A stretch of DNA of 64,000 nt from Nonlabens ulvanivorans (GTDB lineage Bacteria > Bacteroidota > Bacteroidia > Flavobacteriales > Flavobacteriaceae): positions 62,001 through 126,000 of the forward strand of contig NZ_BBMK01000001.1 in assembly GCF_000755285.1 (NCBI RefSeq), given 5' to 3'. Shown piece after piece: positions 1 through 64,000 of this stretch; position 1 is the first letter of the stretch; each line of letters opens with the position of its first letter. The notes beneath the pieces were generated by a model. It had not been told where the DNA came from. It made no database searches and saw nothing but the letters and a program-made list of their open reading frames with translations. Position numbers and translations under genes: made by a program.

Positions 1-1025
1 AAGATGACAATACCACAACCTATCACTGGTTTGTAAAAAATCCTATTAATAATTATGGGGGGGTCAATATTAACATAGGTGACTATGTTAATTTTAATGA
101 AGTATATCAAGGAGAAAAAGGTGATCTAGATATGAATTACTTTGTGCTGCGTGACAACCTAGAGAAAGCTCAAGAACAATTTAAAGATGCCACAAGAATG
201 ATGGAAGCTTTTGAACACTGGTTCGGGCCATATCCATTTTATGAAGACAGCTTTAAATTGGTTGAAGTTCCTTATCTGGGCATGGAACATCAAAGTTCTG
301 TGACGTACGGGAATCGATTTAGAAATGGTTATCTGGGAAGAGATTTATCTGGCACAGGTTGGGGAATGAAATTTGATTTTATTATTATACATGAATCTGG
401 GCATGAGTGGTTTGCAAATAATATTACCAATAAAGATATCGCAGACATGTGGATTCATGAGAGCTTTACCGCTTATAGCGAAAGTTTATTCCTGGATTTT
501 CACTATGGTACTACAGCAGCAAATGAATATGTGATAGGTACCAGACGCAGTATTCGAAATGACAGACCATTGATAGGTGAATATGACGTGAACCACGAAG
601 GATCTGGCGACATGTATTACAAAGGTGCAAACATGATACATACCTTAAGAATGCTGGTGAATGATAAAGATCAATGGCGCAAAATATTGCGAGACATGAA
701 TAAAGTTTTCTATCACAGTACTGTCTCCACTCAAGATATTGAAGATTTTTTATCTCAATCTATAGGTCATGATTTAGAAGGCTTTTTTAATCAGTATTTA
801 AGAAATACCAAAATCCCTAAACTGGTTCTCAAAAAGAAAAAAAACAAATTAAGTTATCACTGGGAAAATATAGTAGATAACTTTAAGTTACCCATACGCA
901 TTGTAATCGATGATGAAATAGTACTTATAAATCCAACAGCGTCAAAACAAGTTTTAAAACTACCTTCAGATAAAGCTGTGATTCAAACAGATCCTGCCTA
1001 CTATGTAGAATATAAGCTTAACTAA
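1..1025 (+). CDS. M1 family metallopeptidase, 5' end outside the window
   Basis: C-terminal part of a zinc aminopeptidase of the M1 (gluzincin) family, probably exported. The frame is open from base 3, so the start lies upstream of the window. The zinc site is visible as HESGH (bases about 390-405) followed 18 residues later by the third ligand in WIHESF. The upstream residues YHWFVKNPINNY and NIGDYVNF match the family's N-terminal domain edge. A G7 run at 57-63 encodes an extra glycine (NYGGVNI) where NYGVNI would be expected. The 3' end overlaps the convergent TIGR01777 gene by 8 bases. Family assignment is firm; the substrate is unknown. Confidence 0.9.
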   Translation, partial: DDNTTTYHWFVKNPINNYGGVNINIGDYVNFNEVYQGEKGDLDMNYFVLRDNLEKAQEQFKDATRMMEAFEHWFGPYPFYEDSFKLVEVPYLGMEHQSSVTYGNRFRNGYLGRDLSGTGWGMKFDFIIIHESGHEWFANNITNKDIADMWIHESFTAYSESLFLDFHYGTTAANEYVIGTRRSIRNDRPLIGEYDVNHEGSGDMYYKGANMIHTLRMLVNDKDQWRKILRDMNKVFYHSTVSTQDIEDFLSQSIGHDLEGFFNQYLRNTKIPKLVLKKKKNKLSYHWENIVDNFKLPIRIVIDDEIVLINPTASKQVLKLPSDKAVIQTDPAYYVEYKLN

Positions 1026-1905
1026 GATGCTTTAAACAAAGACCTATATTATCATAGTTAAACTGAAACCCAGCATCCAGCAAGCGTTGTGGATACACAT
1101 TACGACTTTTTAAAAGCAGTTCTGTTTCAGTTCCTATAATAGATGTTCCTAATTCTAACAGCCATACGGGTTGCGAGATACCGAATGGTATATTCATAGA
1201 TTTACGCAATTGCCTCATAAAATCTGCATTTGTTTCTGGCTTAGGTGCCGTGATGTTTACTGTACCTTCCAAATCAGATTGAATTAAGAATTCAATAGAC
1301 CTACAAAAATCATTGATATGAATCCAGCTTACAAACTGATTACCACGACCGTTTTTACCACCTATTCCTACTCTAGTAATAGCTTTCATTTTAGGCAATG
1401 CACCACCATCATTTCCTAAAACGATTGAAGTTCTCAATGCTACTTTGCGCACACTTTCAATAGTCGTTGAAAAGAATTCCTTTTCCCATGCCTTGCCTAT
1501 TCCCATAGAGAAATCGTCACCTATGACACCATTTTCTTTAGTATTCATTTGCGTTTCAGAATGGATGTAGATGGTTGCGGTACTTGCGTTTAAAAACACC
1601 TTTGGCTTGTTGATAGCATTGGCCATCGCTAAATTCAGAACTCTAGTGCTATCGATGCGCGAACTTAATATTGCTTTTTTATTAGCATGAGTATACCTGC
1701 AGTCTACTGACTTACCTGCGAGGTTGATGAGGACATCTGCATTTTCTAAATGGACAGTCCAATCTCCTAAATCTTTACCATTCCAGTAAGTGGTTTGAGA
1801 ATCACGCTTTCGCGAAAGCGTAATCACCTCATCTCCTCTATTCTCAAAATATTGCGACAGTGAAATACCTAGAAATCCTGTGCCACCTGCGATAATTATT
1901 TTCAT
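1018..1905 (-). CDS. TIGR01777 family NAD(P)-binding epimerase-like protein
   Basis: Short-chain dehydrogenase/epimerase-like protein of about 295 residues. The start at 1905 is chosen because MKIIIAGGTGFLG begins exactly at the Rossmann fold (GGTGFLG nucleotide-binding loop); the open frame extends 23 residues further upstream but would run into the preceding gene. The C-terminal DUF1731 part is present (PVWLLELG, LLKSRNVYPQRLLDAGF). It is the last gene of a minus-strand set with a DCC-type thioredoxin-like membrane protein and a small membrane protein under a GbsR-type regulator. The reaction is not known for this family. A copy of the 16-bp palindrome (1805-1820) lies inside and encodes LSRKR. 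Confidence 0.85.
   Translation of the reverse strand: MKIIIAGGTGFLGISLSQYFENRGDEVITLSRKRDSQTTYWNGKDLGDWTVHLENADVLINLAGKSVDCRYTHANKKAILSSRIDSTRVLNLAMANAINKPKVFLNASTATIYIHSETQMNTKENGVIGDDFSMGIGKAWEKEFFSTTIESVRKVALRTSIVLGNDGGALPKMKAITRVGIGGKNGRGNQFVSWIHINDFCRSIEFLIQSDLEGTVNITAPKPETNADFMRQLRKSMNIPFGISQPVWLLELGTSIIGTETELLLKSRNVYPQRLLDAGFQFNYDNIGLCLKHLS
1805..1820. repeat. 16-bp palindrome, copy 1
   Basis: Exact CGCTTTCGCGAAAGCG inside the TIGR01777 gene, read there as LSRKR. Flanking bases A and T extend it to 18 bp. Confidence 0.95.
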
Positions 1906-1936
1906 GATAATATCATTAAAGTAAAAAGGACGAGTA

Positions 1937-2731
1937 CTAAATTGCGATACAAGACCCAAGAAATAGTAGGCCACCAGCTAGTTGCATAGATTTACAGCGA
2001 CGCACGTGTTCCATTAACATCACACCTACTACCAATCCAAATATACCTAGAAGCGCATAACCGCTTAAGGTTACAAAAGAAGTAAGCAATAACACAGGCA
2101 ATAATAATATACCACCTAAAGCAGATACCGCACTCATGTTCCCTAAATAATCCCAACCGTTTTTAGGAGAGATAAACTGAATCATGATTCCTTGCCAAGC
2201 GATTTGTCCAAAACAGATAAAATACTCTACATACCACGGCGATTCAAAACCAAAATACTGACCTACCAGACCGAAATAGCTATTGAGAACCACTGCGGTA
2301 AACCAAGCGCTCAATCCTATGAAAAGACTTCTATAAAATAAATTTCTATCTGGATTACAAGCGCGTTCTCCTTTATGAAAAGAAGTATCACCTACAATGA
2401 CCTTACGATTATAAGTAATAAGTTTATAGAGATATTTTAATGGTATAAAAAACAGTGGAAAGTATAAAATATCCTTAATCCATTGTTGTCCTTGAGACAC
2501 GATGTGAAACATAGCATCCAGACCATATTTAGTTTCTTTAGTTTGCGTGTTATGTAGTGCGATTTCATTAGTTGCTCTATGCATATCTATATGCTGCGTG
2601 TGTTCTTCATCAATGATTTGATAAGGATCAATCGTGTTGCCATCTACCATGTTTAGTTTAGTAAAGGTGCTACCATAAGCCGCGCACATGGGACAATGTT
2701 GATCTATGAGAAGTTTGTGATTTTTGATCAT
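1937..2731 (-). CDS. DCC1-like thiol-disulfide oxidoreductase domain membrane protein
   Basis: 264 residues. The N-terminus has a thioredoxin-like DCC (DUF393) start: a beta strand KLLIDQHCPMC with the CxxC redox pair at residues 13 and 16 (the family usually shows DGxCPxC; here DQHCPMC). From about residue 90 it is hydrophobic, with roughly five membrane segments ending in a short tail. A thiol-disulfide exchange role at the membrane is inferred from the CxxC motif; partners are unknown. It starts 7 bases after the end of the upstream membrane gene and precedes the TIGR01777 gene by 31 bases, so the three are probably one transcript. Confidence 0.75.
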   Translation of the reverse strand: MIKNHKLLIDQHCPMCAAYGSTFTKLNMVDGNTIDPYQIIDEEHTQHIDMHRATNEIALHNTQTKETKYGLDAMFHIVSQGQQWIKDILYFPLFFIPLKYLYKLITYNRKVIVGDTSFHKGERACNPDRNLFYRSLFIGLSAWFTAVVLNSYFGLVGQYFGFESPWYVEYFICFGQIAWQGIMIQFISPKNGWDYLGNMSAVSALGGILLLPVLLLTSFVTLSGYALLGIFGLVVGVMLMEHVRRCKSMQLAGGLLFLGSCIAI

Positions 2732-2738
2732 GATATAG

Positions 2739-3116
2739 CTATTTAGTGATTAGTGATAATTGTTCTTCATTCTCTATATAACATCTGTAAGAGATGTACA
2801 TAAAGTAGATACCTAAAAGACCTGAGGTTATCATCCCTAGAATAAATACCATTTCTTCCATATTAGAACTCAAGTGCACATAGTCTTTACCTACTAAGAA
2901 CAAAGTACCTAATGTTAATGCGGTAAGCAATAAGTATGATTTATTCATCCATTGTATAGAACTAGATGTTCTTTTATATTGATTAAGCAACCACAGACTA
3001 CATACAACCTGAACCGCTCCAAGTGGTATCATAAATAACAGACCGAAAAAAGGAATGAGAAATAAAAGTAAATTGAGGATTATTAAGACCAGATTTACTC
3101 GATACATTGTTTTCAT
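2739..3116 (-). CDS. small integral membrane protein, first gene of GbsR-linked operon
   Basis: 125 residues with about four hydrophobic segments (around residues 7-27, 31-45, 60-76 and 88-110) and a polar C-terminus. I do not recognise a named family. Its start lies 16 bases downstream, on the minus strand, of a 26-base inverted repeat (3132-3157) that resembles the one in front of the regulator gene. It is therefore the first gene of the operon that the GbsR-type protein probably controls. Confidence 0.7.
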   Translation of the reverse strand: MKTMYRVNLVLIILNLLLFLIPFFGLLFMIPLGAVQVVCSLWLLNQYKRTSSSIQWMNKSYLLLTALTLGTLFLVGKDYVHLSSNMEEMVFILGMITSGLLGIYFMYISYRCYIENEEQLSLITK

Positions 3117-3131
3117 AATAGTGTAGTTTTT

Positions 3132-3157
3132 AAACTTTCAGAAATAACTGAAAGTTT
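3132..3157. promoter_or_regulatory. candidate GbsR/MarR operator O1 (inverted repeat)
   Basis: Perfect 10-base arms AAACTTTCAG and CTGAAAGTTT separated by 6 bases. It overlaps the last codons of the regulator gene and lies 16 bases before the start of the small membrane gene (3116). The outer 9 bases of each arm are identical to those of the second site at 3705-3730. I infer it is the operator for the downstream three-gene operon. Confidence 0.7.
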
Positions 3158-3680
3158 TATTGAAATAAAAAAGGCTAAGAAATCGCTTGATTAATTTTTT
3201 CATGTAATTATTGTTATTGATTTTAGTCATTAAATTAGTTAGGTTTTCCATTTGGTGTACAAAATCTGCAAGATCTGCAAGTAGTGTTTGGAAATGAGCT
3301 ACTTCTTTTTCATCACCTTCAATTTTAGTATTGATGAGTTCGTTGAGCAATCTACGTACTGGTTCTAGCTCGCGTCTTTTGCGTTCTTCCATAATGTTTT
3401 GAGCGATGGAATGTACATCGTGTAAAGCAACAAAATACTCTTTACGTTCTCCGAGCACCGTTTCCTTGCGCACCAGTCTCCAGTTAATAAGCTCACGTAC
3501 GTTTGTGTTCACATTACCTCTAGAGAGTTGTACTTGCTCCATGATCTCGTCAGTACTTAATCCATCTTGAGAAGAAAGTAGTAACGCATGTATTTGCGCC
3601 ATAGACTTTGAGATTCCCCAAGAACTACCTAGTGAGCCCCAAGCCTGTATAAATTTATATTTTCCTTCTTCTAATTTCAT
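3138..3680 (-). CDS. GbsR/MarR family transcriptional regulator
   Basis: Winged-helix regulator of about 180 residues. The start at 3680 (MKLEEGKYKF) is preferred over the open frame's earlier ATG at 3695, because a perfect promoter (3685-3714) would begin transcription near or after 3695. The DNA-binding part follows: LSTDEIMEQVQLSRGNVNTNVRELINWRLV (helix-turn-helix and wing), then a long helical C-terminus. Two near-identical palindromes flank the gene, one over its own promoter and one in front of the next operon. This points to autorepression and control of the three genes downstream. The inducer is unknown; the redox-type CxxC protein in the operon suggests an envelope or thiol signal (inference). 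Confidence 0.85.
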   Translation of the reverse strand: MKLEEGKYKFIQAWGSLGSSWGISKSMAQIHALLLSSQDGLSTDEIMEQVQLSRGNVNTNVRELINWRLVRKETVLGERKEYFVALHDVHSIAQNIMEERKRRELEPVRRLLNELINTKIEGDEKEVAHFQTLLADLADFVHQMENLTNLMTKINNNNYMKKLIKRFLSLFYFNKTFSYF

Positions 3681-3684
3681 ACGA

Positions 3685-3714
3685 CAAATATACATTAATA
3701 TTTTAAACTTTCAA
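3685..3714 (-). promoter_or_regulatory. Bacteroidota-type promoter of the GbsR/MarR gene
   Basis: On the minus strand a -33 TTG (3714-3712) is followed after exactly 19 bases by a -7 TATATTTG (3692-3685), 4 bases before the ATG at 3680. The TTG lies inside the palindromic operator O2, so bound repressor would cover the -33 element. Confidence 0.75.
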
Positions 3715-3730
3715 TAATTATTGAAAGTTT
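3705..3730. promoter_or_regulatory. candidate GbsR/MarR operator O2 (26-bp perfect palindrome)
   Basis: A fully self-complementary 26-base site with outer arms AAACTTTCA and TGAAAGTTT. It contains the -33 TTG of the regulator promoter and lies 25 bases before the regulator start. It also lies 41 bases before the divergent lipoprotein gene at 3771, so both directions could be controlled. Confidence 0.75.
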
Positions 3731-3770
3731 AGTTTGGGTAATTTATTTAAAGAGTTTTCGTTATTTTTAT

Positions 3771-4441
3771 ATGATGCGTATACTGTCCATTCTTTTTGTT
3801 TTAATCCTAGGTATATCATGTACTGAAAAGGTAGAGGAATCGAAGCCACTTATTGAGATATATCAACTTAATAAGCGAATAGCTAGTTATGAAGGAGAAG
3901 CTGTTATATTCACGGATGAGATGACTAAAATGGATCCACAATTTACAGAACGTTACAAAGACGTATTAAGGACAACCGAAGATGGAAATTGGACACCTAA
4001 TGGCGCTTTTAAAGCTATTCAAAGTGATTTACAACAAACTCCGTTAATTAGTGATGATGAAATAATAGGATTTGATTTTACAACAAATCAATTATTATTA
4101 AATAAAAATGCTTGTTCTTATTTTGGAATGACAAAAAAATCAAAGATTATCATCAAGATTCACAATTAGTACTAACCATTGATAAAAAACCATTTCTTAG
4201 TTTTTATAAGCAAAGTACAATGACTAGATGGAAAGTAGGTAATGCCTTCTTAGTTTTAGAATGTGATCTTATTTTTGCAGGCGAAGATGTTATGGAAAAT
4301 CCGAAACTTTCAGATAAAAATACTCTGCGTTTTTTTAAAGAATCAAATGGCATAGATTGGTTTGATAAAAAAACAAATCTCAAACAAGACACCGCATTTT
4401 ACAATGCTTTTAAAAGAGCAGGAAAGATTATAGCTGAGTAG
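3771..4441 (+). CDS. lipoprotein of unknown function (frameshifted in this sequence)
   Basis: Signal peptide with lipobox ILGISC, so an exported lipoprotein of about 220 residues. I do not recognise the family. The frame breaks at the A7 run 4133-4139; restoring A8 joins NACSYFGMTKK to IKDYHQDSQLVLTIDKKPFL and reads through to the stop at 4441. One intact gene with a lost A is more likely than two genes. It is divergent from the GbsR gene and 12 bases upstream of the HD hydrolase gene. Confidence 0.65.
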
Positions 4442-4453
4442 TATCTTTACGGT

Positions 4454-5110
4454 ATGAATAAGCAGCAAATCATCCTCAACACCATCAATTTTGTCAAAGA
4501 ACAACTCCACAATGCCGAAGGTGGACACGACTGGTTTCACATAGAACGTGTATGGAAAAATGCTAAGCTCATCGCTGCTCGTGAAGAAAACGCAGATTTG
4601 TTTATCATAGAACTAGGTGCCCTACTCCACGATATCGCAGATTCTAAATTCCATGATGGAGATGATACGATAGGACCTCAAGTAGCTCGCAAATTTCTAG
4701 AAGAACAAAACCTATCTGAAGATATCATTCTACATGTAGAGAATATTATTAAATACATTTCTTTTAAAGGTGGACATCAAGAACAAAAATTTAAAAGCAA
4801 AGAGCTGGATATTATTCAAGATGCCGATAGACTTGATGCGCTGGGCGCAATAGGAATTGCACGCACCTTTAATTATGGTGGTTTTAAAAATAGAACGATC
4901 TATAATCCAGACATCAAACCAGATTTGAACATGACTGTAGAACAATACAAAAAAAGTACTGCTCCTACACTCAACCATTTCTATGAAAAGCTATTGCTTT
5001 TAAAAGACCGCATGAATACCTCAACCGGTAAACAACTAGCACAAGAGCGTCATCAATATATGGAAGGTTTCCTCAATCAGTTCTATGCCGAGTGGAATGG
5101 CGAGGCCTAG
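4454..5110 (+). CDS. HD domain phosphohydrolase
   Basis: 218 residues. The HD superfamily metal site is clear: H in GGHDWFHIERVW (about residues 24-35), LLHDIADSKFH (about 56-66) and the later aspartate in IIQDADRLDALGAIGIARTF. The arrangement matches the YedJ/YfkA-like group of small cytosolic HD hydrolases, which act on nucleotides or related phosphates; the substrate here is not known. It ends 2 bases before the convergent glycosyltransferase gene. Confidence 0.85.
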   Translation: MNKQQIILNTINFVKEQLHNAEGGHDWFHIERVWKNAKLIAAREENADLFIIELGALLHDIADSKFHDGDDTIGPQVARKFLEEQNLSEDIILHVENIIKYISFKGGHQEQKFKSKELDIIQDADRLDALGAIGIARTFNYGGFKNRTIYNPDIKPDLNMTVEQYKKSTAPTLNHFYEKLLLLKDRMNTSTGKQLAQERHQYMEGFLNQFYAEWNGEA

Positions 5111-5112
5111 AC

Positions 5113-5850
5113 CTAATTCTGACTACTAGACTTTTGTAGCTCGCTGGTCTGGCACCATTTTAAATAATACTCATAGATCTCATCTATGGTAGCGCCATTA
5201 CGCTTCTTCCAATAAATAGTGATATAAAACCATTGCAGTTTATAAACTCCTATTTCTTCATAACGCCTGGCACTGGTTTTTAACCATTTAGGAATCACAT
5301 AATAGCTTCCGTGATCGTATAATCTATGGATAAGATCATAGTCTTCATAAATGGGAATATCTGTGTTATAGCCACCTATTTTTTTATACAACTCTTTAGT
5401 AATATACTGTGATTGATCACCACCACGACTGGCACGCCATGAAAATCTAGTAAACCATCCTATAATGATTAACCACCAGTTCCAACTCATAAATCGCATA
5501 CGGAAACAGCCTGCTGGATTTCCCTGAGAAACAGCTTGAATGATATACTTATCATAATCTTGTGGTGGAAAAGAATCTGCATGAAGAAAATAAAGGATTT
5601 CACCATTTGCGATTTGCGATCCTGCATGCATTTGTGATCCACGACCTTTTGAGGCTGTATGAAACTGTAGAGATAGTGATGGATACGCTTTCGCGAAAGC
5701 GGAAACCTGACCATCTGTATTGTCTATACTATGACCATCTACCACAATGATTTCTATTGTATTGATATCACTTGATTTATCAACCAAATGCGTCAGTAAC
5801 TGATAAATAGAATGCTCTTCATTAAGAACAGGTATAATAATGCTAATCAT
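5113..5850 (-). CDS. TIGR04283 family (arsenosugar-associated) glycosyltransferase
   Basis: GT2-type glycosyltransferase of 245 residues: IIPVLNEE at the N-terminus, IIVVDGHSIDNT as the nucleotide-sugar loop, FLHADSFPP as the metal-binding D-x-D equivalent, and GGDQSQYI further on. Family TIGR04283 is found with radical SAM and arsenosugar genes. The gene is the last of four minus-strand genes (TIGR04282, purine nucleoside phosphorylase, DUF547, this one) that belong to that neighbourhood. A palindrome copy at 5686-5701 encodes AFAKA. The sugar donor and acceptor are not shown by the sequence. Confidence 0.85.
   Translation of the reverse strand: MISIIIPVLNEEHSIYQLLTHLVDKSSDINTIEIIVVDGHSIDNTDGQVSAFAKAYPSLSLQFHTASKGRGSQMHAGSQIANGEILYFLHADSFPPQDYDKYIIQAVSQGNPAGCFRMRFMSWNWWLIIIGWFTRFSWRASRGGDQSQYITKELYKKIGGYNTDIPIYEDYDLIHRLYDHGSYYVIPKWLKTSARRYEEIGVYKLQWFYITIYWKKRNGATIDEIYEYYLKWCQTSELQKSSSQN
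5686..5701. repeat. 16-bp palindrome, copy 2
   Basis: Exact copy inside the TIGR04283 gene, read as AFAKA. Confidence 0.95.
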
Positions 5851-5888
5851 ACTATAGCTACGATAAGGAAGTAAAAGTGGTTTTTATC

Positions 5889-6665
5889 TTATTGTTTATT
5901 TAAAGACCAATCATAATCCTTGTAAGATATGGAAGCATCTTTTAATATCGCACTATTTGCATATTTATTGATGTATTCGATAATGGTAACACCTGTGTCT
6001 GTAAAATCGCTTTTATACCAGTCAAATATTTTACTCAAACGTGGATTTGCCACATCAGACAAATCATTTTTATCTGAGTTAATAAATTCTGCAGCGGCTT
6101 TATCCATTAAGGAGTTCAAATTTGCAGCTGTAAACGCAGTGTTTTGAAGTTTAGGACAGGAGAAACTTGCACAGTTAATTGCAAAGTGAATGCGAGGATC
6201 ACCCATTTTTTGCAATACATTTTTTTCTACCGCAGCAAGAGAATAAGCCTTATCATTAATCATTACATGCTCTACTAGCCATACCTGACCTAGTGGTCCG
6301 CTAATATCTTTAATACTTGCTGGCATGTCATTTTCTAAAATTAAATCTACCGTTGCTGCGTTATATAAATTAATATAATAAGCAAACTGTTCATTAATAC
6401 TGGTAGTTTTTGTAGGTGCGTTAGTATTTAGATATTGCAAGTATTCATTAAGTGCATGGTGATCTTTTTTAAAAGCTTTGTAATCTACAAACCCTTTATC
6501 GTCTACATATTTTTTTAATAGGTTATCCCATGGCTGGTGATCTAAAACTGTACTAGTAGCATCTGTAATTTGCTCGCCACTATTTAAGCTGGTATAATTT
6601 AAATCCTTTCCTCCTACACAGGAAGATAGGATGAATAATGATATAATACTGTATATAAATTTCAT
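5889..6665 (-). CDS. DUF547 domain lipoprotein
   Basis: 258 residues with a lipoprotein signal (ILSSCVGG) followed by a DUF547 domain: YINLYNAATVDLIL, HFAINCASFSCPKL and a C-terminal INKYA segment. The conserved asparagine, cysteine and histidine residues of the family are present (NLYNA, INCAS); DUF547 resembles papain-like or glutaredoxin-like folds but its activity is not known. It lies between the phosphorylase and TIGR04283 genes, the usual neighbourhood of this family in flavobacteria. A 177-base gap precedes it, so it may have its own promoter. Confidence 0.85.
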   Translation of the reverse strand: MKFIYSIISLFILSSCVGGKDLNYTSLNSGEQITDATSTVLDHQPWDNLLKKYVDDKGFVDYKAFKKDHHALNEYLQYLNTNAPTKTTSINEQFAYYINLYNAATVDLILENDMPASIKDISGPLGQVWLVEHVMINDKAYSLAAVEKNVLQKMGDPRIHFAINCASFSCPKLQNTAFTAANLNSLMDKAAAEFINSDKNDLSDVANPRLSKIFDWYKSDFTDTGVTIIEYINKYANSAILKDASISYKDYDWSLNKQ

Positions 6666-6842
6666 GATGTTTTACTCTTTAAATAATTGCAATATGTACG
6701 ATAAAAACTGGAATGGAGTTTTGATAAGTATGCACAAAAGATACATAACAACCCTAGATTCAATCAAAAATAACCAGATTACATCACAAGAACATCACAA
6801 TACTAGCATAACGTGAACTATATACCAACCATCAGGAAAGTT

Positions 6843-7661
6843 CTATAATCTCTCGATAAGACTTTGAAAAAGACGCACCATTTTAGGTTCTGCCTCGCCA
6901 GCTATAGCAATGATCTCTGCAATATCTACTGCTTTTAAATCATCTGGATCACACTCATCAGTCAGTACTGACACGGCACAAACTGGTAAGTTCAAATGAT
7001 TTGCAACTATAATTTCTGGTACGGTGCTCATCCCTACGGCGTCTGCACCCATAAGTTTCAACATTCTATACTCTCCTCTAGTTTCTAACTGTGGACCTAC
7101 TACACTGGCATAAACTCCTTTATGCATATTGGTTCCATGTTCTTGTGCTAGTTCTAGCAATATGTTATTCATGTTTGCATCATATGGTGCACTCATATCG
7201 GTAAAACGTTCTCCAAATTCGCTCACGTTCTTAAATGCTAATGGGCTACCACCTTGCAGATTGATATGATCATCAATAACCATCATATCTCCTTTTTTCA
7301 TATCTAGATTAACGGCACCAGCAGCATTTGAAACCAATAGGTTTTTAATACCTAAACCATGCATTACTCTTATCGGGTATGTTATATCTAAAAAATCATA
7401 TCCTTCATATAAATGGAAACGACCTTGCATTACGACCACTTTTTTACCACCTAAATCACCATAAATCAATTTACCGGTATGAAATTCTACCGTTGCCAGA
7501 GGAAACCATGGAATATTATTATAATGAGCAACCTTTTGATTTTCTATACTATCGACCAGTTGACCTAGTCCGGTACCTAATACGATACCTACTTCTGGAG
7601 CATCAAAACCTTGTGATAATAAATATTCTATAGAGTCTGAAAGTTGTTTTTTACTAAGCAT
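6843..7661 (-). CDS. purine-nucleoside phosphorylase (trimeric type)
   Basis: 272 residues, the usual size of trimeric PNP. Visible motifs: VGIVLGTGLGQL (phosphate loop), MQGRFHLYEGY, LLVSNAAGAVN and GADAVGMSTVPEIIVA with the base-contacting residues. The enzyme splits purine nucleosides with phosphate into base and ribose 1-phosphate in the cytosol. Its start overlaps the end of the TIGR04282 gene by 8 bases, so translation is probably coupled. In an arsenosugar setting it could remove adenine from an adenosyl-arsenical intermediate (inference). Confidence 0.93.
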   Translation of the reverse strand: MLSKKQLSDSIEYLLSQGFDAPEVGIVLGTGLGQLVDSIENQKVAHYNNIPWFPLATVEFHTGKLIYGDLGGKKVVVMQGRFHLYEGYDFLDITYPIRVMHGLGIKNLLVSNAAGAVNLDMKKGDMMVIDDHINLQGGSPLAFKNVSEFGERFTDMSAPYDANMNNILLELAQEHGTNMHKGVYASVVGPQLETRGEYRMLKLMGADAVGMSTVPEIIVANHLNLPVCAVSVLTDECDPDDLKAVDIAEIIAIAGEAEPKMVRLFQSLIERL

Positions 7662-8272
7662 TGATATGTTTTAAAAAGTGTTGAAATGCTGGAACGTCCT
7701 TGATATCTTCATAAAAATCGACATCATTACGTGGCTCGAGCAACGTGTAATTTAAGTTTTTTAAATCTTTTAAAGTTTGCGCCTGTACTGTTTCTGTTCC
7801 CCCATTCTTTATTTAAAAAGACATTTGAAGGCACTTGTTTTTTAAATCCTAACAAATAATAACCACCATCTATAGCAGGTCCCATGACCGCATCATGACT
7901 ATCTAACAATTCAAACGCTTTATCTAGGTCTTGAGTTGTAAGATCATACATGTCACTGCCTATAATAACAACCTTATCATGTGTCTTAAATGCTGTGTCA
8001 AAAGCATGCTGCATGCGCACACCTAGATCTTCACCTTGCTGAACATGTTTTTGGTAAATCTCATTATCCCAATCATCATTTTGATGGAGCTTTTCAGAAT
8101 ACCATACTTGCGGTTGCGCATTTACAGATTTTGTAATTTCACGGGTATGACTTAAAAGAAATTTATAAATCTCAAAAGCTGCCTCATCACCTACGGTAGC
8201 CGCTAGACGACGTTTCCCTTTTCCTAATTCTGGATTACGAGTAAATATGATTAAAGCGTTTGTATTAGACAT
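7654..8272 (-). CDS. TIGR04282 family (arsenosugar-associated) glycosyltransferase (frameshifted in this sequence)
   Basis: About 205 residues once a +1 shift is corrected. The N-terminus ALIIFTRNPELGKGKRRLA is the typical nucleotidyl/glycosyltransferase (CofC-like) loop; VVIIGSDMYDL and GPAIDGGYYLLG follow. At the C5 run 7799-7803 (G5 in the gene) the frame breaks after NKEWG; with G4 it continues as NKEWGTETVQAQTLKDL and ends in NA at 7654, overlapping the phosphorylase start. First gene of the four-gene arsenosugar-type cluster. The corrected reading is well supported by the continued family-like sequence. Confidence 0.85.
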
Positions 8273-8340
8273 AGGATTAATTATAAATCAAAAATGCGAT
8301 TCCTATCTCACAATTATGTTACAGAAATGGCAATTTTGTA

Positions 8341-8895
8341 TTATTTCTTAATGCGCTTCTCGTTTTGCTTTACAAAAGCAGCCCAACCGGTATAACTTTT
8401 ACCTACTTCTATTCTACCGCTGTTATAAAAATGACAAACCGCTGCTGCGAGTCCATCTGTCATATCTAGGTTCTTAGGTATTTCTTTAAAACCTAGTAGA
8501 CTTTGCAACATTTTTGCAACCTGTTCTTTACTCGCGGTTCCTTTACCAGTAATAGATTGTTTGATTTTACGTGGTGCATACTCAGTTACAGGTATATCTC
8601 TAGATAATCCTGCAGCCATCGCAACACCTTGTGCACGACCTAATTTGAGCATGGATTGCACATTTTTACCAAAGAAAGGTGCCTCTAGCGCGATTTCATC
8701 AGGATGATGAGTATCGATCAGTTCAATAGTACGTTCAAAAATCTTACGCAATTTCACATAATGATCTGTGTATTTGCGTAAATCCAACTCGTTCATTTGC
8801 AGGAAACTCATCTTATTTCCTACTACTTTTATAACTCCAAAACCCATTAAAGCGGTTCCAGGATCTATACCGAGAATGATTTTTTCTGTTGCCAA
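8341..8895 (-). CDS. ruvC: Holliday junction resolvase RuvC
   Basis: Endonuclease that resolves Holliday junctions with RuvAB. Acidic catalytic residues are visible in IILGIDPGTALMG (first Asp), EIALEAPFFGKN (Glu) and DMTDGLAAAVCH (Asp pair). About 184 residues, the usual size. No ATG lies close to the conserved start; the TTG at 8895 gives a protein beginning LATEKIILGIDPGT, so I chose it. The longer open frame up to 8979 would run into the divergent gene at 8915. The end is basic (KQNEKRIKK). Confidence 0.9.
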   Translation of the reverse strand: MATEKIILGIDPGTALMGFGVIKVVGNKMSFLQMNELDLRKYTDHYVKLRKIFERTIELIDTHHPDEIALEAPFFGKNVQSMLKLGRAQGVAMAAGLSRDIPVTEYAPRKIKQSITGKGTASKEQVAKMLQSLLGFKEIPKNLDMTDGLAAAVCHFYNSGRIEVGKSYTGWAAFVKQNEKRIKK

Positions 8896-8914
8896 TTGTT
8901 GTATTTTTCGGGCT

Positions 8915-9814
8915 ATGACTAGCACCTGGCACAAAGCTAAGCAATTCCTCGCTCCATCTATTAAGATTCTGGTGTTCATTGGCTGTATAACACTGCTCTA
9001 TTTTCAATGGACTGATAGACCAGTAAAAATGGATAGCGTGCTTTTTTATTTAAAAGAAATTCCTTTATACTCGATTGCATTGATGCTATTGTTAAGCCTT
9101 GCAAGCTGGCTGGTGGAAAGTAAAAAATGGCAAGTATTAGTTAAAGATGTTGAAGAAATACGCTTTCGCGAAAGCGTAATACAAAGTCTCACTGCTCAAG
9201 CGGCAAGTTTTATCACACCATTAAGAGCAGGCGAATTTGCTTATAAAGCGTTATTTTATGAGCGAGATGATCGAAAAACTATTTTGAGTAGAGTGTTTCT
9301 AGGTAACCTATGTCAGATGATAGTTACGATTTTATTAGGTTTAATAGGCCTGATTTTTTTCTTAAAGAATGAAATACAAGACACCTTTTTTTTGATCATA
9401 CTGACATTAATAGGCTTAAGTACGATCTTCATATTATATGAATGGATAAAACAAAAGTGGCATATTAAAGATGTTGTGAGTCAATTATGGATGAAGACTT
9501 TAGCCCTATCGTTACTTAGGTATGTCCTATTTGCCAGTAACTGGTTGATCGTTTTACAAATTATAAAAAGTGATGTTGCTTTGTATACATGGCTGGATAA
9601 TATAGCGGTAAATTATCTTGCAGTATCTATAGTACCTATGTTTCAAATATTTGATATCCCTGTAAAATGGGCCGTAGCAGATTTGATTTTTAACGGTGGT
9701 ATTTTACAATCACCTATCGTTATCGCGACCACATTAATATGGTTAACAAACACACTATTCCCTACATTATTGGGTTGTATACTGATACCATTTAAAAAAT
9801 TAAAAGCTTTATGA
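8915..9814 (+). CDS. lysylphosphatidylglycerol synthase-like membrane protein (flippase domain)
   Basis: About 300 residues with seven or more hydrophobic segments and the motif FITPLRAGEFAYKALFY, which resembles the LPG_synthase_TM (AglD2/UPF0104) family. Start at 8915 (MTSTWHKAKQF) is preferred because the longer frame lies over ruvC coding sequence on the other strand. Only 19 bases separate it from the ruvC start. It overlaps the downstream glycosyltransferase by ATGA, so the two are one unit, probably making or moving a lipid-linked glycan (inference). Contains a palindrome copy (9161-9176) encoding RFRES. Confidence 0.75.
   Translation: MTSTWHKAKQFLAPSIKILVFIGCITLLYFQWTDRPVKMDSVLFYLKEIPLYSIALMLLLSLASWLVESKKWQVLVKDVEEIRFRESVIQSLTAQAASFITPLRAGEFAYKALFYERDDRKTILSRVFLGNLCQMIVTILLGLIGLIFFLKNEIQDTFFLIILTLIGLSTIFILYEWIKQKWHIKDVVSQLWMKTLALSLLRYVLFASNWLIVLQIIKSDVALYTWLDNIAVNYLAVSIVPMFQIFDIPVKWAVADLIFNGGILQSPIVIATTLIWLTNTLFPTLLGCILIPFKKLKAL
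9161..9176. repeat. 16-bp palindrome, copy 3
   Basis: Exact copy inside the flippase-like gene, read as RFRES. Confidence 0.95.
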
Positions 9815-10950
9815 TGTTTATTATAATCGTCATATCGCTAGGTTATTTATTTGTGATTTTAGGACTAGTCCTAGAAGGTTTTACTTATAAGGCAAGACCT
9901 CATCGAGCTAGTAAACCTAGTGTGAGTAGTGATTATAGCTTCAGTATCATTATCAATTATAGAAATGAGGCTCAAAATCTACAAGCCCTTTTACAAAGCA
10001 TTACTGAACTTAATTATGATTATGCAAAAACAGAATTCATTTTCATTAATGATGACTCTACTGATAGTAGTTTAAACCTACTCCAATCATTCAAATCTGT
10101 TCATTATAAAATATCGATTCACCTTATCAATCGTAAAGTAAAGAGTGCAAGCGCTAAAAAAGATGGCATCACTCAAGCTCTAGAAATTGCAAAGCATGAA
10201 CATATCATTTGTACCGATGCAGATGTTATTCTACCTCAACGATGGTTGATGGCTTATGAAAAACATTATCAACTATTGCCAGATCTTCACTTTATTGCTG
10301 GTCCTGTAGAAATGATTCATTCAAATAATGTTTTATCTCAACTACAACACAGTGAGATGGTTGCCTTACAAATGACAACCATAGGTGGTTTTTCAATAAG
10401 ACAACCTTTTATGTGTAATGGTGCTAACATGTCGTTTACAAAAACCGCTTTTAAAGAGGTAAATGGTTATCAAGGTAATGATCACATATCTAGTGGTGAT
10501 GACATTTTTTTACTAGAAAAACTGGCTGCAGAAGATGTTTTAAAATGCTCTTATTTAAAATCACAAGACGCTGTCGTAAAAACATTTCCTAAATCTAGTT
10601 GGAAAAAAATGATCCATCAACGGGTACGATGGTCCCAAAAAGGAAAATCAACAAAGAGCACTTTAAATAAATTAGTGAGTTTTCAAGTTTTAATGATGAA
10701 CTTACTTTTTATACTTGCACCATTTTTATGGCTTTTAAACTGGCTAAATAACGCTCAATTTTTTACCGTTTTAATCATTAAAATTGTTGTGGACGTCATC
10801 GTCATATTTACAGGAAATAGGTTTTTCAGTAATAAAAAGTGGTCTATTTACTTATTGCCGCAGCTAGTCATCTATCCCATTGTAGTGATCTCGATTGCGC
10901 TTAAAACTCTCAGTAAACCTAGTTGGAAAGATCGTCAGGTTGAACTGTAG
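9811..10950 (+). CDS. membrane glycosyltransferase, GT2 family
   Basis: 379 residues. One N-terminal membrane segment, then a GT2 domain: INYRNEAQNL, FINDDSTDSS, ICTDADVILP (metal-binding DAD), ISSGDDIFLL and HQRVRW (the QxxRW motif of processive enzymes), then two or three C-terminal membrane segments. Start at 9811 overlaps the stop of the upstream flippase-like gene (ATGA); the next ATG at 9814 is equally possible. The 3' end overlaps the convergent lipoprotein gene by 32 bases. Confidence 0.85.
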   Translation: MMFIIIVISLGYLFVILGLVLEGFTYKARPHRASKPSVSSDYSFSIIINYRNEAQNLQALLQSITELNYDYAKTEFIFINDDSTDSSLNLLQSFKSVHYKISIHLINRKVKSASAKKDGITQALEIAKHEHIICTDADVILPQRWLMAYEKHYQLLPDLHFIAGPVEMIHSNNVLSQLQHSEMVALQMTTIGGFSIRQPFMCNGANMSFTKTAFKEVNGYQGNDHISSGDDIFLLEKLAAEDVLKCSYLKSQDAVVKTFPKSSWKKMIHQRVRWSQKGKSTKSTLNKLVSFQVLMMNLLFILAPFLWLLNWLNNAQFFTVLIIKIVVDVIVIFTGNRFFSNKKWSIYLLPQLVIYPIVVISIALKTLSKPSWKDRQVEL

Positions 10951-11419
10951 CTGGTTTTAAAATCACTGGAAGTAAGTATGAAGAATTAATAGGTACGTTT
11001 TGTTTGTATGCAGGTTCTATTTTGCAAATATGCTGAAGCCTAACTCTTAATAAAGAATCTATCGTTCTTTCTCTATCATTAATAACGTCAGATTGCAGTC
11101 CTTGATAACTAATATTACCTTTCTTATCTACTAGCAATTGAACCATTACACTATCCCGTTGACTCATCTCAAACTGTAAGTGATGGTCGTTTAATTTGAG
11201 TAGTACTTGTTCTTGTAGTTTTTCGAAAAAGCAATTTGCGGCATTATCTAACTCTCCACAACCATCAAATAGCGGATATTTATCAGGTTGAGAAAGATCT
11301 ATTTCTTGAAATCTTTTTTGAGCAAGTTGAGAAGCTTCTTGCTTTTTTTGCACTTCGGTGCGACAAGATGCTGTAATAGCACCTATCATGATTACCAGTA
11401 AGATAGTTAATCGCATCAT
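10919..11419 (-). CDS. lipoprotein with TonB C-terminal-like domain
   Basis: 166 residues with a lipobox (GAITASC) and a charged helical stretch, then KYPLFDGCGELDNAANCFFEKL and a strand-rich end (VMVQLLVDKKGNISY). The PLFDGC and later VDKKG pattern resembles the TonB C-terminal domains of Bacteroidota proteins, so a periplasmic partner role is plausible but unproven. It lies just downstream of the TPR protein gene on the same strand (21 bases) and overlaps the convergent glycosyltransferase end. Confidence 0.65.
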   Translation of the reverse strand: MMRLTILLVIMIGAITASCRTEVQKKQEASQLAQKRFQEIDLSQPDKYPLFDGCGELDNAANCFFEKLQEQVLLKLNDHHLQFEMSQRDSVMVQLLVDKKGNISYQGLQSDVINDRERTIDSLLRVRLQHICKIEPAYKQNVPINSSYLLPVILKPATVQPDDLSN

Positions 11420-11440
11420 GGTTGTAAAAGTACCATTTTT

Positions 11441-12579
11441 CTAATCGTCGCCATTCATGAAAATAGCTTCCTTTAAATCTGCAAGTCGCTCTGCGGCTAG
11501 AGTTCCATATGGACTTTTCTTACCATGTATTTCTAGGTAGTTTTCATAATACGGTATGATGCTGTTTTTATCTTTAAAATATCGATCTGCGGCGATGGCG
11601 AGTTGATAATTGATCATTGCATCATCTGCTCGTTCTTTTTGCGCAGCTTTTAAGGCATAAAATGCATTCCCTATATCTTCATTACGTGCATGGACCGCTG
11701 CAAGTTGTACATATTCTTTATCTAATACAGGTCTCCTAATAGCAATTGCTTTTTCTATCGCTTTAATAGATTCAGTATATTTTTCAATTCTCATGTAGGC
11801 TACGGACATATTGAAAATACAGAGGCTTCTTTATCATTATACTCTTCAACATAGACTTTATAATTCTCAATAGACTTTTCATATTGGCTCGTGCTGTAGT
11901 AAGAAAAAGCAAGCCCATTACGATTATACTCTGTATCATTACCAAGTTCAAATAACCTTTCAAAAACAGGAATTGCTTTATCGTACCATTTTGAATTCAT
12001 GTAAGCTTGAGCTAGATAACTATTCATTTTCACATCAGTAGAGTCTGCTGCGATGCCTTGCTTTGCAAATTTAATAGCCTTGGAAAACTCACGCTTTTGG
12101 ATTAAATTCTTTATTAAATCTAGTCTTGCTGCACGATAATCTTCATTAAATGACAGGGCTTTTTGATAAGCTAGTATAGCATTGTTCACCTGATTTAAAC
12201 CAGACCATGCTTCTCCTAAGTAGTAATGGAAACTTGCATTTGTAGAATCTCGTTCTATCAGTAATGTAAATACCGGTATGGCATCAACAGATTGCTGACT
12301 ATTAACTAGTAGTTTGCCATAATCATACATAGGTTTTACAGCAGTGCTATCTAAGGCAAAACCTGCCCTATAATAAGTTATCGCCTTTGCACTATTCCCC
12401 AATTGTGTATATGCCTGCGCCAGTTTAAATTGCTGAATCGCGTCATATGGTGCACTTTGATATGCTGTTATAGCCGTTTTCCAGTTACCTGTTTGTGCTA
12501 GCTCATCACCTTTATCTAATTGTGCTATAGCGACTACCGAAATCAATAAAGAGACGATATTTAATAAATTATTCTTCAT
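11441..12579 (-). CDS. exported tetratricopeptide repeat protein (frameshifted in this sequence)
   Basis: About 380 residues after joining two frames. A signal peptide (LLNIVSLLISVVAIAQ) is followed by tandem TPR units such as GNWKTAITAYQSAPYDAIQQ, GNSAKAITYYRAGFALD and YDKAIPVFERLFELG. The frame breaks at the A4 run 11814-11817 (T4 in the gene); with T5 it reads KEASVFFNMSVAYMRIEKY and continues to 11441. TPR proteins serve as scaffolds; nothing here names the partner. Same strand and close spacing suggest a transcript with the TonB-like lipoprotein gene. Confidence 0.8.
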
Positions 12580-12629
12580 TTTCTAAAATTAGGCAAGGTT
12601 ATTGAAAGAACCATGGAAATATTCTTATT

Positions 12630-13163
12630 ATGAAAAAACTAGCTTTACTTTTTACACTAGCCGTAGTATTAATTTCTTGTGAAGGTCCAGAAGGTCCTCC
12701 AGGATTTGATGGACTAGATGGAAGTGATTTTGTTGCACAATCATATGAAAGAGTGCGCAGTATCACAGCACCAGATTATAACATTTTAATTAATCATCCA
12801 AATGATATAGTTGTTTTTGAAACAGACGTTATATTAGTGTATAAAAGCTTCGGTCAAGTTACTGCTAGTGATGGTTTACCTACTGATGTTTGGAGATTAC
12901 TACCACAAACCGTTTATACAGGTTTTGGTGAATTTCAATATAATTATGATTACACTTTTGATGATGTAGAAATATTTCTAGACGGACCTTTATCAACAGA
13001 CTTTAACCTCTTAGACGCAGAATATACGGACAATCAAATATTTAGGATTATAATATTACCAGCTGAATTAGCCTCTAACCCATTACTAGACATCACAGAT
13101 TACGACTCGGTAATGAATCTTGCCGGTTTGACAACTCAAGATATCATCACTATAGTGCAATAA
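12630..13163 (+). CDS. lipoprotein with short collagen-like segment
   Basis: 177 residues. Lipobox LISCEG, directly followed by a collagen-like GPEGPPGFDGLDG stretch (four Gly-x-y triplets), then about 145 residues with strand-like alternation and many acidic residues. It is likely a surface or periplasmic lipoprotein. This lipobox-plus-Gly-x-y start is recurrent in flavobacterial lipoproteins of unknown role. A hairpin terminator follows. Confidence 0.75.
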   Translation: MKKLALLFTLAVVLISCEGPEGPPGFDGLDGSDFVAQSYERVRSITAPDYNILINHPNDIVVFETDVILVYKSFGQVTASDGLPTDVWRLLPQTVYTGFGEFQYNYDYTFDDVEIFLDGPLSTDFNLLDAEYTDNQIFRIIILPAELASNPLLDITDYDSVMNLAGLTTQDIITIVQ

Positions 13164-13202
13164 AAATATCTCGCTCAGGGATTCAAATGTTATCATTTGA
13201 GG

Positions 13203-13245
13203 TGGAGAAGCGTTACTCTTTTAAAGAGTTTCGCCTTTTCTTTTT
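13203..13245. terminator. bidirectional hairpin terminator
   Basis: Stem GGAGAAGCG...TTTCGCCTTTTC with an inner palindrome ACTCTTTTAAAGAGT, followed by a T run. It lies between the convergent lipoprotein and HAD genes and can serve both. Confidence 0.6.
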
Positions 13246-14048
13246 TATATAAATTTCTCAATCCATTGTGCCACACCATCTTTTTTATGATGGTCGGTAT
13301 GATAGTTTGCAACAGCTTTTACTTCATCTCTTGCATTGTCTACAGCAACTCCGTGCCCTACTCCAGCAATCATTTCTACATCATTATAATTATCACCAAA
13401 GGCAGCAACATTCTCCACTTTTACTTCCGGGAAACATTCTTTAATTAGTAATTCCAATGCAGATTTTTTAGAAATTTCAAGTGGTGAGATTTCTGTATAG
13501 GTATCCTTAGATCGGTAAAGATGTAACTGCGATGGTAAATTTCCCGCTTTCGCGAAAGCGGAATCCATAGCATCACTATCGCCCATCAACATTATTTTAT
13601 GAGCACCGCCCAATCCCTGGGTTTCTTTAAAGTATGCTAAAGTCGTTTCTAGATTTTGTACTTGAGGAGTGACACGAGTATTATTTACCTCACGATCTGC
13701 CCAGTAATCCATTTGAGGCACAAACCACTCATCATTTCTATACAAACTACAATGAAGATCGTGTTCCATGGCTATACGAGCTATATTCTCAATATCGATG
13801 TAAGGTATTGTGGTACTATAAAGCTGTTTTTGTTGATCAAGCACGAGTGCACCATTGTAACAGACAATAGGCATTTCTCTCCTTTTCAAAGCATCTTGCA
13901 AATAATACATAGCTTGCGGCATGCGAGCAGAAATAAGTATGACTGGCAATTGATTTGCCTTATCAAAAGCCTGTAAAGTACGTGCTGATAGAAATCGATC
14001 GCTATCTAGTAGTGTTCCGTCTATATCTGAGGCAAGCAGTTGTATCAT
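13245..14048 (-). CDS. Cof-type HAD-IIB family phosphatase
   Basis: Cytosolic HAD phosphatase of about 268 residues. Motif I SDIDGTLLDS at the very start, motif II ILISA, the conserved lysine in GGAHKIMLMG or SKKSALELL, and motif IV AFGDNYNDVEMI. Start at 14048 chosen because MIQLLASDIDGT is the standard family start; the longer frame adds 17 unrelated residues. Usual substrates are sugar phosphates or flavin nucleotides. A palindrome copy (13545-13560) encodes AFAKA. Confidence 0.88.
   Translation of the reverse strand: MIQLLASDIDGTLLDSDRFLSARTLQAFDKANQLPVILISARMPQAMYYLQDALKRREMPIVCYNGALVLDQQKQLYSTTIPYIDIENIARIAMEHDLHCSLYRNDEWFVPQMDYWADREVNNTRVTPQVQNLETTLAYFKETQGLGGAHKIMLMGDSDAMDSAFAKAGNLPSQLHLYRSKDTYTEISPLEISKKSALELLIKECFPEVKVENVAAFGDNYNDVEMIAGVGHGVAVDNARDEVKAVANYHTDHHKKDGVAQWIEKFI
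13545..13560. repeat. 16-bp palindrome, copy 4
   Basis: Exact copy inside the HAD phosphatase gene, read as AFAKA; flanking C and G extend the symmetry to 18 bp. Confidence 0.95.
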
Positions 14049-14129
14049 CGTATGTAGTTGAAAAACAAAGGTAAATCGTTCTATTTTAAACAAGGTCAAA
14101 AAAAAATTGAAATATTTTTCAAAAAGTAC

Positions 14130-14159
14130 TTGTGGTTGTTAAAAGTAAAAGTATATTTG
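14130..14159 (+). promoter_or_regulatory. Bacteroidota-type promoter for tRNA-Asp
   Basis: TTG (14130-14132), 19 bases, then TATATTTG (14152-14159), which fits the TTG-N19-TAnnTTTG consensus exactly. The mature tRNA begins 47 bases later. Confidence 0.75.
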
Positions 14160-14205
14160 CATCCGCTAACGCAGAAATGTGGAAGCGACGTTCAACAAAG
14201 AACAC

Positions 14206-14279
14206 GGTCTGGTAGTTCAGCTGGTTAGAATACATGCCTGTCACGCATGGGGTCGCGGGTTCGAATCCCGTCCAGACCG
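14206..14279 (+). tRNA. tRNA-Asp (GTC)
   Basis: Full cloverleaf: acceptor GGTCTGG pairs with CCAGACC, D-loop AGTTCAGCTGGTTAGA, anticodon arm with CCTGTCACG giving anticodon GTC, T-arm GCGGGTTCGAATCCCGT, discriminator G. CCA is not encoded. Confidence 0.95.
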
Positions 14280-14321
14280 CTTTTTTTCAACAACTGTTGA
14301 GAATAACAATTCAAGTTGTGT

Positions 14322-14403
14322 GTCCTCTAAAATAATTGAGGACTTGAGAAGGTGTCAACAGACACTTTTTGAGAAGCTTTTCCGAACAGGAGAGGCTTTT
14401 TTG
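14322..14403 (+). terminator. tandem hairpins after tRNA-Asp, last one a terminator
   Basis: Three hairpins in a row: GTCCTC/GAGGAC (14322-14343), GTGTC/GACAC followed by T5 (14352-14370), and AGCTTTTCC/GGAGAGGCT with G-U pairs followed by a T run (14375-14403). The last is a good terminator; the first two could be processing or pausing structures. Between here and 14553 I see no gene. Confidence 0.6.
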
Positions 14404-14552
14404 TTTTACAAAGGTTTTTTCGACATTATCCCTACTCTTTTTCTTATTTAGATGTAAGCATCTTAATGATTCTTATTTATTAACTTAATTTTTTACATTT
14501 TACAGATTAAAACAATTAGATTATTCACAATAAGTATTAAAACTAAACTATT

Positions 14553-14783
14553 ATGAAGAATCCTATTCAAAAAATCTTACTGATATTACTATTTTCTATT
14601 TCTTTAACAGCTTGTAGAAATGAAGCAGAAACTGCTGAAGAAAAAGCAGAAGATCTTATCGAGAATGCTGATGAAATGAAAGTGAAAGAGGACAAGATCA
14701 AAATAGAAAATGAAGATGGCAGTGAAGCCAAAATAAAATATGATGAAAACGGTGATGTAGAAAAAGTCAAAACCGACAACTAG
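14553..14783 (+). CDS. small acidic lipoprotein
   Basis: 76 residues. Signal peptide with lipobox SLTAC, then a strongly charged Glu/Lys-rich tail (AETAEEKAEDLIENADEMKVKEDK), mostly helical, ending in a short strand-like repeat (IENEDGSEAKIKYDENGDVEKV). It stands alone between terminators. No family recognised; the secretion signal and clean flanks make it a likely real gene. Confidence 0.7.
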   Translation: MKNPIQKILLILLFSISLTACRNEAETAEEKAEDLIENADEMKVKEDKIKIENEDGSEAKIKYDENGDVEKVKTDN

Positions 14784-14805
14784 TCATTGTAATCACACCA
14801 TTTTG

Positions 14806-14833
14806 AAAAGCAGCTATCACAGCTGCTTTTTTT
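14806..14833 (+). terminator. strong rho-independent terminator
   Basis: Perfect 10-base stem AAAAGCAGCT / AGCTGCTTTT around loop ATCAC, followed by further T residues. Ends the small lipoprotein gene. Confidence 0.85.
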
Positions 14834-14872
14834 ACGAAATAAAACCTAGTTTTACATCACCAACTAACTAGA

Positions 14873-15952
14873 TTGAAAACAAACCGCCTTTTTTTTATAG
14901 ATGCTGTACGTGCATTTGCTATAATAATGATGTTGCAAGGTCATTTTATAGACACTTTACTTGCGCCAGAATACCGTGATACAGACAGCACTATATTTCA
15001 AATATGGAGTTATTTTAGAGGTATTACAGCACCCATTTTTTTTACTATATCTGGAATAATTTTCACTTATCTGTTGATGAAATCCAAGAAAAAAGGCCAA
15101 GCACCAAAACGTATACGCAAGGGATTACTACGTGGATTATTGCTTATTGCCATCGGTTATGGTTTAAGAGCTCCTGTTTTTGAATGGCTAACCGGAACTT
15201 TTAGAACATATTTCTTAGTGATAGATGTCTTACAATGCATAGGTCTCTCGATTATTATAACCGTCGGTATTTATTATTTAACATTTAAAAAATCTTTAAT
15301 TTTCTCTATTCTCATGCTTATTTTGGGGGGGATTTCTATTTTTATTACGGAACCGTGGTATAGAGAATTAGACACTACAGGCATACCATTAATATTTGCA
15401 AACTATTTAAGCAAGTCTAACGGCTCCATCTTTACGATTTTACCATGGCTTGGATATATGTCCATAGGTGCCTTTATTGCGTCTTTATTTTATAGATATG
15501 TAGGAAATGAGAAGTTCAAACCCATTTTAGTATCTAGTCTTATCATCATAGGCTCGCTACTTATTTATAATTCATCTCAATTTTTAATGTGGATGTATAG
15601 ATGGAGTGATATCGAGATTTTAAAAGATGTAGCTTATTTTAATTATCTATTTACACGTTTAGGCAATGTACTTATCCTATTAGGTATTTTTTATGCACTA
15701 GAACGATTTGTGAAAAATCAAATGATTTTTAAGATCGGTCAAAAAACCTTATCTATATATGTCGTACACTTTGTAATAATTTATGGAAGTCTTACCGGAA
15801 TTGGACTGTCGCAACTTATAGGTAAAACTTTAAATCCATATCAAGCAGCTGTAGGTGCAATACTTTTTATAACTATAGTATGCCTGATCTCTTTATACGG
15901 TATTAAGACCAATGCTTTCATCTACAAAAAACTGAGAGGATTCATAAAGTAA
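14873..15952 (+). CDS. heparan-alpha-glucosaminide N-acetyltransferase-like membrane acyltransferase (DUF1624)
   Basis: 359 residues with about ten membrane segments. The N-terminus RLFFIDAVRAFAIIMMLQGHFID is the family signature, with the conserved Asp and His; the start codon is TTG at 14873, since no ATG lies at that position. Members move acyl groups across the membrane onto sugars; the substrate here is unknown. A G7 run at 15325-15331 encodes LGG and may be an expanded G4. A terminator hairpin follows directly. Confidence 0.82.
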   Translation: MKTNRLFFIDAVRAFAIIMMLQGHFIDTLLAPEYRDTDSTIFQIWSYFRGITAPIFFTISGIIFTYLLMKSKKKGQAPKRIRKGLLRGLLLIAIGYGLRAPVFEWLTGTFRTYFLVIDVLQCIGLSIIITVGIYYLTFKKSLIFSILMLILGGISIFITEPWYRELDTTGIPLIFANYLSKSNGSIFTILPWLGYMSIGAFIASLFYRYVGNEKFKPILVSSLIIIGSLLIYNSSQFLMWMYRWSDIEILKDVAYFNYLFTRLGNVLILLGIFYALERFVKNQMIFKIGQKTLSIYVVHFVIIYGSLTGIGLSQLIGKTLNPYQAAVGAILFITIVCLISLYGIKTNAFIYKKLRGFIK

Positions 15953-15980
15953 AAGCTCTTCATTTCTGAAGAGCTTTTTA
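15951..15980. terminator. bidirectional terminator
   Basis: Stem AAAAGCTCTTC / GAAGAGCTTTT, loop ATTTCT, T-rich on one side and A-rich on the other. Serves the acyltransferase (+) and tRNA-Leu (-). Confidence 0.85.
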
Positions 15981-15982
15981 TG

Positions 15983-16064
15983 TGCGGATGACAGGAATCG
16001 AACCTGCACGCCGTGAAGCACTAGATCCTAAGTCTAGCATGTCTACCAGTTCCATCACATCCGC
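15983..16064 (-). tRNA. tRNA-Leu (TAG)
   Basis: Reverse strand gives GCGGATG acceptor, D-arm TGATGGAACTGGTAGACA, anticodon loop CTTAGGA (anticodon TAG), a variable arm GTGCTTCACGGCGT of class II type, T-arm GCAGGTTCGATTCCTGT, and the closing CATCCGC with discriminator A. CCA is not encoded. Confidence 0.95.
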
Positions 16065-16175
16065 ATTCTGGTAATCCCTATTTGGGACGGCAAATATACA
16101 CACTTTTCAGATATTACAAATTCTTTCTGAAATAAAAATTACACCTTTCTTATCTTTACGTAAAATTTGCAATAA

Positions 16176-17563
16176 ATGAATACTAAAACTTATGTTGATC
16201 AACACAAAGATCGATTCATAAATGACTGATAGATTTACTTAAAATCCCTTCTATCAGTGCTGATCCAGCTTATAAGAAGGATGTTATTAAAACCAGTGAG
16301 GCTATTAAAACCTCTTTAGAAAAAGCTGGCTGCGATCATGTTGAAATTTGTGAAACTCCTGGATATCCTATAGTTTATGGAGAAAAAATAATTGATAAAA
16401 ACTTACCTACTGTTCTAGTTTACGGTCATTACGACGTTCAACCGCCAGATCCAGTAGAGCTTTGGGACAGTCCTCCATTTGAACCAGTTATTAAAAATAC
16501 AGAACTACATCCAGATGGTGCCATATTTGCGCGTGGTGCCTGTGATGATAAAGGTCAAATGTACATGCATGTTAAGGCCATGGAATACATGACAGCAAAT
16601 AACGAGCTACCATGTAACGTGAAGTTTATGATCGAAGGTGAAGAAGAAGTTGGTAGCGAGTCTTTAGGTTGGTTTTTAGAACGTAATCGTGAAAAGCTAG
16701 CTAACGACGTGATTCTAATTTCTGATACAGGAATGATTGCAAAAGATGTTCCTAGTATCACAACTGGACTGCGTGGTTTAAGCTATGTAGAGGTTGAAGT
16801 TACTGGTCCTAATCGTGATTTACACTCAGGCCTGTATGGTGGTGCTGTTGCAAACCCTATCAATATATTGTGTGATATGATTGCTCAGCTGCATGATGAA
16901 AATAATCACATCACTATTCCTGGATTTTATGATAAGGTAGAAGATTTAAGCACTGAAGAGCGTGCCGAAATGGCTAAAGCTCCATTTTCTCAAGAGGCTT
17001 ACAATAAAGCCTTAGACATCTCGCAAGAGCATGGCGAAAAAGGCTATACTACTAATGAGCGCAACAGTATAAGACCTACACTGGATGTTAATGGAATTTG
17101 GGGTGGATATACTGGTGAAGGTGCAAAAACGGTGATCGCAAGTAAAGCATTTGCAAAAATATCAATGCGACTAGTACCAGACCAGAACTGGCACGAGATA
17201 ACAGAATTGTTTCAAAAACATTTTGAAAGCATTGCCCCCCCAGCAAGTGTAAAAGTTAAAGTAAAACCTCATCACGGTGGTACTGCATATGTAACACCTA
17301 TCGATTCATTAGGTTACAGAGCAGCTAGTGCAGCATATGAAGATACATTTGGAAAAACTCCTATTCCACAACGCAGTGGTGGTTCTATCCCGATTGTCGC
17401 ATTATTTGAAAAGGAATTAAATTCCAAGTCTATACTTATGGGCTTTGGACTTGATAGCGATGCGATTCACTCACCTAATGAGCATTTTGGTGTATGGAAC
17501 TACCTTAAAGGTATTGAGACCATTCCTCATTTCTACAAACATTTTACTGCAATGAGTAAATAA
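16176..17563 (+). CDS. M20 family dipeptidase (frameshifted in this sequence)
   Basis: Di-zinc peptidase of about 462 residues. Motifs: GHYDVQPPDP (first metal His and Asp), ARGACDDKGQMYM (bridging Asp), EGEEEVGS (catalytic Glu pair), DLHSGLYGG in the lid, and the final His in DAIHSPNEHFG. Near base 16225 one A is missing: the start reads MNTKTYVDQHKDRFIN, then a stop; with GAAC restored it continues ELIDLLKIPSISADP into the long frame. A C7 run at 17235-17241 adds a proline (IAPPASVKV) where IAPASVKV is expected. Cytosolic or periplasmic location is not decided; no signal peptide is seen. Confidence 0.88.
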
Positions 17564-17581
17564 ATAAAGAGTTATTGAATT

Positions 17582-17618
17582 AAAAATCCCATTCAATAAT
17601 TGAATGGGATTTTTTTTA
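17582..17618 (+). terminator. rho-independent terminator
   Basis: Stem AATCCCATTCA / TGAATGGGATT around loop ATAAT, followed by T8. It ends the dipeptidase gene. The first intergenic 16-bp palindrome lies 5 bases further on. Confidence 0.88.
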
Positions 17619-17622
17619 TGCA

Positions 17623-17638
17623 CGCTTTCGCGAAAGCG
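17623..17638. repeat. 16-bp palindrome, copy 5 (intergenic)
   Basis: Exact copy between the dipeptidase terminator and the surface protein stop. Confidence 0.95.
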
Positions 17639-17646
17639 TAATAAGA

Positions 17647-19128
17647 TTAATTTAAAGCAAGATTTAAAGCTACCGTAAATATCTGACCTGTACCACTGAA
17701 ACGCTCTACCCAAACCTCTATATAATCATTAGGCTCTAGGTCAAAAACACCTACAATAGGCACTGCGCTGATATCTCTTATTGCGGTAGCACCTACGGTC
17801 GCACCGTCAGGCACTACTTTCCACACACCAGTTTGATCTATTACAGTAGGAACAGCATCTCCAGCTCTACCACGTGCTATGTAAAAGATATATCGATCTC
17901 CAGGAGTATTTCCTTCAAAAGAAACACTGGCAGACACGTTAAAAAATCGTTTTTTCTTCCCTTCATAAACAACCCTATTGTTACCAGAACTTGAGAAGCG
18001 AAATAAGTTATTAGATGTAGTTAATCCTTCTAATTTTTTAGGAACACCATTAGAAGAAAAAGTTGTTGACGCACCGCCACCTGCGGTAAAATTAAAATTA
18101 ATATCACCTACAGCTTGAGCATCTGTTTCTAATGGGATACCAGAACAATTTACATTCCAATCCTTAGTAAAATTAAATCCTGCATAGGTACCTGTAGTAT
18201 AAGGATCAATTAATGTTCCAGCACCTACAAAACTAAGTTGAGATAGCGTGGCATCATTTACAATCGCAGGATTTGCACTTACATCAATACCGGTTTCCAT
18301 ATTATCTGCCTCGATACGTCCACCATTCATTTGTAGATTTGTAAAAGAGCCTAACAGTTCCATAAAAAGTCCCTGTATTTGAAGACGTCCAAAATATATT
18401 ACTGACAAAAAAACTATTGATATCATTTATAGTAAAGCCATCGTCGTTATTCACATATTGCGTGACACTTAAAAATACTGTACTCAGGCCATCGATGGTT
18501 CCTACTTTACTGGCATTTGCAATAATTGTATTATTAATAAGCAATAATTCACCTGTTGCAGTAGTATTAATGTCAAACAGCTGTTTTTTGAACCCATAGG
18601 AATACTACCAGATAAGGTTAAATTACGTAAGCCACCACCTTTTGAACCTTCAAAAAGGCTACCGCTGGAGTTATTGATAAGAATATCTTCAGAAGAATCT
18701 ACACCTTCTATATAAGCCCCATTTAAATCGATAGGAAAATCAAATACGATCGTCCCATTAATTTCATAAAGGTAATCTGTATTTAACAAGTACTTTGATC
18801 CACTTCCCGCAGTAAGCTCATCAGCGAGGTCTGAAATATCTTTAACTAGTTTATAATTATCTCTACGTTGACTTTTAGAGAGGTAAACCCAATCCGTACC
18901 ATCATAAAATTGAAATGCATTTAGTGAGGTATCAAAGATGATTAATCCTGTGGCAGGACTAGCAATTGCTAGTTTTTGTGCAGTAGTCATTCTGGGCATC
19001 AGAACACCTTCGGATTCAGAATAAATGTGCAAAATTGAACTTGGGTCTGGTAAGTCTGTATTAATTCCAACCTGGGAGCCGGCGAAATATACACTTAACA
19101 GCATAAATGTTGTAAATATAGCTTTCAT
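17647..19128 (-). CDS. secreted surface-type protein with flavobacterial 'VGIN' head (two frameshifts in this sequence)
   Basis: About 490 residues once two shifts are corrected: T6 at 18584-18589 should be T7 and A7 at 18407-18413 should be A6. Signal peptide (FTTFMLLSVYFAGS), then QVGINTDLPDPSSILHIYSESEGVLMPRMT, a head shared by many flavobacterial cell-surface and tail-fibre-like proteins, followed by a strand-rich region (LINNSSGSLFEGSKGGGLRNLTL, resembling parallel beta-helix repeats) and a jelly-roll-like C-terminus. No type IX sorting domain is visible. Role unknown; attachment or glycan contact is plausible. Confidence 0.7.
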
Positions 19129-19458
19129 AATAACAGTTTGTAAAATAAAAATACCATTATCATAAATACAAAATCCTAGACTGCTTATCCATGGTTAAAT
19201 AACGACCTGTTTTTAATAAAACATTACATTTTTTAACATTAAATAGTGAATAACATCTACTCTTTAACGATAAAACTAACAAATGTTACATGATGCTTTA
19301 AATTTTCATTAGTAGTCAATTATTTGCTTACCGATTATATAATAAAAGTAGCTAGATAAGTATAACTGCAACAATTAATAACATTTACAAGATTTAATCA
19401 ACTGATATTAAGACCTATAAAATTTAAAACATAAGACATTACATTAAATAAAACGCCT

Positions 19459-19470
19459 CTACACTTGTAG
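19459..19470. promoter_or_regulatory. BlaI-type operator O1
   Basis: CTACACTTGTAG, which contains the TACA-n2-TGTA core known for BlaI/MecI operators. It includes the -33 TTG of the blaI promoter. Confidence 0.75.
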
Positions 19471-19494
19471 AAAATAAAATTTACTCTACATTTG
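19465..19494 (+). promoter_or_regulatory. blaI promoter, embedded in operators
   Basis: TTG (19465-19467), 19 bases, TACATTTG (19487-19494). The -33 is inside O1 and the -7 is inside O2, so repressor binding would block both elements. Confidence 0.75.
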
Positions 19495-19497
19495 TAG
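19486..19497. promoter_or_regulatory. BlaI-type operator O2
   Basis: CTACATTTGTAG with the TACA/TGTA core; it contains the -7 element TACATTTG. Confidence 0.75.
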
Positions 19498-19505
19498 AAT
19501 ACATT

Positions 19506-19517
19506 CTAAAATTGTAG
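19506..19517. promoter_or_regulatory. BlaI-type operator O3 (weaker match)
   Basis: CTAAAATTGTAG, one arm degenerate, 3 bases before the ATG of blaI. It would lie downstream of the transcription start. Confidence 0.55.
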
Positions 19518-19520
19518 AGC

Positions 19521-19886
19521 ATGAAATTGTCTAAGACAGAAGAAGAACTTATGAGTCACTTATGGAAGCTTGAAAAAGCATTTATGAAAGACTTACTAGA
19601 AGAATATCCAGAACCTAAACCTGCCACAACCACCATTGCTACTTTATTAAAGCGCATGTCTGATAAAGGTTTTGTAGGTTATGAACTATTCGGTAAAAGT
19701 CGACAGTACTTTCCTCTGGTAGAAAAGACAGCTTATTTCTCTAAGCACGTTAATAATTTGATTAAAAATTTCTTTAATGATAGTTCATCACAATTTGCCT
19801 CATTTTTCACTAAAGAAACTGATTTAAGTAAAAAAGAATTGGAGGAACTGCGAGCTATTATAGATCAACAAATTAAAAAGAAATAA
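19521..19886 (+). CDS. BlaI/MecI/CopY family transcriptional repressor
   Basis: 121 residues: winged helix MKLSKTEEELMSHLWKLEKAFMKDLLEEY and TTTIATLLKRMSDKGFVGYE (recognition helix and wing), then a helical dimerisation tail. The family represses its own gene and is removed by proteolysis when a partner M56 sensor is triggered. Three operators of the BlaI type precede it and the M56 sensor gene follows 2 bases after its stop, so the pair is a complete sensor-repressor unit. No beta-lactamase gene is next to it, so the signal is unknown. Confidence 0.9.
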   Translation: MKLSKTEEELMSHLWKLEKAFMKDLLEEYPEPKPATTTIATLLKRMSDKGFVGYELFGKSRQYFPLVEKTAYFSKHVNNLIKNFFNDSSSQFASFFTKETDLSKKELEELRAIIDQQIKKK

Positions 19887-19888
19887 TT

Positions 19889-21898
19889 ATGGAACATTTC
19901 TTAATCAACAGTTCTACCTGTTTATTTGTGTTATGGTTGTTTTACAAACTAGTACTTGAAAACACCTCATGGCACCAATGGAAAAGATACTATTTACTAG
20001 CTTCTATTTTAATTGCGCTTGCCATTCCATTTATTGTTGTAAAAACCATAGTAATTCCTATTGAAAATGGTCCCATGATAGATTTTGCGACCTCTACCGT
20101 AGTCACTGAGATTGTTGCTCAACAACAATTACAACTGGACTGGAAATCCATGATTTGGGCTATATATGGAATAGGAGTTTTCATCATGCTTTGGCGATTT
20201 ATCAAAAACCTAAGAGCATTCCGTATTCAAGAACAAGATGAAGTGAGTCCCTATAGCCAGTACCAGCTTATATTGCGCAATACATTCACTGTTCCACATT
20301 CTTTCTTGCAACGTATTTTTGTATCTAAGAAACAGTATGAGCAAAACCTTATTCCTACCACTGTATTAGAACACGAGAAAGCACACCTAGATCAAAAACA
20401 TTCCTTAGACATCCTTTTCATAGAGATACTATTAATATTGTTTTGGTTCAATCCACTTTTATATATCATAAGATTTTCCATTAAACTTAATCACGAGTTC
20501 CTTGCAGACAATGCTGTAATTCAAAAAGGAATAGACACGGTAACCTATCAAGAAACCCTACTACTTTATACACAACAAAGTCACAGCGCGGCACTAGCAA
20601 ATACCTTTAATTTTCCAATCATTAAAAAAAGATTTACAATTATGAAAACACAAACATCACAAAATAGCTTAATATTTAGAAGCTTAGCACTAATCCCAAT
20701 TCTTACATTACTTACAATAAGCTGTGGAAAAGAAGAAACGGAATTTCAAGAAATAGAAGAGATTTTAGAAATTGAAGAAGTAGTAGATGATAGTCATAAA
20801 ACAGAAATTATTGAGGTATATGAAGTGTTAGAGAATTTAACTCAAGAACATATTGAAGAATACAATCGTCTGGCCATTAAACACAAAAACTACATGGATG
20901 CAAATAATAATTTAATAGTATTTAAAGATGAAACTCAACACATGCAAACCATATTTCATTCTATGAGTGAAGAACAACAATCTTCTAATGAACCATGGCC
21001 ATATCTAGGAAGAGATAATGATTTAAAAGCAGGACAAATTCCGCCACCGCCACCACCTGCACCAAGCGCCATTGAATATATAAATGAACACAAGGACGAA
21101 TTAAATTATTATCTAAGAGAAGATCAAATCCCTGCAGATGTTGCCATTAAAATAATAGAAAAATACGGCCAACAAGGAGTTGAGATTAGTCCTGACGCAA
21201 ATGGTGTAAACTCTATTAAAATTCTAGAAACTGAAGAGAACAAAGGGAAGTTACCGCCACCACCGCCACCAGCACCTTTAAAAGCTACAGGTTATATTAA
21301 AGTAGATGAGCGTATCTTTTATTACACTACCAAAGATGGAGATCACAATTTCTATGACCGCAAAGGAAACATAATTGATATTAAAGGTAAAACAGTCACT
21401 CAAGTAGAAAAGGAAGATTTACCACCACCACCACCGGCAAAATTAAAGTCAGGAGCATCATTAAATTCTTCTGCAAATGAAAATATCAACAAATCTGTAG
21501 TTGACACTAATAAGCAAATCACATATACATCTATCAAAGGTCCTAATCGTAACATATTTACAATCGACGCCAAAGTTCAGGAAGGAGAAATTGTTTTAGA
21601 AGGTGAAAATTATGCATACAACTCAAAAGACCTTAATAATATTAAAATTTATAACCACAATAATGAAATGCTATCCCAAGAAAAAGTTCAACAACTTAAA
21701 ATAGGTTTTAGACCTGTATGGTGGAATGGTAAAGAAAAAACCAAAGAACTTCTCAATGATAATCAGATAATTGAATCTTTTAAGAACAATCAAGTTACGC
21801 TACAATTTAATGGCGGACATACAACGGATTACGAGGAAGCTTTACAAATCGATACAACAGACATGTTTGTTACGTGGAACAAAGAAAGGATCACATAA
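19889..21898 (+). CDS. BlaR1/MecR1-like M56 family membrane metallopeptidase with proline-rich tail
   Basis: 669 residues. About four membrane segments in the N-terminal 275 residues; the cytosolic zinc protease motif HEKAH (HExxH) is near residue 161, followed by LDILFIEILLILFWFNPLLYI and the HEFLADNAV segment. After the last membrane helix (SLALIPILTLLTISCG) comes a roughly 390-residue non-membrane region that contains three poly-proline tracts (IPPPPPPAPSAIEYI, LPPPPPPAPLKATGY, LPPPPPAKLKSG). In flavobacteria such tails replace the penicillin-binding sensor of classical BlaR1. It probably cleaves the BlaI-type repressor encoded just upstream. Confidence 0.85.
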   Translation: MEHFLINSSTCLFVLWLFYKLVLENTSWHQWKRYYLLASILIALAIPFIVVKTIVIPIENGPMIDFATSTVVTEIVAQQQLQLDWKSMIWAIYGIGVFIMLWRFIKNLRAFRIQEQDEVSPYSQYQLILRNTFTVPHSFLQRIFVSKKQYEQNLIPTTVLEHEKAHLDQKHSLDILFIEILLILFWFNPLLYIIRFSIKLNHEFLADNAVIQKGIDTVTYQETLLLYTQQSHSAALANTFNFPIIKKRFTIMKTQTSQNSLIFRSLALIPILTLLTISCGKEETEFQEIEEILEIEEVVDDSHKTEIIEVYEVLENLTQEHIEEYNRLAIKHKNYMDANNNLIVFKDETQHMQTIFHSMSEEQQSSNEPWPYLGRDNDLKAGQIPPPPPPAPSAIEYINEHKDELNYYLREDQIPADVAIKIIEKYGQQGVEISPDANGVNSIKILETEENKGKLPPPPPPAPLKATGYIKVDERIFYYTTKDGDHNFYDRKGNIIDIKGKTVTQVEKEDLPPPPPAKLKSGASLNSSANENINKSVVDTNKQITYTSIKGPNRNIFTIDAKVQEGEIVLEGENYAYNSKDLNNIKIYNHNNEMLSQEKVQQLKIGFRPVWWNGKEKTKELLNDNQIIESFKNNQVTLQFNGGHTTDYEEALQIDTTDMFVTWNKERIT

Positions 21899-21984
21899 CT
21901 ATTTCACTAGGACCACACTCTTGGGCTAAGACCAACTCAAATTATCAAGTGTTTAAAAAATATTTCTAAAAATTACATTAAAAA

Positions 21985-22080
21985 ACTCCTCTCCTTAAAT
22001 CCCGAATCTGAAAAGTGAAATTTACATAGCGAGAGGAATACATCAGAACAGATGTGAAACTTGTTTCGCATCAGGAGTGG
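21985..22080 (+). ncRNA. candidate structured RNA / switch-like leader before the DUF4407 gene
   Basis: Several complementary segments lie in 95 bases: ACTCCT (21985-21990) with AGGAGT (22073-22078), CCTCTC (21988-21993) with GAGAGG (22031-22036), ACATC (22040-22044) with GATGT (22051-22055), and GATGTGAA with TTCGCATC (22051-22072, one G-U pair). The first and second pairings exclude each other, as do the third and fourth, which is the layout of a two-state RNA. The rest of the 272-base gap holds a 16-base palindrome (22094-22109) and no gene. It does not match a riboswitch I know; the call is tentative. Confidence 0.35.
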
Positions 22081-22170
22081 TTGAAAACACAAATGATTTT
22101 ATAAAATCAAATCATCTCCGTAACAACTGATAATTATTGCGTTATTAGATAGAACCTTAATCGATCTATT

Positions 22171-23274
22171 ATGCAATCCTTCTTCATCACCTGCAGCGGT
22201 GCAGACACTGATATACTCGACAAATGTAGCGCTGGTGAGCGTACCAAATATGCTGGTATAGGAGCTACAGTTTTCTTCACGGCACTTATGGCTTTTTTTG
22301 CAGCCAGTTATGCACTATACACCGTTTTTGATAGTTATTTAATCGCTACTGCCTTTGGATTTGTTTGGGGTTTATTAATTTTTAATCTAGACCGCTATAT
22401 CGTTTCTACACTTAAAAAGAGTGATAAAAAAATGAACGAAGTCTGGCAGGCAACTCCGCGTATTATCTTAGCTGTCATAATCGCTGTAGTCATTTCTAAA
22501 CCACTGGAATTAAAGATTTTTGAGAAGGAGATAGATCAGGTATTACTAGAGGAAAAGAATCAGTTAACGCTTGAGAATCAGGAACAAGTTGCACAGCTGT
22601 ATTTGGTTGAAGAAACCGCTTTCGCGAAAGCGATACAAGACTTAAAAACAGAGGTTCAAACCAAAGAAACCGAAGTCAACGAACTCTACAACACCTACAT
22701 CACCGAAGCCGAAGGAACCTCAGGAACTAACAAACTAGGGAAAGGTCCGGTATATAAAGAGAAACGCGACAAACACGACGCCGCACTAGCTGACCTCAAT
22801 ACTTTAAAAACTAACAATACCGATAAAATAGCAGCTATAGAATTACAAATGGCAACGCTACAAGAAAGTGAAGCTACTATGATCGCTTCTACCCAACCCA
22901 TAATAGATAACTTTGATGGATTAATGGCGCGTATAGAAGCCTTAAACAAGCTACCGTTTCTCACATCGTTCTTTATATTCTTATTATTTCTTGCGGTAGA
23001 AACATCACCTATCATAGCTAAATTACTGGCACCACGTGGTGAGTATGACTTTAAACTTGCCGAGCGTGAAGACCTTGTAAAATCATGGGTAATCCAACAA
23101 AAACAACAACAAGAAATCCTAGTACAAACCGACAAAACACTCAACAATAGAGTCTATGCCGATATTGCCGAGGAAGACGCACTCTATGCTTACAAAAAGA
23201 AAATAGCAAGAGAACTCATGCAAGAACAAGCCGATGCGTTTTATAAAAAGCAGAAAGGGATTTTGGGGGGGTAA
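22171..23274 (+). CDS. DUF4407 domain membrane protein
   Basis: 367 residues. Two N-terminal membrane segments (GATVFFTALMAFFAASYALYT and ATAFGFVWGLLIFNL), the family motif NLDRYIVSTLKK, a third segment (RIILAVIIAVVISKPLEL), a long coiled-coil stretch (about residues 120-250), and a last segment FLTSFFIFLLFLAVETSPIIAKLL before a charged tail. The function of DUF4407 is not known. Palindrome copy at 22617-22632 encodes AFAKA at the start of the coiled coil. A G7 run at 23265-23271 places an extra glycine before the stop. Confidence 0.85.
   Translation: MQSFFITCSGADTDILDKCSAGERTKYAGIGATVFFTALMAFFAASYALYTVFDSYLIATAFGFVWGLLIFNLDRYIVSTLKKSDKKMNEVWQATPRIILAVIIAVVISKPLELKIFEKEIDQVLLEEKNQLTLENQEQVAQLYLVEETAFAKAIQDLKTEVQTKETEVNELYNTYITEAEGTSGTNKLGKGPVYKEKRDKHDAALADLNTLKTNNTDKIAAIELQMATLQESEATMIASTQPIIDNFDGLMARIEALNKLPFLTSFFIFLLFLAVETSPIIAKLLAPRGEYDFKLAEREDLVKSWVIQQKQQQEILVQTDKTLNNRVYADIAEEDALYAYKKKIARELMQEQADAFYKKQKGILGG
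22617..22632. repeat. 16-bp palindrome, copy 6
   Basis: Exact copy inside the DUF4407 gene, read as AFAKA. Confidence 0.95.
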
Positions 23275-23306
23275 TAGTTAGCTGTTGACTGAAAGACTCA
23301 AGTTCA

Positions 23307-25085
23307 TCAGTCATCCACAATTCCCATCTTCCTCAACAGGAAACTAGCATTCATATTAGTTGCAATTCCATTTTTAAAGGTGTAGTCAAAGGTGAGTTCA
23401 TCGTTTGTGATGTCTGCATCAAAGAAGTAATTAGAAATGCTGTCATACTCATCTGCAACCTCTGTAAGGCTCAAATCATGTGTAGCGATAATTCCGGTAG
23501 CATGTTTTCTAGAAAGCTTTTCTATGAGTTTTCTAGAGCCATTTGCCTTATCTTGACTATTAGTTCCTTTCAATATCTCATCTAGAACAATGAAATACCG
23601 TTCGGTTTCTATCTTGTCCACGATGTATTTTAATCGTTTTAATTCACTAAAGAAGTAACTCTCATCATCAGTTAATGAGTCGCTAGTTCTCATACTGGTA
23701 ATTAACTTGATCGGACTATAAATCATAGATTGTGCACATACCGGTAGGCCAGCATTTGCCATTACAATTTTCATAGAGACAGTTCTTAAGAAGGTACTTT
23801 TACCTGCCATATTTGCACCAGTAATGATGAAAAATTCACCGCTAGCAATGTTGATATCATTCCCTATTGCTTTTGCAGGATCTAGTAAAGGATGTCTCGC
23901 ATCGTTCACTTGCATTTTAAAATCACCACTTTCAATCGTAGGATAGACATAATCCTTATGATTATAGGCAAAATTTCCTAGCGAGTTCATAGCATCTATT
24001 TGCGCAACGGTTTCTAACCAGTTCTCTATATGGCCAGCATTTTCTTGCAACCAGTTCTCTATAGTATGTACTTGCTTTAGATCCCATAACCCAAAACCGT
24101 TTGCAAGCACTCCAAACAACATATTATTACGTTGATCTAACCTACCTATAGCAACCGCTAGCTCTTGAAATCTAATAGAGGCTGGCGATTCACCTACCAT
24201 TATTCTAGATTTTAATTCTATGAGCAAATCACTTTTAAAACTTTCTTTTTCTATTGCGAGAATTAATTGACTGTACTGCTGGAAAAATAATTCTAAAGAA
24301 CTAATATTTGCAATGAAAGCGGTAATGCGCTTTATGTACTTACCAGTTACAGCTAGTCCACCAAAGAACGCTGCTGAGAAAATATAACCATTTACCCAAT
24401 CATTAAAATAAGCAACTCCTAATGCGATAGAAACTGCAAACCATACCCAAGGCAACCAAGCGAATAATGCGGGAACGAATGCCTCGTAGCTTTTAATCCA
24501 GGCTAGCATCCCTTTAGGATCTTTCTCATTGTTGAGAAGTGTCGCTGTTGCTCCATAATTATGTCTGAAATCTATCTTTTCAGACAATTCCTTAATCGCT
24601 TCTTGTTTCTCAGTAATTCTTGTAATATCATTAGATAGAAAATGAGTAGCCAATGTGCTCACTCCATCTTTAGTAACACTTCTATTTAAATACTGGAAGA
24701 AAGAACCTGGACCTAATAAATCTATGTCACGACTAAACTCATGATCATCTCTTAAAAACAGTGCACCATCGGGTCTGTCATAGAATTTACGCTCTAGCAT
24801 ATTTAATTCTAACTCATTGCGATCTAGTAAAGCCTGTTGAAAGTCTCGTTTTCTTTTAAGATTTTCATGCCTTGATACTAGAAACAAGAATAAAATAAAA
24901 GTTGCGACAGCAATTACAACAGCTACCTGCCACTGAGACCACAAAAAATATACACCAGCAGCACCTGCTATAAACAGTAATAGTCTGATGGTACTTGATA
25001 ATCGTAATTGATTCTTAATAGAATCTCTGTGTTCTTTAAATTGCGCAATACGCTCTAGATAGAATGATTGTAAGGTCTCTTTCAA
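23307..25085 (-). CDS. membrane-anchored MutS-like ATPase
   Basis: 592 residues. Two hydrophobic segments near residues 30-70 (TIRLLLFIAGAAGVYF, VAVVIAVATFILFLFLV) and another pair near 205-240. The C-terminal half is the MutS ATPase: Walker A GANMAGKST near residue 420, a DDESYFFSEL signature, Walker B FIVLDEILKGTNS near 500 and the ATHDLSL switch histidine. The mismatch-binding domain I of MutS is absent and the core domain is reduced. This is a family distinct from MutS1 and MutS2, seen in Bacteroidota; its role is unknown and membrane placement makes mismatch repair unlikely. Confidence 0.85.
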   Translation of the reverse strand: MKETLQSFYLERIAQFKEHRDSIKNQLRLSSTIRLLLFIAGAAGVYFLWSQWQVAVVIAVATFILFLFLVSRHENLKRKRDFQQALLDRNELELNMLERKFYDRPDGALFLRDDHEFSRDIDLLGPGSFFQYLNRSVTKDGVSTLATHFLSNDITRITEKQEAIKELSEKIDFRHNYGATATLLNNEKDPKGMLAWIKSYEAFVPALFAWLPWVWFAVSIALGVAYFNDWVNGYIFSAAFFGGLAVTGKYIKRITAFIANISSLELFFQQYSQLILAIEKESFKSDLLIELKSRIMVGESPASIRFQELAVAIGRLDQRNNMLFGVLANGFGLWDLKQVHTIENWLQENAGHIENWLETVAQIDAMNSLGNFAYNHKDYVYPTIESGDFKMQVNDARHPLLDPAKAIGNDINIASGEFFIITGANMAGKSTFLRTVSMKIVMANAGLPVCAQSMIYSPIKLITSMRTSDSLTDDESYFFSELKRLKYIVDKIETERYFIVLDEILKGTNSQDKANGSRKLIEKLSRKHATGIIATHDLSLTEVADEYDSISNYFFDADITNDELTFDYTFKNGIATNMNASFLLRKMGIVDD

Positions 25086-25454
25086 TTATAAATTTTTAAG
25101 GTCTTCTTTTTGAGCTCGTGTTAATTTTCCTATGACTAACTCATAACTATGATCGATCCATTTTTTAAGCTCTGAAGCTTCCATGGCTTTATCTATAAAA
25201 ATAGTATTCCAGTGTTTTTTATTACTATGATAACCACCTATGACCGTGCCATCATATTCTTCTCTTAATTCAATGGCTTTCTCTGGATCGCATTTTAAAT
25301 TAATGGCTGGCTCGCCACGTTCCCATCGATCTAGTCCTGTGAGGCAAAACATTTTTCCCATAACTTTAAACACTAATGTAGATTCATCAAAGGGAAACTC
25401 TTCAGTTACCGCTTTTTTAGACATGCAATAATCACGCAACTCATCAATATGCAT
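25086..25454 (-). CDS. MmcQ/YjbR family protein
   Basis: 122 residues with the CyaY-like fold signature of the family: VTEEFPFDESTLVFKVMGKMF near the start, INLKCDPEKAIELREEY in the middle and KHWNTIFIDK near the end. The family is often described as DNA-binding, from the fold, without a defined task. It abuts the MutS-like gene with no gap and shares one base with the DUF4230 gene upstream, so these genes are co-transcribed. Confidence 0.88.
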   Translation of the reverse strand: MHIDELRDYCMSKKAVTEEFPFDESTLVFKVMGKMFCLTGLDRWERGEPAINLKCDPEKAIELREEYDGTVIGGYHSNKKHWNTIFIDKAMEASELKKWIDHSYELVIGKLTRAQKEDLKNL

Positions 25455-26080
25455 TAGGATTCAATTTTCTTTTGAGGCTCAACTTCATTAAGAATAAGTG
25501 TACTATAATCTAGCTTCCATCCTATTGTTGCCGCAAGTCCTTCCATAAGTTGAATGGTCTGTAACGCTTCTTTTCTAGCCTGATCTAATAATCCACTTTC
25601 TGGAATTTTATCTATGATATGCTGCTTTGCATTGCGCGATATCTCCGTTAGGTCCTCACTAGTAAAATAATTTGCCCAACCTTCTTTTTTATCGTAGTAA
25701 TTAAAGTCTGTTTCAATACTCAATACTTGAGGTTGTGGAAAGTTGGTGAGTCGTATGGTCTTTGAGTTAGGGTCACTATCCATCTCTATTTTAGTAAGGT
25801 CAAAACCTATGTGAGCCTTTGCATTAATAAGAATAATAGCCTTTTTCTTTCCTAACAAAAGACTCATCAATTTCTCTTTTACATTTTCATAATGATAAAT
25901 CTCTGCAAAATCTCCTTCTACGGTAATGAACTTACATACAGAGCGTATTTTTTCCATAAGCACTACACTTTGCTCTCTAGTGTTTTCTTTTTTGCCCATT
26001 TTGCCCATTAGCATCTTAAACACAAAAAAAGCTATCACAGCTCCTACAGCAAGTCCTATAAATAGTAATTCCATATTCAA
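25454..26080 (-). CDS. DUF4230 domain protein, membrane-anchored
   Basis: 208 residues: one N-terminal membrane anchor (LLFIGLAVGAVIAFFVFKML), then the DUF4230 domain with KFITVEGDFAEIYHYEN, KAIILINAKAHIGFDL and a C-terminal helix region. DUF4230 has no known function. It overlaps the MmcQ gene by one base. Confidence 0.8.
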   Translation of the reverse strand: MNMELLFIGLAVGAVIAFFVFKMLMGKMGKKENTREQSVVLMEKIRSVCKFITVEGDFAEIYHYENVKEKLMSLLLGKKKAIILINAKAHIGFDLTKIEMDSDPNSKTIRLTNFPQPQVLSIETDFNYYDKKEGWANYFTSEDLTEISRNAKQHIIDKIPESGLLDQARKEALQTIQLMEGLAATIGWKLDYSTLILNEVEPQKKIES

Positions 26081-26082
26081 AT

Positions 26083-26427
26083 TTACAATTTATCGAGATG
26101 AGTGCTTTTAAAAGCATCAGGATATTTGAGTCCGTAGCCAAATATTCTATCCATACCTATATGTGCTATCATAATCCATCCATACATAAAAGTAATATCA
26201 CTTTTCAAAAACTTCCCTATCGCTAGAACTGCAATAGCGACAAGTAAATGATGGAAAAAATTGTATGTCATTGCTCCTAATCGATTATTAATTAAGTATC
26301 CCAAAGCACCTATATCTGGCGTAAGCAATAATGCTGCAAATATCCACCAGCTATAATCAGTGTAATAAAAACCATAAAGGCCTACCATTAAAATACCTAA
26401 GCCTTCTAATTTTAATAACCACTTCAT
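26083..26427 (-). CDS. DUF4260 family small membrane protein
   Basis: 114 residues with about four membrane segments. The pattern LLTPDIGALGYLINNRLGAMTYNFFHH and GWIMIAHIGMDRIFGYGLKYP is that of DUF4260 (YfhL-like) proteins. Role unknown. It overlaps the cyclase gene upstream by 4 bases. Confidence 0.85.
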   Translation of the reverse strand: MKWLLKLEGLGILMVGLYGFYYTDYSWWIFAALLLTPDIGALGYLINNRLGAMTYNFFHHLLVAIAVLAIGKFLKSDITFMYGWIMIAHIGMDRIFGYGLKYPDAFKSTHLDKL

Positions 26428-27224
26428 AGAATAGAATACAAAATAGGTCGTGATGGCGCAGCATCATTCTCTAAAGGAGCTACTTGTAAATCCATCATAT
26501 AAAATCCGTCCTTAACAGTGTCTGGTACATATATTAATTCCGTGATTGTAGCGTCTAATCTTTGATCACCATTAAAATCCCAAAATGCTTTGTGCGCCAG
26601 CAACGCACCATCATCTTTTTCTTTATCTACACTAGGTAGGTCTATAAGGATGTGCTTGATTCCGCTTTCGCGAAAGCGTATCATCGTTTCCTCAAGGATA
26701 TAAGGTGGATTTGTATTAGAATAGTTCTTTGAGCTCTTTTGCTCTCCATTAGGTAACGTACGGATGATGATAGCCTCAACTCCAGATTTTAAGTCTTTAA
26801 AATGTTGAGGAGTTATAACTTGATCTTCTCCTTGCTTATCTGGCTCTATAGAAAAAATTTGTGCTTTAAAAAAGGTTTTATCTAGCGCTTTATTCACGCT
26901 ATGAAATTCCTCTGTAATATGACCTATACACTCGGTATGCGTCCCATGGCTATGAGGATTAAAATGTACGTTGTTAAAATTTGTAGAACCGCCCAGTTTT
27001 ACATTTCCCACATAACCATCTACCTCAACATGCTTAATTTGTGGCTGGTCGATATACCACGCTCCTACTCCAGCATTATCTTGTACCGCTAGACTGATGT
27101 CTATAGGTTGCGACAAATCAATGGAGACTTTTTCGTTTTCTAACTGAATGGTAGTTTGCATAGTAGTCGTCTTTGTATGGCAAGAATTAAGTAGGAATAA
27201 AAATAGAATCAGTTGATATCTCAT
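26424..27224 (-). CDS. cyclase family protein (kynurenine formamidase-like), exported lipoprotein
   Basis: 266 residues with a lipoprotein signal (LFLFLLNSCHTKT) and the cyclase family core: DLSQPIDISLAV near the start, the metal-binding HFNPHSHGTHTECIGHI (HxGTHxD-like, with Thr-Glu in place of the Asp position) and HILIDLPSVDKEKDDG. Kynurenine formamidases share the fold, but the signal peptide argues for another, periplasmic hydrolase. A palindrome copy at 26663-26678 encodes RFRES. Confidence 0.8.
   Translation of the reverse strand: MRYQLILFLFLLNSCHTKTTTMQTTIQLENEKVSIDLSQPIDISLAVQDNAGVGAWYIDQPQIKHVEVDGYVGNVKLGGSTNFNNVHFNPHSHGTHTECIGHITEEFHSVNKALDKTFFKAQIFSIEPDKQGEDQVITPQHFKDLKSGVEAIIIRTLPNGEQKSSKNYSNTNPPYILEETMIRFRESGIKHILIDLPSVDKEKDDGALLAHKAFWDFNGDQRLDATITELIYVPDTVKDGFYMMDLQVAPLENDAAPSRPILYSIL
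26663..26678. repeat. 16-bp palindrome, copy 7
   Basis: Exact copy inside the cyclase gene, read as RFRES. Confidence 0.95.
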
Positions 27225-27225
27225 A

Positions 27226-28047
27226 TTATTCTTTTTGTGGAACGTTGAAATCGATATTGAAAAAACTAAGATATCCAGCTAGAGATCCCATATCCATTTC
27301 TTTGCGACGTGCATCTACGTTTTCTGGATCTTGCAGCTCATATAATTCATAAGTACCGTCGGTATTCATCATTACTTGCGAGCCATATAATTGTGGTTGT
27401 CCATCATCCATAAGCATACGATCTTCCATAAGGGCAACATCTTGTTTTTCAAAAAGCCCATCTTCTAGTCCTTTTTTAATCATAGGAAAGTATTTCTTAC
27501 GTTTATCTGCACTGGCATGTTGTATTACTAGCCATATAGCGGAATAGCCTAATTTACCGACACTTTTTGGTGCTGGCATGCCACATTTACCCAGGATTTG
27601 CTCTACCACCGTTAGATTAGCCTCATCAATTGAGGCTACGTTAAGGTTGTCTGCACGAGAATCTTGATCTCTTAAATAGATATTTTGTAGTAGTCCACCT
27701 AAATTATCACAGTTGATATCTCTCGCACCATTTCTTAATAATGGAGTAGATTTTTGAGCGATACGTACTTTATCAGAATCCTGTAATTGTACTTTAACTA
27801 AAACACTGTCAGAATTAATCATCCAGTCTGCAAATGGTAAATCATTTGAGAGTGATTTTCTTTGTTCCTTAGATAATTCTTTTCCATCTAGGCTATAATA
27901 GGTAACATCACTAGGGATGGTGATTTGATTCTTCTCAACCATTTCCATCATTTGATCATAAGTAATCGCTGTAAGCTTAGGATCTTGCTCACAGCTTATC
28001 ATACTTATAGATATAAATAATAATTTAACGAGTTGATTATATTTCAT
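27226..28047 (-). CDS. DUF6624-like protein with lipoprotein signal
   Basis: 273 residues. The signal (LLFISISMISCEQD) carries a lipobox. The C-terminal half has the DUF6624-like pattern AIWLVIQHASADKRKKYFPMIKKG, LEDRMLMDDGQPQLYGSQV and YELYELQDPENVDARRKEMDMGSL. The function is unknown. It lies between hemW and the cyclase gene on the same strand with 1- and 10-base gaps. Confidence 0.75.
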   Translation of the reverse strand: MKYNQLVKLLFISISMISCEQDPKLTAITYDQMMEMVEKNQITIPSDVTYYSLDGKELSKEQRKSLSNDLPFADWMINSDSVLVKVQLQDSDKVRIAQKSTPLLRNGARDINCDNLGGLLQNIYLRDQDSRADNLNVASIDEANLTVVEQILGKCGMPAPKSVGKLGYSAIWLVIQHASADKRKKYFPMIKKGLEDGLFEKQDVALMEDRMLMDDGQPQLYGSQVMMNTDGTYELYELQDPENVDARRKEMDMGSLAGYLSFFNIDFNVPQKE

Positions 28048-28057
28048 AGTTTATGTT

Positions 28058-29191
28058 TTAATTCAAATTGAGCATAAATAACTCACTAGCGATTCCATCA
28101 CTTAGAAATTTTCCTTTACGAGTCACCATTAATGTATCGCCATCTAAATATAGTAAATGGTCTTTTAAATATCCGGCTGCTTGATCTAGTAAATAGTCTT
28201 TAAAAAGCACACCATAATCCTGCTCTATTTTCTCTAAGGAGATACCATAGATAGTACGTAGTCCTGTCATCACATACTCGTTATAACGATCTACTGTTGT
28301 CAGTTCTTCTATCTCTATGGGCAATTGACTAGCCTGAATAGCTTTGAGATACTTTACATTATTGTTGATATTCCAGCCGCGTCTTTTCCCATCAAAACTG
28401 TGTGCACTAGGTCCTATACCTATATAACTTTTACCGGTCCAATATGCGGTATTATTTTTTGAGAAATAGCCTTCTATACCAAAGTTGGAAAACTCATAAT
28501 TGCTATAACCGTGCAGTTGCATCGCATCTAGTAAGATATGAAAATGCTCTTGGGCGAGTTCATCATCTACCTTAGGGATAAGTCCTTTTTCTATATATGA
28601 TTTAAGAGCCGTATTATCTTCTACGGTTAAAGCATAACTGGATATATGCGGTATTTTTAATTCTATCGCTTTATATATATTTTCTCTCCAACGGTCTGCG
28701 GTCATATCAGGAATTCCATAAATCAAGTCTATAGAAATATTGTCAAAATAAGTTTGTGCTTGAACGATACAAGACAGTGCTTCTTGGGCATTATGAGCCC
28801 GATTCATCAGCTTTAAATCTTCTTCATAAAACGATTGAATCCCTATACTTAAACGATTTACTGGCGAGTCATTAAGTTGTGCTAATTTCTCTGTGGTAAG
28901 ATCGTCTGGATTTGCCTCTAGAGTAATTTCTGGGTTTTCAGCAACTTGATAATGCTGATAAATAGAGTCGATGATTTGATTGATTTGAGACAGCTCAAGC
29001 ACACTAGGCGTTCCACCACCGAAGTATATGGTCTCTACATTGGTTATTTCATATTCGCTTTTGCGTAAGCGAATTTCTTCACATAGCGCAGCAACCATAT
29101 CATCTTTATACTTCATATTTGTACTGAAGTGAAAATCGCAGTAATGACAGGCTTGCTTACAAAATGGAATGTGGATATAAATGCCGCTCAT
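28058..29191 (-). CDS. hemW: radical SAM family heme chaperone HemW
   Basis: 377 residues. The start MSGIYIHIPFCKQACHYCDF carries the CxxxCxxC cluster motif with the fourth residue pattern CDFHF typical of HemW, and the GGGTPS and GIQSF motifs follow. HemW delivers heme to target proteins rather than acting as a coproporphyrinogen oxidase, although it is often annotated as such. A degenerate palindrome copy (29056-29071) lies inside it and encodes RLRKS. A strong terminator stands just upstream. Confidence 0.92.
   Translation of the reverse strand: MSGIYIHIPFCKQACHYCDFHFSTNMKYKDDMVAALCEEIRLRKSEYEITNVETIYFGGGTPSVLELSQINQIIDSIYQHYQVAENPEITLEANPDDLTTEKLAQLNDSPVNRLSIGIQSFYEEDLKLMNRAHNAQEALSCIVQAQTYFDNISIDLIYGIPDMTADRWRENIYKAIELKIPHISSYALTVEDNTALKSYIEKGLIPKVDDELAQEHFHILLDAMQLHGYSNYEFSNFGIEGYFSKNNTAYWTGKSYIGIGPSAHSFDGKRRGWNINNNVKYLKAIQASQLPIEIEELTTVDRYNEYVMTGLRTIYGISLEKIEQDYGVLFKDYLLDQAAGYLKDHLLYLDGDTLMVTRKGKFLSDGIASELFMLNLN
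29056..29071. repeat. degenerate copy of the 16-bp palindrome
   Basis: CGCTTTTGCGTAAGCG, two mismatches from the consensus, inside hemW and read as RLRKS in the same phase as RFRES. It lies in the largest gap between exact copies. Confidence 0.5.
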
Positions 29192-29226
29192 GTTTGTAAA
29201 GGTAAGTTCAATTAATATAAGGACAT

Positions 29227-29258
29227 AAAAAAAGCAGCTCGATATGAGCTGCTTTTTT
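29227..29258. terminator. rho-independent terminator upstream of hemW
   Basis: Stem AAAAAAGCAGCTC / GAGCTGCTTTTTT around loop GATAT. On the minus strand it ends transcription of the barrel protein gene (stop at 29278). Confidence 0.88.
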
Positions 29259-29277
29259 AAATAAAATCATTCTAATA

Positions 29278-31983
29278 TTACAAATCAAATCGCATCTGGA
29301 AATAGATGTAACGTGGTAATACAAATGTTTGTGTTGTCGATGTAGCAATCTGACCGAAGTTATTATTAACATTCACCTCAGCATTTAAAAGGTTAGTTGC
29401 AATCAAAGAATATTGCCATCTAGAAGAAGGTTTTTGATAACGGATGGAGGCATCTAAAAATTCAAATGTGTTTTCTTGACCATTATCTGATGAGAAATCA
29501 TTTAAATCATAACTACCTCTCAACAACCATCTTTTACCAAGTTGCCAATCAATACCAGCGCTATAAACATTAGTAGTTGAGTTATTCTCAAAACCACCAT
29601 TATCACTATCATTAAAGTTAAGTCTATACCCTAAATCAAAGTTGACTCCTTTCTGGAAGTTAGATCTAGCAGTCGCTCCATAAGTTTGATTAATGTTAAT
29701 CGATTCTTGTTCAACATTGTTAATAATATTATTACGACTAGACCAGCTACCACTTGCTGACACACCAAATTGAATCTTTCTTATTTCTTTACCATAAGAT
29801 ATATTTCCATTTAATGACTCATTAGGTAAAGCAAAGTTGATAGGTGCACTTATCTGGTTAATACCATCTAACTGTGTTTGAGACTGTATAGCATCACGTT
29901 GCTTGGTGTAAGTAATATTTCCAAAAATTGTTGTGTAATTAAACATGTTAAAGTTATTATACCTTAACGATACGCGATCATTTAATGATCCTTCTAATTG
30001 GTTATTACCACTACGCAAACTGTTATAGTTTGTAAATATGATACCTTCTGCATAATTATCAATATCTGTGAATGTCACTGTTTGATCATATGATAATCTT
30101 ACTGATTGCGAACTCTTAATATCATAACGGACCTCAAGATCTGGAACAAGACGTTGTGATTCTATAACGTTTTCCACATCATTTTGAAAATCTAGTGTTC
30201 TAAAACTATGTGCCGTTACACCAGGTGTAAAAGTGAATTTACCTGTGATAATCTTATAATGTACTGCTGCAAATAAATCAGTAAAATTATATTGCACATT
30301 ATCATTACGCAGCGATGGATCTAGTAATTCATTTCTGTCATCAGTTTCTGTTATTTGAAATATGTCAGAACTAAAATTTTGTTGAGAAATTGTTGAACCT
30401 AAGGTAAAGTTGATATTGCTAGTTTTATTCAACACATAAAAATAATCAAGTTTTGCATCGATTTTGTTTGTGTTCACAAAGCGTTCTTGATTGATATTAT
30501 AAGGATCTGCAGATTCTAATCCTAGTGCTCCATTAAACGGTTCTGGATCTTGTTGATCTCTAATATTACGAATAGCATTATAGAATGGATCTTCTTCTTG
30601 ATTTAAAAACTGTGATTCAAATGCAAATATGTGCTTCTCTCCAGCCGTATAGTACGCATTTAAAGACTGGTTATAGGAAACCGGTTTTTGACTGTTTAAT
30701 TGATCAATATCCTCTACATCTCCAGATCGACTAGACGTAAAATCTGTGACTTGACTTTGATCAGAAATATTAAAACGACCATCATAATTAATGGACAAAT
30801 CAGAATTAGGATTATAGTTTGCGCCTAATTTGAATAAACCTACCTGATTGCGTTCTAAAGCTCTATCATCAGTTTCTTCTACCAATCCACTATCAATAAA
30901 GGTATTACTATTTAAAACCTTTGTTCTCGTATCTGTACTAGATAAGATAGCAAATGCGCTCATATCTAACTTATCACTTACTTTCCATGATGCATTACCT
31001 GCAAGAAACTTACTATCTATAGAAAGTGCTCTATTAGTTGCAAAAGCGTTAAAAGTACTAGCAGCATTTACATTTATTGATGCATTGTTTTGTCTAGTAT
31101 CGCGACGATTAAAACCTATAAATCTAAAATAATCTCTACCTGTAAAGGCAGGAGTACCTAAATTATTAAAATCTGTCAAAATATTTACAGAGAAATCTTC
31201 ACTGTAATAGAAAGCTTTTGGCTGGATTAGATAACGCTCTGCCTGTCCACCATATCCTGCACCAACTGTTGCCTCACCAAACCAGAATTTCTTTTTCCCT
31301 TCCTTAAGTTTAATGTTAATCACGTATCGATCTTGATCATTCCCAAGTCCTTTCAACTGTGACTGGTTATTGTAATTTTTAAGTACTTCCACCTTACTCA
31401 CCGCATCTGCTGGAATATTCTTAGTAGCAAGTCTAGAGTCACCTTCAAAGAAATCTTTCCCTTCAACTTGGACTTTTTCAACGACCTGACCTTCTACAGT
31501 AATATCTCCGTCATCGTTTACTTCAACACCTGGTAGTTTTTTAAGAACATCACCTAGTTTATCTTCAGTTCCGTTTGTGAAACTATCTGCATCATATACG
31601 ATGGTGTCACCTTTAATAGAAACTGGCATTTGATAAGTAAGGTTAATAGCATCCAGCTCATCTGCGCCAGCCATCATCACAAAGTTTTTCACAAGATCTC
31701 CTTGTAATTTTTCTACCTTTTCCTCGATTTGTTTTAGACCTAGAAAAGATACTTTAATTGTATAGGTACTATCTTGTTTAAGACCTTCTAATTTATATTT
31801 ACCTTCTTGATTTGTAATACCAAAAGCACCAAGATTTTTATCTTGTTGATAAGCTATCACGTTTGCCATTTGTAATGGTACACCTAAACTGTCAACAACG
31901 GTTCCGGTGATTTTATAATTTTGTGCTACTGCAGTACTCAAACAAAGTAATGCTAAACACAATAAGAGTATATTTTTTTTCAT
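29278..31983 (-). CDS. outer-membrane beta-barrel protein with carboxypeptidase-like N-terminal domain
   Basis: 901 residues. Signal peptide (ILLLCLALLCLSTAVAQ), a carboxypeptidase regulatory-like domain (KITGTVVDSLGVPLQMANVIAY to FLGLKQIEEKVEKL), a plug-like part (VLKKLPGVEVNDDGDITVEGQ, VEVLKNYNNQSQLKG) and a long beta-barrel ending in the aromatic RYIYFQMRFDL. It resembles TonB-linked receptors of the OMP_b-brl_3 type. It is followed on the same strand order by two GLPGLI genes upstream, a frequent flavobacterial combination, so surface export or uptake of a substrate with those proteins is likely. Confidence 0.85.
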   Translation of the reverse strand: MKKNILLLCLALLCLSTAVAQNYKITGTVVDSLGVPLQMANVIAYQQDKNLGAFGITNQEGKYKLEGLKQDSTYTIKVSFLGLKQIEEKVEKLQGDLVKNFVMMAGADELDAINLTYQMPVSIKGDTIVYDADSFTNGTEDKLGDVLKKLPGVEVNDDGDITVEGQVVEKVQVEGKDFFEGDSRLATKNIPADAVSKVEVLKNYNNQSQLKGLGNDQDRYVINIKLKEGKKKFWFGEATVGAGYGGQAERYLIQPKAFYYSEDFSVNILTDFNNLGTPAFTGRDYFRFIGFNRRDTRQNNASINVNAASTFNAFATNRALSIDSKFLAGNASWKVSDKLDMSAFAILSSTDTRTKVLNSNTFIDSGLVEETDDRALERNQVGLFKLGANYNPNSDLSINYDGRFNISDQSQVTDFTSSRSGDVEDIDQLNSQKPVSYNQSLNAYYTAGEKHIFAFESQFLNQEEDPFYNAIRNIRDQQDPEPFNGALGLESADPYNINQERFVNTNKIDAKLDYFYVLNKTSNINFTLGSTISQQNFSSDIFQITETDDRNELLDPSLRNDNVQYNFTDLFAAVHYKIITGKFTFTPGVTAHSFRTLDFQNDVENVIESQRLVPDLEVRYDIKSSQSVRLSYDQTVTFTDIDNYAEGIIFTNYNSLRSGNNQLEGSLNDRVSLRYNNFNMFNYTTIFGNITYTKQRDAIQSQTQLDGINQISAPINFALPNESLNGNISYGKEIRKIQFGVSASGSWSSRNNIINNVEQESININQTYGATARSNFQKGVNFDLGYRLNFNDSDNGGFENNSTTNVYSAGIDWQLGKRWLLRGSYDLNDFSSDNGQENTFEFLDASIRYQKPSSRWQYSLIATNLLNAEVNVNNNFGQIATSTTQTFVLPRYIYFQMRFDL

Positions 31984-32076
31984 ATCAATTCTATGCTCAA
32001 TGGCATTCTATTTTTTGGTTAAAGAAATGCGAGAAGGTTAATCTCGCATTTATAATATGGTATAATGTAAAATAGA

Positions 32077-32953
32077 TTATCGACGACCACGACCGCGACC
32101 ACCGCTCCATCGTTGTCTCATCTCTTCCATTTTTTCTTTTAGAGTAGCATCATATTCTTCCTGTGTCACCACATCACCTTTTTTTGCAGGCTTGATTTCC
32201 TCACGTTCTTCTGGATTAATAGTAATTTGAGAACATAGTAAAGTGGTGTTGCCAGCATTTACTTCTAGAATTAAACCAGGTAATCCACCATACATATCTG
32301 GACCATGTTGTACTGGGATCTCCGGCGTGAACCATGCTGTCACTACTATTTCATCTGGTTTTTCAAACATTTCTGTAAGATCACCAGTTGCTTGGGCAAT
32401 ACTGTCTTTTTTTCTTTTGAGCAGCTTCTTCTTCAGCATTTCCACCACGTCTTCTTCTAAAGTTACTCCAGTCAAATTCTCCACTAGGCATCGTCGCCGT
32501 TGCTTTCATAGCCCTGTAGTTACCTATTTTTCTGGATTCTCCTGTGATTTTCCATTCTAATTGTGGTAGCGAGTCCTGTATTAAAAAAGTTTTACCCATC
32601 ATATCGCGTTGCTCAGTGTATAAACCGTCATTGATGTTTTTATACTTTGCACCAGCCATCATGGTTCCCATCATGCCGCCCCAACCGCGACCTTGACCAG
32701 GTGCCTCAAGGGCAACTTCTTCTTTATAGGTGGACTCCGTACGATTAAATTTGAGGACAAATGTCTTTTCAGTCATTTTCTTCATGTTTTCTTCAATACG
32801 CTTGCGACGTTCAGGAGTCATCTCGCGATCTCCTTCCATCCAACTATTATCCATTTTCACCTTAGACATGTAAGTGGCCTCACCATACATATCTTGAGCA
32901 TTCATCGTAGTAGCACCTAGTACTACAGCAATTAGAAGTAATATTTTTTTCAT
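32077..32953 (-). CDS. GLPGLI family protein (frameshifted in this sequence)
   Basis: About 292 residues after correction. Signal peptide (ILLLIAVVLGATTMNAQ), the GKTFLIQDSLPQLEWKITGESRKIGNYRA segment, and YGGLPGLILEV, the motif that names the family. At the T7 run 32407-32413 (A7 in the gene) the frame shifts; with A6 it reads AAQKKKDSIAQATGDLTEMF into the rest. The end is rich in Arg and Gly (RWSGGRGRGRR). Function unknown; it neighbours a second GLPGLI gene and a barrel protein. Confidence 0.82.
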
Positions 32954-33035
32954 AGTCTTGTAAATATAATCTGGCTAAAATTAGCTAGAAGCTTTCTTTC
33001 AAAAGTTAAGACTATCAAAAAGTATAAAGGTTTAA

Positions 33036-33902
33036 TTATCCACCTATGGTTTGAATAATAAAACCGCTACCGTTCCCTCGACGCTCCATCATTTCATCAG
33101 ACTTCTTTTTTTGTAGTTTATCAAAATCTTCTTGATTAATCTTTTTACCACTTCTAGGTTTTTTTAAATCTAATTTTTCTTCAGGATTTAAAACGATCTC
33201 TTTTAATAATATGGTTGTTTCTTGTTGCTGTACCTCGACAATTAAACCTGGCAGACCATGATATTCTCCTGGACCATTACTTACTGGTATGTCTGGCGTG
33301 TACCAAGCTGTTATAGTAGGATCATAATCAATAACCATAGACGTGATACTGCTATTCACCTCATCATCTTCTTGCTCTATTTCTTCTTCAAGTTCTTCTT
33401 CAACTGGTACATAAATAGCTTTAAAACAGGTGTACTGACCTATCTTTTTAGTCTCACTTAACAGTTGCCACTCATAAGTAGGTAATTCATCTTCAATGAC
33501 AAAATCTTTACCCATGATGTTGCCTTGCTTGATATAGCTATTCTCTTCAATATTTTTATAGATAGTACTACCTACTCCACCACTGGCAGAAAAGGAGATA
33601 GAAATCCCATTTGCAGGTCCACCTGGTGTTGCGAGCTCTTTTACCTTATCATATGAAGATTCTGTTCTTGTAAATTCAAGAGTATATTCCTGTTTACTAC
33701 CTTTTTTTAATTGATCCATCATAGCTTTTACAATTGGATCGCTTTCGGCTTTTTTAGTCATTGTTGAATCTTCTGGCATATCAAACTTTGTAAATGCGAT
33801 GTAGGTTGCTTTTGCTTTAAAATCTTGCTGTGCTTGTGCGGTATACGCTTTCGCGAAAGCGAGAATTAAAAAGCTGATCAGTGTAATTTGTATCGGTTTC
33901 AT
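33036..33902 (-). CDS. GLPGLI family protein
   Basis: 288 residues. Signal peptide (ITLISFLILAFAKAYTAQA, whose AFAKA is encoded by a palindrome copy), the GKDFVIEDELPTYEWQLLSETKKIGQYTCFKAIY block and YHGLPGLIVEV. An acidic insertion (VEEELEEEIEQEDDEVNS) separates them. It is a paralogue of the neighbouring gene. No function is established for the family; both are probably co-transcribed with the barrel protein. Confidence 0.87.
   Translation of the reverse strand: MKPIQITLISFLILAFAKAYTAQAQQDFKAKATYIAFTKFDMPEDSTMTKKAESDPIVKAMMDQLKKGSKQEYTLEFTRTESSYDKVKELATPGGPANGISISFSASGGVGSTIYKNIEENSYIKQGNIMGKDFVIEDELPTYEWQLLSETKKIGQYTCFKAIYVPVEEELEEEIEQEDDEVNSSITSMVIDYDPTITAWYTPDIPVSNGPGEYHGLPGLIVEVQQQETTILLKEIVLNPEEKLDLKKPRSGKKINQEDFDKLQKKKSDEMMERRGNGSGFIIQTIGG
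33846..33861. repeat. 16-bp palindrome, copy 8
   Basis: Exact copy in the signal peptide of a GLPGLI gene, read as AFAKA. Confidence 0.95.
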
Positions 33903-34018
33903 AATTGTTGTTTTTGATGACTCAAAGATGTAGTAATTAACTCAAATACAGCGTTAACCAACGTTAACGAGTGTTAACCAGCTTTTTTACAAGGCTTTAT
34001 TATTGCACCTTTGATAAT

Positions 34019-35521
34019 ATGAATGAGAAATCCTATAGATATTTACTTTACTTAATTAGTGTGGTCATTGCGATAACACTAGCTATACAAGTATATTGGA
34101 ATTATAAAAACTTTAAAGAAAGTGAGCGCCAGTTAAAAATAGATCTTCAAACGACACTAGACCAAAGTGTAGAGGATTATTTTACCCTACGTGCAAAAAA
34201 CAACACCATAAGCTTCATTAATAATGGTGATAATGAGTTTGGTATCACAGAAGTTTTTGAGCAATTTGACTTTGAAGATCTTGATGAAAATGATGAACTA
34301 AGATTCCCAGATAGTGTCGACATAAAAGGAATTACTATTTTAAAAGGTATACATGCAGATACCTTACCTAGATTTAAAGTAAAATCAAAAAACAATTTAC
34401 CTGAGATGCTTATAACAGATCAAAAAGGTAAAGACTCTACCTCAATTAGAATCTCAAATCTAAAATTTGAGGACGAAGAGTCTGTAACAGAAATACAAGA
34501 ACTTACAAATCGCATCGTGTTCTCGATTAAGTCTGACAAATTAAGAGTTGAAAACGTAGATAGTATATTCAGAAATCAACTGCAAGCAAAAAACATCTCT
34601 ATCAACCATCAATTGGTTTATAAAACACTAGACTCTACATACCAGACAACAGTTCATTCTTTTCCAGGTGATACACTTATTAGTTTATCTGAGCTTATCG
34701 ATGACGAGAATAAACTTGAATTGACTTATAGCGGTTTAAATACTAATGTGTTAAAACGAAATCTTACTGGCATATTGCTATCTACTTTATTAATTACTAG
34801 CATCATTTTGTGTCTGTTCTACCTATTAAATATCATTAAGAGACAAAAGAACTTAAATGCGATGAAAAATGACCTCATCTCAAATATCACCCATGAATTT
34901 AAAACACCTATTGCAACAACCAGTGCTGCTCTAGAAGGCGTGCAAAACTTTACAAACTCCGGTGATATGGAGAAAACTGATCGCTATCTCAATATGGGTC
35001 GCGAGCAACTAGATAAGCTTAATAATATGGTAGAAAAACTATTGGAAACCGCAAGTCTAGATGGTAAAGAACTAGCCTTGCAAAAAGGAGAACTAATCAT
35101 CGCTGATATGATTGATGTTTTGGTTTCAAAGTTTAAATCACAGACCTCTAAATCTATTAACTTCATAAATCATACGAGTGATTCAAATTTTGCAGGTGAT
35201 GGATTTCATTTAGAAAATGCTTTTAATAATCTTATAGATAACGCTATTAAATACGGTGGCACAAATATTCAACTAGAACTTTATAAATCTACACAACAGT
35301 ACGAACTTCTCGTAACTGATTCTGGAACTGGATTAACCGCCAAAGAATCCAAGCAAATTTTTAATCAATTTTACAGAGTTCCTAAAGGAAACGTACATGA
35401 TGTAAAAGGATTTGGTATAGGACTGTATTACACAAAATCTATAATTGAAAAGCATGGTGGATCTATTACCGTTGCTACTAAGCCTGCTACTCAATTTAAA
35501 ATAGTTTTGCCTTATGAATAA
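34019..35521 (+). CDS. sensor histidine kinase
   Basis: About 500 residues. Start at 34019 (MNEKSYRYLLYLI) is chosen because the first membrane segment follows at once; the longer frame adds 16 residues without signal. Two membrane segments (about 8-25 and 245-268) enclose a periplasmic sensor of roughly 220 residues. The H box ISNITHEFKTP is near residue 292, the N box NLIDNAIKYGG and G box GFGIGLYYTK follow. It overlaps the response regulator start by 8 bases and diverges from the GLPGLI genes, whose expression it may control. Confidence 0.9.
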   Translation: MNEKSYRYLLYLISVVIAITLAIQVYWNYKNFKESERQLKIDLQTTLDQSVEDYFTLRAKNNTISFINNGDNEFGITEVFEQFDFEDLDENDELRFPDSVDIKGITILKGIHADTLPRFKVKSKNNLPEMLITDQKGKDSTSIRISNLKFEDEESVTEIQELTNRIVFSIKSDKLRVENVDSIFRNQLQAKNISINHQLVYKTLDSTYQTTVHSFPGDTLISLSELIDDENKLELTYSGLNTNVLKRNLTGILLSTLLITSIILCLFYLLNIIKRQKNLNAMKNDLISNITHEFKTPIATTSAALEGVQNFTNSGDMEKTDRYLNMGREQLDKLNNMVEKLLETASLDGKELALQKGELIIADMIDVLVSKFKSQTSKSINFINHTSDSNFAGDGFHLENAFNNLIDNAIKYGGTNIQLELYKSTQQYELLVTDSGTGLTAKESKQIFNQFYRVPKGNVHDVKGFGIGLYYTKSIIEKHGGSITVATKPATQFKIVLPYE

Positions 35522-36205
35522 AGAAAAGGCACACATATTACTAGCCGAGGACGAGCCTGCACTAGGTATGATCATTAAGGAAAGTCTAGAAACCAGAGGC
35601 TTTAAAGTAACCCATTGCATGAATGGTGTGCAGGCCTATGAGTCCTTTGAAAACAACAATCCACAAATAGCGGTACTCGATGTTATGATGCCCGAACTGG
35701 ATGGTTTCTCTCTAGCTAAAAAAATAAGACTGGTTAATGAAGAAATGCCCATTATATTTTTAACTGCAAAATCGCAGACAGAAGATGTTCTAGAAGGTTT
35801 TCATGTAGGTGGTAATGACTATCTCAAAAAGCCTTTCTCGATGGAAGAGCTTATCGTGCGCATTAACAATCTACTTTCTAGACAACAGACCCAGCAAACA
35901 GCAGCAGTTTATCAAATAGGAGATTATACTTTTAACTTTCCTCAACAGCGATTAGCTTATCGATCTCAAGAACCTATTAAATTAACCCATCGCGAAGCGC
36001 ATCTATTTTATCATCTTTTAGAAAAGAAAAATACCGTATTAGATCGCACTTTTATTCTTAAAAAATTATGGGGGGCAACGATGACTTTTTCTCTGGCCGT
36101 AGTATGGATGTGTTTATTTCAAAACTGCGTAAAAAACTAGCGCAAGACTCACAAATAGAGATCGTAAATGTGCGTGGTTATGGTTATAAACTTATCGCTC
36201 CATAA
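35514..36205 (+). CDS. OmpR-type response regulator (frameshifted in this sequence)
   Basis: About 230 residues once corrected. Receiver domain: AEDEPAL, VLDVMMPELDG with the phospho-acceptor Asp near residue 55, FLTAKS and LKKPF. Then the winged helix FNFPQQRLAYRSQEPIKLTHREA. The frame breaks at the G6 run 36070-36075; with G4 it reads KKLWGNDDFFSGRSMDVFISKLRKKL and ends ...RGYGYKLIAP at 36205. Partner of the histidine kinase encoded upstream. Confidence 0.9.
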
Positions 36206-36263
36206 ACACACACTTTTTTAAGCATCAAGACATCAATTGAATAATTGTTTGTATTTTACAATA

Positions 36264-37055
36264 ATGAAATGGACGCTTTTGCTCTTCCTAATAAGCTCGT
36301 ATAACTTAATGGCTCAAATCCCTGCTGATAAAAGTATATCGCTATCATGCGACTTCTTTTATGGAGTAGATGATTTCGAGAATCTATACTACAGTACAGA
36401 TAATGTTTTGTACAAAAAATCACAATCCAACAGATTAGAGTTTTTTGACATACAACTGGGCGATATTACCAGTGTAGACATCATTAATCCACTTAAAATA
36501 CTAATATTCTATAGAGATACACAAACACTAGTTTTTCTAGATAATCGCCTAAATGAGCAACAACGACTCAACCTTAACACGCTTAAACCACAACGGTTTA
36601 TAGAATACGCGCGACTGGCTGGCGAGCGACGTTTATGGTTATACAATCTTGACCTATCCAGGTTAGAACTCTATGATTATGCAAATCATAAATTAGTGAA
36701 CAGCACCACGCCTATAAAAGATCAAGTTATAGAAATGCAAAGTGATTATAACTTCTGTCATCTAATTACTGAAAAAGGCATCATTACTTATAACACTTAT
36801 GCGAGTGAAACCAGCCGTATACTTGAAGAATTAAAGCTACCAGTAGCCTTTGACTTTGAGCAATTAGGCTTTCAAACCGTTAGTGGCTGGAAATGGTATC
36901 GATTTGATAAAGAATTTCGCTTTCGCGAAAGCGAATTAACAACACCTTTTTCTCAAGAATACTCACCAGAATCGCTTTATCTAAAGGGTGGAAAACTTTA
37001 TCTTTACCACCAGAAACGCTTGCACGTTCAAACTATCAACCTGAAGAAATCTTAA
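36264..37055 (+). CDS. exported protein of unknown function
   Basis: About 263 residues. Signal peptide MKWTLLLFLISSYNLMAQ, chosen start 36264; the frame extends 9 residues further upstream. The body has strand-like repeats with YYSTDNVLYKKSQSNRLEFF, VFLDNRLNEQQRLNL and similar, suggesting a beta-propeller, but I recognise no named family. A palindrome copy (36918-36933) encodes FRFRES. It stops 1 base before the deoxynucleoside kinase start, so the two are transcribed together. Confidence 0.65.
   Translation: MKWTLLLFLISSYNLMAQIPADKSISLSCDFFYGVDDFENLYYSTDNVLYKKSQSNRLEFFDIQLGDITSVDIINPLKILIFYRDTQTLVFLDNRLNEQQRLNLNTLKPQRFIEYARLAGERRLWLYNLDLSRLELYDYANHKLVNSTTPIKDQVIEMQSDYNFCHLITEKGIITYNTYASETSRILEELKLPVAFDFEQLGFQTVSGWKWYRFDKEFRFRESELTTPFSQEYSPESLYLKGGKLYLYHQKRLHVQTINLKKS
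36918..36933. repeat. 16-bp palindrome, copy 9
   Basis: Exact copy inside the exported protein gene, read as RFRES; flanks TT and AA extend the symmetry to 20 bp. Confidence 0.95.
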
Positions 37056-37056
37056 T

Positions 37057-37674
37057 ATGCACATTGCTGTCGCCGGAAATATAGGAGCTGGAAAAACTAC
37101 TCTTACAAAACTACTTGCAAAACACTACAAATGGACACCTCAATTTGAGGACGTTTTAGAAAACCCTTATCTAGAAGATTTCTACACAGACATGGAGCGA
37201 TGGTCATTTAACTTGCAAGTATATTTCTTAAACAGTCGTTTCCGTCAGGTATTAGAAATACGTGAAAGCGGTCAGAAAATCATTCAGGACCGTACGATAT
37301 ATGAAGACGCAAGTATCTTTGCACCCAATTTACATGCAATGGGTTTATTATCGCAACGTGATTTTGATAACTACTCTTCTCTTTTTGATTTAATGGAGAA
37401 ATTAGTCGCTGCACCAGATTTATTAATCTATTTGCGCAGCTCTATACCTAATCTTGTGAACCAGATTCACAAACGTGGTCGCGATTATGAAAACACCATC
37501 TCAATTGATTATTTAAGTCGTCTTAATGAGCGTTATGAAGCATGGATCCACGGCTATGATAAAGGAAACCTTTTAATCATCGATGTGGACAATATTGATT
37601 TTGTAAACAATCCTGAGGATCTAGGAGATATTATCAATAAAATTGATGCAGAGCTTACTGGACTGTTTGCTTAA
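37057..37674 (+). CDS. deoxynucleoside kinase
   Basis: 205 residues. Walker A IAVAGNIGAGKTTLTKLL at the N-terminus, the DRTIYEDASIFA motif with the DR(S/T) base-contacting pattern, LIYLRSSIPNLVNQIHKRGRDYE and the Arg-rich lid. Phosphorylates a deoxynucleoside (often dA or dG in this subgroup) with ATP for salvage. Follows the exported protein gene with a 1-base gap. Confidence 0.9.
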   Translation: MHIAVAGNIGAGKTTLTKLLAKHYKWTPQFEDVLENPYLEDFYTDMERWSFNLQVYFLNSRFRQVLEIRESGQKIIQDRTIYEDASIFAPNLHAMGLLSQRDFDNYSSLFDLMEKLVAAPDLLIYLRSSIPNLVNQIHKRGRDYENTISIDYLSRLNERYEAWIHGYDKGNLLIIDVDNIDFVNNPEDLGDIINKIDAELTGLFA

Positions 37675-37749
37675 AAATTCTTTTTTAGTTTCTAAAACCA
37701 TTGTTGCATTAAGCCTGTCGCAGTTGATATTCCTAAAATAAATCTAATA

Positions 37750-38865
37750 CTATAGCTGACGTTTATCAAAAGCTATCGTACCTGATAACTGATTCACACT
37801 TGTCGTATAATCGTGCTTGTGGATTAAAGATAATAATCTAAACGATCCATCCATTTCACGGGCATGAATAACAGCTTCTTTAGATTCTTGAACGAGTAGC
37901 ATTGGACATATGGTAAAAGAGTCTGCAATGGATTTTACTCGAGCCATTTTCTTATCATGATTGACAGATCTTAAATAAATGGCCATGATACGATCAGGAT
38001 ATTGCTCTGCAACGTCTTTATAATAGTCAACATCATGCTCGCCACTATCTCCTATGAGAATGAAATTCATGTCTGGATAGTGCTTTAAAATATTAAGTAA
38101 TTCGTGTACTTTATGAGGCCTTTTTAATTTAGGTGTTCTATCCCATGGTGTGGGAAAATCTCTAAGAAGAATAGGTCCTTTAGGAAAACCATGAAAATCT
38201 AAGAACTTCTCGAGGTACTTATATAAATTCCATGGACTATTGCTCAAATAAAACATCGGGTTCTGATCATTACCGGATGGACCTCTGTGTAACAGTTGAT
38301 ATAAACTCGCAGCACCTTTTAAAGGCAGTCTGCGATCATAGTTTTTAAAGAATGTATTAAACGCGACACGTATTTTTAAGAAACTGGTAACACCAGTATG
38401 CATAATGGTGTCGTCTATATCGCTTATCACTCCATAAACTGCAGTGTATGGTGGTATTAATGTTTCACCTTTAAAACTATTTGTAGTGAGTCTTTTTTGT
38501 TTTTTCGCTTTCGCGAAAGCGGCATTATCCTCATCAAACTTTACAGCAAGACTTAAGTAGCCTTCATCATCAGATAGATCTTCTAGGTCTGCGTCTACCG
38601 TGATATCAAATAAAAAATACCCTTCATGATCGGCCTTGGTCTCAAACTGTGTGCCGTTAGGCAGCGTTAATCCTACCGATGCGTTGCGTATCTCATCAGT
38701 CTTAAATGTACGCCAGGTGTTGCGCAAGGTCTGGTAAAAGGTTTGCTGCTCATAATGTTTAAGAGGTTGATCTTCTAGCGCACGACCACGTATATATAGG
38801 TGGTTTTTACCGCTATAAGTGCGGTAAATATCTAGAATCCAAGGATCTCTTTTAAACAATGCCAT
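37750..38865 (-). CDS. App1 family (DUF2183) phosphatase
   Basis: About 370 residues. Start 38865 (MALFKRDPWILDIYRTY) chosen over the longer frame. The HAD-like active site VYGVISDIDDTIMHTGV (DxDxT) lies mid-protein, and FILIGDSGEHDVDYYKDV supplies the last acidic motif. Yeast App1 is a phosphatidate phosphatase; the bacterial substrate is inferred. A palindrome copy (38506-38521) encodes AFAKA just before the catalytic domain. Confidence 0.88.
   Translation of the reverse strand: MALFKRDPWILDIYRTYSGKNHLYIRGRALEDQPLKHYEQQTFYQTLRNTWRTFKTDEIRNASVGLTLPNGTQFETKADHEGYFLFDITVDADLEDLSDDEGYLSLAVKFDEDNAAFAKAKKQKRLTTNSFKGETLIPPYTAVYGVISDIDDTIMHTGVTSFLKIRVAFNTFFKNYDRRLPLKGAASLYQLLHRGPSGNDQNPMFYLSNSPWNLYKYLEKFLDFHGFPKGPILLRDFPTPWDRTPKLKRPHKVHELLNILKHYPDMNFILIGDSGEHDVDYYKDVAEQYPDRIMAIYLRSVNHDKKMARVKSIADSFTICPMLLVQESKEAVIHAREMDGSFRLLSLIHKHDYTTSVNQLSGTIAFDKRQL
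38506..38521. repeat. 16-bp palindrome, copy 10
   Basis: Exact copy inside the App1 gene, read as AFAKA. Confidence 0.95.
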
Positions 38866-38896
38866 AACGTGAAAATAAGTAATAAATGGTTGATAT

Positions 38897-38930
38897 AAAA
38901 ATCCCATTCTAGCAATGCCAGAATGGGACT
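38897..38930 (-). terminator. terminator downstream of the pyrophosphatase gene
   Basis: Stem TCCCATTCT / AGAATGGGA around loop AGCAATGCC; on the minus strand it is followed by T5. It ends the membrane pyrophosphatase transcript. Confidence 0.75.
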
Positions 38931-38950
38931 TAGTTACTTGTATCTTAAAA

Positions 38951-41418
38951 CTATTTAAAGTTAATTACCTCTTGATTAAGAGCCTTTATTTTAGCCTCAA
39001 CTTGTGCTTCTGTTCCAACATACTTATGAGACTTAGTTATCGTTGCACCATTTGCAGACGATTGATAAGTAACATTTGCAGTGACTATACCCGTTTCTGC
39101 ATCTACAGATTTTTGAATATCCATATTCTTATAAAATGAGCTCGTCTCTTCATTATTTTGCACCACTTCTTGCTCAATCTTTTGCGTGATAACATTTGCC
39201 TGTCCGTCTGTTGCGTGACCACCTAAGATAGGTGCTATAACTAGACCTATTAAACACGTAAGCTTAATCAAAATATTCATAGAAGGACCAGAAGTATCTT
39301 TGAAAGGATCACCTACTGTATCACCAGTTACTGCTGCTTTATGTGCATCAGAACCTTTATAAGTCATTTCTCCATTGATTTCAACACCAGCTTCAAAAGA
39401 TTTTTTTGCGTTATCCCATGCTCCACCAGCGTTGTTTTGGAATATAGCCCAAAGCACTCCACTCACAGTGACACCAGCCATGTAACCACCTAGCATTTCA
39501 GCAATCGCAAGCGGATTCATTCCAAATATCATAGGCACGAATGCAATTACCAGTGGGAAGCCAATGGTTAACAAACCGGGCAACATCATTTCTTTAAGAG
39601 AAGCTCTTGTAGAAATATCTACACACTTATCATATTCTGGTTTCCCAGTTCCTTCCATAATTCCAGGAATATCTCTAAACTGGCGACGTACTTCTTCTAC
39701 CATTTCCATGGCTGCTTTACCAACTGCGTTCATTGCAAGTGCGCTAAACACTACTGGTACCATTCCACCTACAAATAGCATTGCTAGTACCGGAGCTTTA
39801 TAAATATTTATTCCATCAATTCCTGTGAAAGTCACATATGCTGCAAATAAAGCTAGTGATGTTAACGCTGCACTTGCAATAGCAAATCCTTTTCCAGTAG
39901 CCGCTGTAGTGTTACCTACTGCGTCTAGAATATCAGTACGCTCACGTACAATAGGTTCTTGTTCACTCATCTCTGCAATACCACCAGCATTATCTGCTAT
40001 AGGACCAAATGCGTCGATGGCTAATTGCATAGCCGTAGTTGCCATCATAGCACTTGCTGCAAGCGCAACACCATAAAAACCGGCAAACGCATAAGAAGCC
40101 CATATCGCACCAGCAAATAATAATACCGATGGGAATGTTGATATCATACCTGTCGCGAGACCAGCAATGATGTTTGTCCCGGCACCTGTAGAAGATTGTT
40201 GTACAATTTTAAGAATAGGTTTTTTACCTAATCCTGTATAATATTCTGTTACAGAAGAGATTACTGCTCCTACCACAAGACCTACTAGAGTAGCATAGAA
40301 TACATTCATAGAAGAAATATTCATTACTCCTTCACCGTAGAAATTCATTTGCATCGTTTCTGGCAACATCCACACACATAGACCATAACAAGCTGCAGCA
40401 ACTAGTACGATAGAAGTCCAGTTACCTACATTTAAGGCTTTCATTACTTGAGATTCTTTTGCCTCATTACTTGTAATCTTTACAAGCATCATTCCTATTA
40501 CAGATATAATGATTCCTACACCTGCAATAGCCATAGGTAATAAGATAGGACTATCCCACCGAAACCTTCACTCACAATATCGCCCTGCATATCTCTTATC
40601 ACATAGTTACCTAAAACCATCGCTGCGAGAACTGTTGCTACATAAGATCCAAATAGGTCAGCACCCATTCCAGCTACATCACCTACATTATCACCTACAT
40701 TATCTGCAATAGTTGCTGGGTTACGAGGATCATCCTCAGGAATTCCTGCTTCTACCTTACCTACTAGATCTGCACCTACGTCTGCCGCTTTAGTATAAAT
40801 ACCACCACCGACACGCGCAAAAAGCGCGATAGACTCAGCACCTAGCGAGAATCCGGCAAGTGTCTCTAGAACAATGGTCATTAAGTCTCCAGGTGTTCTC
40901 ATTTCTCCCATAAACTCTGCTGCTGCCCATTCTCCATTCATAAATACATGAAAGAAAATAATAAAGAATCCGGTAAGACCTAGAACTGCAAGTCCTGCAA
41001 CACCTAGCCCCCCCATTACAGATCCACCACCAAAGGATACACCTAAGGCCTTAGGCAAGCTGGTACGAGCAGCCTGAGTTGTTCTTACGTTAGTTTTAGT
41101 TGCAATTTTCATCCCTATATTACCTGCATATGCCGAGAATATGGCGCCGCAAATAAAAGCGATGACAATCATCCAGTGCGTAGAAGGAACTACAAAAGAT
41201 ACAATTGCGAGTAAAGCACTTACTATTACTACAAAAATGGCTAATAATTTATATTCCGCATTTAGAAAGGCGAGCGCTCCTTCATAGATGTGATCTGAAA
41301 TCTCTTTCATTTTCCCATCTCCTGCATCTTGTTTTAACACCCAAGATTTCTTGATAAACATGTAAAGTAATCCTAGAGCTGCCATCAGTAATGGCATGTA
41401 AATCATGTATGATTCCAT
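38951..41418 (-). CDS. hppA: membrane-bound ion-translocating pyrophosphatase (frameshifted in this sequence)
   Basis: About 823 residues after correction, with some 16 membrane segments. Motifs: [14 protein letters not shown] at the start, [34 protein letters not shown] (the catalytic loop, acidic residues binding Mg-PPi), and GGAWDNAKK near the end. The sequence [10 protein letters not shown] has alanine where K+-independent enzymes have lysine, so this belongs to the K+-dependent group; whether it pumps H+ or Na+ is not decided. A base is missing near 40551 (CC to C); the repaired join reads [19 protein letters not shown]7 run at 41008-41014 adds a glycine (MGGLGVAG, expected MGLGVAG). Confidence 0.93.
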
Positions 41419-41512
41419 ATGTTTTGTTTTGTTTGGTTTTATTAATCTCGCTAATGTAATAAAATTATGTTAACAAAACTATAACGTTATAGGAGTAAGA
41501 TTCTTAGGGATT

Positions 41513-41528
41513 CGCTTTCGCGAAAGCG
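41513..41528. repeat. 16-bp palindrome, copy 11 (intergenic)
   Basis: Exact copy between the pyrophosphatase start and the surface protein stop; flanks ATT and AAT extend the symmetry to 22 bp. Confidence 0.95.
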
Positions 41529-41559
41529 AATACAAACAAAATTTACAATGGCATATACT

Positions 41560-43864
41560 TTATTGCTTCAACAACTTTTTTAACGCTTTATGATCTGTAT
41601 TTGAAATTTCTACAAAATAAAGTCCCGAAGGCAAGTTTTCTAATTCAAGTGTGTGACTAAGAATAGACGATGAAAAGGAGTTGTTAAACACTACCTGACC
41701 CGAAGTGTTATAAATAGTAATATGCTGGAAATTTATTTTACTAGAAATAGTAACCAGACTGTTTGCTGGGTTAGGAACTAGTTGTAATTGAAACAAATCA
41801 CGATCTGTTATACTTGCAGGAACCGCAACAGCTGTTGTCTCTAGGTTAGTAATAATGGGTGCATTGAAATCAAAATAAATCTCAGCCTGATTTGAAAAAT
41901 CATCTCCTAGAACCAATGTATCCAACGTTTTAATTTTAAATAACACATAACCTAAACTTGCTGGAGCAGTGAAGGCTAAATTGATGTTATCAAACTGAAA
42001 TTCTACCTTATTACCATCAAAAATGGTAGTCGTATAGTCATGACTAGAACTTAAAGGAGTTAGAGTCGATACATCATACATTGCGGTATCAATATAATCT
42101 ATGATTTTAACGTTAGCCGCACTCGCAGTTCCTTCATTCTCAAAACGGATTCTATAGTGAACAAACTCTCCTACTTCATTAGGTAAAATAGTTTCACCTT
42201 GCAAACAAGTTTTATCATTAGGATCATAGGAGTTGACGACTTTTTGCCTAGTAATGAAAGTGTTATCGTATGGTGTTGCATCCGTACCATTATAATTGAT
42301 ATCAGACCTGAACACTAATAAATCATCTAATTGTAAAGGGAAATTAGGATCTGTAGGCGTATTGAGATTAAAATTAATTAAAATTTCTCTTGTCTCAAAT
42401 GGTTGAATATTTGAATAATTCCAATTCAAAACTCCTAGACTGGTTGAGGTTACAGCAGGTGATGCATTTAAAAAGGTCATATAATCGTTTTCAAATTGAG
42501 TGTTAATAGTACCTGATAATACACTCGTACCTTTATTTCTATAGACCAACTTGTAATTAGCATCAAATCCAGGTCGACTATCACCGATTGGAAAAAGCAC
42601 AACTTCTAAATCATTAAACATGCCTAAATCAGTTATGCAAAAATCCTGAGTAATTATACCTGTTTGATTAATTGTAACGCTTGCATTAATAGGCGATATA
42701 TTAAAATGCTGATTGTCGATAATCGGCGTTATAGTGTATGTTCCTGGTCTTAAGTTTGCACTATACTCTCCATCTATAGCAATCACATCAATGGAAGTTT
42801 CAGTATTACTAATATTCAAATGCACATTTAATGCTTTAGGGTCATTGATGTCACATCCATTGCTATCTATATCATAGGAAAATAAACCATTCAAGGTTTG
42901 TGCAGCACAATTCTGAGCTAAAGAATCACTAGTTATAGACCAACCTCTATTCATCAATACCGCTCTAGAAAAAGCGTCACAATATTCTAAATTAGTAATA
43001 CCGAGGTTTTTATTTTGATATTGTAAATCAACAAATCGGCTTAATAATGCGTCGTAATTGTAAGTATCTATATTTGTGTTTTGAACGAGGTTTACAACAT
43101 TTGCTCCTGAATTAAACACCCAAGAACTCAAATCTTGATTAAACTCTAAAGCACCGAAGAACATCCCACTCATTAAAGTGACATTACTTACATCCCAAGA
43201 TTTTAATGTTTGATTAAAGTCTTGAGCACCACTAAACATTGATGTCAATATTCTTGCGTTAGTTATATCCCATGTATTTAAAGGTTGGTTAAAACTTCTA
43301 GCGAGATGAAACATCCCATTAAATTCAGTGACATTAGAGACGTTCCAACTGGACAATGGTGAATTAAAAGCATATGCTCCTTTGAACATATTTTCCATGT
43401 CCGTAACGTTTGAAACATCCCAGTTTGATATGTCCGAATTAAAATTTATGGCATAGGAGAACATTTCAGACATGTTTGTTACATTACTTAAGTCTGGTAC
43501 ATCTGTAGCGTTTATGGATAGGTTTTGACAATATTTAAATGCCTCTTCCATCGTTTGGAACTGAGAGTTACCCCCATTGCGTAATGATAACGCTATTGTT
43601 CTGATAAAAATTTATAGTCTCTAATGGACCTGTCACTACTACTGTATACATACCAGCTGTTGGATAGGTATGTGTAACTTGTATATCATTAGGTGATCCG
43701 TAAGAATTAGTCATTCCATCGCCCCAATCTATTGTTATGCTAGCATTTGAAGTTATCCTGAACCTATAGGAATTAGTTACATCTACGTCAAACACAAAAT
43801 CATCTATAGTTTGCGCGCTCGCAAAGATTCCAAAAAACAAAAAAACAATGGTAAAAATTCTCAT
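41560..43864 (-). CDS. type IX secreted BspA-like surface protein (DUF285 repeats, frameshifted in this sequence)
   Basis: About 768 residues. Signal peptide (FTIVFLFFGIFASAQ), a domain ending in YPTAGMYTVVVTGPLE, then DUF285 repeats with the recurring FN..L..WDVSNVT pattern (about eight units), a middle of CARDB/conserved-repeat type (LVYRNKGTSVLSGT, YRIRFENEGTASAANVKIID), and a C-terminal type A sorting domain LQLVPNPANSLVTI ... GLYFVEI. The frame breaks at C5 43571-43575; with G4 in the gene it reads ITQWGNSQFQTMEEAFKYC. It would be exported through T9SS and anchored on the surface. Confidence 0.88.
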
Positions 43865-44020
43865 ATAAGATCCATAATATTTAAAAACAGCCCACAAAAT
43901 ACAATTAATAGTTAATTGTAAGGGAAATCTTTACATAAAGCTTAAAAGAGATTGAGGTAATTCTAGCCGACACCTTAATTAAGCGGTATAACAATTAAGG
44001 AAAGTATTAAGGAGAATTCA

Positions 44021-44058
44021 GGTCATACTAACCGATACCGCTCTACAGCGGTATGACC
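44021..44058. repeat. nested inverted repeat with shared 3' arm
   Basis: GGTCATAC (44021-44028) and ATACCGCT (44035-44042) both can pair with segments of the right arm (AGCGGTAT 44047-44054, GTATGACC 44051-44058). It lies just after the DUF5686 gene stop and could be a processing or termination structure, but no T run follows on the minus strand. Confidence 0.5.
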
Positions 44059-44060
44059 TT

Positions 44061-46585
44061 CTAAAAAGAAAACCCAAAACTACCGGTGATTGCCATAGAA
44101 CGCGCATCTGGCAAGTAATTGTAACCACCTCTAAAGCTTACATCTAAACGAAATACCTTAAAAATATTACCAATACCAGCACTGTATTCCCAGTAAATAT
44201 CTTCTGGAGCTAGGTAATTAAGGCCACTGGCGTTTAAAGCAATATTCTCATCACTTATCTTTCCATAAACAGCACGTACACCTACTAATTCTCTAAGGTT
44301 TAAATCTCGTAAATAAGGAACACGTGAAAATAGTCTACCGTTGAAATTATGATTCAAGTGTAGAGTCACGTATTCATCTGTGACAAACTCGTAGAAATTC
44401 ATGGTATTAAATGCACCTGTGATATTAAAGTAAGTCTGATTACCAGGAACTACATTTAATAATGCTAATGGTACTTCACCAAAGGTCTTTCCAGCTTCAA
44501 CACGAGCTGTTAATCTTCCAAAAGGCCCAAACTGGAATGGATGACTGTAATAGAATTGTACTTTATCAAAATTAAAATCACTTTCTAGCAAACCTTCAAA
44601 TCCACGTGTATAACTTGCAAACAGTATAGGATATTCACCACTATTAATGATCGTCCTATCTACTCCATAGTTAGAGGTTTTACGACCTGGTGTATAGGTC
44701 ATTGTCAGACTTGCATCTGCTTGTCTAGTTTCTGTCTCAATACCACCTGGCGCATCTGCATCAAAATAATCTAAACTAAAAACACCTGGATTACCACTCT
44801 TAATTGTACGATAACTGGTACCTAATCTAAATTCAAGATTATATTTAGGTTCAAAGCTCAATGCTAGTGTAGATAAATTGATACTGGATAAACTGGAATT
44901 ATTTCCAGAGGTGATCAAGGCACTTGATGCGAGACTGCGTCCTAACACATCATTTGTATTAGTTAAGCTAGCGCCCAATTGTTCTATATCACGACGGTTT
45001 CCACCAGAAATGGTTAATCTACTTTTTTTATCCATCAACCATTTACCAGCGATACCATATTTGAACTGATTATCTCTAAAACCATAAGCACCATAGCCTT
45101 CTAATCTCCACATATCATTTGCAGAAAAATAGGTTCTACCACCACCACGCAATCTCAATCCTTCCACATCATTAAAACCAAAAACACTGAAAACAGGTCC
45201 TATATCAAAATTGTCTATTTCATAATATCCTGACGCGAGAATGGTCCCGATATTATATAAACGCTTGAACTTCTTATTAGTCTTAAGAGTGTCCAGCATG
45301 GTATAGATTTGCTTTTCATCCTTATTAAGTTTTTCTAATCTGTTTTCATCCCAGTAAGCCTCATCACGATCGTAAATTTCTGGATCATAATCATTAACTC
45401 GACGTTTATAGAAATCCCGATCTTTAGCGATGTCAAATTGGTAATTATTGAACAGCGTCGTTCTTTTACCATACATACCTTTGGATTCTTCTTTTTTATT
45501 AAGTGCAAAATCACTCATAAAATAATCTCTAGTAATCAGAAAAAGACTGTCGTTTAAAACATCAAACTCTTGCTCGATATAAATTTCTTTTACCCAGTTA
45601 ACATTAGCACTTTTTGTTGCTTGCAGATTAATCTCCTTAATTGCATAGGAATCTGCTGCTACCCAAAAGTCTCCTTTAAAGGTCAACTCACCTTTTCTAC
45701 GTGGATAATAAATTATATTATATGCCTCTACTCCATCGATCATTGCCGTGTCTCTCAACACATAATTATAAGTATCAATACCACTTTTACCTACTGGACT
45801 TGTAAAGCTTTTATCAAAAAACTTAAGATATCTTTCATACACATCAATATCTGCATACAGATCTTTCACAAAGGCTATAATCGTTTGATTGTTTGAAAAC
45901 CAGAGTTTTTATTGGCCTTTATATTTTCCTTTTCTTTATTAATTTCATTATCACCATATACTGTAGATAAGGATTCGTTAATAAAAATAGGTAGATAAGT
46001 TTTACCTGTTACGTTACTCGTATCTGCATAGTCAAATATGAACTCCATACCACGGAAAAGTTTTGAATTTACCATCTGGCTATCGATGGTATTCATATCA
46101 AACTCTAACTTTTCATACTTATCAAATTGATACTGCTTGAATTGAGAAAGGCCATTCTTACGACGGTTTTCCCATACTTTACGCAAGATATCCAATGCTG
46201 GATTATTTTTTTTAGAAGTTTTACCTGTATAGATAACTACTGCATCTAGAGCTGCCGCTTCAGTCTTGAGCGTTAAATTAAGCTCTAGGTTCACCTTTGA
46301 TTCAAGTGTATAGGTAAGTGTCTCATAACCTATAAAGGAGATTTGAATCGTCTCATAATTAGAGTTAGACTGCAAATAAAAACGACCATTATCATTAGTA
46401 ATAGTCCCTTCACTTGATCCAGGAAAAAAAACATTGGCAAATGGCACACCATCACCAAATTCATCATAGACCACACCACCAACTTTGGTTTGTGCGGTTA
46501 TCGTAGTAGTCACAAGAAACATGATGATCACCATCAGTTGTGATGAACTCGCTTTCGCGAAAGCGTATTTAAAAAAATCAATCAT
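44061..46585 (-). CDS. DUF5686 / carboxypeptidase-like regulatory domain outer-membrane protein (frameshifted in this sequence)
   Basis: About 840 residues. Signal peptide (the AFAKA part encoded by a palindrome copy), a carboxypeptidase regulatory-like domain (VGGVVYDEFGDGVPFANVFF ... ISFIGYETLTY), the DUF5686 part with LDILRKVWENRRKNGLSQFKQYQFDKYEK, and a C-terminal barrel ending ITGSFGFSF. The frame breaks at TTT 45883-45885; with four T (AAAA in the gene) it reads FQTIKTIIAFVKDLYAD. This family sits in the outer membrane and its role is not known. Paralogue of the partial gene at 63735. Confidence 0.83.
46550..46565. repeat. 16-bp palindrome, copy 12
   Basis: Exact copy at the very start of the DUF5686 gene, read as AFAKA. 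Confidence 0.95.
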
Positions 46586-46699
46586 ATTATAAGAAAGTAA
46601 AAATCAAAAGTAGGTTTCTTGTAATTAAACAGAGGTACAAATTTTAAAAATAGTTGTTAACCTTTTATCTCAACCAGTCATTAAATCATAAACTCTCAT

Positions 46700-47564
46700 A
46701 TGGAACGTCAATATTTTTACTACCTTATATTCTTTTTACTATTTCATCACTCTGATGCTCAAGTTGGTATTAATACTTCTAATCCTGCTGCAGCGTTGCA
46801 CATTAACAACATTTCAGATAACGAGAAAAACGGAATTATTTTACCTCAACTAGACGAATTTCCCGTTACTATGACCTCAGATCAAGATAGTATGATGATT
46901 TATATTACTGGAAATGGTAGCATAAATAAAGGTTACTGGTTTTACGAACATGGAAGCGGTTGGAGAAAATTAATCGATAGTGCCAGTGCTGAAAGTTTGC
47001 AAATGTATCGCAATCCGAAGTTTCCTGATGGGATGAAAGGTATACAGCCTGTCACTTATGACTTAAAAACAGGAGGATACTCTGTCCCAGCAGGCAAGAA
47101 TCTATACATAACTTCACTCTATAACTCAAGAAATATAGGCGATATGATTGTTCTAGATAATACAACATCCTTAAGTTTTACTCTAATTTCTAATACTGAG
47201 GCTAGTTATACTTTTCCAACATTTAACAACCCCCATTCTCGTAGGGCAAAATGATCTTTTGAGTGGTACTTTTGTATTTAATGGTTTTTTAGTTGATGCC
47301 ACGGTAGAGCCTATTTATACCTTTTCTTCTTATACAGTACCAGCAAACAAAATTTTTATTTATTTAACTAGTAATAACAACAGCTCTCCACTTCCCATTG
47401 CCGAAATAAGGATAGGTACCACCGCGGTAACTCAATCAGGAACAAATAACAGTCGTAGTGGAAATGTAGAGGCACTTGCTATGCCTTTGTTTATAGACGC
47501 CGGAGAGACTATAAACAATATGCAATCTGGAAGTACCATGAATGGCTATTTAATAGACAAATAA
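46700..47564 (+). CDS. secreted protein with flavobacterial 'VGIN' head (frameshifted in this sequence)
   Basis: About 288 residues after correction. Signal peptide (FYYLIFFLLFHHSDA), then QVGINTSNPAAALHINNISDNEKNGIILPQL, the same head type as in the protein at 17647-19128, and a strand-rich body. The frame breaks at C5 47230-47234; with C4 it reads FNNPILVGQNDLLSGTFVFNGF and goes on to 47564. No sorting domain is visible. Function unknown. Confidence 0.7.
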
Positions 47565-47565
47565 A

Positions 47566-47590
47566 AAACCCAGCTTTTTGAGCTGGGTTT
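47566..47590. terminator. bidirectional terminator
   Basis: Stem AAACCCAGCT / AGCTGGGTTT, loop TTTTG, between convergent genes (secreted protein and pdhB). Confidence 0.82.
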
Positions 47591-47611
47591 AAATCTTCTT
47601 AATAAAAAGAA

Positions 47612-48591
47612 TTACTTTTTATACATCACTTTCTTAACACCTTCAACCACGTGAGTGTGATTAGGCAACCACTCTGCAAATAATACCGGAGAGTACGGTG
47701 CTGGTGTATCTTGTGTGTTAATCTTATAGATAGGTGCATCTAGATAATCAAATGCTTCTGCCTGGACCATGTGAGAAATCTCAGTAGATACATTACCAAA
47801 TGGCCATGCTTCTTCAAGAATGATTAATCTATTTGTTTTTTTAACAGATTTTAAAATAGCCTCTTTATCATAAGGACGTACTGTTCTTAAGTCGATAATC
47901 TCACAAGAAATACCTTCTTTTTCAAGCTCGTCTGCTGCTTTATAAGCCTCTTTTATAATTTTTCCAAAAGAAACGATTGTTACATCAGTTCCTTCTCTTT
48001 TTATCTCTGCAACACCTATAGGTAATACATATTCACCTTCTGGCACTTCACCTTTATCACCATACATTTGCTCAGATTCCATAAAAATAACTGGATCATC
48101 ATCACGTATCGCTGCTTTTAAAAGACCTTTTGCATCATAAGGATTTGAAGGTACAATTACTTTAAGACCTGGCGTGTTTGCAAACCAGTTTTCAAAAGCC
48201 TGTGAGTGTGTCGCCGCTAATTGCCCGGCACTTGCTGTAGGACCACGGAAAACAATAGGACATGGAAATTGCCCACCACTCATCTGACGAATTTTTGCAG
48301 CATTATTGATAATCTGATCAATTCCTACTAGCGAGAAGTTAAAAGTCATGTACTCTACTATCGGTCTATTACCTGTCATGGTACTTCCTATAGCGATTCC
48401 TGCAAAACCTAATTCTGCAATTGGTGTATCAATTACACGCTTTGCACCAAATTCGTCTAGCATTCCTTTTGAAGCCTTATAAGCTCCATTATATTCTGCA
48501 ACCTCTTCACCCATTAAATAAACGGACTCATCTCGGCGCATTTCTTCACTCATGCTTCGGCTATTGCCTCGCGGAATTGAATAGTCTTCAT
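47612..48591 (-). CDS. pdhB: pyruvate dehydrogenase E1 component, beta subunit (frameshifted near the start)
   Basis: About 326 residues. The 5' end is broken: MKTIQFREAIAEA, then a lost A at about 48552, then MSEEMRRDESVYLMGEEVAEYNGAYK. Restoring it gives the standard start at 48591. Typical E1-beta motifs: GEEVAEYNGAYKASKGML, TPIAELGFAGIAIG, EYMTFNF and QFPCPIVFRGP. With the alpha subunit and E2/E3 (not in the window) it converts pyruvate to acetyl-CoA. The gene is divergent from etfB. Confidence 0.92.
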
Positions 48592-48889
48592 AAATACTAC
48601 TGTTTATAACAAAAGAGCAACAAAAATAACTTACCCAACCTTAGCACACCACATTTTTAAGATAAAAAATGTCCCCCTTAAGGTTATAAAAAAGTGCATT
48701 ATGTCGTTGAAATCGTTTTCGTAACTGCGTTATAGTTGCGTTAAATAAACAACAATGCTATTATAAAACAGGTCTCTAATGCTGATTCAGAGTATAAAAG
48801 AGATTAAATTTATTATGCATGCATAGTTTTTTTAGTGTTTTTTACGTATTTTCGCAAACGTTTGAAAACTCATAATAAAACCGTGAAAT
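48592..48889. other. 298-base divergent promoter region between pdhB and etfB
   Basis: AT-rich with no gene. A C5 run at 48673-48677 is the only intergenic member of the expanded G/C runs. Near etfB the sequence TATTTTCGC (48847-48855) may be a -7 element, but no TTG lies at the right distance. Confidence 0.4.
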
Positions 48890-49636
48890 ATGAAGATTTT
48901 AGTTTGTATCAGCCACGTGCCAGATACCACTTCAAAGATTAATTTTACTGATAACAATACTCAGTTTGACACAAATGGTGTTCAATATGTTATTAATCCA
49001 AATGATGAATTTGGTCTAACTAGAGCCATGTGGTTTAAAGAAAAACAAGGTGCTAGTGTAGAAGTTGTCACAGTAGGTGGTGCAGAAGTTGAACCTACTC
49101 TTAGAAAAGCCCTTGCTATAGGTGCAGACAGTGCAACACGCGTTGATGCTCCAGCATTAGATGGATATGCAGTTGCGCAAGAACTTGCAGCAGTTGTAAA
49201 AAATGGTGGATATGACCTAGTCATTGCAGGACGTGAATCTATAGACTACAACGGTGGCATGGTACCAGGTATGGTAGCTGCCATGACAGGAGCTAGTTTT
49301 GTAAATACATGTATCTCTCTAGAAGTGGACGGTAGCGCCGCTACTGCAATTAGAGAAATTGATGGTGGTAAAGAAACTGTAAGTGCTACATTACCTCTTA
49401 TAATTGGTGGACAGAAAGGCCTTGTAGAGGAAAGCGACTTAAGAATTCCTAACATGCGTGGAATTATGATGGCTCGTAAAAAACCATTAAACGTGGTACC
49501 ATCTGTTGCTACAGCTACAGAAACAAAAACGGTTTCTTTCGAAAAGCCAGCTCCTAAAGGAGATGTAAAATTAGTAGCTGCAGATAATCTAGATCAACTT
49601 ATTGACTTGTTACATAACGAGGCAAAAGCGATTTAA
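48890..49636 (+). CDS. etfB: electron transfer flavoprotein, beta subunit
   Basis: 248 residues. Start MKILVCISHVPDTTSKINF, then QYVINPNDEFGLTRA, GADSATRVDAP and GRESIDYNGGMVPGM with the AMP-binding segment, as in ETF beta. Forms a dimer with EtfA, carrying electrons from acyl-CoA dehydrogenases to ETF-quinone oxidoreductase. It is followed by etfA after 91 bases that contain a palindrome copy (49654-49669). Confidence 0.93.
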   Translation: MKILVCISHVPDTTSKINFTDNNTQFDTNGVQYVINPNDEFGLTRAMWFKEKQGASVEVVTVGGAEVEPTLRKALAIGADSATRVDAPALDGYAVAQELAAVVKNGGYDLVIAGRESIDYNGGMVPGMVAAMTGASFVNTCISLEVDGSAATAIREIDGGKETVSATLPLIIGGQKGLVEESDLRIPNMRGIMMARKKPLNVVPSVATATETKTVSFEKPAPKGDVKLVAADNLDQLIDLLHNEAKAI

Positions 49637-49653
49637 TAGAGCTATTTTAAGTA

Positions 49654-49669
49654 CGCTTTCGCGAAAGCG
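49654..49669. repeat. 16-bp palindrome, copy 13 (intergenic)
   Basis: Exact copy between etfB and etfA, within one transcript. Confidence 0.95.
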
Positions 49670-49727
49670 GAATCACAATATTAATAATTAGTAAAGAGCA
49701 ACATGCTCTACTCAAAATAATATAACT

Positions 49728-50698
49728 ATGTCAGTATTAGTATATACGGAATCAGAAGGCGGCTCTTTTAAGAAAGCGGCTTATGAAGTTGCGAGCTATG
49801 GAAAAGGCATCGCAGACCAGTTAGGCACACCAGTTACAGCAATAACATTTAATGCAAATGACGCTGGTGACTTGGGAACTTATGGAGTTTCTAAACAACT
49901 GAATATTACAGATTCAAAATTAGAAAAATTTAATGCGGCTGCTTATGCAGATGCTATTGCACAGGCGGCAAAAGCTGAAGGAGCAACGACAGTAATCATT
50001 AGTTCAAGTGCAAATTCTAAATATTTAGGAGCCTATTAAGTGTGCATCTAGAAGCGGGATATGCAACTAACGTGATGGAGTTACCATCGTCAACTAGCCC
50101 ATTCACCGTTAAAAGATCGGTTTTTACAAACAAAGCGTTTGCAATGACTGAAATTTCTACGGCAAACAAACTAATAGGTCTTGCTAATAATTCTTATGGC
50201 TTAAAAGAAAACGCAGCAGATTGCGCAACTGAAGCATTCACACCTTCTTTAAGTGATGATGACTTTAAAGTTCAAGTACAATCAGTAGATAAAGCTACTG
50301 ACAAAGTAAGTATTGCAGACGCAGACGTAGTTGTAAGTGCCGGACGTGGTCTTAAAGGTCCTGAAAACTGGGGGGGAATGATAGAAGAACTTGCAGAGGT
50401 TCTAGGAGCGGCAACAGCTTGTTCTAAACCTGTAAGCGATATGGGATGGAGACCTCATGGAGAGCATGTAGGTCAAACCGGTAAGCCAGTAGCTACAAAT
50501 CTTTATATCGCAATAGGAATTTCTGGAGCGATACAACACCTCGCAGGTGTAAGTTCATCAAAAGTAAAAGTAGTTATCAACACTGATCCAGAAGCGCCAT
50601 TTTTTAAGGCTGCAGACTATGGTGTAGTAGGTGATGCTTTTGAAGTGGTACCTGCTTTAATTGAAAAATTAAAAGCATTCAAAGCAGCAAATGCTTAA
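49728..50698 (+). CDS. etfA: electron transfer flavoprotein, alpha subunit (frameshifted in this sequence)
   Basis: About 323 residues after correction. N-terminal part SVLVYTESEGGSFKKAAYEVASYG; the FAD domain has VVSAGRGLKGPENW, ATACSKPVSDMGWRPHGEHVGQTG and IAIGISGAIQHLAGV. A C is lost near 50032 (GCC, expected GCCC): the join reads SKYLGALLSVHLEAGYATNV. A G7 run at 50370-50376 gives PENWGGMIEEL where PENWGMIEEL is usual. Pairs with EtfB encoded upstream. Confidence 0.93.
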
Positions 50699-50723
50699 TT
50701 CTTAATAATTTGTTAGCTTTAAG

Positions 50724-50767
50724 GCTGTGCATTATGAGAAAAACACTCATTTTTGCACAGCTTTTTT
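50724..50767 (+). terminator. terminator after etfA
   Basis: Outer stem GCTGTGCA / TGCACAGC, inner stem ATGAG / CTCAT, followed by T6. Ends the etfBA transcript just before the nuclease gene. Confidence 0.82.
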
Positions 50768-50789
50768 CATTTATAAAGGGTGTAACTCT

Positions 50790-51407
50790 ATGAGTCTAAA
50801 ACGACTTAACATACGCGGCATATCATATAGTGAGACACAAAATGGTGCTTATGCACTAGTCCTCAAAGAAGTAGGTGGCGATCGACAGCTTCCTATAGTA
50901 ATAGGCGCTTTTGAAGCACAAAGCATTGCTATAGCACTTGAGAAAGAAATAAGTCCGCCTAGACCACTTACTCATGATCTTTTTAAAACGTTTGGAGAAC
51001 GTTTTGGCATTACTGTAAAGCAGGTAATCATTCATAAATTGGTAGATGGTGTGTTTTTCTCAAGCCTTATTTGTGAAAGAGATAAAATTGAGGAAATCAT
51101 AGATGCAAGGACTAGTGACGCCATTGCGCTGGCCGTTAGGTTTAAAGCTCCTGTTTTTACTTATGAAAACATATTAGATGAAGCTGGCGTGCAGTCGCAC
51201 ATCAGACCAGATAAAGAATTACAAGAAGATCCTCTAGATTTAAGTAATGATGAGTTCATAGAAGAATTAATCAATACTGACCATGATAATGAGGACAACT
51301 ACAGCCATTTAAGCATTAAAGAATTACATAAAATGCTAGACGACGCTGTATCAAATGAAAATTATGAACTAGCCGCGCGACTGCGTGATGAAATATCAAA
51401 ACGATAA
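50790..51407 (+). CDS. bifunctional nuclease family protein with UVR domain
   Basis: About 205 residues. Start 50790 (MSLKRLNIRGISYSE) chosen because the longer frame would run through the etfA terminator. The bifunctional nuclease (DUF151) domain shows LPIVIGAFEAQSIAIALEKE, RPLTHDLF and ARTSDAIALAVRFKAPVF. The C-terminal 35 residues (HLSIKELHKMLDDAVSNENYELAARLRDEI) are a UvrB/UvrC-type helical pair. The stop shares one base with the nucleoside transporter start, so the two are coupled. Confidence 0.88.
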   Translation: MSLKRLNIRGISYSETQNGAYALVLKEVGGDRQLPIVIGAFEAQSIAIALEKEISPPRPLTHDLFKTFGERFGITVKQVIIHKLVDGVFFSSLICERDKIEEIIDARTSDAIALAVRFKAPVFTYENILDEAGVQSHIRPDKELQEDPLDLSNDEFIEELINTDHDNEDNYSHLSIKELHKMLDDAVSNENYELAARLRDEISKR

Positions 51408-52876
51408 TGAAACTGCCATCCATACTTTCTCAACGCAATGTGTGTTTGAGTGTTTTATTACTATTTATCTCTTTTACAGCACAAGCGATATTACCAGTCT
51501 CTAGTATTGCAGTAATTCAAGAAATAACAACAAATAATATCTCTCTTTCTAATGTTACAGAACCTAATGTGACTTTTGAAAGTATTTACCGAGGACTTAT
51601 CGGAATCGTATTTTTACTAGGAATAGGATTCGCTTTTAGTGCCAATAGAAGAAAAATAGATTGGCGATTAGTAATCATTGGTATTAGTTTACAAATAATA
51701 TTTGCAACCTTATTTTTATTAGTGGAAGAAGTTGCAGCCGTTTTTCAATGGATTGCAGAGAAAGTTGTAGAATTTCTAGCAGTAGCAGAAGAAGGCGCCC
51801 AGTTTGTTTTTGGTAATCTCGTAGACCCATCACAGAGCATGGGTTACATATTTGCTTTTAAAGTGCTGCCTACTATTGTGTTCTTTTCTGCATTTACTTC
51901 ACTACTCTATTATTTGGGAATCTTGCAAAAGATTGTTTATGTATTTGCCTGGGTAATGAGTAAGACTATGCGATTGAGCGGTGCAGAATCACTTGCAGCT
52001 GCAGCTAACATATTTATAGGCCAGACCGAAGCACCATTAGTAGTAAAGCCATATTTAGAAAAAATGACCAAGTCAGAAATTCTTTGTTTAATGGTTGGTG
52101 GAATGGCTACTATAGCCGGTGGAGTTCTTGCTGCCTTTATCGAATTTCTAGGTGGTACAGATCCAATAGCTAAAGCAGAATTTGCTAGACACTTAATAAC
52201 GGCATCTATAATGAGTGCGCCAGCAGCAATTGTCATGGCAAAAATGTTATTTCCAGAAACCGAAACAGATAAAATTGATCGCAAGTTAGACATCTCTAAA
52301 GAGAAAATTGGATCTAACGTTCTTGACGCTATTTCAAGAGGAACTACAGATGGTCTTAAGCTGGCTGTTAATGTAGGTGCCATGCTATTGGTCTTTACAG
52401 CTATCATAGCTGTAGTCAACTGGTTTTTAGGAGATCTTATAGGTGCACCTAGCGGACTCAACGATTTAATAGTAGAAGCTACTGATGGACGCTATCAAAA
52501 ATTCTCTATGCAATATATCTTAGGTAATTTATTTGCCCCCCCAATTGCATGGATTATCGGTGTTCCTGCTAATGATATTGTAGCCGTAGGTCAATTATTA
52601 GGAGAAAAAACAATTCTCAACGAGTTTTTTGCATATGCATCCCTGAGTAAATTAAAAGCTGCTGGTGTATTAACTAATTATCGATCTATAGTAATATCAA
52701 CATATGCTCTTTGTGGATTTGCTAACTTTGCCTCTATAGGTATTCAAATAGGAGGAATAGGTGTACTAGCACCTAGTCAGCGCAAAACGTTAGCAGCCTT
52801 TGGTATCAAAGCCTTAATAGGTGGTACATGTGCCGCTTTACTTACAGCTACTATTGCAGGTATGCTTTTTGGATAA
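51407..52876 (+). CDS. concentrative nucleoside transporter, NupC/CNT family
   Basis: 489 residues with about eleven membrane segments. Family motifs: VLPTIVFFSAFTSLLYYLG, GAESLAAAANIFIGQTEAPLVVKPYL (nucleoside site, TEAPL), LITASIMSAPAAIVMAK and LCGFANFASIGIQIGGIG. Takes up nucleosides with H+ or Na+. The N-terminus has an extra hydrophobic, signal-like stretch of about 55 residues. A C7 run at 52536-52542 gives FAPPIAW where FAPIAW is usual. Coupled to the nuclease gene. Confidence 0.92.
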   Translation: MKLPSILSQRNVCLSVLLLFISFTAQAILPVSSIAVIQEITTNNISLSNVTEPNVTFESIYRGLIGIVFLLGIGFAFSANRRKIDWRLVIIGISLQIIFATLFLLVEEVAAVFQWIAEKVVEFLAVAEEGAQFVFGNLVDPSQSMGYIFAFKVLPTIVFFSAFTSLLYYLGILQKIVYVFAWVMSKTMRLSGAESLAAAANIFIGQTEAPLVVKPYLEKMTKSEILCLMVGGMATIAGGVLAAFIEFLGGTDPIAKAEFARHLITASIMSAPAAIVMAKMLFPETETDKIDRKLDISKEKIGSNVLDAISRGTTDGLKLAVNVGAMLLVFTAIIAVVNWFLGDLIGAPSGLNDLIVEATDGRYQKFSMQYILGNLFAPPIAWIIGVPANDIVAVGQLLGEKTILNEFFAYASLSKLKAAGVLTNYRSIVISTYALCGFANFASIGIQIGGIGVLAPSQRKTLAAFGIKALIGGTCAALLTATIAGMLFG

Positions 52877-52999
52877 TTGAGGTAAAAACGTCTTGTATAG
52901 TTTTGAGCATTTATACATACCGTAATCGTACTATGTCAACAAAAATCATTTTTTAAGAAAATTTTAATAACTTTGCCAACCCTAAATTTGGTTTAAGTT

Positions 53000-53398
53000 A
53001 TGCTACCAACGGATCATATTGCACGTGCAAATCACCATTTTCAATATGATTTTGGTAATCTTTATTGTTTTGACCATTATGTAATTGGTATTATAAATGA
53101 TCAAATAAATATTGGCACCACAGAAGCAAAAATCATTCTTAACGATTTAAACAAGTATTTTACTAGCAAACAATTCGTATACATTGCAAATCGAGCTTTC
53201 TCACATAATATTGATTTATCAGTTTACAAACTAGTAAATCCTAAAAAGCTAGTAGGGATAGCGATAGTATCTCCGCATGAAAATGAAATAGAGCGCGCAG
53301 TTGAAGAACAACAATTATACTCTGGTTCCTTTGGCTTATTTAAAAACGTAGAAAGCGCTATCGCTTGGGCTAATACTTTTCAAAAAGTAGAAGGTTAG
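53000..53398 (+). CDS. small cytosolic protein of unknown function
   Basis: 132 residues, no signal or membrane segment. The order of strands and helices (YCFDHYVIGIINDQINIGTTEAKIILNDLNKYF, then KLVGIAIVSPHENEIERAVEEQ, then ENVESAIAWAN-like end) recalls STAS-like SpoIIAA folds found in flavobacteria, but I cannot name a family. A -7-like TAACTTTG at 52968-52975 precedes it. Between it and thyA lie 125 bases with nothing I can support. Confidence 0.65.
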   Translation: MLPTDHIARANHHFQYDFGNLYCFDHYVIGIINDQINIGTTEAKIILNDLNKYFTSKQFVYIANRAFSHNIDLSVYKLVNPKKLVGIAIVSPHENEIERAVEEQQLYSGSFGLFKNVESAIAWANTFQKVEG

Positions 53399-53523
53399 TC
53401 TTAAAAACCCGTTGATAAAGTCTTTTATTTTTAAATTTATTTTTTGCCAGATTGGATAATTAATTCTCCTATTTTGTACTTAATTAGGGTCAATATAGAA
53501 TTCTATAATTCAAGCAGGGAAAG

Positions 53524-54347
53524 ATGAAACAGTATCACGATTTACTACAACATATATTAAAAGAAGGAACTGATAAAGGTGACCGCACAGGCACTGGAAC
53601 CAGAAGCGTTTTGGTTATCAAATGAGATTCGACTTGCAAGAAGGCTTTCCCATGGTTACCACAAAAAAACTGCACCTTAAATCTATAATCCACGAGTTAT
53701 TATGGTTTCTTACCGGCGATACTAACGTGAAGTATTTGCAAGATAATGGTGTACGTATCTGGAACGAATGGGCAAACGAAAATGGTGACCTAGGACCTGT
53801 CTATGGACATCAATGGCGCAATTGGAATAACGAGGATATAGATCAAATAAAAGACATTGTCAATACGTTAAAAAACAATCCTAACAGTCGCCGCATGATG
53901 GTAAGCGCATGGAATCCGAGCGTTATGCCAGACACTAATGTCAGTTTTTCTGAAAATGTAGCAAATGACAAAGCAGCATTACCTCCATGTCATGCTTTCT
54001 TTCAATTTTACGTATCAGATAACAAACTAAGTTGTCAACTATATCAACGTAGTGCCGATGTTTTTCTAGGAGTACCCTTTAACATCGCAAGCTATGCTCT
54101 ATTTACCATGATGATGGCACAAGTTTGTGGATTTGAATATGGTGATTTTATCCATACGTTCGGCGATGTTCATATCTACTCTAACCACATGGAACAAGTC
54201 AAATTACAACTATCTAGAGAGCCTCGCGTATTACCTATTATGAAAATAAATCCGGACATCAAAGATATTTTCAACTTCACTTTTGAGGACTTTACATTAG
54301 AGAATTATGATCCGCACCCAGCAATTAAAGGTGCCGTTGCTATATAG
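53524..54347 (+). CDS. thyA: thymidylate synthase (frameshifted in this sequence)
   Basis: About 275 residues. The start [29 protein letters not shown] is the standard ThyA N-terminus with the dUMP-phosphate Arg. At T4 53609-53612 one T is missing; restored, [16 protein letters not shown] joins both frames. The catalytic cysteine lies in [13 protein letters not shown], and [18 protein letters not shown] and [11 protein letters not shown] follow. Makes dTMP from dUMP with methylene-tetrahydrofolate. Being essential without thymidine, a real shift here would be very costly. Confidence 0.94.
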
Positions 54348-54348
54348 T

Positions 54349-54930
54349 ATGAAATCTATAATTACATTATTATTTTTAGTTTCAACCTTTACATTTGCCC
54401 AAGATAGTGATCCCGCATATGCAGATTTTTTGGAAGTTGATGATACAGAATATAAGGATTCACCCAGTTTTTATGTAGTTGATTTAAGAATGACTGCTTC
54501 TGATCCAGGAATGGCAATAGCAAGTTGGGACGCGCATAAATCACTTACTAAGTTTCTAGTAGAGCTTTATGACCCCACAAATAATACATTGTTTCACCGT
54601 AAGGTTTATAGAGATAAATCGATAGAAATACCAGCTAGTGCAAAACTGGTTGTATCACCTATCCACTTAAATCTTAAAGGAAAACCTAAGACCTCTACCC
54701 TAGCTCAAACCAATTATAAATCAGAGATAGAACAGCGCAAAAACATGGAGAAGCTCTTAAAGCAAATGCAAGAGCAAGACAATCGCAATCATCAATCTTC
54801 AAAAGAGATTCCGTGGCGATGGATTTTTAGAGGCATTGGTTTACTTGCGCTGGTCGTAGGTTTGATTGCTAGATTTGCTGGTGATAAGGAAGAGTTCAAA
54901 GACTATGACCGACGTAAAAGAAAACCTTGA
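54349..54930 (+). CDS. exported protein of unknown function with C-terminal anchor
   Basis: About 193 residues, start at 54349 right after the thyA stop. Signal peptide MKSIITLLFLVSTFTFAQ, a strand-like domain (YVVDLRMTASDPGMAI, LVVSPIHLNLKGKP), a charged helix (SEIEQRKNMEKLLKQMQEQDNRN) and a C-terminal membrane segment (FRGIGLLALVVGLIARFAG) with a basic end (YDRRKRKP). Family not recognised. Probably co-transcribed with thyA. Confidence 0.7.
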   Translation: MKSIITLLFLVSTFTFAQDSDPAYADFLEVDDTEYKDSPSFYVVDLRMTASDPGMAIASWDAHKSLTKFLVELYDPTNNTLFHRKVYRDKSIEIPASAKLVVSPIHLNLKGKPKTSTLAQTNYKSEIEQRKNMEKLLKQMQEQDNRNHQSSKEIPWRWIFRGIGLLALVVGLIARFAGDKEEFKDYDRRKRKP

Positions 54931-54938
54931 TTAGAGTA

Positions 54939-54954
54939 CGCTTTCGCGAAAGCG
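54939..54954. repeat. 16-bp palindrome, copy 14 (intergenic)
   Basis: Exact copy between the thyA-linked gene and the egt operon promoter. Confidence 0.95.
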
Positions 54955-54995
54955 ACACTAAAAACGTCCTAACTATTTCACAAAATCCTATTAGT

Positions 54996-55028
54996 TTGCT
55001 AGACTTTTACAAATTCCTTTTAAATTTG
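54996..55028 (+). promoter_or_regulatory. candidate promoter of the ergothioneine operon
   Basis: TTG (54996-54998), 22 bases, TAAATTTG (55021-55028), 5 bases before the egtB ATG at 55034, so the transcript would be nearly leaderless. Spacing is at the upper end of the Bacteroidota range. A palindrome copy stands 42 bases upstream. Confidence 0.6.
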
Positions 55029-55033
55029 AGTAA

Positions 55034-56202
55034 ATGAATATAAAAGAAAACATTCTTAACCTGTTTTTGGATACTAGAAAGCATACAGAAGCTTTATGTA
55101 AACCATTACAAAAAGAAGACTATGTCGTGCAACCGATTGTTGATGTATCTCCACCTAAATGGCATTTAGGACACACAACGTGGTTTTTTGAAGAATTCTT
55201 ATTAGACGGACACCTTCCTGGTTATAAAAGATTTCATAGTCAATATGCTTATGTTTTTAACAGCTACTACGAAAGTATAGGTGCACGTGTTGTACGTACA
55301 GACAGAGGAAATCTCTCAAGACCTAGTGTGGATGAAGTGTATGAATATCGCGCACATGTTACAAAACACATGGCACAGCTTATTGAACTTCACTGGGACG
55401 AGGACTTGATCCCAGTACTAGAAATAGGAATTCATCACGAAAAACAACATCAAGAACTATTACTCACTGATATTAAATATATCTTAGGTAACAATCCTTT
55501 ATCACCTGTATATGGAAATATAGAGGATGAAGTATTTATAAATAATAAAATTCATAAATGGCTTGAGATGCCAGCGCAAATCTATGAAGTAGGACATTCT
55601 GAAGAAACATTTTGTTATGACAACGAGCAACCACGTCACCGTGTTTTTCTAGAAGCATATCAAATATCTAGTGAGTTAGTTACTTGTGGAGAATGGATAA
55701 ACTTTATTAATGATGGCGGCTACTCTAATGTGATGCTATGGCACACAGAAGGCTGGGATTGGGTTCAAAAAAACAATATATGCGCACCTATGTATTGGTT
55801 TGAAGAAAACAATCAATGGAATCAATACACTTTAAATGGTATTGCTGGTATTGATAAATCTAGTGCCATTACTCATGTATCCTACTATGAAGCTTTTGCC
55901 TTTGCACAATGGAAAGGTATGAGACTACCTACTGAGTTTGAATGGGAAGCCGCACAACAAAAATTTAGTTGGGGGGAAAAAGATGGGAATGGACAGAAAG
56001 CGCCTACCTACCTTACCCTAATTACCAAAAACCTGATGGTGCCCTAGGAGAGTATAATGGTAAATTTATGGTCAACCAGAAGGTGCTTAGAGGTGGCTCT
56101 GTCGCTACTCCTAACAATCACACAAGATCAACTTACAGAAACTTTTTTCATCCGTATTTAAGATGGCAATTTACGAGTCTGAGACTCGCACAATCTATAT
56201 GA
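55034..56202 (+). CDS. egtB: ergothioneine biosynthesis protein EgtB (frameshifted in this sequence)
   Basis: About 388 residues after correction. The N-terminal DinB-like domain holds the iron ligands ([11 protein letters not shown] and [14 protein letters not shown]), followed by a formylglycine-generating-enzyme-like C-terminal domain ([36 protein letters not shown]). It joins hercynine to a sulfur donor (gamma-glutamylcysteine or cysteine) with O2. At G6 55971-55976 the frame breaks; with G4 it reads [20 protein letters not shown] and ends LRLAQSI. The stop overlaps the egtD start (ATGA). Confidence 0.92.
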
Positions 56203-57164
56203 CAAAGCAAGAAACATTTCAATTAGAATTTGAAAATCACGTAATAGAAGGGCTAAAAGCTTTTCCTAAATTTTTAAGTTCCAAATATATTTACGATGAC
56301 CGTGGTGATGAATTATTTCAGCAAATCATGGCCCTTCCAGAATATTACCTTACCGAGGCAGAATATAATATTATAGATACTTATAAGGATAATTTAAGAA
56401 AAGTTTTTAACACTCATGGAGCGTTTGATCTCATCGAATTAGGTGCTGGAGATGGTAAAAAAACCAAGGTACTCTTAAATGAATTAGTAATCAACAGTGT
56501 AGACTTCACATACATACCTATAGACATTAGTCAGCACGCCATTGATGACTTGACCACATCTATTACCACATTACTACCTACATTAGAGGTTCAGGGTGAA
56601 CAAGGGACATATTTTAAAGTCCTTGAAAGACTAGCAACCTACAACAAAAGACCTAAAATCATTATCGTTTTAGGCTCAAACATAGGAAACCTTGATCATC
56701 CTCAAGCAATAGAGTTTTTGAAAAAAATCAAAGACGTAATGTCTGACCAAGATTTTCTTTTTATGGGGTTTGACCAAAAGAAAGATCCATTAACTATTCA
56801 GCATGCATATGCCGATTCTCAAGGGGTAACTCAAGAGTTTAATCGCAACTTACTACATCGTATCAATAAAGAAATGGACGGAAACTTTCCAGTCAACAAC
56901 TTTGAACATTGGGAATCTTACGACCCAGAAACAGGTACTGCAAAAAGCTATCTTATAGCAACAGAGCCTTGTGATGTAGAAATAAAAAAGTTGAAGCTAA
57001 AGACGACTTTCAAAAAATGGGAAACCATACACTGCGAAATATCTCAAAAATATGACGATGACACTGTAGAATGGTTAGCAAATCAATCAGGTTTAAAAAT
57101 TGAAAAGATTTATGAAGACCATCAAAAGCTCTTCAAGGATTATTTATTTAAAATAAAAAAATAG
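56199..57164 (+). CDS. egtD: L-histidine N-alpha-methyltransferase EgtD
   Basis: About 321 residues. Start 56199 ([15 protein letters not shown]) overlaps the egtB stop by 4 bases. Motifs: [37 protein letters not shown] (SAM-binding), [17 protein letters not shown] and [12 protein letters not shown]. Trimethylates histidine to hercynine, the substrate of EgtB. Translational coupling with egtB and the adjacent DUF427 gene makes a compact ergothioneine operon. Confidence 0.93.
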
Positions 57165-57170
57165 AAGAAA

Positions 57171-57452
57171 ATGAAAGCAACTTGGAACAATCAAATCATT
57201 GCTGAAAGCGACGACACTAAAGTTATTGAGAACAATCACTACTTCCCTAAAAACAGTATAAAAAAAGAGTTCTTTAAAGAGAGTAACACTCAATCCAACT
57301 GTCCTTGGAAAGGCTTAGCTAGTTATTACACCTTAGAAGTAAACGGAGAAAAAAATAAAGATGCTGCATGGTATTATCCAAACACTAAACATGCTGCAAA
57401 AGAAATTGAGGGATATGTAGCTTTTTGGAAAGGAGTTTCCATCTCTGAATAA
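57171..57452 (+). CDS. DUF427 domain protein
   Basis: 93 residues forming a complete DUF427 domain: MKATWNNQIIAESDDT, ENNHYFPKNSIKKEFF, CPWKGLASYYTLEV and AAWYYPNTKHAAKEIEGYVAFW. Its biochemical role is unknown. It starts 6 bases after the egtD stop, so it is part of the ergothioneine transcript, and a terminator follows. Confidence 0.9.
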   Translation: MKATWNNQIIAESDDTKVIENNHYFPKNSIKKEFFKESNTQSNCPWKGLASYYTLEVNGEKNKDAAWYYPNTKHAAKEIEGYVAFWKGVSISE

Positions 57453-57466
57453 ACGATAATCTCGAC

Positions 57467-57512
57467 AAAAAGCCCATAATTAAGAAAATGTTTCTCAATT
57501 ATGGGCTTTTTT
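57467..57512 (+). terminator. terminator after the ergothioneine operon
   Basis: A 14-base perfect stem, left arm AAAAGCCCATAATT and right arm AATTATGGGCTTTT, with T-rich tail. It also lies close to the end of the convergent lipoprotein gene (57546) and may serve both. Confidence 0.9.
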
Positions 57513-57545
57513 ATTTAAGATCATATTATCTAACCGCTAAGGATG

Positions 57546-58057
57546 TTAGATTTTGTTGTAAACAAAATCTAAACTCATAATCCCGCTAGCAGGAGTACCT
57601 GCCGCTCCACTAAAATATTGTGCAACATCATTATCATCGACATTAAAGGATAAGGTTGTAGGCGTCAAAAGGATCTGTTGAGATTCGGTAGCTGTTCCTC
57701 CATTAACATTTACCGTTATTGTTAAAGTACCGTTTGCATAGGAGTATGTGCCGCTTTCCACATTTGTATTGCAAACTAAGTTATTGGAAGTATCAAAACT
57801 AACCTCTGCAATTGTAGATGTAAAAGTACCGTCTGCATTAAAGCTGATTGCCATGCTATCAAAACAATTAGTTTCATTGGTCAATTCCATATCTGTAATC
57901 GTGTCTTGATTTAAATCAACCGCAACATCGGCAGTAAGCGTGCTTAAAACATAGTTACCAACAAGAGCTGCATTATTATTAATTGATTGATTTTCATCAT
58001 CAGTACATGCCGTAAAAGCAAATAATATGGCAATTAAGGGAAAGATTAATTTTTCAT
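57546..58057 (-). CDS. lipocalin-like lipoprotein of unknown function (5' frameshift)
   Basis: About 170 residues. The natural start is MKKLIFPLIAILFAFTACTDD with lipobox FTAC at 58057; it requires T6 where the sequence has T5 (58050-58054). Without the correction the only in-frame start gives a leader without any signal, which supports the loss of one base. The body (LVGNYVLSTLTADVAVD, INFNADGTFTSTI-like, SGTYSYANGTLTITV) has the lipocalin-like pattern of many flavobacterial lipoproteins. Confidence 0.72.
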
Positions 58058-58249
58058 CATTATTATTTTTGTTAAAGATAACAAAATATAATAATGTACT
58101 ATTTTTGAAACGATTAGAAAGGCTCAACCCTTGAATCTATTGATATCTTGATGTAATAATACTGTTGTAAAAATCAGTATCTAGATACAAAAAGAAGAAT
58201 AAAATGATCAAAAGTGAAGAACAACTTTATTTTTTTTGAATCTCACTGC

Positions 58250-58279
58250 TTGTCAATCAAATATAAAATCATACATTTG
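58250..58279 (+). promoter_or_regulatory. promoter of the rplM-rpsI operon
   Basis: TTG (58250-58252), 19 bases, TACATTTG (58272-58279): an exact Bacteroidota consensus. The rplM start lies 50 bases further on. Confidence 0.8.
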
Positions 58280-58328
58280 CAGCCCGATTTTAACCATTGA
58301 AATCGTTACAATTTAAAACAGGTTCAAA

Positions 58329-58784
58329 GTGAATACGTTAAGTTACAAAACAGTTTCTGCTAACAGCGCTACAGTAAACAAAGAATGGGTACTTGTAGAT
58401 GCAGCAGACCAGCCACTAGGTCGTATGTCTTCAATAGTTGCAAAACTATTAAGAGGAAAATATAAGACAAATTTCACTCCACATGTAGATTGTGGAGACA
58501 ATGTAATTGTTATAAATGCTGACAAGGTTAAGCTTTCTGGTAATAAGTGGTCTGAGAAGACTTACATACGCCACACAGGCTATCCAGGTGGGCAGCGCAG
58601 CCTTACTGCTCAGGAGCTTTACGATAAAGACCCTACAAGAGTAGTTGAGAAAGCTGTGAAGGGAATGTTACCTAAAAACAAATTAGGTGCAGCAATATTC
58701 CGTAACTTAAAAGTGTACAGCGGTGCTGAACACGGTCAAGATGCACAACAACCTACGACTATCAACTTAAACGAGATCAAGTAA
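58329..58784 (+). CDS. rplM: 50S ribosomal protein L13
   Basis: 151 residues, usual length. GTG start at 58329 gives [20 protein letters not shown]. Typical segments: [31 protein letters not shown] and [12 protein letters not shown]. One of the first proteins to bind 23S rRNA. rpsI follows after one base. Confidence 0.97.
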
Positions 58785-58785
58785 G

Positions 58786-59172
58786 ATGGAAACATTACAC
58801 AAAATAGGTAGAAGAAAAACTGCCGTAGCTCGTGTATACCTTAGCGATGGAGAAGGTAATATCACTATAAACAACAAAGACCTTAAAGATTACTTCACAA
58901 CTGGTACTCTTCAATATAAAGTAAATCAACCGTTTGCTTTAACTGAAACTACTGGAACATACGACGTTAAAGTAAACGTATATGGTGGTGGAATCACTGG
59001 ACAGGCAGAGGCGATACGCCTTGCACTTTCTAGAGCTCTAGTAGAGATCGATGAAGAAAACCGTCTAGTATTGAAACCAGAAGGCCTTATGACGCGTGAC
59101 CCAAGAATGGTGGAACGTAAGAAATTTGGTCAGAAGAAAGCAAGGAAGAAATTCCAATTCTCTAAGCGTTAA
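58786..59172 (+). CDS. rpsI: 30S ribosomal protein S9
   Basis: 128 residues. Start [41 protein letters not shown] in the core, and the basic C-terminal tail [17 protein letters not shown] that reaches the P-site tRNA. Co-transcribed with rplM. Confidence 0.97.
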
Positions 59173-59192
59173 TACTGCAAAGAAATTATCAT

Positions 59193-59240
59193 CCATTTGG
59201 TTTCACAATCAAATGGGATTTGTTCTTATTTTTTTTTAAT
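59193..59240 (+). terminator. terminator after rpsI
   Basis: Stem CCATTTG / CAAATGG (59193-59216) followed by a T-rich tract including T9. Suggests that rpsB-tsf form a separate or partly separate transcript. Confidence 0.65.
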
Positions 59241-59256
59241 TTTTAATTTGCTGTCA

Positions 59257-59274
59257 TCCCGATTGCCGTCGGGA
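59257..59274. repeat. short inverted repeat resembling a dispersed flavobacterial element
   Basis: TCCCGA / TCGGGA around TTGCCG, preceded by GTCA and followed by CC. The layout GTCATCCCGA...TCGGGACC is like the GTCAT-n-CGA...TCG-n elements often seen between flavobacterial genes. Only one copy occurs in this window. Confidence 0.4.
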
Positions 59275-59368
59275 CCTAGTTTAGCATCTAAATGATTCTG
59301 GCGATTTTCAATTGTATTGAAATGACCACTTAATCATTGCTATCTGACAGAACGTAAACTATCTAAAC

Positions 59369-60177
59369 ATGGCAAATAACACAGAAGTCAAGAATCTACT
59401 TGACGCAGGTGTCCACTTCGGTCACCTTACACGCAAATGGGATCCAAACATGGCACCATATATTTATATGGAGCGTAATGGGATTCACATCATCAACCTT
59501 TATAAAACTAAAGCTAAGCTGAACGAAGCTAATGACGCTTTACGTAAAATCGCTGCATCTGGTCGCAAGATCCTTTTGTTGCTACTAAAAAGCAAGCAAA
59601 AGATATCGTTGCACAACATGCAGGTGATGCTAACATGCCTTATATTACTGAAAGATGGCCTGGTGGAATGCTTACAAACTTTGTAACTATCCGTAAAGCT
59701 GTTAAAAAAATGGCTCTTGTAGACCGTATGAAGAAAGATGGACGTTATGAAACTCTTTCTAAAAAGGAACGTTTACAAGTAGATCGTATGAGAGCTAAAC
59801 TAGAAAAGAACTTAGGTTCTATTGTAGACATGACTCGTATGCCAGCGGCACTTTTCATCGTTGATACAGTACGTGAGCACATCGCTGTTAAAGAAGCATT
59901 GAAATTAGGTATTCCTATTTTTGCAATGGCTGATACTAACGCAAATCCACGTGATATCGATTATGTAATTCCATCAAATGATGATGCATCAAAATCTATC
60001 GATATTATCGTAAACTCTGCTGCCGAAGCTATAAAAGCTGGTCTTGAAGATCGTAAGAACGAAAAGAACAACGAAGCAGCAAAATCAGAAAAAGTTGAAA
60101 AGGAAGCTAAAGAAGCAAAAGCTGAAAAGCCTGCAAAAGCTGAAAAAGAAGCCGTAAAAACTGAAGAAGAAGAATAA
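59369..60177 (+). CDS. rpsB: 30S ribosomal protein S2 (frameshifted in this sequence)
   Basis: About 270 residues after correction. Start [26 protein letters not shown]; at T4 59574-59577 one T is missing, and restored it reads [58 protein letters not shown] is intact. The C-terminal 45 residues are a Lys/Glu/Ala-rich extension, usual for Bacteroidota. Since S2 is essential, the shift is almost certainly a sequence error. Confidence 0.96.
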
Positions 60178-60218
60178 ATCATAATCTCTGGGAATCCAGA
60201 ATCTAAAATATTTTCAAC

Positions 60219-61181
60219 ATGGCAAAAATAACCGCTGCTGAAGTAGGAAAATTAAGAAAGACCACTGGTGCTGGTATGATGGACTGTAAAAAAGCCCTTG
60301 TAGAAGCTGAAGGTGATTTTGACAAAGCAATTGAAATCCTAAGAAAGAAAGGTCAAAAAGTAGCTGCAAAGCGTGCTGATCGTGACTCTTCTGAAGGTGT
60401 AGTAGTTGCAAAAGTAAATGATAGCAACACGAGAGGTGTTATGATTTCACTTAATTGTGAAACTGACTTTGTTGCAAAAAATGATGACTATGTTGCATTA
60501 GCAACTAAAATAGCTGATGTTGCTCTTAACACGAATACTAAAGAAGAATTGCTTGCTGCAAACTTTGATGGTATGACGGTTGCAGAAAAGCTTATTGAGC
60601 AAACAGGTGTTATAGGTGAAAAATTAGAAATAGGTGGTTTTGAAGCATTTGAAGCTCCATTTGTAGGCGCATATGTGCACGGTGGGAAAATCGGTGCTAT
60701 GACTGGACTTTCTACTGCATCAGATAACGCAAGTGAAGTAGCAAAATCTGTTTCTATGCAAGTAGCTTCTATGGGAGCGACAACTCTTTCTTATAAAGAT
60801 TTTGATGCTGATTTTGTACAATCAGAAACTGAAGCTCGTATCGCTGCTATCGAAAAAGATAACATCGAGCGCGGACGCTTAGGTAAAGCATTGAAAAACA
60901 TTCCTCTTTTCATCTCTAGATCTCAAGTTACAGATTCTGCACTAGCAGAAGCTAAAGCACGTTTTGAAGACGAGTTGAAAGCTGAAGGTAAACCTGAAGC
61001 TATTTGGGATCGTATTATCCCGGGTAAACTTGAGCGTTTTATTTCTGACAACGTTTCTTTAGATAAAGAACTTGCCCTTTTAGATCAAGATTTCATAATG
61101 GATGACAGTAAAACTGTTGCTCAATATGTAGAGTCTAAAAATGCTAGTGTTGTAGGATTCAAAAGAGTCTCTATAGCTTAA
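60219..61181 (+). CDS. tsf: elongation factor Ts
   Basis: 320 residues. Start MAKITAAEVGKLRKTTGAGMMDCKKALVE (UBA-like domain), then SLNCETDFVAKNDDY with the TDFVAKN signature that contacts EF-Tu. Nucleotide exchange factor for EF-Tu. Follows rpsB by 41 bases, the classical arrangement. Confidence 0.97.
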   Translation: MAKITAAEVGKLRKTTGAGMMDCKKALVEAEGDFDKAIEILRKKGQKVAAKRADRDSSEGVVVAKVNDSNTRGVMISLNCETDFVAKNDDYVALATKIADVALNTNTKEELLAANFDGMTVAEKLIEQTGVIGEKLEIGGFEAFEAPFVGAYVHGGKIGAMTGLSTASDNASEVAKSVSMQVASMGATTLSYKDFDADFVQSETEARIAAIEKDNIERGRLGKALKNIPLFISRSQVTDSALAEAKARFEDELKAEGKPEAIWDRIIPGKLERFISDNVSLDKELALLDQDFIMDDSKTVAQYVESKNASVVGFKRVSIA

Positions 61182-61201
61182 TATCTTAATATAGTAATTT
61201 A

Positions 61202-61236
61202 AAATCCCAACTAGGTACTACTTAGTTGGGATTTTT
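61202..61236 (+). terminator. terminator after tsf
   Basis: Stem AAATCCCAACTA / TAGTTGGGATTT with loop GGTACTACT and T6 tail. Confidence 0.88.
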
Positions 61237-61250
61237 TATGCAATATATTT

Positions 61251-61266
61251 AGCTTTCGCGAAAGCA
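61251..61266. repeat. 16-bp palindrome, copy 15 (14-bp core, intergenic)
   Basis: AGCTTTCGCGAAAGCA: both outermost bases changed, core GCTTTCGCGAAAGC intact (61252-61265). Follows the tsf terminator. Confidence 0.9.
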
Positions 61267-61300
61267 GAATTTAACAACTACATGTTTTTACCTTTGCATT

Positions 61301-62173
61301 ATGATTAAATACCTTATACCATTTTTATTAATATCAAGTTGTGCTCATCTACCAAAACAGATCGACCATGGTTTTTTGTTTAAGAAAATTAGCGACTTGC
61401 CACCATCAATTAACGAAAGCTCTGGATTAATTGTAATGGATGGTAAGTTAATTACACATAACGACTCCGGAAATATGGCCATGCTATATGAACTAGACAC
61501 AACAGGAACAATTACTAATTATATCAAATATAATTATCTAACAAATCGAGATTGGGAAGCTATTGCACAGTCAGACAAAGCAATACATATTGCAGACATA
61601 GGTAACAATCAAGGCGACAGGAAAGATCTAAAAATATACCATATTAATAAAGGAGGAATTTGGCAGAAAGAAATTGACATTGACATCTCTAGTATATCAT
61701 ATTCGACACAAACCAATTTTAAAAAACGTAGTCAAAGACATTCTTACGATGCAGAGGCAATCATTGTTATTGATGAAGTTATGTATCTTTTTTCTAAAGA
61801 CTGGATCAATTACTCTACAACGGTTTATAACCTACAACTGTACAGCGACACTTTACTTAAAAGCTCTCAAGTCATCAACACAAAAGGTCTAGTAACTGAC
61901 GCTACATTTAATAATGACAACACAGTTCTATTATGTGGTTATAACCAGAGTCTTCAGCCTTTTATTATCCAACTAGAATACAATAATGGCATTTTTAAAA
62001 TGGTAAAAAAAATAGACTTACCTATAGAAGGAGCACAAATTGAAGCAATCGCATATTATGGAAAGGACACTAATGGTAAAGACATATATTACTTAACTAG
62101 CGAGGCAGTTAATGTAAAACTGGGTGATGATGAAGCAAAAATTATTGGAGAACTTTACAAATTAATCTGGTAA
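61301..62173 (+). CDS. lipoprotein of unknown function, beta-propeller-like
   Basis: 290 residues. Lipobox LLISSCAHL; then repeated strand patterns such as INESSGLIVMDGKLITHNDSG, NRDWEAIAQSDKAIHIADIGNN and VTDATFNNDNTVLLCGYNQ. The DWEAIA...HIADIGNN pattern is found in a group of exported flavobacterial proteins with propeller-like repeats; no activity is known. A -7-like TACCTTTG (61289-61296) sits right before the ATG. Confidence 0.7.
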   Translation: MIKYLIPFLLISSCAHLPKQIDHGFLFKKISDLPPSINESSGLIVMDGKLITHNDSGNMAMLYELDTTGTITNYIKYNYLTNRDWEAIAQSDKAIHIADIGNNQGDRKDLKIYHINKGGIWQKEIDIDISSISYSTQTNFKKRSQRHSYDAEAIIVIDEVMYLFSKDWINYSTTVYNLQLYSDTLLKSSQVINTKGLVTDATFNNDNTVLLCGYNQSLQPFIIQLEYNNGIFKMVKKIDLPIEGAQIEAIAYYGKDTNGKDIYYLTSEAVNVKLGDDEAKIIGELYKLIW

Positions 62174-62249
62174 GAATAAACTCAATATATTACTTAATAT
62201 GAATTGTATTAAGAATATAATCTGCCTATAATTCAAAAAGGAATTCCGT

Positions 62250-62257
62250 TATATTTG
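62250..62257 (+). promoter_or_regulatory. candidate -7 element for pyrH
   Basis: TATATTTG, an exact match to TAnnTTTG, 21 bases before the pyrH ATG. No TTG at the standard distance, so the -33 is weak. Confidence 0.5.
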
Positions 62258-62277
62258 CACAACTACAGACACACCTT

Positions 62278-62985
62278 ATGAAATACAATCGCATACTTCT
62301 TAAATTAAGCGGAGAAGCATTAATGGGAAACAGACAATATGGTATCGATCCAGAACGTCTTTCCGAATATGCTCAAGAAATTAAAAAAGCTATTGACAAA
62401 GGGATAGAAGTAGCTATCGTAATAGGTGGTGGTAATATCTTTAGAGGTGTTGCTGGTGCTAGCGCAGGAATGGATCGCGTACAAGGAGACCATATGGGAA
62501 TGCTTGCTACCGTTATTAATGGTCTTGCCCTACAAAGCGCGCTTGAAGATGCTGGCATACCTACAAGACTACAATCTGCGATTAAGATCAACGAGGTTGC
62601 AGAACCTTTTATACGTCGCAAAGCGATGAGGCATCTACAAAAAGGTCGCGTTGTTATTTTCGGTGGAGGAACAGGAAACCCGTATTTTACTACAGATAGT
62701 GCTGCAGTATTAAGAGCCATAGAAATTGAAGCCGATGTTATTCTTAAAGGTACTCGTGTAGATGGTATTTATACCGCAGACCCAGAAAAAGATAATAATG
62801 CTACTAAGTTTGACTTCATCAGCTTTGATGATGTTTTACGTAAAGGGTTAAAAGTAATGGATACCACAGCATTTACTTTAAGCCAAGAAAATGAATTGCC
62901 TATCATTGTTTTTGACATGAATAAAAAAGGTAATTTAATGAAAGTTTTAAGTGGTGAAAATATAGGAACAAGAGTACAATTATAA
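62278..62985 (+). CDS. pyrH: UMP kinase
   Basis: 235 residues. Start [17 protein letters not shown] with the phosphate loop; [29 protein letters not shown] and [21 protein letters not shown] are the UMP and ATP sites of the amino acid kinase fold. Phosphorylates UMP to UDP. It is followed by frr, a common bacterial order. Confidence 0.97.
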
Positions 62986-62995
62986 ATAGTGGCAA

Positions 62996-63003
62996 TATAT
63001 TTG
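62996..63003 (+). promoter_or_regulatory. candidate -7 element for frr
   Basis: TATATTTG between pyrH and frr, 26 bases before the frr start; a second match TAAATTTG follows at 63018-63025. A secondary promoter for frr is possible. Confidence 0.4.
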
Positions 63004-63029
63004 CTAACCGTAAAGTATAAATTTGAGCT

Positions 63030-63584
63030 ATGAACGAAGAATTAGAACTAGTTATAGATGCTTGTAAAGAAGGAATGGATTCTGCCATTGTGCATCTTGA
63101 AAAGCAATTATTAAATATCCGTGCTGGTAAAGCTAGTCCAGCAATGTTAGGTAGTGTATTTGTAGACTATTATGGTAGCCAGACACCTTTAGGACAGGTT
63201 GCTAATGTTGCAACACCAGACGCTAGAACAATTACTGTCACACCATGGGAAAAAGGAATGATAACAGAAATTGAAAAAGGTATCATGTATGCCAATTTAG
63301 GACTTAACCCTATGAACAATGGAGAAAGCGTAATTATAAACGTACCTGCACTAACAGAAGAAAGACGTATAGACCTTGCAAAACAATCAAAAAGTGAAGG
63401 TGAAGACGCTAAAATAGGCGTGCGTAATGATCGTAAGACCGCTATGAACGATTTAAAGAAATTAGAATTATCAGAAGATCTTTTAAAAACCTCTGAAGAA
63501 GAAGTGCAAGAACTTACTAATGCTTATATCGCTAAGATTGAAAAAATCGTAGCTGTGAAAGAAGCTGAAATCATGAAAGTTTAA
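63030..63584 (+). CDS. frr: ribosome recycling factor
   Basis: 184 residues, the usual length. MDSAIVHLEKQLLNIRAGKASPAML (first helix, RAGKASP), VDYYGSQTPLGQVANV, ITVTPWEKGM and RIDLAKQSKSEGEDAKIGVRNDRKTAM. Splits post-termination ribosomes with EF-G. A hairpin terminator follows. Confidence 0.97.
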   Translation: MNEELELVIDACKEGMDSAIVHLEKQLLNIRAGKASPAMLGSVFVDYYGSQTPLGQVANVATPDARTITVTPWEKGMITEIEKGIMYANLGLNPMNNGESVIINVPALTEERRIDLAKQSKSEGEDAKIGVRNDRKTAMNDLKKLELSEDLLKTSEEEVQELTNAYIAKIEKIVAVKEAEIMKV

Positions 63585-63602
63585 TACGCAACACATCATT
63601 TG

Positions 63603-63630
63603 AACGCCAGCTTAATGCTGCGTTTTTTGT
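63603..63630 (+). terminator. terminator after frr
   Basis: AACGC-c-AGC / GCT-GCGTT hairpin (one-base bulge) with T6. Confidence 0.7.
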
Positions 63631-63734
63631 TACTACATTCTAAATTATTCATAATATTCTTCAATAGAGTATATGCTTCTTATACTTTTATCGTTACTTA
63701 GTTAAGTGGTAAAATTATTACATAAACGTTTTCA

Positions 63735-64000
63735 ATGAGGTACTGGCCTTTCATCTTATTTCTTTTTTTAAGCATCCTTGTTAAAGCGCAAAAAGATGTA
63801 ACACCTGCATTAGAAATAATAAAATCCTGTATTGATTATAGCGCCTTTAACAATCCTTTAGAAGCATTAAATACATTTCAATATAATAGTTATGAAAACC
63901 TTAAGATAGCAGGGAATCCCGAAGCGATAACTGGATCTGGATACAAAAAGACGGAACTGAGAAGAACCTTACTTAAAACTGGCGTCTTTCTATCCGAAAA
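63735..64000 (+). CDS. DUF5686-type outer-membrane protein, 3' end outside the window
   Basis: The first 88 residues of a long protein. Signal peptide MRYWPFILFLFLSILVKAQ, then ALEIIKSCIDYSAFNNPLEALNTFQYNSYENLKIAGNPEAI, which resembles the segment that follows the regulatory domain in DUF5686 proteins (compare ILRKVWENRRKNG...FKQYQFDKYEKL in the gene at 44061-46585). This copy lacks the carboxypeptidase-like N-terminal domain. The frame is open to the end of the window. Confidence 0.65.
   Translation, partial: MRYWPFILFLFLSILVKAQKDVTPALEIIKSCIDYSAFNNPLEALNTFQYNSYENLKIAGNPEAITGSGYKKTELRRTLLKTGVFLSE

Follow-up and report, generated by a model that had tools for sequence, protein, structure and literature searches.

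The gbsR locus and its genes

The window, a stretch of 64,000 nucleotides from Nonlabens ulvanivorans, carries on its minus strand a gene for a GbsR/MarR-type regulator (gbsR) followed by genes for a small hydrophobic protein, a DCC1-like protein and a TIGR01777 family oxidoreductase, with one palindrome (operator A) over the gbsR promoter and a second (operator B) in the gap between gbsR and its neighbors (Table 1). A preliminary description of this DNA had placed two matching 26-bp sites at 3132 to 3157 and 3705 to 3730; both are there, operator B reading AAACTTTCAGAAATAACTGAAAGTTT and the 26-bp core of operator A reading AAACTTTCAATAATTATTGAAAGTTT. The second site had been described as holding the -33 TTG of a TTG-N19 promoter, and on the minus strand TTG (3714 to 3712) is indeed followed by 19 nt, TATATTTG (3692 to 3685), TCGT and the ATG at 3680, with 24 bases between this 26-bp core and the gbsR start codon. 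The first site, said to lie just before the start of the next gene, ends 15 bases before that gene's ATG (3116).

Table 1. Features of the gbsR locus, in window coordinates.
Feature	Position	Strand	Remarks
TIGR01777 family oxidoreductase (YfcH-like)	1018..1905	-	274.5 bits, cut-off 207.35
DCC1-like protein (D-x-x-C-x-x-C), long helices	1937..2731	-	3' end shifted by one-base deletion near 1979
Small hydrophobic protein, membrane by eye	2739..3116	-	No Pfam or NCBIfam match; similarity cluster of 10 loci
Operator B	3132..3157	.	Palindrome in the gap between gbsR and the partner operon; 65/106 protein-fetched loci
Terminator-like hairpin remnant and T-tract TTTTTTATTT	3163..3189	-	Directly before operator B; stem one base short compared with relatives
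gbsR, GbsR/MarR-type regulator	3175..3680	-	3' end inferred from relatives; ORF as read runs to 3138
-7 element TATATTTG	3685..3692	-	19 nt after TTG
-33 TTG element	3712..3714	-	In right arm of operator A; TTG there in 83/92 A and 29/65 B
Operator A	3704..3731	.	Palindromic over all 28 bp; overlaps the gbsR promoter; 92/110 protein-fetched gbsR loci

The pattern AAACTTTCA-N6-12-TGAAAGTTT has two copies in the window and none in 100 dinucleotide shuffles, and with a shorter pattern (8-base arms, 16 specified bases, spacer of 6 to 10) operators A and B are the sole copies in the genome of 3,091,813 bases, against 0 for a reversed-pattern control. The twin palindromes are real and far above chance. 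Allowing up to three mismatches, the genome has 42 matches, of which 2 are exact, 1 differs at two letters and 39 differ at three; the reversed control has 61, and at this tolerance no further regulon sites in this genome stand above the control.

The regulator was first described as a GbsR/MarR protein, and its best solved relative by sequence is Mj223 (1ku9; phmmer E 2.6e-12). Among the fold matches listed for a monomer model (pLDDT 86.8, pTM 0.74), 1ku9 has a Z of 16.6, with an rmsd of 3.7 over 148 residues, and 5jbr is level with it at Z 16.4. The protein has a GbsR-type winged-helix fold related to Mj223, and the long C-terminal helices of the model are compatible with a homodimer. It scored 22 bits against MarR_2 (PF12802; cut-off 27) and 48.6 bits against the CudC/GbsR choline regulator model NF047500 (equivalog cut-off 218), and among 51 aligned gbsR sequences including that of the window, S53, L64, W67 and G77-E-R-K80 are invariant while R54-G-N56, N60, R62, K72 and E81 are conserved in at least 90%. 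On these results, GbsR-type is a fair name for the regulator and choline regulator is not, the NF047500 score lying far under its cut-off.

The three genes downstream had been read as encoding a small membrane protein, a CxxC thioredoxin-like membrane protein and a TIGR01777 protein. The last of these stands well over its family cut-off, the thioredoxin-like label is better refined to DCC1-like, and both membrane placements were made by eye. The DCC1-like protein scored 23 bits against PF04134 in the window and 27.3 in the relative at locus L050, under the gathering cut-off of 27.8, yet its D10, C13 and C16 are invariant in 19 of 19 sequences, and its second half consists of long predicted helices that suggest, by eye, a place in the membrane. 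Elsewhere in the window, a glycosyltransferase (5113 to 5850, minus strand) lies over the cut-off of TIGR04283 (arsenosugar biosynthesis; 207.9 vs 182 bits).

Some features of the locus as read are best understood through its close relatives. Relative to G016 (L247), L003 and L004, one base is deleted from the window near 1979 (in the DCC1-like gene) and another near 3186 (in gbsR), and one is inserted near 7800; the window is also one A short near 4140 compared with L004 alone, and one base short near 13210 and 14827 compared with L247, the sole relative compared there. Most of these differences lie in doublets or runs and several of them interrupt open reading frames, which makes small indel errors in the assembly probable. 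In the relatives gbsR stops before the palindrome, the equivalent stop here being the TAG at 3177 to 3175, and the extension of the gbsR reading frame through site B is probably a one-base sequence error. Read against these sequences, the gbsR read-through, the altered C-terminus of the DCC1-like protein and the split reading frame at 3771 to 4441 are best taken as sequence errors or young frameshifts.

Conservation of the palindrome with gbsR and a partner operon

Lack of the palindrome at orthologous loci had been named as grounds for refuting the prediction, and the palindrome is clearly conserved there. We assembled a trusted set of 110 gbsR loci, free of redundancy and retrieved with the protein as the sole query, 106 of them long enough for site B, and scored a site where at least 13 of the 16 specified letters matched between -125 and -20 of the start codon (site A) or between +440 and +650 (site B). 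Site A was present in 92/110 loci and site B in 65/106, with all 65 B loci also carrying A; at the threshold of 13 of 16, 18/110 gbsR loci had no site A and 41/106 no site B. A wider set of 128 loci, 18 of them fetched solely via the motif, held 110 A sites and 79 B sites; when the half-sites were shuffled, none of 100 such palindromes was found at more than 5 loci in the A region or more than 4 in the B region. At L018, a 15-of-16 palindrome lies 407 bp upstream of gbsR, away from the usual position.

The association holds at each taxonomic level that we sampled up to the phylum. Across 23 genomes of the genus, the exact 24-mer pattern occurred in 11, at 19 sites, every one of which flanks or overlaps a gbsR match by coordinates; gbsR itself was found at E ≤1.4e-77 in 14 of these genomes, only weak, paralogue-like matches were found in G018 and G020, and three Nonlabens genomes with gbsR (G005, G007 and G017) had no exact palindrome, their sites carrying one or two mismatches. 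In the family of the window (f1), the exact pattern was present in 20/24 genomes with gbsR and in 0/17 without (p=4.7e-8, from counts made by eye from tables and with shared ancestry ignored in the p-value). An even sample of 395 genomes from the phylum had the exact pattern in 39, against 1 genome for the reversed control, and it adjoined gbsR in 29 of the 39 and lay elsewhere in 10 (adjacency judged by eye). Among distant gbsR loci, 15 of the 15 examined had no site of 13 or more.

Gene families around gbsR were clustered over 75 loci (L003 to L077), 65 of which appear in the gbsR cluster itself, a shortfall due at least partly to a greedy choice of reading frames that kept an opposite-strand frame in some loci. 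The recurrent partners were TIGR01777 (43 loci), the DCC1-like protein (28), a small membrane-like protein (26), a family that we take to be START-like and whose representative has no Pfam match (20), DUF2071 (12), the small-protein family of the window (10) and a methyltransferase (8); one neighbor, at L045, scored 27.3 bits against Polyketide_cyc2, just under the cut-off of 27.4. Site B tracks these partners. Counting a partner anywhere in the fetched locus, and over 71 genome-contig loci long enough to judge with 3 short ones excluded, B was present in 39/51 loci with at least one partner family vs 1/20 without (p=2.5e-8, ancestry ignored), and when only same-strand partners within 4.5 kb downstream were counted the figures were 39/50 and 1/21. 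The lone B locus without partners (L071) looks spurious by eye. Twelve of the 51 partner loci had no B at the standard threshold, and 5 of 50 with same-strand partners had none at a threshold of 12. Site A, judged over 74 loci, was present in 48/51 with partners and in 10/23 without. Where gbsR without partners lies behind genes that we presume to be gcvT-like (e.g., L021, L022 and L031), A and B are both absent, while five loci of this same layout (L034, L043, L046, L049 and L056) have an A-region site of 13 to 14.

Gain and loss of the operon follow gbsR within the genus as well, gbsR and an intact TIGR01777 orthologue being both present in 14 and both missing in 9 of the 23 genomes. In G004 (L203), the last 99 codons of the TIGR01777 gene are left between the same HD and M1 neighbors; genes for gbsR, the small protein and the DCC1-like protein were not found there, nor was any site of 13 or more in the 6-kb stretch, and in this genome regulator, sites and operon were lost together. 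From its protein families, we would guess that the operon answers envelope, lipid or redox stress; on a regulon tied to light or carotenoids, the open-licence literature gave nothing usable for the partner genes. In Aquimarina, a gene of an ECF sigma factor cluster follows the operon at L057, L061 and L064 to L067, and a small anti-sigma-like gene follows the ECF gene at L057, L061 and L064 to L066 (L067 has none, as far as fetched).

The palindrome also occurs away from gbsR. In family f38, 9 of 19 rhodopsin loci (L229, L230, L231, L233, L234, L238, L239, L242 and L244) carry it (at least 13 of 16) 87 to 277 bp upstream of the PF01036 match, and none of 60,683 other positions in the f38 rhodopsin loci has one; 3 of the 9 palindrome-bearing genomes were first found via the motif, and a GbsR-type regulator may control rhodopsin in this family. 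In four genomes of two families (L181 to L184), it stands at or directly upstream of a gene for a chorismate-binding enzyme, called by Pfam in L181, L182 and L184 and by eye in L183, next to a gene that we take to be menD-like, and a link to menaquinone synthesis is possible. At L188 and L189 (family f36), it lies between bactofilin-like and aldehyde-dehydrogenase-like genes, with a Pfam match for one gene in each.

The promoter at operator A and the tract at operator B

The σA promoters of one Flavobacterium carry a TAnnTTTG box, according to the available part of a published analysis (PMC9723704), and this box distinguishes the two sites sharply. At protein-fetched loci it was found at an offset of 34 to 40 in 72/92 A sites and 0/65 B sites, and in the wider set the full TTG-N17-21-TAnnTTTG arrangement accompanied 82/110 A sites, against no more than 2 in 20 shuffles. 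Directly before TGAAAG, 101/110 A sites of the wider set have T and 50/79 B sites have C, as if A but not B paid a promoter constraint. A general σ70-type promoter scan recovered the gbsR promoter (10 of 12) but, with 14 sites vs 15.5 expected from shuffles, adds nothing. That site A sits on a σA-type promoter, where a bound regulator is predicted to repress initiation by covering the -33 element, is well supported by these sequence comparisons.

Site B has a different context. An A- or T-tract occurs in the 34 nt before the palindrome at 77/79 B sites vs 12/46 gbsR 3' ends without B, several of those 12 being weaker, sub-threshold B-like sites (e.g., L017, L023, L077 and L093), and the last long A/T run ends 5 to 10 nt before the B 24-mer. 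By a rule of our own applied to the wider set, a hairpin with a T-run precedes 41/79 B sites vs 10/110 A sites. The hairpin of the window itself, with its stem one base short of that in relatives, was missed both by a terminator scan and by our rule (L001), and in Flavobacterium-like loci the tract is mostly AAAAAAATTT, with a hairpin in one (L136). Beyond +650 there are 8 further sites. At six of them (L033, L060, L156, L157, L162 and L166), tract, palindrome and start codon follow one another as at B, judged by eye, an order not found at the other two, L030 and L131.

A σA promoter at B was considered and rejected: scans from -80 to +50 did no better than shuffles, TAnnTTTG at the A-type offset was absent from all 79 B sites of the wider set, the window's B likewise has no TTG/TAnnTTTG promoter, and TTG-N17-21-TAnnTTTG was found neither at any of the 79 nor in the 250 nt before them. 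Because B has a tract, often with a hairpin, and no recognizable σA promoter, control of elongation or another type of promoter is suggested.

A probable local regulon, its alternatives and known systems

Conservation of the sites, their position, the promoter overlap at A, the coupling of B to the operon and a core shared with a footprinted relative come from the sequence comparison, and from them we infer a dimer, its binding, repression, ligand control and a step in elongation. We hold it highly probable on this basis that the locus encodes a local regulon in which a GbsR-type repressor is autoregulated at A and controls the neighboring operon at B; autorepression with control of that operon had been proposed at the outset, and the presence of A with gbsR, of B with partner genes and of the same core in the known repressor CydE (below) agrees with it. 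A GbsR dimer would read TTTCA-N8-TGAAA; on operator A (3704 to 3731) it would cover the -33 element and repress gbsR, on operator B (3132 to 3157), between the gbsR stop and the next start, it would shut off the genes for the small, DCC1-like and TIGR01777 proteins, and a ligand would free both operators together. What releases the repressor may be a way into the role of the TIGR01777 protein, a family for which we know of no established role.

At B, the dimer would halt RNA polymerase that has set out from the gbsR promoter, in or beside the terminator-like or A/T tract. We regard this elongation block as the likeliest mechanism, though somewhat short of an even chance; Flavobacterium-like loci, with mostly an A-tract and no terminator hairpin, speak against it. 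More doubtful is a generalized form, in which a hairpin with T-tract or an A7TTT run, a gap of 5 to 10 nt, the GbsR palindrome and the start codon make up a composite element, a repressor-gated terminator at Bacteroidota gene junctions, where the bound regulator would stall polymerase over the tract while the second copy of the palindrome sets the regulator's own level. The main alternative, which we consider a serious though not an evenly matched bet, is that B is an ordinary operator of a promoter other than TTG/TAnnTTTG, with the tract serving as the gbsR terminator or as an upstream promoter element. The hairpin with T-run before 41/79 B sites, compared with 10/110 A sites, would in that case insulate gbsR from the operon, the same layout before later genes in six loci would point to separate units for each gene group, and F. 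psychrophilum has non-σA promoter motifs, as the available part of PMC9723704 describes. Against an ordinary promoter stand TAnnTTTG at the expected place in 0/79 B sites, 5-of-6 box matches paired with TTG in 8/79 (shuffles: mean 6.0, maximum 9) and sequence logos that show by eye no common -7-like box from B to the start codon.

The remaining alternatives concern what B is rather than how polymerase meets it. Looping of the DNA between A and B, with B an auxiliary operator of the gbsR promoter, would fit the 65/65 B loci that also carry A and their spacing of 561 to 683 bp, but the spacing is set by gene length, B tracks the partner operon and not gbsR alone, and the 79 A-B pairs show no 10.5-bp phasing (vector 0.12); since the spacing has no helical phase, it gives no support for looping, which we consider improbable. 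The arms of B are able to pair and B lies between two same-strand genes, which would suit an RNA hairpin (a terminator, attenuator or stability element) and not a protein-binding site, but pairing is not kept outside the core (positions 3 and 22 complementary in 37/79 and 9 and 16 in 30/79, G-T allowed), the TTTCA/TGAAA letters are nearly invariant, as reading of the DNA would predict, and identical letters stand at A, which lies ahead of the point where the transcript is predicted to begin, making an RNA element very unlikely. It is less likely still, and the least probable of these readings, that the palindromes serve another regulator and lie near gbsR incidentally: the sites of family f38 before rhodopsin genes and before chorismate-binding enzyme genes, which are not at gbsR, would suit that view, but 19/19 exact sites in the genus and 29/39 motif genomes of the phylum sample place the palindrome at gbsR, and CydE, itself GbsR-type, footprints the same core.

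The comparisons that follow draw on the available parts of the reports cited. CydE of Alishewanella sp. WH16-1 is a GbsR-type repressor of cytochrome bd genes whose footprinted site 1, TATTTCAGAAATTTCTGAAAGTTCA, contains TTTCA-N8-TGAAAGTT, the same core as the operators of the window, with C at the base before TGAAAG as in most B sites; like the prediction for GbsR here, CydE neighbors the operon it represses (PMC6096048). The two differ in that CydE belongs to a gammaproteobacterium and has cytochrome bd as its target, whereas the window comes from another phylum and has another operon, and the second footprinted site of CydE, GGGATGCGCATATGCAAAT, has no match to the motif and lies in the same promoter region, not beyond the regulator gene. 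A gbsR relative in Alteromonas (L075; 29% identity in alignment) has AACTTTCAGTAATTTCTGAAACTT at -39, and the two genes after it read by eye like cytochrome bd subunits. CioR of Chromobacterium violaceum, also GbsR-type, directly represses the operon that its own gene heads, as predicted here, but targets cioAB; in vitro, zinc and iron disrupt the binding of CioR, for which the available part gives no binding sequence (PMC11837568). Bacillus GbsR, with its aromatic inducer cage, OpcR and OpuAR are of the same family by fold, having been modelled on Mj223, and differ in controlling choline and compatible-solute genes (PMC6207618).

Precedents for the elongation reading of B come from other regulator families. 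In the Chlamydia trpRBA operon, YtgR binds an operator in the gap between regulator and operon genes, and once bound it favors termination of transcription begun at the upstream promoter, although YtgR is not the adjacent regulator (TrpR) and the gap is 348 bp long with a mapped secondary promoter (PMC6504234); by analogy, this case may serve as a precedent for B. At the roadblocks of LacI, CcpA, CodY, PurR and GalR, a repressor downstream of the start blocks elongation, as proposed for B, but in the available part of that account these sites are not described with a paired terminator or A/T tract, whereas B has a tract at a fixed distance (PMC10310618). If B stops elongation, a single small regulator would use one palindrome to govern both the initiation and the elongation of transcription at neighboring genes.

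This operator core is already known for a GbsR-type regulator. The regulon in Bacteroidota and its arrangement of two sites and a tract are, as far as we have seen, new, no description of either having been found among the matches listed from the open-licence literature. For the Bacteroidetes GbsR group, gene neighborhoods gave no consistent picture in a 2018 survey, in the part available (PMC6207618); the locus supplies one for that group, with a putative operator, a target operon that recurs and an arrangement of two sites.
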